From Sorangium cellulosum (GTDB taxonomy: Bacteria; Myxococcota_A; Polyangia; Polyangiales; Polyangiaceae): a DNA stretch of 34,315 bases. Positions within the stretch are counted from its first letter, which is position 1. Each line of letters opens with the position of its first letter. Under the pieces are notes generated by a model. It made no database searches and was not told where the DNA came from. It was given only the letters and a program-made list of their open reading frames with translations. Location of the stretch: NCBI GenBank assembly GCA_020720045.1, contig DYPH01000063.1, forward strand, positions 1 to 34,315. The letters are read 5' to 3'. A program made the translations under genes and the position numbers. This document shows, piece by piece, positions 1-34,315 of the stretch.

Positions 1-5
1 AGTTG

Positions 6-29
6 GATCCGCCGTCAACGCGGCGGATC
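6..29. terminator. hairpin downstream of the exonuclease gene
   Basis: Perfect 9-bp inverted repeat, GATCCGCCG (6-14) and CGGCGGATC (21-29), with a 6-nt loop. It lies 20 nt beyond the stop codon of the minus-strand exonuclease gene, where a transcription stop is expected. Neither strand has a T-run after the stem, so it is at best a weak intrinsic terminator; an mRNA 3'-end stabilising hairpin is equally possible. Confidence 0.4.
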
Positions 30-48
30 GATGCAACCCACGGGCGGT

Positions 49-810
49 CTAGCTCCGCCACATACGACGCGCGTCGGCCTGGGCCATCGCGATGCGGCGC
101 TGCTCGGCGACGAGCGCCCCGTAGGCGCGCGGCATGCCATTCTTCACGATGGGGCCGCCCGGCTCGCGGGCGAGCGCGAAGAGCACCTTCAATGCCGCTT
201 CCGCGTCATCGCTCGCGCGGTGGGCGTTTGTCAGGGAAATTCCGAGACGTGCCGCGACGTCGCCGAGCGTGCGGGAGCGCTCACTTGCCTGAATGGCGCG
301 GGCCCAGACGAGCGGGTCGAGCCAGGTGACCTCGGGGCGCAGCGCGGGGACGTCGCGACGGACATGCTTCGCACGCGTGCATTCTGCATGCAAAAAACCG
401 CGATCAAAGTTCGCATTGTAGGCGGCAGGAATCGTCCCGATGAGGGCATCGGCGATCTCTTTCACGACCTGGGCGAAGGTCGGCGCATCCTTCAGATCTT
501 CATCGGAAATCCCGTGGACCGCCTGCGCCTCGGCCGGCATCGGGATGCCCGGCTGGATCAACCAATTGTGGCGCCGCAGGATCGTGTCGCCGCGGCCGAC
601 GACAATGCCCAGTTCGACGACGCGATCGACGGCAGAATCGCGCCCGGTCGTTTCGACGTCGAGCATTGCGACCGGGATCTCGTCCCAGGCCATGTCGGCG
701 GCGAACTCGTCGGCGACGCCGCGGACGCTCGTCTTCAGGAGGTGAGCGATGCCCGGGTAGTGGCGCCCCGAGGGGAAGCAGCCGCAGGCGTCACCCCCTT
801 TGGAACTCAT
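49..810 (-). CDS. DnaQ/RNase T-like 3'-5' exonuclease
   Basis: A 253-residue DEDD-superfamily 3'-5' exonuclease acting on DNA or RNA ends. The three exonuclease motifs are visible: Exo I as DVETTG (about residue 51), Exo II in NANFDRGFL, and Exo III as HRASDDAEA, which supplies the late His and Asp of DEDDh enzymes. There is no polymerase or other added domain, so it resembles stand-alone DnaQ-like exonucleases. The substrate cannot be told from sequence. The start chosen overlaps the stop of the upstream gene as ATGA (807-810), a classic translational-coupling arrangement; an internal Met at residue 40, just before the catalytic domain, is an alternative start. The N-terminal extension holds a CGC pair and is unexplained. 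Confidence 0.85.
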   Translation of the reverse strand: MSSKGGDACGCFPSGRHYPGIAHLLKTSVRGVADEFAADMAWDEIPVAMLDVETTGRDSAVDRVVELGIVVGRGDTILRRHNWLIQPGIPMPAEAQAVHGISDEDLKDAPTFAQVVKEIADALIGTIPAAYNANFDRGFLHAECTRAKHVRRDVPALRPEVTWLDPLVWARAIQASERSRTLGDVAARLGISLTNAHRASDDAEAALKVLFALAREPGGPIVKNGMPRAYGALVAEQRRIAMAQADARRMWRS

Positions 811-1802
811 TTCGCGGGCTTGGCGCTGGCTGCCGGTGCGCTGGCGGCAGGCTTCACCGAGTCTCCGCTCGGGGCGGCGGGCAGGGTGCCGGTCGTCTTG
901 GCGGGCGGCTCCACACCGTTCATGGCGAGCTCCATGTCGATCCAGCCGGGGAGATCCCCGCCGTCAAAAAGGCGCCCATTGATGTAGATCGAAGGGGTGC
1001 CCTTGAGCTCGATCTCATCCGTCAGTTTGCGATCTTTCGCAATTCGATCGGTCGCTTCGTTGCCAGCAGAGTCGGCTTTGAACTTGGCGATATCGAGATT
1101 GAGCTCCGTCGCGTACTTCTGGAGGTCGGCCGGGGCGAACACCGGCTGATTTGCAAACAGTTTCGCGTTCATCTCCCAGAACTTCCCCTGGCGGAACGCC
1201 GCAAACGCCGCGCGCGACGCCGGCTCCGCGAGTTCGTGGCCGGGGATCTGGAGATTCACGAACTTGTAGACAAACCGGACCTTGTCTTTCCGTTCCTCAA
1301 AGATCTTATCCATCCCCGGCGCGACCGTGGCGCAGTGGGGGCAGGCGAAGTCGGCGAACTCGACGATGGTCACCTTCGCGTCTTCCGGCCCTCGGGAAGG
1401 GGACCCGTCGACCGGGAGCACACGGACCTTGGACGCATCGAAGCGATTCTTAAAGGAATCGGCAATTTGCGTGTCGGTCTTGCCATCGCGGACCGCCCGA
1501 AGCACGAACTGGGCGGCCGGGAGGCACGCCTTGCAGCTGTTCTTGCTCTGGATGCAGGCGGCGACCGAGCCCTTGAAGTCGCTGCAGGGGGCATCGAACT
1601 TCGTGACGTACCCGGAAAACTCTTTGCGTTCTCGAGGGGTAAGCACGTTGGTGTTGACGCCTTCGAGGCTCACCGGTGCAGTTTCCGTGGCCGGTTTGCT
1701 CGAGTCGGCGGTCGCCTCGGAGCCGCCCGGCTTCCCGCAGGACGCCTTCGCGGAGCTGAGACCGAGGCCGAGACCAAACAGGAGGACGGTGACCGCTTTC
1801 AT
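807..1802 (-). CDS. DsbA-family thioredoxin-fold protein, exported
   Basis: A 331-residue exported thiol-disulfide oxidoreductase or disulfide carrier of the DsbA/DsbG-like (Thioredoxin_4) type. The N-terminus is a signal sequence ending near SAKASC, which could be a non-canonical lipobox. Residues 73-93 contain three further Cys plus one in SCKAC. The thioredoxin domain carries active site CPHC (154-157) in FADFACPHC and the cis-Pro segment GTPSIYING. The tail is a low-complexity Ala/Pro/Lys stretch, common in cell-envelope proteins of this group. I start at ATG 1802 because it gives the signal peptide at once; an in-frame extension upstream to 1985 lacks one and runs over the divergent promoter region. 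The stop overlaps the start of the exonuclease gene by ATGA, so the two are one transcript, although no functional link is known. Confidence 0.88.
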   Translation of the reverse strand: MKAVTVLLFGLGLGLSSAKASCGKPGGSEATADSSKPATETAPVSLEGVNTNVLTPRERKEFSGYVTKFDAPCSDFKGSVAACIQSKNSCKACLPAAQFVLRAVRDGKTDTQIADSFKNRFDASKVRVLPVDGSPSRGPEDAKVTIVEFADFACPHCATVAPGMDKIFEERKDKVRFVYKFVNLQIPGHELAEPASRAAFAAFRQGKFWEMNAKLFANQPVFAPADLQKYATELNLDIAKFKADSAGNEATDRIAKDRKLTDEIELKGTPSIYINGRLFDGGDLPGWIDMELAMNGVEPPAKTTGTLPAAPSGDSVKPAASAPAASAKPAK

Positions 1803-1910
1803 GGCGGCGTGCACCCTAGCTCGGATCCTGGCGCTGGGGGAGTCCGATTGCCGAACCGTGCGGGTCGACCACAATCGCTTTCTGCGGCGAGTCGCGGTAA
1901 GGCGGCGCCG

Positions 1911-3491
1911 ATGGAGCACCTCGACCCCGATGGTTGGGACGACGACTACGTCGAAGCGCCGGATGAACTCCGGGGGGCGCGCCACCTGGTCGTCGTCGGT
2001 GGGGGGCGTGGCGGCGTTGGAAAGAGCCTGCTTGCGCAGAACCTCGCCGTCTATTTTGCCCAGCTCGGCAAGCGGGTCGTCCTCGTAGACGCCGATGCTA
2101 CCGGCGCGAATTTACACGCACAATTTGGCGTGCGTGCCGCCGCTCGCGATCCCAACGTCGACGAGGATCCCCACGGCTCCTTCGAGAACGCGCTCGTCGA
2201 GACGCTCGTCCCCGGCCTCTGGCTCCTCCCGGCCGCCCACGACAGCATCAAAGTCCCCTTTGCGCTCCGCGCCGCACGGAAGGCGCGCTGGCTCTCCCGG
2301 CTCCGGGCGCTCCCTTGCGACTACCTCGTCGTCGATGCCGGCCCCGGCCACGGTCCGCTCGCCCTCGACCTGCTCCTCGCCGCCGACGTCCCGATCTGCG
2401 TGACGGTCCCCGAGCCGCCCGCCGTCGAGACGACCTACCGCGTCTTCCGCGCCGCCTTCCTTCGAAAGGTCCGCCGGAGCCTCGGGCGTGACCGCTTCAA
2501 GCTCGGCCTCCTCGACCGCTACCTCGAAGAAGAAGGGCGAATCCCGACGCCGCTCTCCCTCTGCCGGACGATCGCCAAGTCCGACAAAAACCTCGCCGAA
2601 CTCGTCTGGGCGGAAGCGTGCAGGATACATATGTATCTCGTCGTCAACCAGACGCGCGTCCGCTCGGACACCGAGCTCGGCTCCTGGATGCAGGAGCTCA
2701 CGCGGAAGCACTTCGGTCTCCACGTCGAGGAGCTCGGTCACGTCGAGCACGACGACACCGCCTGGCTCGCCGTCCGCCGGGGGCGTCCGCTCCTCGTCGA
2801 TAGTCCGGCGTCGAAGGCGGCGCGCAACGTCGAGCGCGTCGCCCGCCGCGTCGTCGCCGTCACCGCCGTACGTCCCACCCTCGGGCAGGCCCCGCCGCCG
2901 CTCCCCGGCGATGCGCCGACGCTCTACGAAGCATTGGGCCTCTCGCGCTCGGCGATTGATGAAGAAATTCGCCGCGCCTACAAACGGCAAAAAGAGATCT
3001 ATCAGGACGACAGCGTCGCCATCGCGAGCCTCTTTCTTGAAGGGGAACTTCGCCGGGAACAGTCACGCCTCGACGAGTCCTACGACACGCTCCTCGATCC
3101 CGTTCGCCGCCGCGCCTACGACCTCTCGACCTTCCCCGACGAGGAAAATCGATCGCTTAGCGAAATTTCAGTCCGCCCGGCACTTGCCGCCGAGCAGCTC
3201 CTTCTCCAGAAGGAGCTGGAACGAGAAATCGGTCCGGATACCGAATTTTCCGGCGAGCTCCTGCGCAGGATTCGGGAATCACGTGGGATTGAACTCACGG
3301 AAATCGCGCAGATTACGAAAATTGGTCGCGCCCACCTTCTCGCGATTGAAGAGGAGAACGAAAAGGCGCTCCCGGCGACGGTCTACGCGCGCGGTTTCCT
3401 TGTGGAGCTCGCGAAGTTCCTTCGCCTCGACCCGATGCGCGTCCAAAAAACGTACCTGCGCCGGCTGGCGCGGAAGATGGACGACGGGTGA
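1911..3491 (+). CDS. ParA/MinD-like ATPase fused to J-like and RodZ-like HTH domains
   Basis: A 526-residue three-part protein. Residues 25-320 are a ParA/MinD/FlhG-type ATPase with Walker A GGRGGVGKS (31-39), switch I region VLVDADATGAN (57-67) and Walker B LVVDAGPG (139-146). The signature lysine of the deviant Walker box is Arg33 (RGGVGKS, not KGGVGKS). Residues 335-405 resemble a J domain (LYEALGLSRSA, then LDPVRRRAYD), but the HPD tripeptide is replaced by QDD, so canonical DnaK stimulation is unlikely. Residues 446-512 are an Xre/RodZ-type helix-turn-helix (GELLRRIRESRGIELTEIA and following). The combination suggests a positioning or scaffold ATPase of cell polarity, motility or division. 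ATG 1911 is chosen; the reading frame is open upstream, but that stretch is antisense to the DsbA-like gene. Its stop overlaps the next start (GTGA), so the glycosyltransferase is co-translated. Confidence 0.85.
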   Translation: MEHLDPDGWDDDYVEAPDELRGARHLVVVGGGRGGVGKSLLAQNLAVYFAQLGKRVVLVDADATGANLHAQFGVRAAARDPNVDEDPHGSFENALVETLVPGLWLLPAAHDSIKVPFALRAARKARWLSRLRALPCDYLVVDAGPGHGPLALDLLLAADVPICVTVPEPPAVETTYRVFRAAFLRKVRRSLGRDRFKLGLLDRYLEEEGRIPTPLSLCRTIAKSDKNLAELVWAEACRIHMYLVVNQTRVRSDTELGSWMQELTRKHFGLHVEELGHVEHDDTAWLAVRRGRPLLVDSPASKAARNVERVARRVVAVTAVRPTLGQAPPPLPGDAPTLYEALGLSRSAIDEEIRRAYKRQKEIYQDDSVAIASLFLEGELRREQSRLDESYDTLLDPVRRRAYDLSTFPDEENRSLSEISVRPALAAEQLLLQKELEREIGPDTEFSGELLRRIRESRGIELTEIAQITKIGRAHLLAIEEENEKALPATVYARGFLVELAKFLRLDPMRVQKTYLRRLARKMDDG

Positions 3492-5038
3492 GCGCGGAGG
3501 AATCCCCGCCGCCGGCATCGTCCAAGGGCTTGTCTTCGCCTTGGATTTTTGGCCTCGCCCTCTTTGCGGTCTCGTTCGCCGTCCGCTACGCCCTTGCGCG
3601 CCGCTTCGCCGCGGAGCCGGTCTGGGACGGCCACTACTACGAGTACTACGCGAAGCGGATCGCCCTCGGCTTTGGCTACTCGGACGGCCCCTTTGAAGCT
3701 GGCGTCGCCGGCCATCCCGCGTGCCACTACCCGGTCGGCTTCAGCGCGTTACTCGGTGTATTTTACAAGGTTTTCGGCGCGAAGCTCGCCGTCGCCCGCC
3801 TCTTCAACGCGACGATCTCGGCGCTTGTCCCGGTGCTCACCTGGCGCCTCGCCCGCTTCGGTCTCTCGCCGCTGCGCGCCAAATTCGCAGGTATTCTTAC
3901 GGCGTTGCATCCGGGCTTGTGCCTCTATGCCGCGCTCGTGATGAGCGAACCGCTCTCTTCGGCGCTCACCCTCGGCGCCTTCGTCGCCACGTACGAGCTC
4001 CGCGACGCGCGCTCCCGGTGGGCGCTCCCGATCGGTGCGCTCCTCCTCGGCGTCGCCGCCCTCGTGCGACCGCAAGCGCTCCTCTGTGCGCCGGTCCTCT
4101 TCGATGCGCCGCTCCTCCTGCGTACCTTTCGCGAAGCGCGCGATAAGGCAGGGCCCACAAGAGCAGCAACCCTCTTTGCGGGAATCGGGGCGACGCTCAA
4201 ACCCTTTTTCGCCCAAGCGATCGTCGTCGCGGTCTGCTGCGTTCTCCCCGTCCTCCCGTGGACGATCCGCAACTGCCGCACGATGGACGGCTGCGCCGTC
4301 GTGTCGACGAACGGCGGCTGGAACCTCGCCATCGGCAGCTTTCCACGGGCGACGGGGCGCTTTGAGTCGCTCCACGCCTCCGATGCGCAGGCCTTCGCGA
4401 CCGACGAGGCGTGCAAGGTCGCCACGGGGCAAGTCCAGCAGGATCGTTGCTGGGGGAAGTACGGCGTTCAGCAGATTGTCCAGCACCCGATTCACTGGTT
4501 GAAGCTTGTGCCGGCGAAGCTCAGTTATACGTTTGATCACGAGAGCTTTCAGGTCGAATACCTCCACGAAGCGCGCCCCTGGGACTTCCCGGACGACGTG
4601 CGAAATCGGGCCCGCGAGGCGATCACGCTCTTCCATAGGCTCCTGATGGTCGCCGCTGCCTTTGCCTGCGTCGGCTTCGTGCGTGGGCGGCCTGCGCTCC
4701 GTCACAGCACCCAGGGGCTCCTGTTTGCCGCCATCGGCGCGACGGCGGTCTGGGGATTTTCTCAAGGATCGGTGGTGGTTTGGCCGCTCGCCGCGCTCCT
4801 CTCCGTCGTCCCCTGGCTCCCACTCCCCGGCGCCCCACCGCGCCCCGCCGCCATCGGCGCTTCGGTCGTCTTCCTCGGAAGCGTGTGTCTTACACACATT
4901 CTCTTTTTCGGCGAAGACCGCTACCACGTCGTCGCGAGCCCGGTCCTCTGCCTCCTCGCCGCTGCCGCCTTCCGAAAGGCAAACGTCCTCAGAGAAGTCG
5001 TCGCAAAAGACGTCTCGGGTCTTGCCTCGGGTCGGTGA
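3488..5038 (+). CDS. GT-C type membrane glycosyltransferase (GT39/ArnT-like)
   Basis: A 516-residue polytopic inner-membrane protein of the GT-C fold. These enzymes use polyprenyl-phosphate sugars and transfer to lipid or protein outside the membrane. After the first TM helix comes an acidic extracytoplasmic loop (WDGHYYEYYAKRIALGFGYS), then the pattern HPACHYPVGFSALLG, typical of dolichyl-phosphate-mannose-mannosyltransferase-like proteins, followed by about ten hydrophobic segments and a soluble loop around residues 265-375. The catalytic acidic residue is probably in the WDGHYYEYY loop (inference). The GTG start overlaps the upstream TGA by 4 nt (GTGA), indicating coupling with the ParA-J-HTH gene. 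The sugar donor and acceptor cannot be read from the sequence. Confidence 0.82.
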   Translation: MSAEESPPPASSKGLSSPWIFGLALFAVSFAVRYALARRFAAEPVWDGHYYEYYAKRIALGFGYSDGPFEAGVAGHPACHYPVGFSALLGVFYKVFGAKLAVARLFNATISALVPVLTWRLARFGLSPLRAKFAGILTALHPGLCLYAALVMSEPLSSALTLGAFVATYELRDARSRWALPIGALLLGVAALVRPQALLCAPVLFDAPLLLRTFREARDKAGPTRAATLFAGIGATLKPFFAQAIVVAVCCVLPVLPWTIRNCRTMDGCAVVSTNGGWNLAIGSFPRATGRFESLHASDAQAFATDEACKVATGQVQQDRCWGKYGVQQIVQHPIHWLKLVPAKLSYTFDHESFQVEYLHEARPWDFPDDVRNRAREAITLFHRLLMVAAAFACVGFVRGRPALRHSTQGLLFAAIGATAVWGFSQGSVVVWPLAALLSVVPWLPLPGAPPRPAAIGASVVFLGSVCLTHILFFGEDRYHVVASPVLCLLAAAAFRKANVLREVVAKDVSGLASGR

Positions 5039-5195
5039 CCGGGTCACCTTCCTCTGTTTCTCCTGCAAGGACCGAGCGGCGTGCATCAACACCGGCGGGC
5101 GCGTCGCCTGCCAGCTCGATCGCGACGACTGCGCTCGTGGTACCGCCTGCTTGCTCCCTGCCGGGGACGGCTACGGCTTCGGCATTTGCCAGTGA
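5022..5195 (+). CDS. small Cys-rich ORF, doubtful
   Basis: A short open frame from a TTG codon at 5022 that overlaps the glycosyltransferase end by 17 nt and encodes about 57 residues. It has seven cysteines in a regular pattern (CFSCKDRAAC, VACQL, DDC, TAC, GICQ), which looks like a disulfide-rich or metal-binding module and is unlikely in random GC-rich sequence. There is no signal peptide and no convincing ribosome-binding site. The frame stays open far upstream inside the glycosyltransferase gene, so this may be the surviving 3' end of a decayed gene. I do not recognise a family. Confidence 0.35.
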   Translation: MPRVGDRVTFLCFSCKDRAACINTGGRVACQLDRDDCARGTACLLPAGDGYGFGICQ

Positions 5196-5246
5196 GGCGA
5201 TCCCACCCGTGACAGCACGCACCCATCGTGGTCTCGTCGCCCGGCC

Positions 5247-5870
5247 ATGATTGGAAGACTCACGGGGACGGTAGCTGGCGAAGAGGCGGATGGCGTCGTG
5301 GTGATCGACGTTCATGGCGTCGGTTACGAGGTAATGGCGCCGCTCGGCACCCTCGGACGCGCCGTGCATTCCGAAGGGAAGGTGACGCTCTGGATTCAGA
5401 CGATCGTCCGTGAAGATGCCTTTCTTCTTTACGGATTTGCGAATGATACCGAGCGTTTTGCCTTCCGGCAGATTGTAGCCGTTTCCGGCATCGGACCAAA
5501 AACGGCGATTGCCATTTTGGGGCAACTCCCCGCCGGCGAGCTTGCTCATGCGATTGAGCGCAAGGAGCTTGCACGATTGACTGCCGTGCCCGGCATCGGG
5601 AAGAAGAGTGCAGAGCGCATGCTTCTCGAGCTCGCCGGGAAGCTCCCGCTCGGCGACCGCCTCTTTGCGCCAGCGGCGCCGGCAAAGCCGACGAAGCCGC
5701 CGAAAGCGGCCGCGAGCGGGCTTGGTGGTCAGGTCCAGGACGCTCTCGTGCGCCTCGGGTACCGGCCCAGCGAAGCCGAACGGGCGGTTGCCGCTCTCGA
5801 AGAGGAGTTTACGACGACGACCGACGTCAGCCTGCTTGTACGGAAAGCGCTCTCCGTCCTCGCCAAATAG
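5247..5870 (+). CDS. ruvA: Holliday junction branch-migration protein RuvA
   Basis: A 207-residue RuvA, the tetrameric junction-binding subunit that loads the RuvB helicase on Holliday junctions. The N-terminal OB domain starts MIGRLTGTVAG and contains the IDVHGVGYEV strand pair. The helix-hairpin-helix motifs are VSGIGPKTAIAIL and VPGIGKKSAERMLLEL. A Pro/Ala/Lys linker leads to the C-terminal RuvB-contacting three-helix domain (VQDALVRLGYRPSEAERAV). Length is normal. ruvC and ruvB are not adjacent, so the gene is separated from its usual partners here. About 50 nt separate it from the previous ORF. Confidence 0.97.
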   Translation: MIGRLTGTVAGEEADGVVVIDVHGVGYEVMAPLGTLGRAVHSEGKVTLWIQTIVREDAFLLYGFANDTERFAFRQIVAVSGIGPKTAIAILGQLPAGELAHAIERKELARLTAVPGIGKKSAERMLLELAGKLPLGDRLFAPAAPAKPTKPPKAAASGLGGQVQDALVRLGYRPSEAERAVAALEEEFTTTTDVSLLVRKALSVLAK

Positions 5871-6121
5871 CAGCACCCGTGTAAGCGCCGCTGCCGCCGG
5901 CCGTTCCTCCGTTCAGGACTGGCCGCCGGTCGCGAACCGCGCCGAACCCTTCGTCCACAAACGAAGATCCTTTTCGCAACCTGTCCGTTTCAAGCGCTCC
6001 CCACCGCGTTTCGCGGGCCCGGTACTCGGCCACGAGGACCGGCCACGAAGACCAAGTTCCCACCTCCCGCAGTCGCCGCTTTAATGGTGAATCCTGCGGA
6101 AAATCTTACGAAGGATCTCCC

Positions 6122-8329
6122 ATGCGTACTCGCTCCTTGCTCCCGCTCGCTTCGCTCCTCCTCCTCGCTTGTGGCGGCTCGACGACCAGCTACGTGAAGT
6201 CGGATGCGGCCCTCGGACGCGTCATCGTGTATCGCAACGGCGTCGCGTATTTTGAGCGAGAAGCAACGGTCGAGGACGATCACCTTCGCCTCATTGCTCC
6301 GAACGACAAAGTGGACGACTTCCTCAAGTCGCTCACCGTCGTCGACTCGGCCACCGGCAAGCCGGCGCCGATCAGCTATCCTCATGAAGGGGGCCAGTTT
6401 GTCGATTTGAAGGTCCAGCTCGCCGGCGGAAAGGGGAGCCACAAAGTGAAGCTCTCCTACGTCACCGCGGCGCCGGCTTGGAAGCCCTCGTACCGCATTC
6501 TCGTCGGTGCCGATGGGAAGCTCGAACTTCAAGCCTGGGCCGTCGTCGACAATACCTCCGGCGAAGACTGGACGAACGTCAAACTCGGCGTCGGTTCGTC
6601 TTCCGCGATGAGTTTCCTCTTTGATTTGCGCGGGTTCCGCTTCGTAGAGCGCCAGCAGATCCAGGCCGAGGAGCTCTTTGCCTATGCGCCGCCGACGGGC
6701 GGCTCCGTCTACGGGGGCGACGGCGACAAAGGCTTTGAATTCTCGGACGATGCCCTCGCCGCGGCGGCCGCTCCGCCGCCGCCGGTGACCGTAGCGCGCG
6801 CCGAGAGCGAGAAGAAGTCGGCCTACGATCGCCCCGCCGCCGCGACGAAGGCGAGCCCTTCGCGGGCGCCGTCTGCCGCCGGGGGCGCTTACGGGGGCGG
6901 TCGCGCGCAGGGGGCGGTCGCCGAGGAGTCCTATGCGCCGAGCTACGGCGGTCAACAGGCGCCGGGGAACGTCGGCAATGCGGATAGCAGCGCCCTCACG
7001 GCCCAGGTCAATCAGTTGGCCAATCAGCTCCGTTACAATCAGAATGTGGTGACGATTGAAGGCTTCGCGAAACCGACCGACGCGAACAAAGATCTCGCCG
7101 CACTCAATCGGGCCAACTCCGTGCGCGATCAGCTCGTACGCTCCGGGGTCGACCCGAACCGCGTCGTCGCCGTCGCCAAAGGGCAGCAGCCGGGCCGCAA
7201 CGGTGGCGTGAAAATTGTGCAGAATGCACCGAAGCAGGCAGGGAAGCCGGCCGACCAGAAAGCGGCGAATGTCGTCGGCGATCCGGTCGGTACTTCCCAC
7301 TTTGAGTCGGGGCAGTCGATGACCGTCGCGAAGGGGAGTTCGGCGATGGTCTCCGTCTATCAAGGGAAGACGGAAGGGGGCGTTGTTTATCTCTACGATC
7401 CGGAGAGCGAGCGCGGGAACGGCCAGTTCGCTTTTAAGGCGGTCCGCTTCAAGAACCCGACCGACAGCCAGCTCGAGTCGGGGCCGGTCACCGTCTACGG
7501 AGACACCCGGTTTATCGGCGAAGGCATCGCCGAGCCGATCCCGTCGCGTTCGCTCGCCTTCGTCCCCTTCGCCTTGGACCGCATGGTGCTCGTGGAGAAG
7601 AAGGGGGAGGAGAAGGATCAAATCTCGAAGATCCTCACCGTTCAGCGCGGGATCTTGAACGTTGAAACGAAGCACTTCCGCAAGAGCCACATCACGCTCA
7701 ACAACCGCGGCGGCGACAAGGTCACCGTGTACGTGCGCCATACACCGGTTGCAGGGTACACGCTTGAAGGGGACTTCGCGAAGGCGGAGCGCTTCGGCGC
7801 CGCCTACCTGATGCCGGTCGAGATCGCCCCCCACGGCAAGGCGGAGGTCGACATCAACGAGTCAACGCCGATCACGCGAACGACCGACATTCGCACGTCG
7901 GCAGGGCTCGAGCTCGTAAAGGCCTACGTCTCCTCGGACCTCGTGAAGGGGGAGATCAAGGAGGCGGTGGAGGGGCTCATCAAGCAGCAGATCGAGCTCG
8001 CGAACATCGAAACGCGCATCCAGACGACCCGCGAGCAGATGAACGAATACCGGACTCGCATGGACGAACTCCATGCGCAGATCGTAACTTTGAAAATGGT
8101 CAAGTCGGCCGGCCCGATGATGGCGAATCTCGAAAAGAAGCTCTCGGAGACCAGCGACAAGGTTTCCCGTTTGACGGTCCAGGTCGCCGACCTTCAGGAG
8201 CAGGCGATGATCGCCCGGATCAAGTTCCAGGACCTTGTCGCCGAGCTCTCCATGGACGCCGACGGCAAGCGCATCGAAGAGAAGATCGACGACAAGAAGC
8301 CGTCGAAGGGGCCGGTGAAGAAGGGCTGA
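6122..8329 (+). CDS. DUF4139 lipoprotein with inserted OmpA-like domain
   Basis: A 735-residue outer-envelope lipoprotein. The signal peptide ends in LLLLAC with Cys17 as lipidation site. The N-terminal part (RVIVYRNGVAYFEREATV, then APAWKPSYRILV and NTSGEDWTNV) and the later part around residues 410-620 match the DUF4139 / mucoidy-inhibitor A-like fold, whose role is unknown. Between the two halves is a low-complexity Ala/Pro/Gly stretch and, at about residues 285-370, an OmpA-C-like segment (VVTIEGFAKP, then LNRANSVRDQLVRSGVDPNR) that could bind peptidoglycan. The last 110 residues form a coiled coil. The start is set by the signal peptide and the upstream AAGGA 7-8 nt before ATG. It is monocistronic, with 250 nt of leader and a strong terminator behind. 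Confidence 0.85.
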   Translation: MRTRSLLPLASLLLLACGGSTTSYVKSDAALGRVIVYRNGVAYFEREATVEDDHLRLIAPNDKVDDFLKSLTVVDSATGKPAPISYPHEGGQFVDLKVQLAGGKGSHKVKLSYVTAAPAWKPSYRILVGADGKLELQAWAVVDNTSGEDWTNVKLGVGSSSAMSFLFDLRGFRFVERQQIQAEELFAYAPPTGGSVYGGDGDKGFEFSDDALAAAAAPPPPVTVARAESEKKSAYDRPAAATKASPSRAPSAAGGAYGGGRAQGAVAEESYAPSYGGQQAPGNVGNADSSALTAQVNQLANQLRYNQNVVTIEGFAKPTDANKDLAALNRANSVRDQLVRSGVDPNRVVAVAKGQQPGRNGGVKIVQNAPKQAGKPADQKAANVVGDPVGTSHFESGQSMTVAKGSSAMVSVYQGKTEGGVVYLYDPESERGNGQFAFKAVRFKNPTDSQLESGPVTVYGDTRFIGEGIAEPIPSRSLAFVPFALDRMVLVEKKGEEKDQISKILTVQRGILNVETKHFRKSHITLNNRGGDKVTVYVRHTPVAGYTLEGDFAKAERFGAAYLMPVEIAPHGKAEVDINESTPITRTTDIRTSAGLELVKAYVSSDLVKGEIKEAVEGLIKQQIELANIETRIQTTREQMNEYRTRMDELHAQIVTLKMVKSAGPMMANLEKKLSETSDKVSRLTVQVADLQEQAMIARIKFQDLVAELSMDADGKRIEEKIDDKKPSKGPVKKG

Positions 8330-8360
8330 GCGAACCGCCCAACTTTCGGATACTTCAAAG

Positions 8361-8401
8361 AAAAGCAGCGCCCCGCGAATTGCGGAGCGCTGCTTTTTTT
8401 G
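8361..8401. terminator. bidirectional intrinsic terminator
   Basis: Stem AAAAGCAGCGC / GCGCTGCTTTT with an inner CCGC/GCGG extension and loop GAATT, followed by a T-run on the plus strand; the A-run on the other arm gives a T-run on the minus strand. It sits between the convergent DUF4139 and rtcA genes and can serve both. Confidence 0.92.
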
Positions 8402-8415
8402 CGTGCTTTCGTCCG

Positions 8416-9543
8416 TTAGAGAGTTCTGCGCGCCGTTTCCTCACCGCCTTTGGCGGTTCCGGGCGGACGCGCACCGAGCCGCCTCACTTCGACGTCGAAG
8501 TGGTCGTCGCCGCGCTCTTGGAAGCCGACTTCGGCGACCCCAAAGAGGGCGAGCGTCTCCGCTTGGGTCGTGGTGTGGAGCGACGGCGCGAGCGTGCTGA
8601 AGCGCCCGCCGCCGCCGAGGGCCATCGGCAGGAGGAGCTGGTCGGCGAGGTGCTCGCCGGCAAAGACGCCAGCGGCATCCCACCGGAGGAACTGCTCGCA
8701 GGAGTCGCGGGCCACGGTCTCTGCGGAGAGACCACGCTCGCCGAAGGTGACGAAATACTCGGCAAACTCAGCATCTTCGTAGCGATGCTTGGCTCGCACT
8801 CCGTAGATGTTCCCCGCGCAGAGAGCATCTTCGTAGGTGATCGTCTCCAGGTGGCGCCGGTCGAGGGTCTTCCCGTGGACCTGTCCGAGGAGGGAGATCG
8901 CTTGCGTGTGCTCCCGCTTGCCGGCGGCACTCGGGATTTTCGCAATTTCTACGACTGAGTTCAGCTCCACCTCGCCGGCGGCTCGAAGGAGATCGCAGGC
9001 GACAAGTCCCGTTGAGGAAGGGCGCAGCGTCACCTCGACTTTTCCGCCACCTGCCGGGTAAAAGCCGGGGCGGATGAGCTTCGCATCGAGGTGAACGCCG
9101 AAGCGCCGGAGGACCGGCACGAAGGCGTTGACGAAGAAGCTCCAGGGGGGCGCCATCGGGTTGTGGGTCCCCCCTTCCAACGTGATCGTGATCGGTTCCG
9201 ACGCCGGTTTTGAAAGCAAAATCGGAAGGATCGTCTGCAGGACGAGCATGGTGCTCCCCGCGCTCCCGATGGCAAATGTGTAATTTGCATGTTTTGGGGG
9301 CGTCTGGGGCCGGAAGGTCACCTTCTGGGATCCGAGGGCGATCCCGGTCACCTCGGCGGCGCAGGTTTCCGTGGCGGCGCGGATCGCCATCATGTGCTGG
9401 CGCATCAAACCCGGTTTCTCGCGACCGGCTCGGATGTTCTCGAGCACGATTGGGCGCCCCGTGATGGCAGAGAGAGTCAACGAGGTGCGAAGGATTTGGC
9501 CGCCCCCCTCGCCGCGGGAGCCGTCAATGATGAGCGGATACAT
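8416..9543 (-). CDS. rtcA: RNA 3'-terminal phosphate cyclase RtcA
   Basis: A 375-residue ATP-dependent cyclase that converts RNA 3'-phosphates to 2',3'-cyclic phosphates, the ends used by RtcB and sensed by RtcR. Visible family blocks are IDGSRGEGGGQILRTSL at the N-terminus, the RTC signature PGFYPAGGGKVEV in the middle, and HLADQLLLPMAL followed by SLHTTT in the region of the catalytic His. I start at ATG 9543 (MYPLIIDGSRG), preceded by GGAG 11 nt upstream; the frame extends ten codons further without support. The gene follows rtcB by 51 nt in the same direction, so it is the second gene of rtcBA. Oddity: the last 17 codons are repeat B, so the native C-terminus has been replaced or extended (LGARPPGTAKGGEETARRTL). 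Confidence 0.95.
   Translation of the reverse strand: MYPLIIDGSRGEGGGQILRTSLTLSAITGRPIVLENIRAGREKPGLMRQHMMAIRAATETCAAEVTGIALGSQKVTFRPQTPPKHANYTFAIGSAGSTMLVLQTILPILLSKPASEPITITLEGGTHNPMAPPWSFFVNAFVPVLRRFGVHLDAKLIRPGFYPAGGGKVEVTLRPSSTGLVACDLLRAAGEVELNSVVEIAKIPSAAGKREHTQAISLLGQVHGKTLDRRHLETITYEDALCAGNIYGVRAKHRYEDAEFAEYFVTFGERGLSAETVARDSCEQFLRWDAAGVFAGEHLADQLLLPMALGGGGRFSTLAPSLHTTTQAETLALFGVAEVGFQERGDDHFDVEVRRLGARPPGTAKGGEETARRTL
8421..8472 (+). repeat. repeat B, copy 1 (inside rtcA 3' end)
   Basis: 52-bp element sharing almost its whole length with copies at 27348-27399 and 31839-31893. Outer stem GCGCG/CGCGC followed by CCG/CGG with a bulged A, inner stem CCGCC-TTT-GGCGG. Here it is antisense to rtcA and encodes the last residues of RtcA; the rtcA stop codon follows immediately. 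Confidence 0.85.
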
Positions 9544-9594
9544 ACAAAGTTTCTCCAAGGTAGAGCAGTTCAAGCAAAGAAAACGAGGTGACGT

Positions 9595-10830
9595 TCACCC
9601 CTTCACACAGATGAACTGACGCAGTTCGTGGACGATCGCGACCAAATCGGCCTGAGCCGCCATCACTTTATCAATCGGCTTATAGGCCATCGGCGTTTCG
9701 TCGATGACGTCACGATCCTTGCGGCATTCAATCCCCGCCGTCGCCTCGCGATGGTCCTTGAGCGTGAAGCGCTTTTGAGCAGCGGTACGGCTCATCGCTC
9801 GCCCGGCACCGTGGCTGCACGAACAGAACGAATCGGCGTTCCCACGTCCGCGGACGATGTAGGATCGTGCCCCCATGGAGCCAGGAATAATACCAAGTTC
9901 CCCTTCACCAGCACGGACCGCCCCCTTGCGGGTCACAAAGACGTCGGCGCCGAAGTGGTGCTCCTTCGCGACGTAGTTGTGGTGGCAGTTGATGGCCTCT
10001 TCATCGACGGTGAACTTCGGAAGTCCCGCGTCTTTGAGGGCACGCAGCGTCGCCGTCATCATCAATTCGTGATTCGCGCGCGCGTAGTCTTGCGCCCAGG
10101 AAACTGCTTCAATGTAGTCGTTGAAGTGGGTCGAATGTTCCGTGAAGTAAGCGAGGTCGCGATGGGGGAGGTTTCCCCATTGAGCTTCTAGGTCCTTCTT
10201 GGCCCGTTCGATGAAGTAGGTCCCGATGCGGTTCCCGATCCCGCGGGACCCCGAGTGGAGCATCACCCAGACGGCATCGCTCTCATCGAGGCAGATCTCG
10301 ATGAAATGATTCCCGGTTCCGAGGGTACCGAGCTGCTCGAGGCGGCTCGCCGTCGACACCTGGGGGTGCTTGGCGAGGATCGCTGCGTAGCGGTCGTCGA
10401 GCGGGGCCCAGGCGTCCCGGTTCGCGTCGGGCGGATTTCGGAAGGCGCCGCGGTCGTTGCGGCGGCCGCCATCGGTGCGCCCGTGCGGGACGCGCGCTTC
10501 GATGGTGCTGCGGATCGCGAAGAGGTTGTCGGGGAGTTGGGACGCGCGGAGGCTCGTCTTTCGAGCGATCATTCCGCAACCGATGTCGACGCCGACCGCC
10601 GCGGGGACGATGGCGCCGCGGGTCGGGATGACCGAGCCGACGGTCGCGCCGATGCCGAAGTGGACGTCCGGCATGACGGCGATGTGATCGTGGATGAAGG
10701 GGAGCTGGGCGACGTTGGCGAGTTGGCGGACCGCCTCCTCTTCCACGGCGACGCCGCGGGTCCATCCGTAGATCGGCATTTCATCCGGCGTGCGGTCGAG
10801 GCGCTCGTAGCTGGGGAGGTGCGTGTTCAT
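9595..10830 (-). CDS. rtcB: RNA-splicing/repair ligase RtcB
   Basis: A 411-residue GTP- and Mn2+-dependent ligase that joins RNA 3'-phosphate or 2',3'-cyclic phosphate ends to 5'-OH ends. All metal and guanylylation motifs are present: VGVDIGCGM (Asp, Cys), GTLGTGNHF (His), MLHSGSRGIGN (His), NCHHN (His) and CSCSHGAGRAMSRT with the catalytic His. The C-terminus RQFICVKG matches the typical RtcB end, and the close match throughout to E. coli-type RtcB suggests the canonical repair paralogue. The start ATG 10830 has AGAAGG about 9 nt upstream. It is the first gene of rtcBA and divergent from rtcR, the standard arrangement for the sigma-54-controlled RNA-repair operon. Confidence 0.97.
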   Translation of the reverse strand: MNTHLPSYERLDRTPDEMPIYGWTRGVAVEEEAVRQLANVAQLPFIHDHIAVMPDVHFGIGATVGSVIPTRGAIVPAAVGVDIGCGMIARKTSLRASQLPDNLFAIRSTIEARVPHGRTDGGRRNDRGAFRNPPDANRDAWAPLDDRYAAILAKHPQVSTASRLEQLGTLGTGNHFIEICLDESDAVWVMLHSGSRGIGNRIGTYFIERAKKDLEAQWGNLPHRDLAYFTEHSTHFNDYIEAVSWAQDYARANHELMMTATLRALKDAGLPKFTVDEEAINCHHNYVAKEHHFGADVFVTRKGAVRAGEGELGIIPGSMGARSYIVRGRGNADSFCSCSHGAGRAMSRTAAQKRFTLKDHREATAGIECRKDRDVIDETPMAYKPIDKVMAAQADLVAIVHELRQFICVKG

Positions 10831-10844
10831 GATGGTTTCCCTTC

Positions 10845-10861
10845 TTCAGGGGGCGTGCCAA
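10845..10861 (-). promoter_or_regulatory. sigma-54-like promoter element for rtcBA
   Basis: Read on the minus strand, TTGGCACG (10861-10854) is a perfect -24 box; after four C's comes CTGAA (10849-10845) where TTGCA is expected. The GG-to-GA spacing is right, but the -12 GC is GA. It lies only about 15 nt before the rtcB ATG and overlaps the ribosome-binding region, so it would demand a very short leader or the downstream Met18 as start. Supported by the presence of rtcR; position and -12 mismatch argue against. Confidence 0.35.
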
Positions 10862-10941
10862 GGGGGCCAATTTTAGAAAACACCGCGATTTTCGCCATTT
10901 TGGTGGGCGAGCCCCTGCGCAATCTCGCGCGTGTTTATCTT

Positions 10942-10970
10942 TTTGGCTAGCGTCCCGCCTGTTTGGCTAG
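10942..10970. promoter_or_regulatory. paired TTTGGCTAG direct repeats, possible RtcR activator site
   Basis: Identical 9-mers TTTGGCTAG at 10942-10950 and 10962-10970, exactly 20 bp (about two helical turns) apart, just before the rtcR start and roughly 90-120 bp upstream of the rtcB start region. That is the usual distance for an enhancer-binding protein's upstream activator sequence. The role is inference. Confidence 0.4.
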
Positions 10971-10980
10971 TCTGTCGGCG

Positions 10981-12879
10981 ATGGCGCGCAAGAAGACGGT
11001 GGTGCTCGGACTCCTCGGAACGACCCTCGACGCCGGCCTCGGCCCGAACCGTTGGGAGCGCTGGCGGCCGACCGTCGACCTCCACCGGCTCCCCGATCTG
11101 ATCGTCGATCGCTTCGAGCTCTTTTACAACGGGAGCGCGGCGACGGCCGCGTCCGGCGCCCGTCCGTCGGCGACCGCCAGCAAATATCCTGGAAGCGGGG
11201 GCGCCGGAGACGGCGGGCCCACTTCAACAGGCGGTCGCGCGACGCGCGAGGCCCGGGACTCCGGCTTCGATCAGGCGCTCCCCCGCACGTCGGACCCGCA
11301 CGAGCTCCTCGCTCATCGCGTAAAGGCTGATATTCGTGAGCTTTCTCCGGAGACGCAGGTCAACCTGCACCGGCTCGCCATCGCCGACCCTTGGAATTTC
11401 GCCGAGGTCTACGAAGCGCTCCTCGACGTCGCCGAGGGGTACCCGTTCCGCGACGACGAGGAGTACCTCGTCCACCTCACCACCGGCAGCCACGTCGCCC
11501 AGATTTGCCTGTTCCTCCTTACGGAGGCCCGTTGGTTCCCTGCAAAATTGCTTCAAATTTCGCCGCCGCGCGTGCCGGGGGAGGACCGCAGCCGCCGCAA
11601 GTTCGATCGGGGCGGAGACCGTTCACGAAGCGGCGAGGGCCCGAAGAGCTGGGCCGACACCCGGCAGACGCGGGATCATGGGAGCTTCCAGATCTTCGAT
11701 CTCAATCTCTCTACCTACGACCGTCTTGGTACTCGTCTTGCGAAGATTCAGCAGGATGCCCAGGGGATCCTCAAGGCAGGTATCGCCACTCGAAACAAGC
11801 ATTTCAATCATACAATTGCGCGTATCGAGCAGGTGGCGACGTCGTCGACCTCGCCGATGCTCATCCTCGGGCCGACCGGCGCCGGCAAGAGCTTCCTCGC
11901 GCGCCGCATCTTTGATCTGAAGAAGGCGCGCCACCAGGTCGGCGGGGAGTTTGTCGATGTGAACTGCGCGACGATCCGCGGCGACGGCGCCATGAGCGCG
12001 CTTTTTGGCCATGCAAAAGGGGCATTTACTGGCGCGCAGGGGGCGCGGGACGGTCTCCTCGTCCGCGCCGACAAGGGGGTCCTCTTCCTCGATGAGATCG
12101 GGGAGCTCGGCCTTGAAGAGCAGGGGATGCTCCTGCGCGCCCTGGAGGAGAAGACCTTTCTCCCCCTCGGCGCCGACAAGCCTCGAAGCTCAGATTTTCA
12201 ATTGATCTCTGGGACGAATCGCGATTTGGCCGAAGCGGTCGCTGCGGGACTGTTTCGCGAGGATCTCTACGCCCGAATTCGCCTCTGGACCTTTCGCCTC
12301 CCGGGCCTCGCCGAGCGCCGGGAAGACCTCGCCCCGAACCTGGAACACGAACTCGCGCGGTGGGTCCAGTCGCGGAAGGCGCCGGTCGTATTTCCCGACG
12401 AAGCCAAGCGGCGCTACCTTGCATTTGCGGAAGCAAAAACAAGTGGTTGGACGGGGAATTTTCGCGACCTTTCGGCGAGCGTGGAGCGCCTCGTGACCCT
12501 CGCCGAAGGGGGGCGCATCACGGCGGCGCTCGTCGACGAAGAGATCCTCCGCCTCCAAGAGACCTGGCGGACGCCTACGCTCGCCGCGAGCGGTGCCGGT
12601 GGGGCGGGAAGCGCTGGAATTGCAAAGGAAGTTGCGCGTGGCGAGCAGCTCTTGAGCCGCGTCCTCGGGGCGGCGGCGGCCCGCGTCGATAGCTTCGATC
12701 GCGTCCAGCTCGCCCACGTGCTCGCCGTTTGCCTTGAGGCCGACTCCCTCTCCGAGGCGGGGCGCCAGCTTTTTGAGGTCTCTCGGACGGAGCGCGCGAC
12801 GGTAAACGACGCCGATCGTCTACGGAAATACCTCACAAAATGGGGGATTTCCTTCGATGCGATCAAGCGATCCGCATAA
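10981..12879 (+). CDS. rtcR: RtcR, CARF-domain sigma-54 activator of rtcBA
   Basis: A 632-residue bacterial enhancer-binding protein. Residues 4-245 are the CARF-type RtcR sensor (VVLGLLGTTLD, RWERWRPTVDL, VHLTTGSHVAQICLFLL, IFDLNLSTYD), known in E. coli to sense RNA ends carrying 2',3'-cyclic phosphate. The AAA+ domain has Walker A GPTGAGKS (297-304), the sigma-54 loop GAFTGA (347-352), Walker B VLFLDE (367-372) and the FREDLYARI block. The C-terminus carries a factor-like DNA-binding segment (SVNDADRLRKYL-like). Start ATG 10981 gives the standard N-terminus; a TTG at 10963 is in frame. Two stretches are absent from the E. coli protein as I recall it: about residues 57-104, which contain repeat A, and an Arg-rich stretch of about 35 residues at 199-234. 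Both fall in the sensor domain. Confidence 0.95.
   Translation: MARKKTVVLGLLGTTLDAGLGPNRWERWRPTVDLHRLPDLIVDRFELFYNGSAATAASGARPSATASKYPGSGGAGDGGPTSTGGRATREARDSGFDQALPRTSDPHELLAHRVKADIRELSPETQVNLHRLAIADPWNFAEVYEALLDVAEGYPFRDDEEYLVHLTTGSHVAQICLFLLTEARWFPAKLLQISPPRVPGEDRSRRKFDRGGDRSRSGEGPKSWADTRQTRDHGSFQIFDLNLSTYDRLGTRLAKIQQDAQGILKAGIATRNKHFNHTIARIEQVATSSTSPMLILGPTGAGKSFLARRIFDLKKARHQVGGEFVDVNCATIRGDGAMSALFGHAKGAFTGAQGARDGLLVRADKGVLFLDEIGELGLEEQGMLLRALEEKTFLPLGADKPRSSDFQLISGTNRDLAEAVAAGLFREDLYARIRLWTFRLPGLAERREDLAPNLEHELARWVQSRKAPVVFPDEAKRRYLAFAEAKTSGWTGNFRDLSASVERLVTLAEGGRITAALVDEEILRLQETWRTPTLAASGAGGAGSAGIAKEVARGEQLLSRVLGAAAARVDSFDRVQLAHVLAVCLEADSLSEAGRQLFEVSRTERATVNDADRLRKYLTKWGISFDAIKRSA
11158..11232 (+). 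repeat. repeat A, copy 1 (inside rtcR)
   Basis: 75-bp unit beginning GCCCGTCCGTCGGCG and containing the GGAGACGGCGGGCCC block shared with 28354-28509 and 30266-30340. The central hairpin is CCAGC-AAATAT-CCTGG (11177-11192), with one inner pair lost in this copy. It is translated in the frame ARPSA...AGDGGP, the same as the other copies. Confidence 0.85.
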
Positions 12880-12900
12880 GGGAGCCGCGCCGGAAGACTT

Positions 12901-14139
12901 ATGGTAAGCGCGCTGCCAGCCATGTCCGACGAATCCTCTGCCCTCGCCAGCGACTCCTTCGCCTCCCTCTTTGAAGCCGGCCCGTCCGTCGGCCGGAAGA
13001 GCGTTCGCGTTGGTCAAACCCTCGAAGCGACGATTGTTGCCCTTGGAAAGGACAACTGTTTCGTCGCTCTCGACGGCAAGCGCCAGGCGTACATCGCCTC
13101 CATTGAACTCCGCGACGAGCAGGGCGAATTCACGGTGAAGGAAGGCGACACGCTCGTCGCCAAGGTCATCGCCGTCGATTCGGCGTCCGGCGATGTCCGC
13201 CTCGGGAAGAGCTTCGGCCGCGCGACGAGCGTCGCTCAGTTCGAAGAAGCCCGGAACGCGCGAATTGCCGTTCAAGGCAAAGTCTCCGGCGTCAACAAAG
13301 GCGGTATCGAGGTCGACCTCGGCGGCGGCGCTCGTGGTTTCTGCCCGAACAGCCAAACCGGCCCGAAGGGCCTCGATCCGAACACGCTCGTCGGCCAGGA
13401 ACTCTCCTTCCTCGTCACCGAGATCAAGGAAGGGGGCAAGAGTATCGTCCTCTCGCGCCGCGCCCTGATCCAGGAGGAGGCCCGCGAGGCAAAAGCACGT
13501 GTTCTCGCGAACTTGGAGATCGGTAAGACGGTCAAGGGGACTGTCACCGCCATCCGCGACTTCGGCGCCTTCGTCGACATCGGCGGCCTCGAAGCGCTGA
13601 TCCCGGCGAGCGAGATGTCCTACGAGCGCCGCCCCGTGAACGAGATCCTCACCGCCGGCGACTCCGTCGAAGCGCAGGTCCTCGCCGTCAAGGAAGACGA
13701 GAAGGGGAACCCGAAGGTTTCGCTCAGCCTCAAGGCGCTCCTCCCGGTGCCGGAAGGCTTCACCCCGCCGGCGGCCCGCAGCGCCAACGCCCCGGTAAAG
13801 TTCACGATTCACCAGGTCGTCGAAGGGGCAGTCGTCCGCGTCGAGACCTACGGCCTCTTCGTCCAGGTCGACGGCACCGACGGTCGCCAGGGTCGCGGCC
13901 TCGTCCCGGCCGGCGAAACCGGCACCCAGCGCGGCGCCGACCTGAAGAAGCTGTTCCCCGAGGGGACGAAGGTCACCTGCTCGGTCATGGAGACCGGTGA
14001 CGGCAAGCTCAAGCTTTCGATCCGTGGCGCGAAGAACGCCGCCGAGCGCGCCGACTACGAGAGCCACAAAGGGCAGATGGCCCAGAAGGGCTTCGGCACC
14101 CTCGCCGACCTCCTCTCCAAGGTCAAAGTCAAGAAGTGA
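12901..14139 (+). CDS. S1 RNA-binding repeat protein
   Basis: A 412-residue cytoplasmic protein built of about four S1 (OB-fold) RNA-binding repeats: residues about 36-104 (VGQTLEATIVALGKDNCFVAL), 125-190 (VQGKVSGVNKGGIEVDLGG), 205-280 (VKGTVTAIRDFGAFVDIGG, the best match to consensus) and 300-380 (VEGAVVRVETYGLFVQVDG). It resembles ribosomal protein S1 but is shorter than the six-repeat form, so it may be an S1 paralogue in translation or RNA turnover rather than RpsA itself. The start ATG 12901 has GGAAGA about 5 nt upstream; Met8 (12922) is an alternative without a clear ribosome-binding site. It follows rtcR by 21 nt and may be read through from it; functional coupling is unproven. Confidence 0.85.
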   Translation: MVSALPAMSDESSALASDSFASLFEAGPSVGRKSVRVGQTLEATIVALGKDNCFVALDGKRQAYIASIELRDEQGEFTVKEGDTLVAKVIAVDSASGDVRLGKSFGRATSVAQFEEARNARIAVQGKVSGVNKGGIEVDLGGGARGFCPNSQTGPKGLDPNTLVGQELSFLVTEIKEGGKSIVLSRRALIQEEAREAKARVLANLEIGKTVKGTVTAIRDFGAFVDIGGLEALIPASEMSYERRPVNEILTAGDSVEAQVLAVKEDEKGNPKVSLSLKALLPVPEGFTPPAARSANAPVKFTIHQVVEGAVVRVETYGLFVQVDGTDGRQGRGLVPAGETGTQRGADLKKLFPEGTKVTCSVMETGDGKLKLSIRGAKNAAERADYESHKGQMAQKGFGTLADLLSKVKVKK

Positions 14140-14162
14140 CCCTCGGCGACTAGCCGTCTCCC

Positions 14163-14199
14163 GATGCAGAGTGCATGCGATTTGCGTGCATTCTGCATT
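14163..14199. terminator. 16-bp hairpin after the S1-protein gene
   Basis: GATGCAGAGTGCATGC (14163-14178) pairs with GCGTGCATTCTGCATT (14184-14199) over all 16 positions, three of them G-U, around a 5-nt loop. It is the only structure between the S1-protein gene and the next gene. There is no good T-run, so it could be a factor-assisted terminator or an mRNA-end hairpin. Confidence 0.5.
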
Positions 14200-14248
14200 C
14201 TCGTTTGGACCGGGCTAGATCGCCCTTCGCTCCTGCAAATACAAGCAC

Positions 14249-14983
14249 ATGGCTAGCAAGAAGACCGCGCGCAAAGACTCCGCCACCCCGCGAACGACGA
14301 AGAAGCAGACCCAAGGGCGCATCGATCGGCGGTTCTTGCCGGTGCCGACGGCGAACCCGCTCCTCGTCCGTGGCCTCTTCGGCGTAGGCTCCATGGTGCT
14401 TGGCGGCGGCTCCTTCGCCTATTTTGGGCGCCGCTATCAGGAGCTTGAGCCGCACCCGTGGGCCTTCTGGATGATGGCGTCCGGCTTCGTCGTCGTTGCG
14501 CTCGCCGTCTGGCTCGGGACCTCCTCGGAGACGGCGGTTCGCGTCGGTCCGGCCGGCGTCGCCGAAGACCGGGGTGAGCTCCGCCGCGTGCCGTGGTGGG
14601 CCATTGAAAAGGTGACCTACCAGGAGAGTTCAAACGCACTTGTCGTCGCTGGAAAGGATCTTTCCGGCGAGCATACGACGCTCGTCATTGGGCTCGCTCC
14701 TCACAAGCCGGCCGTTGCACACATCCTTGCCGAAGCGATGGAACGCATCCCGTCGAAGGTCGAAGTGCCTGAAGACGTTGCAAAAGAGATCGGCGAGCCG
14801 GACCCGTACGCCGGCATGAAAATCCAGGACCCGGTCCGCGTCGTCGGCCGGAAGTGCCGGGAAAGTGGGACGACGATTACCGTCGAGACCGACGCGCGCG
14901 TCTGCGTACAATGCGACGCTGTCTACCACCGGGAACACACGCCCGCCGTCTGCGACTGCGGCGCGCGCTTCGCGGCGCTCTGA
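14249..14983 (+). CDS. membrane protein with C-terminal zinc-ribbon-like segment
   Basis: A 244-residue protein of unknown function. A basic N-terminus (MASKKTARKDSATPRTTKKQ) precedes two TM helices (about 46-66 and 73-92), then a soluble domain resembling PH-like membrane-protein modules (VRVGPAGVAEDRGELRRVPW, VVAGKDLSGEHTTLVIG). The C-terminus contains CVQCDAVYHREHTPAVCDC, a CxxC...H...CxC pattern that should bind zinc, as in RING/zinc-ribbon tails. The start codon follows a short AT-richer leader. Stand-alone gene; no family recognised. Confidence 0.75.
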   Translation: MASKKTARKDSATPRTTKKQTQGRIDRRFLPVPTANPLLVRGLFGVGSMVLGGGSFAYFGRRYQELEPHPWAFWMMASGFVVVALAVWLGTSSETAVRVGPAGVAEDRGELRRVPWWAIEKVTYQESSNALVVAGKDLSGEHTTLVIGLAPHKPAVAHILAEAMERIPSKVEVPEDVAKEIGEPDPYAGMKIQDPVRVVGRKCRESGTTITVETDARVCVQCDAVYHREHTPAVCDCGARFAAL

Positions 14984-15065
14984 GTTTCTTCGGGCGCTGT
15001 ACAAAGCGGTCACTGCCGCGGAACCGCTTGCTTCGAGGGGGCCATCGACTAAGCCGGTCGCACCC

Positions 15066-16607
15066 ATGCAGCACCGCTCCGCGCGCGCCCTCTTCGCCAG
15101 CCTCGGTTTTGCCTCGCTCGTCGCTTGCGGAGCGGCTCCCGAAGGGGCCAGTAACGGGCAAGCGCCGGTCGAACCGGTCGCCCCCGTGCTCGTGTCCGAC
15201 AAGGTAAGTGTCGATTCTGTTTCGTTGTTTCAGGCGGTGAAGGGGGACTTGGTCCTCCACGGGGCCGCCGTCGCGAAGCCGCTCCCGGTCGTCGCCGGTC
15301 GAGCCGGTCTTGTGCGCGTGTATCTTGCAAATGCCACCGCCAAGTCGGTCCGCCTGGCGGTGACCGCCGTCGCGGTGAACGCGGCCGGTGTCGAAATCGC
15401 GCGGGGCGTCGCCTCTCACAGCGTCGGCACCGGAGCTCCGAGTGACGACGTCCCCTCGAGTTTCTTCGATGTCGCGTTGCCAGAAACCGGGTTTGTGGTC
15501 GGGGGCGGAATTCGTATTGAGGTACGCGAGGTGACGAACCTGGGCGTGCCGACGGCCGCCGAGCCCCTCGTCTACCCGGTAGCATCGGAGTCTCCGATTT
15601 TGCTTCCGATTCGGCGTGCGACCGCCAACCTGGAAGTGCGCTTTGTGCCGGTCCGTTACACGGCGGAGGGGCAAAATCTCTTGCCGGAAGTCAGCACGGA
15701 AGGCCTCGAAGCCTATCGGCAGACCCTCCTCGCGATGTACCCGGTTTCTACCGTGAATGTTGCGATGCGCGCGGCCGGGGAAGTCACCTGGGATCAGCCG
15801 ATCGCTGCCAACGGCGACGGGTGGAGCGAGGCGCTCGGTGCGGTGCTCGAGGCGCGCCAGAAGGATGCCGCAGCCGACGACGTCTATTATGTCGGCCTTT
15901 TTCGGAGCCGGACCGAGTTCGGAAGTTACTGCCGCGGCGGGTGCGTGCTTGGCCTCGCCGCCGGAATTCCTGGCCCCCGCGACGCGGAAGAGCGCGCTGC
16001 CCTTGCCGTCGGCTTCGACCCGGTGAACGGCGCCGAGACGGTCGCCCACGAAATCGGTCACATCCACGGCCGCAGGCACTCACCGTGCGGCGGCGCCGCC
16101 GGTCCCGATCGTAGTTATCCGAACAAAGACGGGTCTTTGGACGCGATCGGTTGGGACTCTCGCGACGGTAGCTTCTACGAGAGCGGCTATGACTTCATGG
16201 GGTACTGCAACCCGAGCTGGGTCTCCGCCTTCACCTGGCGCGCCCTCGCCGATCGCATCGACGCGATCAGCGCGCTCTCCGTCGCAACCCCGAGCGGACC
16301 GACCGTCCCCGCCGGCGGCAACGGCCTCGTGCGCCCTGGATCGCGGGCAAAGTCCTACCGCATGATTCACGTCGACGGGGAGGGGGCCCTGCGTGCTGGC
16401 GCCGCGACCACACGCCGCGGGACCCCGGAAGGGGACGCGGTCACCCTGCGCGCCGCCGACGGAACGACGCTCACGGGCGCCTACTACGGCTACGACGAAA
16501 TTCCCGGCGGCTACTTGCTCGTTCCGAACGTGCGTAACTCCCGAGAAACCTTCGTGATCGATCAGGGGGCCGGTCTCGTGAAGACCGGCGCCACCGTCAC
16601 CTTCTGA
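15066..16607 (+). CDS. secreted lipoprotein zinc metalloprotease (HExxHxxGxxH)
   Basis: A 513-residue exported protease. The signal peptide ends LVACG with a lipobox Cys about 20 residues from the start. An Ig/beta-sandwich-like region (about 35-180) includes VRVYLANATAKSVRLAV. The catalytic domain has AHEIGHIHGRRHSPC with HEIGH at residues 328-332, the third zinc ligand seven residues on, and a later YDFMGYCN Met-turn, matching metzincin-like peptidases of the M66/StcE-like type. After the catalytic domain is a short beta-rich tail (SYRMIHVDGEGAL). The start ATG 15066 is set by the signal peptide; the frame is open upstream across the end of the previous gene. Extracellular protein degradation is the likely role. 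The exact peptidase family needs a profile search. Confidence 0.85.
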   Translation: MQHRSARALFASLGFASLVACGAAPEGASNGQAPVEPVAPVLVSDKVSVDSVSLFQAVKGDLVLHGAAVAKPLPVVAGRAGLVRVYLANATAKSVRLAVTAVAVNAAGVEIARGVASHSVGTGAPSDDVPSSFFDVALPETGFVVGGGIRIEVREVTNLGVPTAAEPLVYPVASESPILLPIRRATANLEVRFVPVRYTAEGQNLLPEVSTEGLEAYRQTLLAMYPVSTVNVAMRAAGEVTWDQPIAANGDGWSEALGAVLEARQKDAAADDVYYVGLFRSRTEFGSYCRGGCVLGLAAGIPGPRDAEERAALAVGFDPVNGAETVAHEIGHIHGRRHSPCGGAAGPDRSYPNKDGSLDAIGWDSRDGSFYESGYDFMGYCNPSWVSAFTWRALADRIDAISALSVATPSGPTVPAGGNGLVRPGSRAKSYRMIHVDGEGALRAGAATTRRGTPEGDAVTLRAADGTTLTGAYYGYDEIPGGYLLVPNVRNSRETFVIDQGAGLVKTGATVTF

Positions 16608-16618
16608 TCGCGACCGCT

Positions 16619-18202
16619 TTAGCGCTTGCGGCGCGGGCGGCTGTGAGACGTCGGGATCACGACCTCGCGGGGGCGCGATGCCTTTTGGGGCTCTTCGCGC
16701 CGGTAGGCACCGGGAACGCTTGCCGAGGCGCCCGCCGGAGCGGCGTCGCGGCGGTAACTCTCCGTCGGTGCGAGCTTGGCGCGCTGCCCTTCGCCCCATT
16801 TCCGGAGGCGCGCCGCGTAGCCGGGGTCCTTCCCCTTCGCAACGAGTTCAATTTCCAAGAGATCAATCGCCGGGCCGAACCACTCGCTCGCGACGATCCG
16901 CCGGAGGAGACGCTCATCGCCCCGTTCCAGGCGCGGCAGCGCGGGGAGGAGGCGGCGGAGCCCGTCGGCGACGCGGCGGGGGAGGAATCGTTTGAGCACC
17001 AACGGTTCGAGGAATTCGCCAATCTCTGCCGAAGGATCCTTCGCGCCGTTGGTCGCCTCGCGGATCGGCTCGATGAGCAGCGCTGCCCAGAGGACGAGGT
17101 CGTCGAAGGCGGCCGACGCGGTGTCGAGATCGCCGCTCTTCTTTCGCGCATCGAGGTGGCGCATCCGGCGGAAGAAGCGGGTCCCGCCACCGGTCGTGCC
17201 GGCGTCGTCGTCGAGAAATGCAGCAAGATCGGGAAGAAGCACGGCCATCGCGCCGAGCTCCCAAAGGAGCCACATCGAGCGGTGGGCGGCGCCGCCACGG
17301 AGGAGGCGCAGGATCTCTTCGGAGACCCGTGGTGGGGCGGCGCGTTCGAGGTCGTGGCGGGTCTGGACGAGGGCGTCGTAGACCTCCGGCGTAAGACCGA
17401 GATCGAGGCGCGCCGCGAATTTAACGGCGCGGAGAATGCGGACCGGGTCTTCCCGGAAGCGTACGGCCGGCTCGCCGATGGTGCGGATGGCGCGGGCTTC
17501 GACGTCTGCCATGCCGCCGCACCAATCGAGGACCTGACGACGCTCCAAGTCGTAAAAGAGCGCATTCATGGTGAAATCCCGGCGCCGCGCATCTTCGGGG
17601 GCGTCGCCGAAGGCGTTGTCGTCGCGGATGAGGACGTCTTCTTCGCCGTCTTCGCTGCTCAGGCCACCGCCGGGATTTCGGCGGAAGGTCGCGACTTCAA
17701 TGACTTTGTCGGAACCGAAACGGACGTGGGCCAGGCGGAAACGGCGTCCGATGATCCGGCAGTTCCGGAAGAGGCTGCGGACGTCTTCCGGGCGGGCGCT
17801 TGTCGCGATGTCGAAGTCTTTCGGGCGCGCCCCGAGGAGGAGGTCGCGCACGCAACCACCGACCAAATACGCTTCAAAGCCGCGCTGTTCGAGGCGACGA
17901 ACCACCTTGGCGGCGTCTTCGTCGATGAGGCTGTCGTCGAGGGGGGCATCGTGGCGGGTGAGGCCGGTGTTGCCATGGCGCTCACCCGTCGTGGCGCGAC
18001 GGATCGGCGCTGTTTCCACGCGCGGTTCCGGGCTGCGGGCGGGGCGATCGATGCGATCGGCGCCGCGCCGGTAGGGGTCGATGCTGCCGCGGGGCGCGGG
18101 TTCCGCGCTGCGGGCCGGGGAAGGCTCGCTCTCCTCGAAGCGGAAGGAGGGGAGTTCGGGAAGCTCGGGCGAGCCCGGTCGGCGGTCGCGAGGTCGGGGC
18201 AT
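16619..18202 (-). CDS. pcnB: PcnB-type poly(A) polymerase / tRNA nucleotidyltransferase family
   Basis: A 527-residue class II nucleotidyltransferase. After a disordered, Pro/Arg-rich N-terminus of about 95 residues comes the head domain: YLVGGCVRDLLLG (about 115), RPKDFDIAT with the catalytic DxD, then NCRIIGRRFRLAHVRFG and IEVATFRR. This RNCRIIGRRFRLAHV block is diagnostic of bacterial poly(A) polymerase PcnB rather than CCA-adding enzyme, although the split is known to be treacherous. The neck (RRRDFTMNALFYDL, EDPVRILRAVKFAARL) and an Arg-rich body follow, ending in a basic tail SHSRPRRKR that may bind RNA. I start at ATG 18202; a TTG at 18229 is also in frame. It polyadenylates RNA 3' ends for decay. 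Convergent with the protease gene (11-nt gap). Confidence 0.88.
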   Translation of the reverse strand: MPRPRDRRPGSPELPELPSFRFEESEPSPARSAEPAPRGSIDPYRRGADRIDRPARSPEPRVETAPIRRATTGERHGNTGLTRHDAPLDDSLIDEDAAKVVRRLEQRGFEAYLVGGCVRDLLLGARPKDFDIATSARPEDVRSLFRNCRIIGRRFRLAHVRFGSDKVIEVATFRRNPGGGLSSEDGEEDVLIRDDNAFGDAPEDARRRDFTMNALFYDLERRQVLDWCGGMADVEARAIRTIGEPAVRFREDPVRILRAVKFAARLDLGLTPEVYDALVQTRHDLERAAPPRVSEEILRLLRGGAAHRSMWLLWELGAMAVLLPDLAAFLDDDAGTTGGGTRFFRRMRHLDARKKSGDLDTASAAFDDLVLWAALLIEPIREATNGAKDPSAEIGEFLEPLVLKRFLPRRVADGLRRLLPALPRLERGDERLLRRIVASEWFGPAIDLLEIELVAKGKDPGYAARLRKWGEGQRAKLAPTESYRRDAAPAGASASVPGAYRREEPQKASRPREVVIPTSHSRPRRKR

Positions 18203-18607
18203 AAATTCAGGAGGGGCGTAAAGGCCCAAAATTCTGTCAGAAATGCGTGCTCGGCAGCGGGCTCTACCTCAAGCCGCCCTGCAGGACGGGGGAAGGGTGC
18301 GAAAGCCGGAGGCACTGGGGGCCGTCGAACCAAAGCGGGAGACGGCAGAGAGGCGGAGCAGCGCGACCGAGATCGCCTTGCACAAGTTGCTCCTCGCCCG
18401 CTACCGCGGATCGAGGAACAAGATGAGACGCTAGCAGGATTGGGAATTGCGCAACATGACTTCCGTCGTTGTCGCCATCGCGATACCGTTTGCGGGCGTC
18501 CGGCGTTCGGACGCTGTCGCTTTGTTCTCCGATCCGGTTTCGCCGGGCGGAGACGAACTTGTTCCTCGATCCGCGCGAGCGGGCGAGGACGAAGTTGTTG
18601 GAAACCG
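18203..18607. other. 405-nt intergenic region between pcnB and the kinase gene
   Basis: Divergent promoter space for pcnB (minus) and the kinase gene (plus). Small open frames here lack ribosome-binding sites and family features. The only structure seen is repeat C copy 1. No convincing -35/-10 pair was found. Confidence 0.6.
18523..18556 (+). repeat. repeat C, copy 1
   Basis: 34-bp segment TGTTCTCCGAT...TTTCGCCGGGCGGAGACGA (ends shown) nearly identical to 29396-29431, with a 2-nt indel and few substitutions. Intergenic here. Confidence 0.6.
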
Positions 18608-19888
18608 ATGCCGCTCGAGCCCGCCCGACTCGCCGATTTTCAGATTCTCGGCCCTATTGGGAAGGGGGCGACATCGCACGTTTACGACGCGATCCATCGC
18701 GCGACGGGGCGACCGGTCGCGATCAAGACGCTGCAGATTGCATCGACTGACGACCACCATGAAATCGCCGAGCGCTTCGCCCGTGAGGCGCTCGTCGTGG
18801 CGAACGTTCGCTCGCGCTATGTTGGGCAAATTCTGGGGTTTGGCTTCGATCGATCCCAGCCGTTCCTGGTGCTTGAGCGTCTTCGCGGCGAGACCATCGA
18901 CAGCCTCCTCCGGCGGGAGCGCGTCGTGCCCGTTCGCCAGGGGCTCGCTTGGATGGCCGAGCTGATGGCCGGCCTCGCCGACTGTCATGCGGTCGGCGTT
19001 ATCCACCGCGATATCAAGCCGGCGAATGTCTTCCTCGTTCACAGCCCGAACGAGCCCCCCTACGCGAAGGTCATCGATTTCGGCATCGCCCGCACCGATC
19101 GCGGCATGGAAGATCTGACGAGCGCCCAGCACCTCCTTGGGAGCGTCGGCTACATGGCGCCGGAGCAGTTCTTGACGGCGCTTGGCGTCGGCCCCAACGC
19201 CGATATTTACGCGGTCGGAGTTACCATTTTTCGCTGTTTTTCTGGGCGTTTGCCGTTCATTAGTAAGAACGTCCACGACGTCATTCGGCGGAAGATGGAA
19301 CAGGAAGCGCCGCCCCTCTCGTCGGTGCCCGATGCGCCGCGGCTTCCGCCCCTCGATGCGTTTCTCGGTCGTGCGCTCGCGCGTGATCCCCAACTCCGCT
19401 TCCGTACGGTGCGGGAAATGCTCGATTCCTGGGGGGCGATGCGCCGCGCCATCGATGCGATGGCGCTCCTCGGGCCGCCACGGCCTTCCTTCGAAATCCA
19501 AGAAGAGGTGAGCTTCGCGTCGACCGCCGAGAACGCGTCCTCCGATCCGGCGGTCGTGCCGCCGCTTTCGGCGTCAAATATGCCGCCAACGCCCCGAATT
19601 CGAAGGGTTTCTGCGACTACTCTTGCGAGCCCGGCGGCCGTCGACCTGCGCCCGGTGCCACCGCCCGTGCCGGCTCCGCGGCTGGGCGGCCGTGGATTCG
19701 CGACGCTCCGGTCGTTGCCCCCGCTCTCGGCGAAGCCTGCCGCTCGCCCTCTTCGCGAAGACGACGGGCCGACCCAGACCTACGACCGCGATGAGCTCGA
19801 TCGGCTTGTCGGCGGCCGCGACGTGGGAAACGGCGTGGAGCCCCCTGCAGACGCGCCTCACGACACCGAGCCGCCGACCCGCCAGTAG
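18608..19888 (+). CDS. Hanks-type Ser/Thr protein kinase
   Basis: A 426-residue soluble eukaryotic-like kinase. Glycine loop IGKGATSHV (17-25), ATP-binding Lys40 in VAIK, catalytic loop HRDIKPAN (133-140), DFG at 157-159, activation segment to APE (184-186), and a conserved Arg late in the domain (DPQLRFRTVREML). The C-terminal 130 residues are Pro/Ala-rich and disordered (PPPVPAPRLGG), with no TM helix, so it is cytoplasmic, or attached through partners. The start ATG is preceded by TTGGAA at 5-9 nt. The activation loop lacks the RD-kinase Thr cluster in an obvious place, but HRD itself is intact, so the kinase should be active. The substrate is unknown; the next gene downstream is dnaK. Confidence 0.93.
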   Translation: MPLEPARLADFQILGPIGKGATSHVYDAIHRATGRPVAIKTLQIASTDDHHEIAERFAREALVVANVRSRYVGQILGFGFDRSQPFLVLERLRGETIDSLLRRERVVPVRQGLAWMAELMAGLADCHAVGVIHRDIKPANVFLVHSPNEPPYAKVIDFGIARTDRGMEDLTSAQHLLGSVGYMAPEQFLTALGVGPNADIYAVGVTIFRCFSGRLPFISKNVHDVIRRKMEQEAPPLSSVPDAPRLPPLDAFLGRALARDPQLRFRTVREMLDSWGAMRRAIDAMALLGPPRPSFEIQEEVSFASTAENASSDPAVVPPLSASNMPPTPRIRRVSATTLASPAAVDLRPVPPPVPAPRLGGRGFATLRSLPPLSAKPAARPLREDDGPTQTYDRDELDRLVGGRDVGNGVEPPADAPHDTEPPTRQ

Positions 19889-20234
19889 CGGTTTGCGCGC
19901 GGGTTGGTCGCAAGATCTCTAAATAAATCGGCTAGATCGTCTCGTGTCCTGGTCGCCTAAACGACCGCCAACGCAGGAACTATGCCGAAGGCGAGGATCG
20001 ATCGTTGACGCGTTGCTTCGGCTGATTAGGTTGCGCGCACAAACGACGGGCCCGGAACCGGCGGTTGGGATTTCCCCGCCGCCACATCCTCGCAAAGTTC
20101 GGTCTTTGGCCGACGCGCGGTTCATCCCTAAGCCGCGAGGGGGTTCGTCGAAGGTCACGGTTCCGCGGCGCCGTCGCGGCTACCCCCACAGCGACAAAGC
20201 GGACGTCTCGTCCGCACTTTTGGAGGCATCAATC
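19889..20234 (+). promoter_or_regulatory. dnaK upstream region with candidate promoter
   Basis: A 346-nt gap before dnaK. I see no CIRCE inverted repeat (TTAGCACTC...GAGTGCTAA) and no clear sigma-32 promoter. The best sigma-70-like candidate is TTGACG (20005-20010), a 16-nt spacer and TAGGTT (20027-20032), about 200 nt upstream of the ATG. A locally AT-rich stretch (CTCTAAATAAATC, near 19917-19929) follows the kinase gene. The ribosome-binding site TTGGAGG stands 7-8 nt before ATG 20235. Confidence 0.3.
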
Positions 20235-22136
20235 ATGGGAAAGATCATCGGTATCGACCTCGGGACGACGAACAGCGTTGTTGCGATCATGGAAGGGCGC
20301 GAGCCGAAGGTGATCGTCAACGAAGAAGGCGCCCGCACGACCCCCAGTGTCGTGGCGTGGGATGACAAAGGCGAGATCCTCGTCGGTCAAATCGCAAAGC
20401 GCCAGGCGGTGACGAACCCGGAAAACACGATCTTTTCGGCGAAGCGCTTTATCGGGAAGAAGTTCGACGAGGTCGGCTCCGAGCTGAAGCGCGTCCCCTA
20501 CAAGATTTCGCGCGCCTCCAACGGTGACTCCGGTTTTGACATCCGCGGCAAGCAGCTCTCTCCGCCGGAAGTGAGCGCCAAGGTCCTCCAGAAGCTCAAG
20601 AAAGCGGCGGAAGACTTCCTCGGCGAGAAGGTCACCGAAGCGGTCATCACCGTCCCCGCCTACTTCAACGATGCCCAGCGCCAAGCGACGAAAGACGCCG
20701 GCCGGATCGCCGGTCTCGACGTCAAGCGCATCGTCAACGAGCCGACGGCAGCAGCGCTCGCCTACGGCCTCGACAAGAAGAAGGACGAAGTCATCGCCGT
20801 CTACGACTTCGGCGGCGGCACCTTCGACATCTCGATTCTCGAGGTGAGCGAAAACATGGTGCAGGTCATCTCGACGAACGGCGATACCCACCTCGGTGGC
20901 GACGACGTCGACGACATGATCATCGATTGGATGATCGCCGAATTCAAGAAGTCCTCCGGGGTCGATCTTGCGAATGACAAGATGGCACTCCAGCGTTTGA
21001 AGGAAGCGAGCGAGAAGGCGAAGATCGAGCTCTCTTCGATGCAAGAGACCCAGATCAACCTCCCCTACATCACCGTCGGCGCTGCCGGCCCGGTCCACCT
21101 CGACCTCCGCCTCTCCCGCGCGAAGTTCGAGCAGATGATCGCGCCGCTCATCGAGCGCACCATGGAGCCGGTCAAGAAGGCGCTCAGCGACGCGAAGAAG
21201 GGCCCGGACGGCATCAACGAGGTCATCCTCGTCGGCGGCTCGACCCGCATCCCGCTCGTCAAGGAGACGGTCAAGAAGTTCTTCGGCAAGGACCCCCACC
21301 AGGGCGTGAACCCCGACGAAGTCGTCGCCATCGGCGCGGCGGTCCAGGCGGGCGTCCTCTCCGGTCAGGTCAAGGACATGGTCCTCCTCGACGTCACCCC
21401 GCTCTCCCTCGGCGTCGAGACGCTCGGCGGCGTGACCACGGTCATGATCCCGCGCAACACGACGATCCCGACCCAGCGCAAGGAGGTCTTCTCGACGGCG
21501 GCCGACAACCAGCCGAGCGTCGAAATCCACATCCTTCAGGGGGAGCGCACCGAAGCTCGCTACAACCGGAGCCTCGGCAAGTTCCACCTCGAAGGGATCA
21601 TGCCGGCGCCCCGTGGCGTCCCGCAGATCGAGGTCACCTACGACATCGACGCGAACGGCCTCATCAGCGTTTCGGCGCGCGACAAGGCGACGAACAAGGA
21701 AATCTCGAAGCGCATTGAAGCCGGCTCCGGCCTCACCGAGGCGGAGATCCAGAAGATGGTCTCCGAAGCGGCCGCCCACGAGGAAGAAGACAAGGCGAAG
21801 CGCGAGTCGGTCGAGCGCCGTAACAAGTTGGATTCGCTCTGCTATCAGCTTGAGAAGCAGATCTCCGAGAACAAGGACAAGCTCCCCGGCGAGCAGGTCA
21901 CGTCCCTCGAAGCGCTCATCAAGGAAGGTCGCGAAGCGATCGAGAAGCAGGACGACGCCGTGATCACGAGCGTCCTCGAGCGCCTCGAAGCGCAGGCCCA
22001 CAAAATGGCCGAAGCGGTCTACGGCGCCAACGGCGCGGGCGCCCCGGGCGCAGCCGCTCCGGGCCCCGAGGCCGGTGCCGCGCCGGGTGGCAAGGGGAAC
22101 GTCGTCGACGCCGAGTTCGAAGAAGGCTCGCCCTGA
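20235..22136 (+). CDS. dnaK: Hsp70 chaperone DnaK
   Basis: A 633-residue DnaK: ATP-dependent folding chaperone. The nucleotide-binding domain shows [17 protein letters not shown] at the N-terminus, [46 protein letters not shown] and [13 protein letters not shown]; the linker is [13 protein letters not shown]; the substrate-binding domain has the usual beta core ([13 protein letters not shown]) and helical lid; the C-terminus ends in an Ala/Gly/Pro tail and VVDAEFEE. Length is standard. The neighbours are two Hanks kinases rather than grpE or dnaJ, so this is not the canonical heat-shock operon and it may be one of several DnaK paralogues. The start is fixed by the strong ribosome-binding site GGAGG and the conserved [10 protein letters not shown]. 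Confidence 0.97.
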
Positions 22137-22161
22137 GCGTTCCTGAGCGTTCCTGAGCGTT
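22132..22161 (+). repeat. three tandem 10-bp units at the dnaK stop codon
   Basis: CCTGAGCGTT occurs three times head to tail (22132-22141, 22142-22151, 22152-22161). The dnaK stop codon TGA is inside the first unit. A simple slippage-type repeat; each unit contains a TGA. Confidence 0.9.
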
Positions 22162-22191
22162 CGCCTGGCTGCTTTGCCGGGTGAAGACAAA

Positions 22192-22231
22192 GAGACCCTC
22201 GGTCCCGCACGGGATCGGGGGTTTCCTTTTT
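22192..22231 (+). terminator. intrinsic terminator of dnaK
   Basis: GAGACCCTCGGTCCCG pairs with CGGGATCGGGGGTTTC over 16 bp (three G-U pairs) with a 2-nt spacer, and is followed by CTTTTT. Strong rho-independent terminator 55 nt after the dnaK stop. A second small inverted repeat (CCCCCC...GGGGGG) follows directly. Confidence 0.88.
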
Positions 22232-22303
22232 GGCCCCCCAATTCCGGGGGGAATTGCGCGGATCCTGGGCAAAACACGGGGAATCGTGCGAGCATCGCCG
22301 ATC

Positions 22304-24079
22304 ATGACGAGGCTTGCTCCGGGGACGGCGATTGGCGACGACTTTGTGATCGAGCGCGCGCTCTCCGAGGGGGGAATGGGGGCCGTTTACGTCGCGATGC
22401 AGCGGTCGACGGGCGTCTCGCGTGCCGTGAAGACGATGCACGGTGAGCTGCTTGGCGATGAGCGTCTCCGCGCCCGTTTCGTGGAAGAGGCGCGCCTCGC
22501 CGCGACGATCCCGAGCGACCACGTGGTGAAGGTCCTCGGGGCCGGCTGGGACAGCCATTTGGGGCTGCCTTGGCTCGCGATGGAGCTCCTTCCCGGGAAG
22601 CCGCTGACGACGGTCCTTGAGCAGATTGCGCCATTTTCTCCAGCGCTTACCGAAAAAGTCCTCGAGCAGGCCTGCCACGGCCTCGGCGCGGCGGCGGCGC
22701 TCGGGATCACGCACCGCGACGTCAAACCGGACAACCTCTTTGTGAGCCCGTCGAACACGGTCGGTCTCCCGTTTGTGCTGAAAGTCCTCGATTTCGGCAT
22801 CGCCAAACAGACGCTCGGCACCGGCCCGAAATCGACGCAGGTCGTCGGCACGCCGTTTTGGCTCGCCCCCGAGCAGACCGACACCCGCCCGCGCATTTCG
22901 CCGGCGACCGACGTGTGGCCGATCGGGCTCGTCGCCTTCGCGTGCCTCACCGGGAAGAACTTCTGGCACACCGCCTACGAGCCGGAGGCTTCTATGCAGG
23001 CCTTCCTTCGCGAGCTGGTTATCGATGAAATTCCAGCCGCTTCTGTGCGTGCCGCCGAGAGTGGCGCCTCCGTGCCCGGTTGGTTCGACGGGTGGTTTTC
23101 CCGCTGCGTCGCGCGTGATCCGTCCGCCCGATTTGCCGACGCTCGCGAGGCCTTCGCCGCCTTCGCCGCCGCCCGGGAAGCCTCTGGCGATCACGCGGTG
23201 GTCGCTGCGAGCGAGACGACCCGCTTCCTCGCCGCGCTTGCTGGCGCGCCGGTGCCTTCGTCGGTTCCGGTGACCGCCTACGTAACGCCGCCGTCGGCCC
23301 CGTCGCCGCTGACCACGCCCGGTGAGCCGCTGCCGAGCGCACCCCCCACCGAGTTCGGCCTGGTGACCCGCCCAGAAATCCCGGCGACGCGCACGGAAGT
23401 CCCCGGGATCCGCACGGAAATTCCACGGGCAGCCCCACCGGGACAGCCTTCGAAACCTTCGCGATCCCTTGCTATTTTGGCCGTTCCCGCGCTCCTGCTC
23501 GTCCTTGGGATCGCCTACGCCGCCTGGCCGAAACCGGCTCCAGTCGCCCCCGAGCTTGCGCCGGTCGCTAGCGCCACGGCGACGACGTCGTTCTCCGGGA
23601 GCTACGCCAAGGCGGCCGTCGCGGCGATGAGCGCCCAGGACTCCGCAGAACCGGTCGACCCCGCAGCGCCCGCCCCCTCGAACGACCTTGGGAGCCTCGC
23701 GCGCGCGAGCGCACCGGCACCTGCAACCGCCGCGGCCCCAGCGCCGAAAGCTTCGGAAAGTGCTTCCGACAGGCTCGATCGCCTCCTGATTGACACGACC
23801 GCCGGCGGCTACAGCTGCGTCGTCGGCGCCGAGGCGGCGGTGCCCTGCTCGCTCAAGAAGCTCGGAAATGGCTACGTGCTGATCATGCAGGAGCGCGGGC
23901 GCTACTTCTCGGGAACGGCGACGCCCGCAGGCGAAACCTTGATGACTTTCAAGGGGATCTACAACGACAAGTCGGATCCGACGAAGAACATGCAGTCCTC
24001 CGGCAACCTCTTCAAAGCGGGGAAAGGGTGGTTCCTGCCGGCCACCACCCTCACCCCGGGGCTTCGATTGCTGCGCTGA
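22304..24079 (+). CDS. membrane-anchored Hanks-type Ser/Thr kinase
   Basis: A 591-residue kinase with one TM helix. Glycine loop SEGGMGAVY (21-29), Lys43 in AVKTM, catalytic loop HRDVKPDN (137-144), DFG (163-165), APE (188-190). Then a Pro/Thr-rich linker with repeated acidic-Thr motifs (RTEVPGIRTEIP), a TM helix at about 389-408 (SLAILAVPALLLVLGIAYAA) and an extracytoplasmic C-terminal domain containing two Cys (YSCVVG, VPCSLKK) that could be a sensor. I start at ATG 22304, immediately before the kinase domain; the frame stays open back to 22181, but that stretch covers the dnaK terminator. Probably senses envelope state and signals inward; the ligand is unknown. Confidence 0.92.
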   Translation: MTRLAPGTAIGDDFVIERALSEGGMGAVYVAMQRSTGVSRAVKTMHGELLGDERLRARFVEEARLAATIPSDHVVKVLGAGWDSHLGLPWLAMELLPGKPLTTVLEQIAPFSPALTEKVLEQACHGLGAAAALGITHRDVKPDNLFVSPSNTVGLPFVLKVLDFGIAKQTLGTGPKSTQVVGTPFWLAPEQTDTRPRISPATDVWPIGLVAFACLTGKNFWHTAYEPEASMQAFLRELVIDEIPAASVRAAESGASVPGWFDGWFSRCVARDPSARFADAREAFAAFAAAREASGDHAVVAASETTRFLAALAGAPVPSSVPVTAYVTPPSAPSPLTTPGEPLPSAPPTEFGLVTRPEIPATRTEVPGIRTEIPRAAPPGQPSKPSRSLAILAVPALLLVLGIAYAAWPKPAPVAPELAPVASATATTSFSGSYAKAAVAAMSAQDSAEPVDPAAPAPSNDLGSLARASAPAPATAAAPAPKASESASDRLDRLLIDTTAGGYSCVVGAEAAVPCSLKKLGNGYVLIMQERGRYFSGTATPAGETLMTFKGIYNDKSDPTKNMQSSGNLFKAGKGWFLPATTLTPGLRLLR

Positions 24080-24094
24080 CCCGCGACTACCGCC

Positions 24095-25456
24095 TCAGAG
24101 CGCCGACTTTCCGTCGCGTTTGACGGCGGTGAGGTGGCGGAGATCTCCGGTGATCGTCCGGGAGAAGTCGCTGCCGCTGACGGCCTTCTTGCCGTTCTTG
24201 GTCACGTCGGTCTTGATTTCGCCATAGAACTCGAGCTCATCGCCCGCTTTGAAGGCGAAGCCCGGGGGGAGTTCACTGACGGCGATCGTCGCTTTGAGGT
24301 GGAAGGAATCCTTCCCCTCTTTGCAGTGGAGATCGTGGGTGAACTTGCCGTCCGAGTTGATGCCGTTGATCTTCCCCTTCGTGCAGGCGTAGTCGAAGTG
24401 GGAGACCTCTTCTTTCGCAATTTCAAGGCCGGTTGCCGTGATCTTCACGACCTTGAAGCCGTCGAGGGTCGCGATCTTCAGTCCCGATTTGTCGTAGTCG
24501 GCCCCTTCGACGCGCTGGATGCGCGGGATCCGAATCCCATTCGGCATTTCGAGCTTCCCCGAGCCCTCCGTCCGGAGCGCTTCTTCCTTCTTGCGGAGGG
24601 TCTTCTGGACCTCCTCTTTCGTCACTTCCGGCCACTTTACGCCGCGGTGCTGCTGGTCGCTCTGGACGACGATCGGCAGCTTGACGAGCGTCGGCGTGCC
24701 GCGCTCGGCCGCCTGGGCGCAGTAGGTGTCCTTCTCGAAGGCGTCGTCGCTGGAGAAGGCGCGCCCCTCTTTTGCGAGGCGCGGTGAGGCAAAAACCTCG
24801 GAAAATGCGCGGTTTGCCGTCGTCGTGAAGTTGTGGGTGGAGCCCTTCTGGTAGGCGACCGCCGCCGCCGCGACCTCAAAGCCGAAGCCGACGTCCCCCT
24901 GGATGCGGAAGCTGTCTTTGGTCGCGCCGATCTTCGCGTCGATCCGGGCCGTCTGGACCTTCTTCGCGAGCTCGACGAAGCCCTTCGAGGCGACGTACCA
25001 GTTCGGCTCCTTCACGAGCTTGTCGAGCTCGGGGCGGAACTGGGCGGCGATCTTCGCGTCGGCCGCGCGGAACGCCGCGTAATCTTTGCCACAAGCGTCG
25101 ATCCAGGTGCGGTTCGCGGCCGCCTGGAGGGCGAGGGCGGCGTTCTCCTCGGCGTTCGTCCAGTCGGTGTTCTTCCAGCCGACGATCCAGGCCGGATCCG
25201 GGTTCTGGGCGGTGCCGAAGCCCTTCTTGTCGACCTTCGCGTCGGTGACGAGCGTGAGCGGCTTGCCGTAGGCTTTTTCGAGGGCGGCGGCGTCGGTGAA
25301 GGTCCAGCCGGTGTAGAGGCGCTTGGCGTCTTCGGTCCCGCCGGCGTGGGCGAGCGACGGGGCTGCGGAGCCGGCGAGGGCGATGGCGAGGGCGATGCGC
25401 GAGGCGGTCTTGATAGAGGGCAGCCTTAGCCCCGCTCGCGGCTCGCGGCGCGTCAA
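24095..25456 (-). CDS. secreted protein of unknown function
   Basis: A 453-residue exported protein. A Sec signal peptide (IALAIALAGSAAPSLAHA) is followed by an Ala-type cleavage site. The mature part is Lys/Asp-rich and mixed alpha/beta with no TM helix. Four Cys (DACGKDY, DTYCAQA, DYACTKG, LHCKEG) may form disulfides. No family recognised. The start is the TTG at 25456, because no ATG or GTG precedes the signal peptide in frame; this start is uncertain. It is the last gene of a minus-strand set following the outer-membrane protein gene by only 6 nt, so both are probably co-transcribed. Confidence 0.75.
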   Translation of the reverse strand: MTRREPRAGLRLPSIKTASRIALAIALAGSAAPSLAHAGGTEDAKRLYTGWTFTDAAALEKAYGKPLTLVTDAKVDKKGFGTAQNPDPAWIVGWKNTDWTNAEENAALALQAAANRTWIDACGKDYAAFRAADAKIAAQFRPELDKLVKEPNWYVASKGFVELAKKVQTARIDAKIGATKDSFRIQGDVGFGFEVAAAAVAYQKGSTHNFTTTANRAFSEVFASPRLAKEGRAFSSDDAFEKDTYCAQAAERGTPTLVKLPIVVQSDQQHRGVKWPEVTKEEVQKTLRKKEEALRTEGSGKLEMPNGIRIPRIQRVEGADYDKSGLKIATLDGFKVVKITATGLEIAKEEVSHFDYACTKGKINGINSDGKFTHDLHCKEGKDSFHLKATIAVSELPPGFAFKAGDELEFYGEIKTDVTKNGKKAVSGSDFSRTITGDLRHLTAVKRDGKSAL

Positions 25457-25462
25457 AGCCGA

Positions 25463-26068
25463 TCAAAAGGCGTAGCCGAGCGTCCCGTCGATGTGGACGC
25501 CGAGCTTGGAGAAGCTCGGGTCGTCGCTGCTGGGGCTCGTCGCGGTCCCGGCCACCCGGACGCGATGCCACTGGCCGCCGGCGCCGAGGCTCAAATGCAG
25601 ATGATCGGCCAGAAGAAATGCATAACCGACCGCCAAGCCCCCCGCGAGCATGCTGCCCGGTTTCTGCGTCGCTTCGCGGGTTCCGTGGACGTAGCCGGCC
25701 TGGAAAAAGGGGCTCAGCCAGAGGCCTCGCGGCGCCGCGCCGGTGACGAAAAAATAGGGGCGCACGCGCAGGTAGGCGCCGCGGACGTCGTCGATGTTCG
25801 GGGTCGTCGTCCACGGCTGGTAGAGGCCGCCGGTCAGCGAAATCGCGAGGCGCGGCGAGACGTTGCGCTGGTAGCCGGCGCCAACCACGTGGAGCCCGAG
25901 ATCGGCGAGGACGACGTTCTTCGGAAGTTCCTTCGGCGGCAAATCGACGCGATCGGCCTCTTCGGCGCCAGGGTCGTGGGGGTCGTGTGCCGGGGCCATT
26001 TGGGCCTGTGCCGCCCCGCCAAGCAGAGCGAGCGCGACCGGCAAAGCGACGATTGAAAAATGCTTCAT
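25463..26068 (-). CDS. outer-membrane beta-barrel-like protein
   Basis: A 201-residue exported protein. Signal peptide MKHFSIVALPVALALLGGAAQAQ, then a short acidic linker (HDPHDPGAEEADRVDLPPKE) and amphipathic beta-strands (GAGYQRNVSPRLAISLTGG, AYLRVRPYFFVTG, WLSPFFQAGYVHG, HLHLSLGAGGQWHRVRVAG). It ends in Phe (LGYAF), as expected for a BAM-inserted barrel. About eight strands are possible. Specific function unknown. The frame remains open upstream antisense to the neighbouring gene; the signal peptide fixes the start. Confidence 0.8.
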   Translation of the reverse strand: MKHFSIVALPVALALLGGAAQAQMAPAHDPHDPGAEEADRVDLPPKELPKNVVLADLGLHVVGAGYQRNVSPRLAISLTGGLYQPWTTTPNIDDVRGAYLRVRPYFFVTGAAPRGLWLSPFFQAGYVHGTREATQKPGSMLAGGLAVGYAFLLADHLHLSLGAGGQWHRVRVAGTATSPSSDDPSFSKLGVHIDGTLGYAF

Positions 26069-26082
26069 CACGGGCGGGGCGC

Positions 26083-26826
26083 TCAGCGGCCGGAGAGGAA
26101 CCCGAGCTTTTGAAAGAGCGCTTCCGGCGTGTGTTTGACGACCGGCATGATCGCCTGCCAGAAGCGGGGCACGTAGGCCTCGGGGACCTTCTGATCCATG
26201 GCGGCGACGATGTCTGCCGCGACCTTCGCCGGCTTCCCGAAGAGGGCGTGTTTGCTGTGATCTTTCGTCATCGGCGTGTCGACGGGGCCGAGCTTGAGCG
26301 TCGTCACCGAGACCTTCGGATAGAGGCGGGTGCGCACCCCCTGGAGGTAGATCCCGAGGGCCCCCTTGGCGGTGCCATAGGTGTAATTTCGCGGCCTTCC
26401 GCGATCTCCGGCGACGGAGGTGATCACGCCGAGGCGCCCGGTCCCTTGGCGTTCGAGGTGGTTGGCGATCGGGACGAGGAGCGCGACGACCGACAGGAAG
26501 TTCGTCCGCAGGATCGCCTCGGCGGCGGCGAATTCCTTTTCGGTCGCGAGCTGATCGCCGAGCTCGCCGTGGGCGATGAGCACCTGATGGACGGTGGTGA
26601 GCGCCGTCCACGCGCGATCGATGAGCGCTTCCGCCCCCGAAAGATCATCGAAGTCGGCGACTTCCGTCGTGACGGTGCCGCCAGCCACGGTTGCCCGTTC
26701 GGCGACGCGCGCGAGCTTCTCCGCGTTGCGCCCGACGAGGTGGAGGCGAGCCCCCCGCTGGCCATGCAGGGCCGCGACTTCTGCGGCGATCGACGACGTG
26801 GCACCAAGAATGAGGACGCGCTCCAT
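26083..26826 (-). CDS. short-chain dehydrogenase/reductase
   Basis: A 247-residue classical SDR. The NAD(P)-binding motif is GATSSIA (8-14), the catalytic Ser is Ser137 in ITSVAGDRG, and the Tyr-Lys pair is Tyr150-Lys154 in NYTYGTAKGAL. The ATSSIAAEVA / RGRPRNYTYGTAKGAL pattern is close to the DprE2-like sugar-epimerase branch, which suggests a polyprenyl-linked sugar or lipid substrate, but DprE1 is not in the window. The C-terminus has a hydrophobic segment (FWQAIMPVV) that may touch the membrane. It is 14 nt upstream of the outer-membrane protein gene on the same strand, hence a shared transcript. Confidence 0.88.
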   Translation of the reverse strand: MERVLILGATSSIAAEVAALHGQRGARLHLVGRNAEKLARVAERATVAGGTVTTEVADFDDLSGAEALIDRAWTALTTVHQVLIAHGELGDQLATEKEFAAAEAILRTNFLSVVALLVPIANHLERQGTGRLGVITSVAGDRGRPRNYTYGTAKGALGIYLQGVRTRLYPKVSVTTLKLGPVDTPMTKDHSKHALFGKPAKVAADIVAAMDQKVPEAYVPRFWQAIMPVVKHTPEALFQKLGFLSGR

Positions 26827-26867
26827 CCCCCGCGGTTACCTCATTTGAGCGTGATCGTCGCCTCGTA

Positions 26868-27296
26868 CTAGCTGCGGACGTCGACCGTCGGATCGATCGG
26901 CCGAACTACGTGCCAATTCGCGAGGTACCGAGCGACCGCTTCCTCGGCGAAGGCGTGCACGCAGGGGGAGAGCTTCTCCTCCTTCTCGATGAACATGGCG
27001 CCGTCGTTGTATTCGAAGCCGAAGCGGAACGTGTACTTCCCCGGCTTCACACCGGCGCAGGTGCGGGGGCTCTCGTCGAAGTCGTAGGTGTACGTTTTGC
27101 CAAGCAGTTCGCCGAGGTACTTCACCCCCGTGCTGCAGGAGACCTTCCCGCCGTCGGTGTCGCAGGCGGTCGAGTGGACGGTGAGCGTCTTGAAGACCGG
27201 CTCTCTTTTGGCGGGCGGATCGGCGCTCGCGGCGCTCGAAAGCGCAAGGATTCCAAGTCCAAGAACGAGGGCGGCGGAGCGTTTGGCGACGGGCAT
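26868..27296 (-). CDS. small secreted protein with four cysteines
   Basis: A 142-residue exported protein of unknown function. The signal peptide (MPVAKRSAALVLGLGILALSS) ends at ASA|DPP. The mature domain has four Cys (STACDTDG, KVSCST, RTCAGV, SPCVHAF), likely two disulfides, and a probable small beta fold (YTYDFDESPRTCAGVKPGKY). The in-frame extension upstream reads through repeat B and is not translated in my view, because the signal peptide starts at Met 27296. No relatives recognised. Confidence 0.72.
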   Translation of the reverse strand: MPVAKRSAALVLGLGILALSSAASADPPAKREPVFKTLTVHSTACDTDGGKVSCSTGVKYLGELLGKTYTYDFDESPRTCAGVKPGKYTFRFGFEYNDGAMFIEKEEKLSPCVHAFAEEAVARYLANWHVVRPIDPTVDVRS

Positions 27297-27347
27297 GGTG
27301 GCAGGGTAACGCCGGTTACGCGGAAGCTGTTCCGCGAACGTCTCTAG

Positions 27348-27399
27348 GCGCGTCCGCCCGGAAGCGCCGAAGGCGGTGAGGAAACGGCGCGCAGGACTC
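27348..27399 (-). repeat. repeat B, copy 2 (intergenic, upstream of tRNA-Arg)
   Basis: Same 52-bp element as 8421-8472, in the reverse orientation. Outer stem GCGCG/CGCGC kept; inner stem CCGCC-TTC-GGCGC has one mismatched closing pair. It lies one base before the TTGACA box of the tRNA promoter. Confidence 0.85.
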
Positions 27400-27400
27400 G

Positions 27401-27427
27401 TTGACACCCGCGCCGAGGTCGGATACG
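27401..27427 (+). promoter_or_regulatory. tRNA-Arg promoter
   Basis: Perfect -35 TTGACA (27401-27406) with a weak -10 candidate GATACG (27422-27427), spacer 15 nt, ending 13 nt before the mature tRNA 5' end. The -35 match in the right place supports it; the -10 is poor. Confidence 0.5.
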
Positions 27428-27440
27428 CCCGCTGCTGCCT

Positions 27441-27514
27441 GCGTCGCTAGCTCAGTTGGATAGAGCGTTGGTCTCCGAAGCCGAAGGTCGTAGGTTCGAA
27501 TCCTACGCGACGCG
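27441..27514 (+). tRNA. tRNA-Arg (anticodon CCG)
   Basis: 74-nt cloverleaf. Acceptor GCGTCGC/GCGACGC with discriminator G, D-arm with AGCTCAGTTGGATAGAGC, anticodon loop CTCCGAA giving CCG (reads CGG), variable loop AGGTC, and T-arm GTAGG-TTCGAAT-CCTAC. CCA is not encoded (GCAAAA follows). Confidence 0.97.
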
Positions 27515-27515
27515 C

Positions 27516-27553
27516 AAAACCCCTCCTGCCGAATCCCGGCGCGAGGGGTTTTT
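27516..27553. terminator. bidirectional terminator between tRNA-Arg and tetR
   Basis: AAAACCCCTC (27516-27525) pairs with GAGGGGTTTT (27543-27552) and a T-run follows on plus; the A-run at the left arm gives a T-run on minus. It ends the tRNA transcript and can end the tetR transcript 15 nt beyond its stop codon. Confidence 0.92.
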
Positions 27554-27567
27554 CGTGGGCGACCGCC

Positions 27568-28173
27568 TTAGGCCTTCTCCGATGCAACCGCGTCGTTCTC
27601 GAGGGCTTTGAGGAGCTTTTCCAGGGCGGGGCCGGCGAATCCGGCAGTCTTTTGCGGGGCGAAGGCCCCGAGCACGAGGGCGCCGAGGATGAAGGCCAAC
27701 ACCGCGCTCGCCCCGTCGTGGGAGAGACGGCCGGAGGATCGCTGGTGGATCGTCTCGATCTCGCCGTCGACGAGTCGCCGAACGTGGGAAAATAACGTGG
27801 GATTACGGACGGCTTCCGCAAGAATGCCGACCCAGCAGCGCGCGGCGACCGTGTCTGCGGTTCTGTCGAGGCGAACGGCGGCGGCGCCGTAGGCGCGGAG
27901 GGGGCTCGGTTCGTGACCGGCATCGTGGGAGCGGCCAGGTTCCTGCTCGATGGCGCGGGTGCGCTTCCGGAACCGCGCGATAAGATCCTTCAGAAGAGAC
28001 TCCAGCAGTTCGTCTTTGCTGGCGAAATAGTGGTGCACGAGGCCCGGAGCTACGTCCGCTTCGGCGGCGACGGCGGCGATCGTCGCCCCGGCGAAGCCGT
28101 GCTCCGCAAGCACCCGCGCGAAGGCACCCAGGATCTCGGCGCGCCGTTCCTCGCGCAGGCTTGGTCGTCCCAT
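27568..28173 (-). CDS. TetR/AcrR-family transcriptional regulator
   Basis: A 201-residue TetR-type repressor. The N-terminal helix-turn-helix (EILGAFARVLAEHGFAGATI ... ADVAPGLVHHYFASKDEL, residues 12-57) is canonical, and the larger C-terminal all-helical part should bind a ligand and dimerise. The VHHYFASKDEL variant and the C-terminal pattern resemble BetI-like members; the ligand is unknown. It is divergent from the membrane-protein gene at 28216, with 42 nt between the starts and an inverted repeat in that gap, so it most likely represses both itself and that gene. Confidence 0.93.
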   Translation of the reverse strand: MGRPSLREERRAEILGAFARVLAEHGFAGATIAAVAAEADVAPGLVHHYFASKDELLESLLKDLIARFRKRTRAIEQEPGRSHDAGHEPSPLRAYGAAAVRLDRTADTVAARCWVGILAEAVRNPTLFSHVRRLVDGEIETIHQRSSGRLSHDGASAVLAFILGALVLGAFAPQKTAGFAGPALEKLLKALENDAVASEKA

Positions 28174-28176
28174 ACC

Positions 28177-28192
28177 TTGGTAGGCTAACCAA
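28177..28192. promoter_or_regulatory. candidate TetR-family operator
   Basis: Inverted repeat TTGGTAGGCTAACCAA: arms TTGGT/ACCAA around a 6-nt centre, 3 nt upstream of the tetR start and 23 nt upstream of the divergent gene. Symmetric 16-bp site in exactly the place an autoregulatory TetR operator is expected. Confidence 0.6.
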
Positions 28193-28215
28193 TCTATCGC
28201 CGCGAAGGTCGGCGC

Positions 28216-28923
28216 ATGAGTTCACGCCCCCTCCTCGAAGCAGCCTTCTGGCTCTTCGGCAGTGCCACCACGGTGTTCGCCCTCTATTCCGGCGGCGGCA
28301 TCGTCGTCCCGTTCCTCCTTGCCCCCGGCCGCCTCCGTCTCCGCGTCGCGAAGGCCCGTCCGTCGGCGTCGACCCGCGACTTGGCGGGCAGAGGCGACGC
28401 CGGAGACGGCGGGCCCGCAAGGACAGGGGCCCGTCCGTTCGCGACCGCCAGCGAAATTGCTGGGAGCGGCGTCGCGAGAGACGGCGGGCCCACTTCGACA
28501 GGGGCCCGTGTCTCGCTCTCCGGCATCGACCCGACCGCGATCGCGGTCTCGTCGTTTGGGATCGGAATTTTTCCCGCGATTTTCGCCCCTTTCGGAAGCT
28601 GGGGCGCTTGGGTTGGCGTCGTTGTCGGCGCGGTCTTGTGCGGCTTCGGGTGCCGCCTGCGCGTTCACGCCACGCCCGCGCGGACGACGGTGGTTCGCAC
28701 GGTGTTGTTCGTCGTCCCCTGGCGTTGGCGCTCGTACGCGAGCCCCCCGTCGGCGTTCGTGGATGGTTGGGGGGACTTCTCCGACCCGGAGTCGCTCCAG
28801 CTCGCCTTCGACGGCGAAGAGGAGCCTTTGGAGCTCGGCTGGGGAGGAGACCCGGGGCCCTCCTGCGACGCGCTCGCCGCGCGCATCAACGAGGCCATGG
28901 CCTCCTTGCAGCATCCGCGATGA
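28216..28923 (+). CDS. membrane protein, with two repeat A units inserted
   Basis: A 235-residue protein of unknown function with three or so TM segments (FWLFGSATTVFALYSGGGIVV near the N-terminus; IGIFPAIFAPFG and WGAWVGVVVGAVLCGFGCR in the middle) and an acidic soluble C-terminus. Between the first TM segment and the rest, residues about 47-98 are two in-frame copies of repeat A (ARPSASTRDLAG, then ARPFATASEIAG), a loop that does not look native. Under likely control of the divergent TetR regulator, which often acts on membrane exporters, but no transporter motif is visible. Convergent with the lipoprotein gene (31-nt gap). Confidence 0.75.
   Translation: MSSRPLLEAAFWLFGSATTVFALYSGGGIVVPFLLAPGRLRLRVAKARPSASTRDLAGRGDAGDGGPARTGARPFATASEIAGSGVARDGGPTSTGARVSLSGIDPTAIAVSSFGIGIFPAIFAPFGSWGAWVGVVVGAVLCGFGCRLRVHATPARTTVVRTVLFVVPWRWRSYASPPSAFVDGWGDFSDPESLQLAFDGEEEPLELGWGGDPGPSCDALAARINEAMASLQHPR
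28354..28509 (+). repeat. repeat A, copies 2 and 3 in tandem
   Basis: Two 75-bp units (28354-28428 and 28429-28503) plus a trailing GCCCGT. Central hairpin CCCGC-GACTTG-GCGGG in the first and CCAGC-GAAATT-GCTGG in the second: both arms change together. The period of 75 bp equals 25 codons, so the host frame is kept. Confidence 0.9.
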
Positions 28924-28954
28924 CGGTTGTCGCCGCCGCGCACGAGACGACGAC

Positions 28955-29443
28955 TTACTCCGCGCTCTCGTAGACGGAGCACTCGATACGAACCGGGTTT
29001 GAGATACCGGCGATCTTGGCCTTCCCGAACTCGGTCGCCGCCGCGTTGAGCGCCTCCTGGGAGAGCGTCGCTTCGCGGTATTCGCAGAGGTCGGGCCAGC
29101 CTTCGTTGCTGCCGCTCACCCGCGTCATCACGGAGACGATATTCGTGTTCGTGGTGCGACGGCCCGTCACGACCCCGTACGCGTTTCGGACGAGGCTCCA
29201 CTCGGGCACCGCGATCCATGCGATCTTCGCCTTCGGGTAGGCGTATTGCGAGGAGTTACGGACCTCTGCGAGAATTTTCGCGTCGCCATCGATCGGCTTC
29301 GCGAGCGGGCGCGTCGCAAACGCGGGGGCGTTCGGCCAGGGCCCACACGCGGTGACGCCGATGGCGATCCCCAAGAGCGCGCTTACGACCGAAGCTGTTC
29401 TCCGATGCGGGGTTTCGCCGGGCGCAGACGATGGTTTTGCCAT
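28955..29443 (-). CDS. lipoprotein of unknown function
   Basis: A 162-residue exported lipoprotein. The signal peptide is preceded by an unusually long N-region (MAKPSSAPGETPHRRTASVV) and the lipobox is VTAC with Cys33. The mature domain is mixed alpha/beta with Cys in DLCEYRE and RIECSVYE near the C-terminus. The N-region is encoded by repeat C copy 2, so the start codon was probably supplied or moved by that element; no other start fits the signal peptide. It overlaps the end of the upstream paralogue gene by 61 nt. No family recognised. Confidence 0.7.
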   Translation of the reverse strand: MAKPSSAPGETPHRRTASVVSALLGIAIGVTACGPWPNAPAFATRPLAKPIDGDAKILAEVRNSSQYAYPKAKIAWIAVPEWSLVRNAYGVVTGRRTTNTNIVSVMTRVSGSNEGWPDLCEYREATLSQEALNAAATEFGKAKIAGISNPVRIECSVYESAE

Positions 29444-30051
29444 CGGCGCTCCGTACCGCCCCGAGGTTCATCGTCCGGCCGCGCGTCGTTCACAACGGAC
29501 GGGCTTGGCGGCGGCGCGGCAGCCAGTGTTTCCATGAGCAGGGCGAGCTCGTCCTGCTCATCGGCCGGCAAGCAGCCCGCGGCCGTGATCGCGTCGAAGA
29601 CGTCGAGCCCTTCGCGGACCGGGAACCACGTGACAGTGTCGCTCGCAACCGCAAGAAAAGTTTCCGGATTCGCGATCCCGAGCGCTTCGCTGTGGCCCAC
29701 GAGGGCCTTCCAACACGCGGCCAACGCACGCCCATGCCAGTGGGAGCGGTTCGGCACCGCCCACACGCGATCAAAGCGGAGGACGATCCGCACCGCCCGA
29801 TCCCGCCGGAACCGCATGTATTCGCTGACGATAAGAGGGAGCGGCGCCGCGAACACTACCCCCACGAACACGGCGGCGATCGGCTGAACGAAGGCCAGCG
29901 CCACCACGCCAAGCACCGGAAGCGCCATCGCGAGCTGCCACGGCGCGAGGCTCCACCGTTCGCGCCAGCGGGCCTTCCGCCGCCACGCCTCGACCGCCGG
30001 CACCACGACCGGCTCACGGGTCGCTAACGTCCTGTAATCGGTCGCTTTCAC
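29383..30051 (-). CDS. two-TM paralogue 1 with replaced C-terminus
   Basis: A 222-residue member of a family present here in four versions. Start GTG 30051 (KATDYRTLATREPVVVPAVE). Shared blocks: N-terminal YRTLAT-EPVVVPAVEAWRR, two TM helices (LPVLGVVALAFVQPIAAVFVG and following), RIVLRFDR, NPETFLAVASDT-WFPVREGLDVF and GCLP. The C-terminus differs from the intact paralogue at 30853: instead of EPLRFRLEYV...NELFASxYCV it ends in an Arg-rich tail encoded across repeat C. Function unknown; the soluble domain faces one side of the membrane. Confidence 0.7.
   Translation of the reverse strand: MKATDYRTLATREPVVVPAVEAWRRKARWRERWSLAPWQLAMALPVLGVVALAFVQPIAAVFVGVVFAAPLPLIVSEYMRFRRDRAVRIVLRFDRVWAVPNRSHWHGRALAACWKALVGHSEALGIANPETFLAVASDTVTWFPVREGLDVFDAITAAGCLPADEQDELALLMETLAAAPPPSPSVVNDARPDDEPRGGTERRWQNHRLRPAKPRIGEQLRS
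29396..29431 (+). repeat. repeat C, copy 2
   Basis: 36-bp match to 18523-18556. It lies in the 61-nt overlap between the end of paralogue 1 and the start of the lipoprotein gene, contributing coding sequence to both. Confidence 0.6.
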
Positions 30052-30844
30052 GTGCCACGCTCGCCAGCGAGGGCGACGCAATAGCCGCTCGCAAAGAGCT
30101 CGTTGCTGGTCCGCGGGTCGCGCCCGTCGACGTACTCGAGGCGAAACCGGAGCGGCTCCGTCGACGCGTCCGTCCGCGAAGCGGGAGACGGCGCGTCGTT
30201 GCCAGCGGACGGGGGCGGGCTCGCGAGGATCGCGACGATCCGCGCAAGATCGGCCCCCTCGCGGGTCCGTTGTGAAGGGGCCCGCCGTCTCCGGCGTCGC
30301 CGCGGCCAGCAAATTCGCTGGTCGACGCCGACGGACGGGCCCCGGGCAAACATCCGTTGGCGAGGGGGCCGAAGACGGCGAGCCCTTCGTGAACAGGGAA
30401 CCAGCGATCGGTGTCGCTCGCAACCGTAAGAAATACTTCCGGATTCGTGACCCCGAACTCCTCCGCGCGGGCCACGGTTTCTGACCAGCTCGCGGCAAGC
30501 GCGCTGCCGAAATAATGGGCGCGCGTCGGCACCGCCCGCGGTCGATCGAAGCGAAGAACGATCCGCACCTCCCGCTCCCAACGCGCCTGATGAAGTTCAT
30601 AGACGGTGAGCAGCGTGCCAAAAGCGGCCAGCAGGAGGCCGACTCCGGCGGCAAGCGGTTCGGCGACCGCGAGGGCGACCGCCAGCGTCATCACGCCGCT
30701 CACCACGAAAGGCGCCGTGATGAGGACCGCAAGCGCCTTGCGCCACCGTTTGTCGCGCCCGGCTTTCCGTCGCCAGGCCTCTACCTCCGGCTCCACCGTG
30801 ACCGGCTCATGGGTCGCTAACGTCCGGTAATCGCGTGGTTCCAC
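30048..30844 (-). pseudogene. two-TM paralogue 2, frameshifted by repeat A
   Basis: Start GTG 30844 (EPRDYRTLATHEPVTVEPEVE), two TM helices, RIVLRFDR, NPEVFLTVASDTDRWFPVHEG and LANGCLPG all in one frame. At GCLPG the frame enters repeat A (ARPSAST) and leaves it displaced, running on as Arg/Ser-rich nonsense to 30014. The native C-terminus survives intact in the next frame (ADLARIVAILASPPP ... EPLRFRLEYVDGRDP ... NELFASGYCVAL), ending at 30048. Compared with the intact paralogue at 30853 the net gain at the site is about 74 nt, not a multiple of three. The unspoiled tail argues that the break is recent. Confidence 0.8.
30266..30340 (-). repeat. repeat A, copy 4 (breaks paralogue 2)
   Basis: 75-bp unit on the minus strand with perfect central hairpin CCAGC-GAATTT-GCTGG (30306-30321) and the CGCCG-GAGA-CGGCG second hairpin. 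It is entered in the same reading frame as the other copies but exits out of frame. Confidence 0.88.
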
Positions 30845-30852
30845 CGTCGGTT

Positions 30853-31548
30853 TCAGGCGCGCAGGTCGCGGGTCTGGCCGACGCAATAGCTGCTCGCGAA
30901 GAGCTCGTTGGCGCTGCGCCCGTCGCTTGCATCGACGTACTCGAGGCGAAACCGGAGCGGTTCGTTGGACTTGCCCTTCCGCCTCGACGGGCTCGGCGGC
31001 GGCGCCGTCGAAAGCGTATCCACGAGCCGCGCAAGGTCGGCCTGGTCTTGGGCACCGGGCAAGCAGCCGTTGGCGAGCGCTCGGAAGACGTCGAGCCCTT
31101 CGCGGACGGAGAACCACCGATCAGTTTCACTCGCAACAGCCAGGAATCCTTCCGGATTCGCGACCCCCAGCGCTTCCGCGCGGGCCACGATTTCCTTCCA
31201 ACTTGCGGCAAGCGCGCCCCCGTCCGCCACGGAGTGCGTCACCCCGGGGCGATCCCACCGAAGAACAATCCGCGCCTCCCGCTCCCAGCGCGCCTGCCGA
31301 AACCCATGGATGCTCATCAGGGTGCCGAGAGCGGCCAACACGAGGCCGACTCCGGCGGCGAACGGGTCACCGAGCGAAACGCCGAACGCTGCCACCAGGA
31401 CCCCGCACAGCGCCACCGGGACCACGGTTACGGTCACACGCACCTTACGCCCCGCTTCGCGCCGCGCCACCTCCCGTCGCCAGGCCTCGACGGCCGGCAC
31501 CACGACCGGTTCACTCGTCGCTAACGTCCGGTAATTCGGCGCCTCCAC
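30853..31548 (-). CDS. two-TM paralogue 3, intact reference copy
   Basis: A 231-residue complete member of the local family. Start GTG 31548 (EAPNYRTLATSEPVVVPAVE). Order: N-terminal motif, basic region, two TM helices (VVPVALCGVLVAAFGVSLG, FAAGVGLVLAALGTLMS), RIVLRWDR, NPEGFLAVASETDRWFSVREGLDVF, GCLPGAQDQADLARLVDTL, then EPLRFRLEYVDASDG and NELFASSYCV. It ends 8 nt before the start of paralogue 2, consistent with tandem duplication and one transcript. I do not recognise the family; the first and last motifs are the best handles for a search. Confidence 0.75.
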   Translation of the reverse strand: MEAPNYRTLATSEPVVVPAVEAWRREVARREAGRKVRVTVTVVPVALCGVLVAAFGVSLGDPFAAGVGLVLAALGTLMSIHGFRQARWEREARIVLRWDRPGVTHSVADGGALAASWKEIVARAEALGVANPEGFLAVASETDRWFSVREGLDVFRALANGCLPGAQDQADLARLVDTLSTAPPPSPSRRKGKSNEPLRFRLEYVDASDGRSANELFASSYCVGQTRDLRA

Positions 31549-31999
31549 GGCTCTCCGAGTTAGTCGGTTTCGCGCCCGCTATCAAACCCGGGTCGGGATT
31601 TTCCGCCGCGAGCGCCCCCCGCGCGAGGCAGCTGTTGAGGACGGTGAGCCGCATCGAGAGACGGACACACCACGCGATCGGCGCGAGCAGGACCGCGAGG
31701 CTCATCCCCGGCCCGGACAGGATGTTGACCACGATCCAGCCGACCACCAAGAAGCCGGCGAGCATGCGGTTCGCGACGCACTGCTCCTGCTCCCGGCGAA
31801 CGCGCGCCAGGTCGATGGGCGCCCCGAAAGGGTGGTTGTTGCTCGTCCGCCCGGAACCGCCGAAGGCGGTGAGGAAACGGCGAGCACAGATTCAGTTGTC
31901 GCAAACGACGGTCTTCTGCGTCGTCGGGATGCCGCAAAAGTCACAGCTCAATGCGATCGTCGCCGGCTGGCGGTAAGGCCCGGAACTACGGTGGCTCAT
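31511..31999 (-). pseudogene. zinc-ribbon membrane protein gene split by repeat B
   Basis: Starts at ATG 31999, overlapping the upstream stop as ATGA. Residues 19-22 are CDFC and 33-35 are CDN; codon 36, where the fourth zinc-binding Cys of a CxxC...CxxC ribbon belongs, is TGA. The frame then runs open through repeat B (RFLTAFGGSGRT) and on into NNHPFGAPIDLARVRREQEQ, two TM segments (AGFLVVGWIVVNIL and following) and a tail ending at 31511. Removing the 54 nt of repeat rejoins TG and C to restore the Cys codon. Translation probably stops at residue 35; the 3' part could restart at ATG 31765. Confidence 0.7.
31839..31893 (-). repeat. repeat B, copy 3 (interrupts zinc-ribbon gene)
   Basis: About 54 nt on the minus strand. 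The outer stem is GCTCG/CGAGC, where copies 1 and 2 have GCGCG/CGCGC: a paired change that keeps the stem. Inner stem CCGCC-TTC-GGCGG. Confidence 0.88.
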
Positions 32000-32208
32000 T
32001 GCTTCCTCTCCTGCAAATCATCGGGATGGGCGACGCAATAGCCGGTCGCGAACGCCAGCACGCCCATCACCGCGAAGGGGCCCGTCGTAACAAGCGCGAT
32101 TGCTTTACGCGCCTCTCCGCGCCTTCGGGCGCTCCGTCGCCAGGCGTCGACCGCCGGCACGATCACCGGTTCGCGCGCCGCTAACGTTCGGTAATTGCGC
32201 GCTTCCAC
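31996..32208 (-). pseudogene. two-TM paralogue 4, internal deletion
   Basis: A 70-codon remnant from GTG 32208. The N-terminus (EARNYRTLAAREPVIVPAVD) and first TM helix match the other paralogues, then the sequence jumps inside the TM region to FATGYCVAHPDD, which corresponds to the last residues of the intact copy (FASSYCV). About 150 residues are missing in frame. Its stop overlaps the start of the zinc-ribbon gene (ATGA). The leader GTTTGATGGCGGGCGCGAAA is shared with the leader of paralogue 3, so a segment larger than the gene was duplicated. A small membrane peptide could still be made. Confidence 0.65.
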
Positions 32209-32258
32209 CGCCGGTCGACCTAGCCGGTTTCGCGCCCGCCATCAAACGGGGGGATGCC

Positions 32259-32399
32259 TCATTCGTGGGTCGCCCGCCAAAAGAGGAACCCGCACCAGCT
32301 GAGGAAAACAATCACCGCGATCGGGATCACAATCGCGAGCGTCTTCGGCGAGGGGTCGTCCTTCCGCTCGGGGGCGGTCGGCAGTGGGCGGAGGCTCAT
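32259..32399 (-). CDS. 46-aa single-TM membrane peptide
   Basis: Short gene starting ATGA-overlapped with the stop of the DUF1801 gene (32396-32399). The N-terminus is Pro/charged (MSLRPLPTAPERKDDPSPK), then one clear TM helix (LAIVIPIAVIVFLSWCGFLF), and WRATHE at the C-terminus. The tight coupling and clean hydrophobic helix in a GC-rich frame support it. Function unknown. Confidence 0.65.
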   Translation of the reverse strand: MSLRPLPTAPERKDDPSPKTLAIVIPIAVIVFLSWCGFLFWRATHE

Positions 32400-32770
32400 T
32401 TCTTCTTCTCTCGTACTTCTTCGAGGCGCTTCTGCGTCACCCGGCGGACCGCGTCCAAGGGCATCGGCTTCGTAAATGGGAATTGAACGGAGCCACGACC
32501 CTGTTTGAAGCCTTCGAAGTCGGCGGCAAATCCCTCAAGGGCGCGCCCCGGATAAAAGCCAACGTGCTTGGCAAAACCGGCCATGTGGACGACGTGGGAT
32601 CCGTCGACGTCGAAGGTCGGAATTCCGTAGCTGATTGTCTCTTCCACGGAGGCAGCACCGCCATCGAGGAGCGCTTGGCGGATCGTTGCGCGGAGCGTCT
32701 CCAGGCGCTCATGGACGGCGGGCGGGAAGGGGGCGAGGTACTGATCTACGGGCGCGGGCGCGGACGGCAT
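32396..32770 (-). CDS. DUF1801 / YdhG-like protein
   Basis: A 124-residue small cytoplasmic protein of the DUF1801 (YdhG, YjbR-adjacent) family. Typical blocks are visible: VDQYLAPFPPAVHERLETLR, EETISYGIPTFDVDGSHVVH, AGFAKHVGFYPG and the C-terminal FPFTKPMPLDAVRRVTQKRL. Members are often called iron-chaperone-like from homology to frataxin-fold proteins, but a biochemical role is not established. First gene of the minus-strand cluster that runs to 28955; its stop overlaps the 46-aa gene's start. Confidence 0.88.
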   Translation of the reverse strand: MPSAPAPVDQYLAPFPPAVHERLETLRATIRQALLDGGAASVEETISYGIPTFDVDGSHVVHMAGFAKHVGFYPGRALEGFAADFEGFKQGRGSVQFPFTKPMPLDAVRRVTQKRLEEVREKKK

Positions 32771-32868
32771 CGCCCAAGTCTACCGACGATTGACGCCCGC
32801 CCACCACCCAGAGCGCCTAAGCGGAGGCGAGCGCGGCCGTCTTTCGGCTGCCGTTGGTGAGGTGTCTC

Positions 32869-33948
32869 TTGCACGAACAATCGAAACAAACCGCCCGTGA
32901 TCGCCTCCGGATCGGCGTTGTCGCCGCCCTTCTCGGCTTCTCTGCGCTCGCCGTGTGCGCGTCGGTCTGGATGCCGCTCGTCCTCGCCGCCTGGTTCGCG
33001 ACGATCCTCCACCCGATCGTCGCCCGCCTCGAGCATCGCCTTGGCGGGCGTCGGCGTGCCGCAGGGGCGCTTGTCGTCATCGTCGCCCTCGGGGTGCTCG
33101 TTCCGTTGCTCGGCGTCGTCCTCGCGCTCGTGCCGGCGGTACGTGGGCTATTTTCTCAAATTCGTGGCGCTTTTCAGGGGGATGGATCCCTCGCATCGGC
33201 CCTCCTCGGGGACGGCTCCGACGCCACCCCGAGCCTGAGCCCCTTCGGCGCCGATGGCAGCGTCGACTGGACCGCCCTCGCGCGCCGCTACGGCGCCGAT
33301 GCCTGGGGGGCCCTCGATACGGTCGCGTCGACGTCGGCCTCGGTCGCCTTCGACGTCCTCCTCTTTGTCACTGCACTCTACACGTTGGTCGTCGACGGCG
33401 AGCGCCTCTACCTCTGGATGGCCGAGACGCTCCCGGTCCCGCAAAAAGCGCTCGCCCGCCTCGCGCGCGCCTTCGTGGAGACCGGTCGTGGGCTCCTCGT
33501 CGCCGGCGTCGGGACGTCGCTCCTTCAGGGGCTCGTCGCCACCATCGCCTACTGGGCGCTCGGCGTCCCGCGTCCGTTCCTGCTTGGGCCGCTTACCGCC
33601 GTCTGCGCGATCATCCCGGTCGTCGGGACCGGCCTCGTCTGGGTGCCGCTCGCCATCGAGCTGGTGCTCACCGATCACGTCGCGCGCGGCCTCGGCGTCG
33701 TCGCCATCGGCGTCGGTGCGATCGGCGTCGTCGACAACCTGGCGCGCCCGTTTTTTGCGCGATTTGGAACCCTTAAGCTGCCGACGGTGGTCTTGCTCGC
33801 GGCGATGGCCGGCGGCGTCACCCTTTTCGGGGCGACCGGCGCCCTCCTCGGCCCGCTCCTCGTGCGGCTCGCCCTCGAGGCGCTTGCGATCGCTGCCGAA
33901 GCCCGCCGGAAGCACGAGCCCGAGCCCGAAAGCGACCCGACGGAATGA
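32869..33948 (+). CDS. AI-2E family transporter (TqsA/PerM-like)
   Basis: A protein of about 359 residues with 7-8 TM helices. Motifs of the AI-2E/PerM exporter family: paired N-terminal helices (LGFSALAVCASVWMPLVLAA), WFATILHPIVARLEHRL, the soluble middle region, ALYTLVVDGERLYLW, the GVPRPFLLGPLTAVCAIIPVVG-type core, VDNLARPFFA and the C-terminal FGATGALLGPLL. Members move autoinducer-2 or other small solutes, or Na+/H+; the substrate is not predictable. Possible starts are TTG 32869, preceded by GTGAGGT 6-7 nt upstream, and GTG 32857 (four residues longer). Divergent from the DUF1801 gene. It ends in a Glu/Pro/Ser tail just before a hairpin. Confidence 0.88.
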   Translation: MHEQSKQTARDRLRIGVVAALLGFSALAVCASVWMPLVLAAWFATILHPIVARLEHRLGGRRRAAGALVVIVALGVLVPLLGVVLALVPAVRGLFSQIRGAFQGDGSLASALLGDGSDATPSLSPFGADGSVDWTALARRYGADAWGALDTVASTSASVAFDVLLFVTALYTLVVDGERLYLWMAETLPVPQKALARLARAFVETGRGLLVAGVGTSLLQGLVATIAYWALGVPRPFLLGPLTAVCAIIPVVGTGLVWVPLAIELVLTDHVARGLGVVAIGVGAIGVVDNLARPFFARFGTLKLPTVVLLAAMAGGVTLFGATGALLGPLLVRLALEALAIAAEARRKHEPEPESDPTE

Positions 33949-33950
33949 CT

Positions 33951-33979
33951 ACCGCCGCCCCCGGGAAGAGAGCGGCGGT
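33951..33979. terminator. hairpin after the AI-2E gene
   Basis: ACCGCCGC (33951-33958) pairs with GCGGCGGT (33972-33979), 3 nt after the transporter stop. Short T tail only. A diverged copy of the terminator at 34244-34276. Confidence 0.55.
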
Positions 33980-33996
33980 TTGCACGTGCGTGAGAC

Positions 33997-34236
33997 TCAG
34001 TTCGCGGGGGGGACGAAGAGGCCTTTCTTGAAGATCCGGAAGATCACGGTTCCACAAAAGTTTCCGGTGGCGGGCGGCGCGCGCACTTCGCCGAGGAGGA
34101 CCGTGTAGGCCTGGCCATCGAGCGTTAGATCGCCCTGCTCGCCGCTCTAGAGCCCAAGTTCTCCGCTCGGAGTTCCGAAAATCACGACACCATCGCTCAG
34201 CGGTCCACACCGTGGCAGAAGCGTTGGGACATTTCC
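33997..34236 (-). pseudogene. 3' remnant of a tandem-duplicated gene
   Basis: On the minus strand an 80-codon frame ends ...FRIFKKGLFVPPAN at 33997. It includes GVVIFGTPSGELG and GDLTLDGQAYTVLLGEV but is interrupted by an in-frame TAG at 34147-34149 and has no start codon upstream, where it runs into a terminator. The same C-terminus (LFVPPAN) recurs at the window edge (34292-34315), so this is a truncated duplicate of the gene that continues past the window. Family not recognised. Confidence 0.65.
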
Positions 34237-34243
34237 CGAAAGA

Positions 34244-34276
34244 AAACCGCCGCCCCCGGGAAGAGCGCGGCGGTTT
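34244..34276 (-). terminator. intrinsic terminator of the gene at the right edge
   Basis: AAACCGCCGC/GCGGCGGTTT perfect 10-bp stem; read on minus it ends in TTTTCTTTC. It lies 15 nt beyond the stop of the minus-strand gene entering from the right. Confidence 0.8.
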
Positions 34277-34291
34277 GCGTGTGCGCGGGGC

Positions 34292-34315
34292 TCAGTTCGC
34301 CGGGGGGACGAAGAG
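34292..34315 (-). CDS. partial CDS at the right edge (last 7 residues)
   Basis: Reads LFVPPAN and stop on the minus strand; the rest lies outside the window. Its surrounding 68 nt (34248-34315) match 33953-34020 at about 61 of 68 positions, showing a tandem duplication with the remnant at 33997. Confidence 0.6.
   Translation of the reverse strand, partial: LFVPPAN

Follow-up and report, generated by a model that had tools for sequence, protein, structure and literature searches.

A putatively mobile palindromic repeat in a Myxococcales genus and the zinc-ribbon gene that it probably interrupted

Palindromic repeats that form part of protein-coding genes are best known from Rickettsia. There, palindromic elements of several families per genome are found in frame inside unrelated conserved proteins (PMC10969869), and both their origin and their effect on these proteins are still debated. 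A further point of comparison are the REPs, some of which are intragenic and located in repair and replication genes; their CGTC superfamily is defined by an unpaired terminal CGTC next to a stem of 8-9 bp, and these CGTC REPs have no dedicated transposase (PMC3733652).

Here we describe a palindrome, referred to as repeat B in the following, which occurs in a stretch of 34,315 nucleotides from Sorangium cellulosum. We call this whole stretch the window, its genome G000, and a second genome of the same genus, which served for comparison, G001. Judging from the sequences, it is quite likely that a copy of this mobile repeat added 54 nt to a small gene confined to the genus, splitting its last cysteine codon, and that the gene is probably a pseudogene as a result. 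Repeat B itself would be a short, non-autonomous mobile palindrome that is limited, in the data searched, to one Myxococcales genus. The relevant features of the window are collected in Table 1.

Table 1. Repeat copies and parts of the interrupted gene in the window
Feature	Position	Strand	Remarks and basis
5' part of interrupted gene	31895..31999	-	35 codons, with the start codon, the first CxxC and the CDN of the zinc ribbon; translation, orthologue alignment
TGA stop	31892..31894	-	host TG + first insert base A; TGC at the empty site and in other copies; sequence
Inserted repeat B, 54 nt	31839..31892	-	leader AATCTGTGCT, 39-nt core, AGCAA; empty site in G001
Repeat B, 39-nt core	31844..31882	-	162 genome copies, up to 3 mismatches
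3' part of interrupted gene	31511..31838	-	NHPFGAPIDLARV... and hydrophobic segments, to stop; orthologue alignment, hydropathy
Repeat B core, second window copy	27351..27389	-	upstream of a hypothetical gene; same site in G001
Repeat B core, third window copy	8431..8469	+	3' end of rtcA, antisense to the gene
Family A core	11161..11215	-	in frame within rtcR, whose RtcR domain match is in several pieces
Family A core, first of head-to-tail pair	28357..28411	-	75-nt period
Family A core, second of head-to-tail pair	28432..28486	-	
Family A core	30283..30337	+	
Family C core	30167..30193	-	45-nt period elsewhere

Repeat B compared with described palindromes

Allowing for up to three mismatches, we counted at least 162 copies of the 39-nt core in G000 versus none for a control with the reversed pattern. 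The window holds three copies versus none expected from 100 shuffles. G001 harbors 65 copies, and no copy turned up in 57 further genomes from the same family and order. An exact-core scan of the GTDB species set, which may omit the window's own genome, likewise returned G001 only. Since a scan of IMG/VR gave no exact core match, we see no link to phages. With Rfam, nothing but a tRNA was recognized in the window, and the literature that we searched holds no description of these repeats in Myxococcales, which is not proof of absence. The second window copy of the core (27351-27389) sits about 50 nt from a tRNA gene (27441-27514).

The insert in the zinc-ribbon gene forms a hairpin whose outer stem is bulged (-27.3 kcal/mol, z -2.6). 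Among the copies, the two outermost stem positions covary, reading either GTGCG…CGCA or GTGCT…AGCA, as judged by eye and not by a formal count. Neighboring copies are arranged head to tail in 40 cases and otherwise in just one, with a spacing of 57 nt in 32 of 38 intervals.

Like the Rickettsia palindromic elements, repeat B is a dispersed palindrome, occurs in frame in conserved proteins and belongs to one of several families in its genome. It differs from them in its unit length of 54-57 nt, compared with about 150 bp, in its occurrence in Myxococcales instead of Rickettsia, in its head-to-tail arrays and in the boxes that are common to three families (see below); we set the two apart by these features.

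With the CGTC and GTAG REPs, repeat B shares the character of a short, high-copy hairpin with some copies inside repair or replication genes, and on the other strand its core begins with CGTCCG. However, this CGTC is paired inside the longer, bulged outer stem instead of being unpaired and terminal, the unit exceeds the 20-40 bp of REPs, and its head-to-tail arrangement, rare in REPs, differs from that of CGTC REPs, which mainly form head-to-head dimers, with a negligible share of head-to-tail pairs. The leader, whose consensus is CTGCATCCGTGC, also lacks the GTAG tag, and repeat B is not located at the borders of the RAYT-like Y1 genes (see below). As the two REP superfamilies are defined (PMC3733652), repeat B belongs to neither of them.

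Its short, non-autonomous and palindromic nature is reminiscent of MITEs, as may be the apparent target duplication of 5 nt at many sites. In contrast to MITEs, its ends are asymmetric, with a 5' leader that has no 3' counterpart, and no clear target duplication is seen at the zinc-ribbon site. Moreover, no autonomous partner or parent transposon with ends matching repeat B was found, the Y1 family being the one examined among the transposases. All in all, repeat B behaves like the Rickettsia palindromic elements and like intragenic REPs.

The interrupted zinc-ribbon gene and its empty site

On the minus strand of the window, an open reading frame begins with an ATG at 31999 and encodes MSHRSSGPYRQPATIALSCDFCGIPTTQKTVVCDN, followed by a TGA. 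After this stop, the frame remains open via ICARRFLTAFGGSGRTSN into NHPFGAPIDLARVRREQEQC…/NHPFGAPIDLARV... and ends with a stop codon at 31511. In a protein search of 97 related genomes, we found the gene only in G000, where it is in two pieces, and in G001. The G001 orthologue (G001:C536:2853-3191) has no internal stop and encodes …VCDNCSHPIGAPIDLARV… / …VCDNCSHPIGAPIDLARVRREQEKC… without a break. When the DNA of both genomes is aligned, a single gap of 54 nt separates the host TG (31893-31894) from the host C (31838), i.e. TG|54 nt|C, and CDNC is regained in frame upon its removal. The alignment further reveals synteny upstream. The downstream frame in G000 is still open, with an in-frame indel of 21 nt. 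Hydropathy analysis indicates long hydrophobic stretches in the proteins of both genomes.

These results confirm the observation made in a previous, sequence-only reading of the window and support part of its interpretation, namely that the repeat splits a zinc ribbon in its fourth cysteine codon and that it entered between TG and C without loss of target sequence: the gap lies precisely at this position, and CDNC is intact in the uninterrupted orthologue. That reading had proposed a search for such an orthologue, and the one in G001 has the predicted CDNC as well as the downstream hydrophobic part; an orthologue without the fourth cysteine or the downstream part, named there as the outcome that would separate the two pieces, was sought and did not occur. 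The insert is indeed 18 codons long and open apart from the TGA at the junction, with the frame open on both sides and throughout. The predicted deletion product has CDNC in frame, as described, but continues as CDNC-NHPFG and not as CDNC-NNHPFG, that is, with one N fewer.

By contrast, the term 'excision footprint', used in the same reading, implies the wrong direction, as the evidence favors, and points to, the insertion of a repeat copy in the window's lineage and not an excision. As no outgroup has the gene, the arguments for this direction are the intact ribbon in G001 and the copy number of the repeat. The lack of an outgroup orthologue among the 97 genomes leaves some room for the opposite event, a precise loss of the repeat in G001, which we regard as unlikely: G001 keeps an intact CxxC-CxxC ribbon without any remnant of the repeat, and at many further loci one of the two genomes carries the repeat and the other does not, the empty sites resembling plain target sequence in both directions.

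The target of the insertion would be a small genus-specific gene for a protein with a zinc ribbon and hydrophobic segments, and the copy of repeat B would have been placed between the TG and the C of a cysteine codon. As the first inserted base is A and not the usual C, the junction reads TGA, and translation should stop after CDN. In 61 comparable copies, the base following the leader TG is C in 57, G in two, T in one and A in one, and this A, which yields TGA, is unique to the copy in the zinc-ribbon gene. A single changed junction base would in this case make an otherwise tolerated insert gene-breaking. Because the G000 assembly is fragmented (357 contigs), a base error at the TGA is possible.

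Between G000 and G001, dN/dS amounts to 1.21 for the whole gene and to 1.4-1.7 for the part after the stop, values that derive from one sequence pair with about 54 differences and cannot tell in which lineage constraint was lost. Since two neighboring genes have values of 0.19 and 0.10 in the same comparison, the gene seems to be without purifying selection. Most likely, the interrupted zinc-ribbon gene is a pseudogene in G000. Positions 29595-32252 of the window contain a tandem cluster of related small genes, whose paralogous units (families D1-D6) can be recognized by direct repeats of 58-262 nt that are about 62-83% identical.

Could the gene still give rise to a full protein, as the sequence-only reading had suggested? 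Through readthrough of the stop codon, the TGA and the open 18-codon insert would be translated into a full-length protein with an extra loop. Apart from the TGA, no stop interrupts the frame within the insert or in the parts that flank it, and sister copies in open frames inside enzymes are probably translated. However, such readthrough would need suppression of the TGA and still not regain the fourth cysteine codon, no other comparable copy has a stop at the junction, and a dN/dS of about 1.2, compared with 0.10-0.19 in the neighbors, does not suggest a protein under constraint. We consider this improbable.

A special case of decoding would be the incorporation of selenocysteine, given that the TGA aligns with a cysteine codon of the orthologue and that a stable hairpin begins within 10 nt, as in bacterial SECIS elements. 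Yet SelA was not found in the genome, which is rated 100% complete and in which control searches respond, and the best match to tRNA-Sec lies below the cut-off and is a tRNA-Ser. Furthermore, the hairpin is the repeat itself, which has more than 160 copies and is not tied to TGA elsewhere. This makes selenocysteine exceedingly improbable.

Occupied sites, empty sites and in-frame copies

To compare occupied and empty sites, the flanks of G000 copies were searched in G001 and those of G001 copies in G000, which yielded both empty and shared sites in both directions. Nine sites have a net insertion of 57 nt, and two have one of 54 nt, namely the zinc-ribbon gene and L072/L156; at four sites it is 42, 58, 63 and 72 nt, most of them with further changes nearby. 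In a comparison of 63 single copies, register 57 is the only one at which the bases to the left and right of the element agree more often than expected by chance, and this agreement spans about five positions (left -14 to -10, consensus GCTGC, z up to 4.5). Clean duplication is found at L032, with GATGC on both sides, and duplication with one change in the left copy at L041, L042, L067 and L029; the copies of the target duplication often differ by one base.

This 5-nt duplication is not seen at either of the 54-nt sites, both of which have ATCTGTGCT as their leader and AGCAA|C as their junction. We also considered that the zinc-ribbon site might have started out with an insertion of 57 nt and been shortened by 3 nt afterwards, an idea weakened by L072/L156 with the same net length of 54 nt and the same AGCAA junction. 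Because the two sites agree in leader and junction, without duplication, we take 54 nt to be a real variant length and not the product of a later loss, as far as the two sequences indicate.

Some sites deviate from this general pattern. When L138 is compared with L160, about 15 nt (CACCTGCTCCCGTGC) are found on both sides of the element, many more than in the 5-nt duplication typical of other sites, and the sequence of the empty site is similar to the leader of the element itself. At two shared sites, L011 and L014, the flanks are highly similar to those in C525 and C105 of G001, but the loop, leader or stem of the B copies is not the same in the two genomes. This suggests that the element was replaced, underwent gene conversion or inserted more than once at the same position. 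At L036, the element at 1456 (minus strand) accounts for a net insertion of 58 nt, with coding sequence on both sides in different frames; this is likely another broken gene.

Within genes, copies of repeat B are strongly biased in frame. Codon statistics trained on the genes of the window indicated clear coding on either side of the element at 17 sites, 12 of which keep strand and frame through it. The dominant readings of the element in open reading frames are RPPGTA.GGEETA and AVSSPP.AVPGG, the stop-containing frame is used by no long open reading frame, and the frame counts are non-uniform (p about 2e-4; 21 sites, counted by hand). According to Pfam matches, copies are located within domains, or in the space between two domains, in threonine synthase (PALP), a YggS-type protein, an Exonuc_V_gamma protein (an exonuclease V subunit), an ABC ATPase, XseA, a MOSC protein and FtsK. 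In the ABC ATPase, the copy separates the Walker A motif from the portion of the domain that was matched. Alignments to the sequences of solved YggS and threonine synthase structures show a gap at the insertion, and the threonine synthase gene of G001 lacks the insert. These sister copies, being in open frames inside enzymes, are probably translated.

Such copies also bear on the possibility of translational bypassing, in which the ribosome would leave the message at the AAC that precedes the TGA, skip the hairpin and resume at an identical AAC located 57 nt further downstream. In the zinc-ribbon gene, two matching AAC codons flank the hairpin insert and the first of them is directly followed by a stop, a layout that is known from the precedents in T4 gene 60 and in the byps of yeast (Magnusiomyces) mitochondria (PMC5009743). 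Unlike these precedents, however, the sister copies of repeat B are in frame and open, so that plain translation explains them; hopping would require neither their frame bias nor their avoidance of the stop-containing frame, and the net lengths are nearly all multiples of three. Moreover, the hop product, CDN-NHPFG, would still be devoid of the fourth cysteine. We deem bypassing very unlikely and favor an insertion that disrupted the gene.

Since the usual net length of 57 nt (sometimes 54 nt) is a multiple of three and most frames are open, insertions of repeat B would often be tolerated as a flexible insert of 18-19 residues, as with the Rickettsia palindromic elements. The many occupied/empty pairs in the same genes of G000 and G001 make the cost of such an insert and the target rule directly testable.

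Related families and a candidate mobilizer

Repeat B and two further families of palindromes, A and C, have the conserved boxes CGCCGTYTC and CGGACG in common. The periods of families A and C are 75 nt and 45 nt. In a search of relatives with a superfamily pattern built on these boxes, 216 matches were obtained in G000, 142 in G001 and background counts outside the genus. We tentatively propose, as a possibility rather than a probability, that the three families form one new superfamily of protein-coding mobile palindromes, with a bulged stem CGCCGTYTC / CGGACG, short target duplications, head-to-tail amplification and unit lengths of 75, 57 and 45 nt; these lengths would be held at multiples of three because much of the life of such elements is spent inside genes. 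The rtcR gene of the window (10963-12879, plus strand) carries its family A palindrome between RtcR domain stretches.

The transposases examined belong to the RAYT-like Y1 family, which is amplified in the genus: G000 contains 12 matches and G001 contains 14. Many of its copies are 86-92% identical, and relatives only 25-39%. The Y1 genes (L201-L220, e.g. G000:C83:2540-3481) have a conserved upstream border, CCCCCCTGGCCCGGGCCAGG..., which is unlike repeat B, and repeat B is not located at Y1 borders. We regard this family as no more than a candidate mobilizer of repeat B. Another repeat that resembles a palindrome, GTTCTCCGATCCGGCGTCTCGCCGGGCGGAGAC, is found repeatedly, both in the vicinity of family C and downstream of Y1 genes (L023 at about 1460, L095 and the 3' flanks of L201-L220), and perhaps represents a fourth family.
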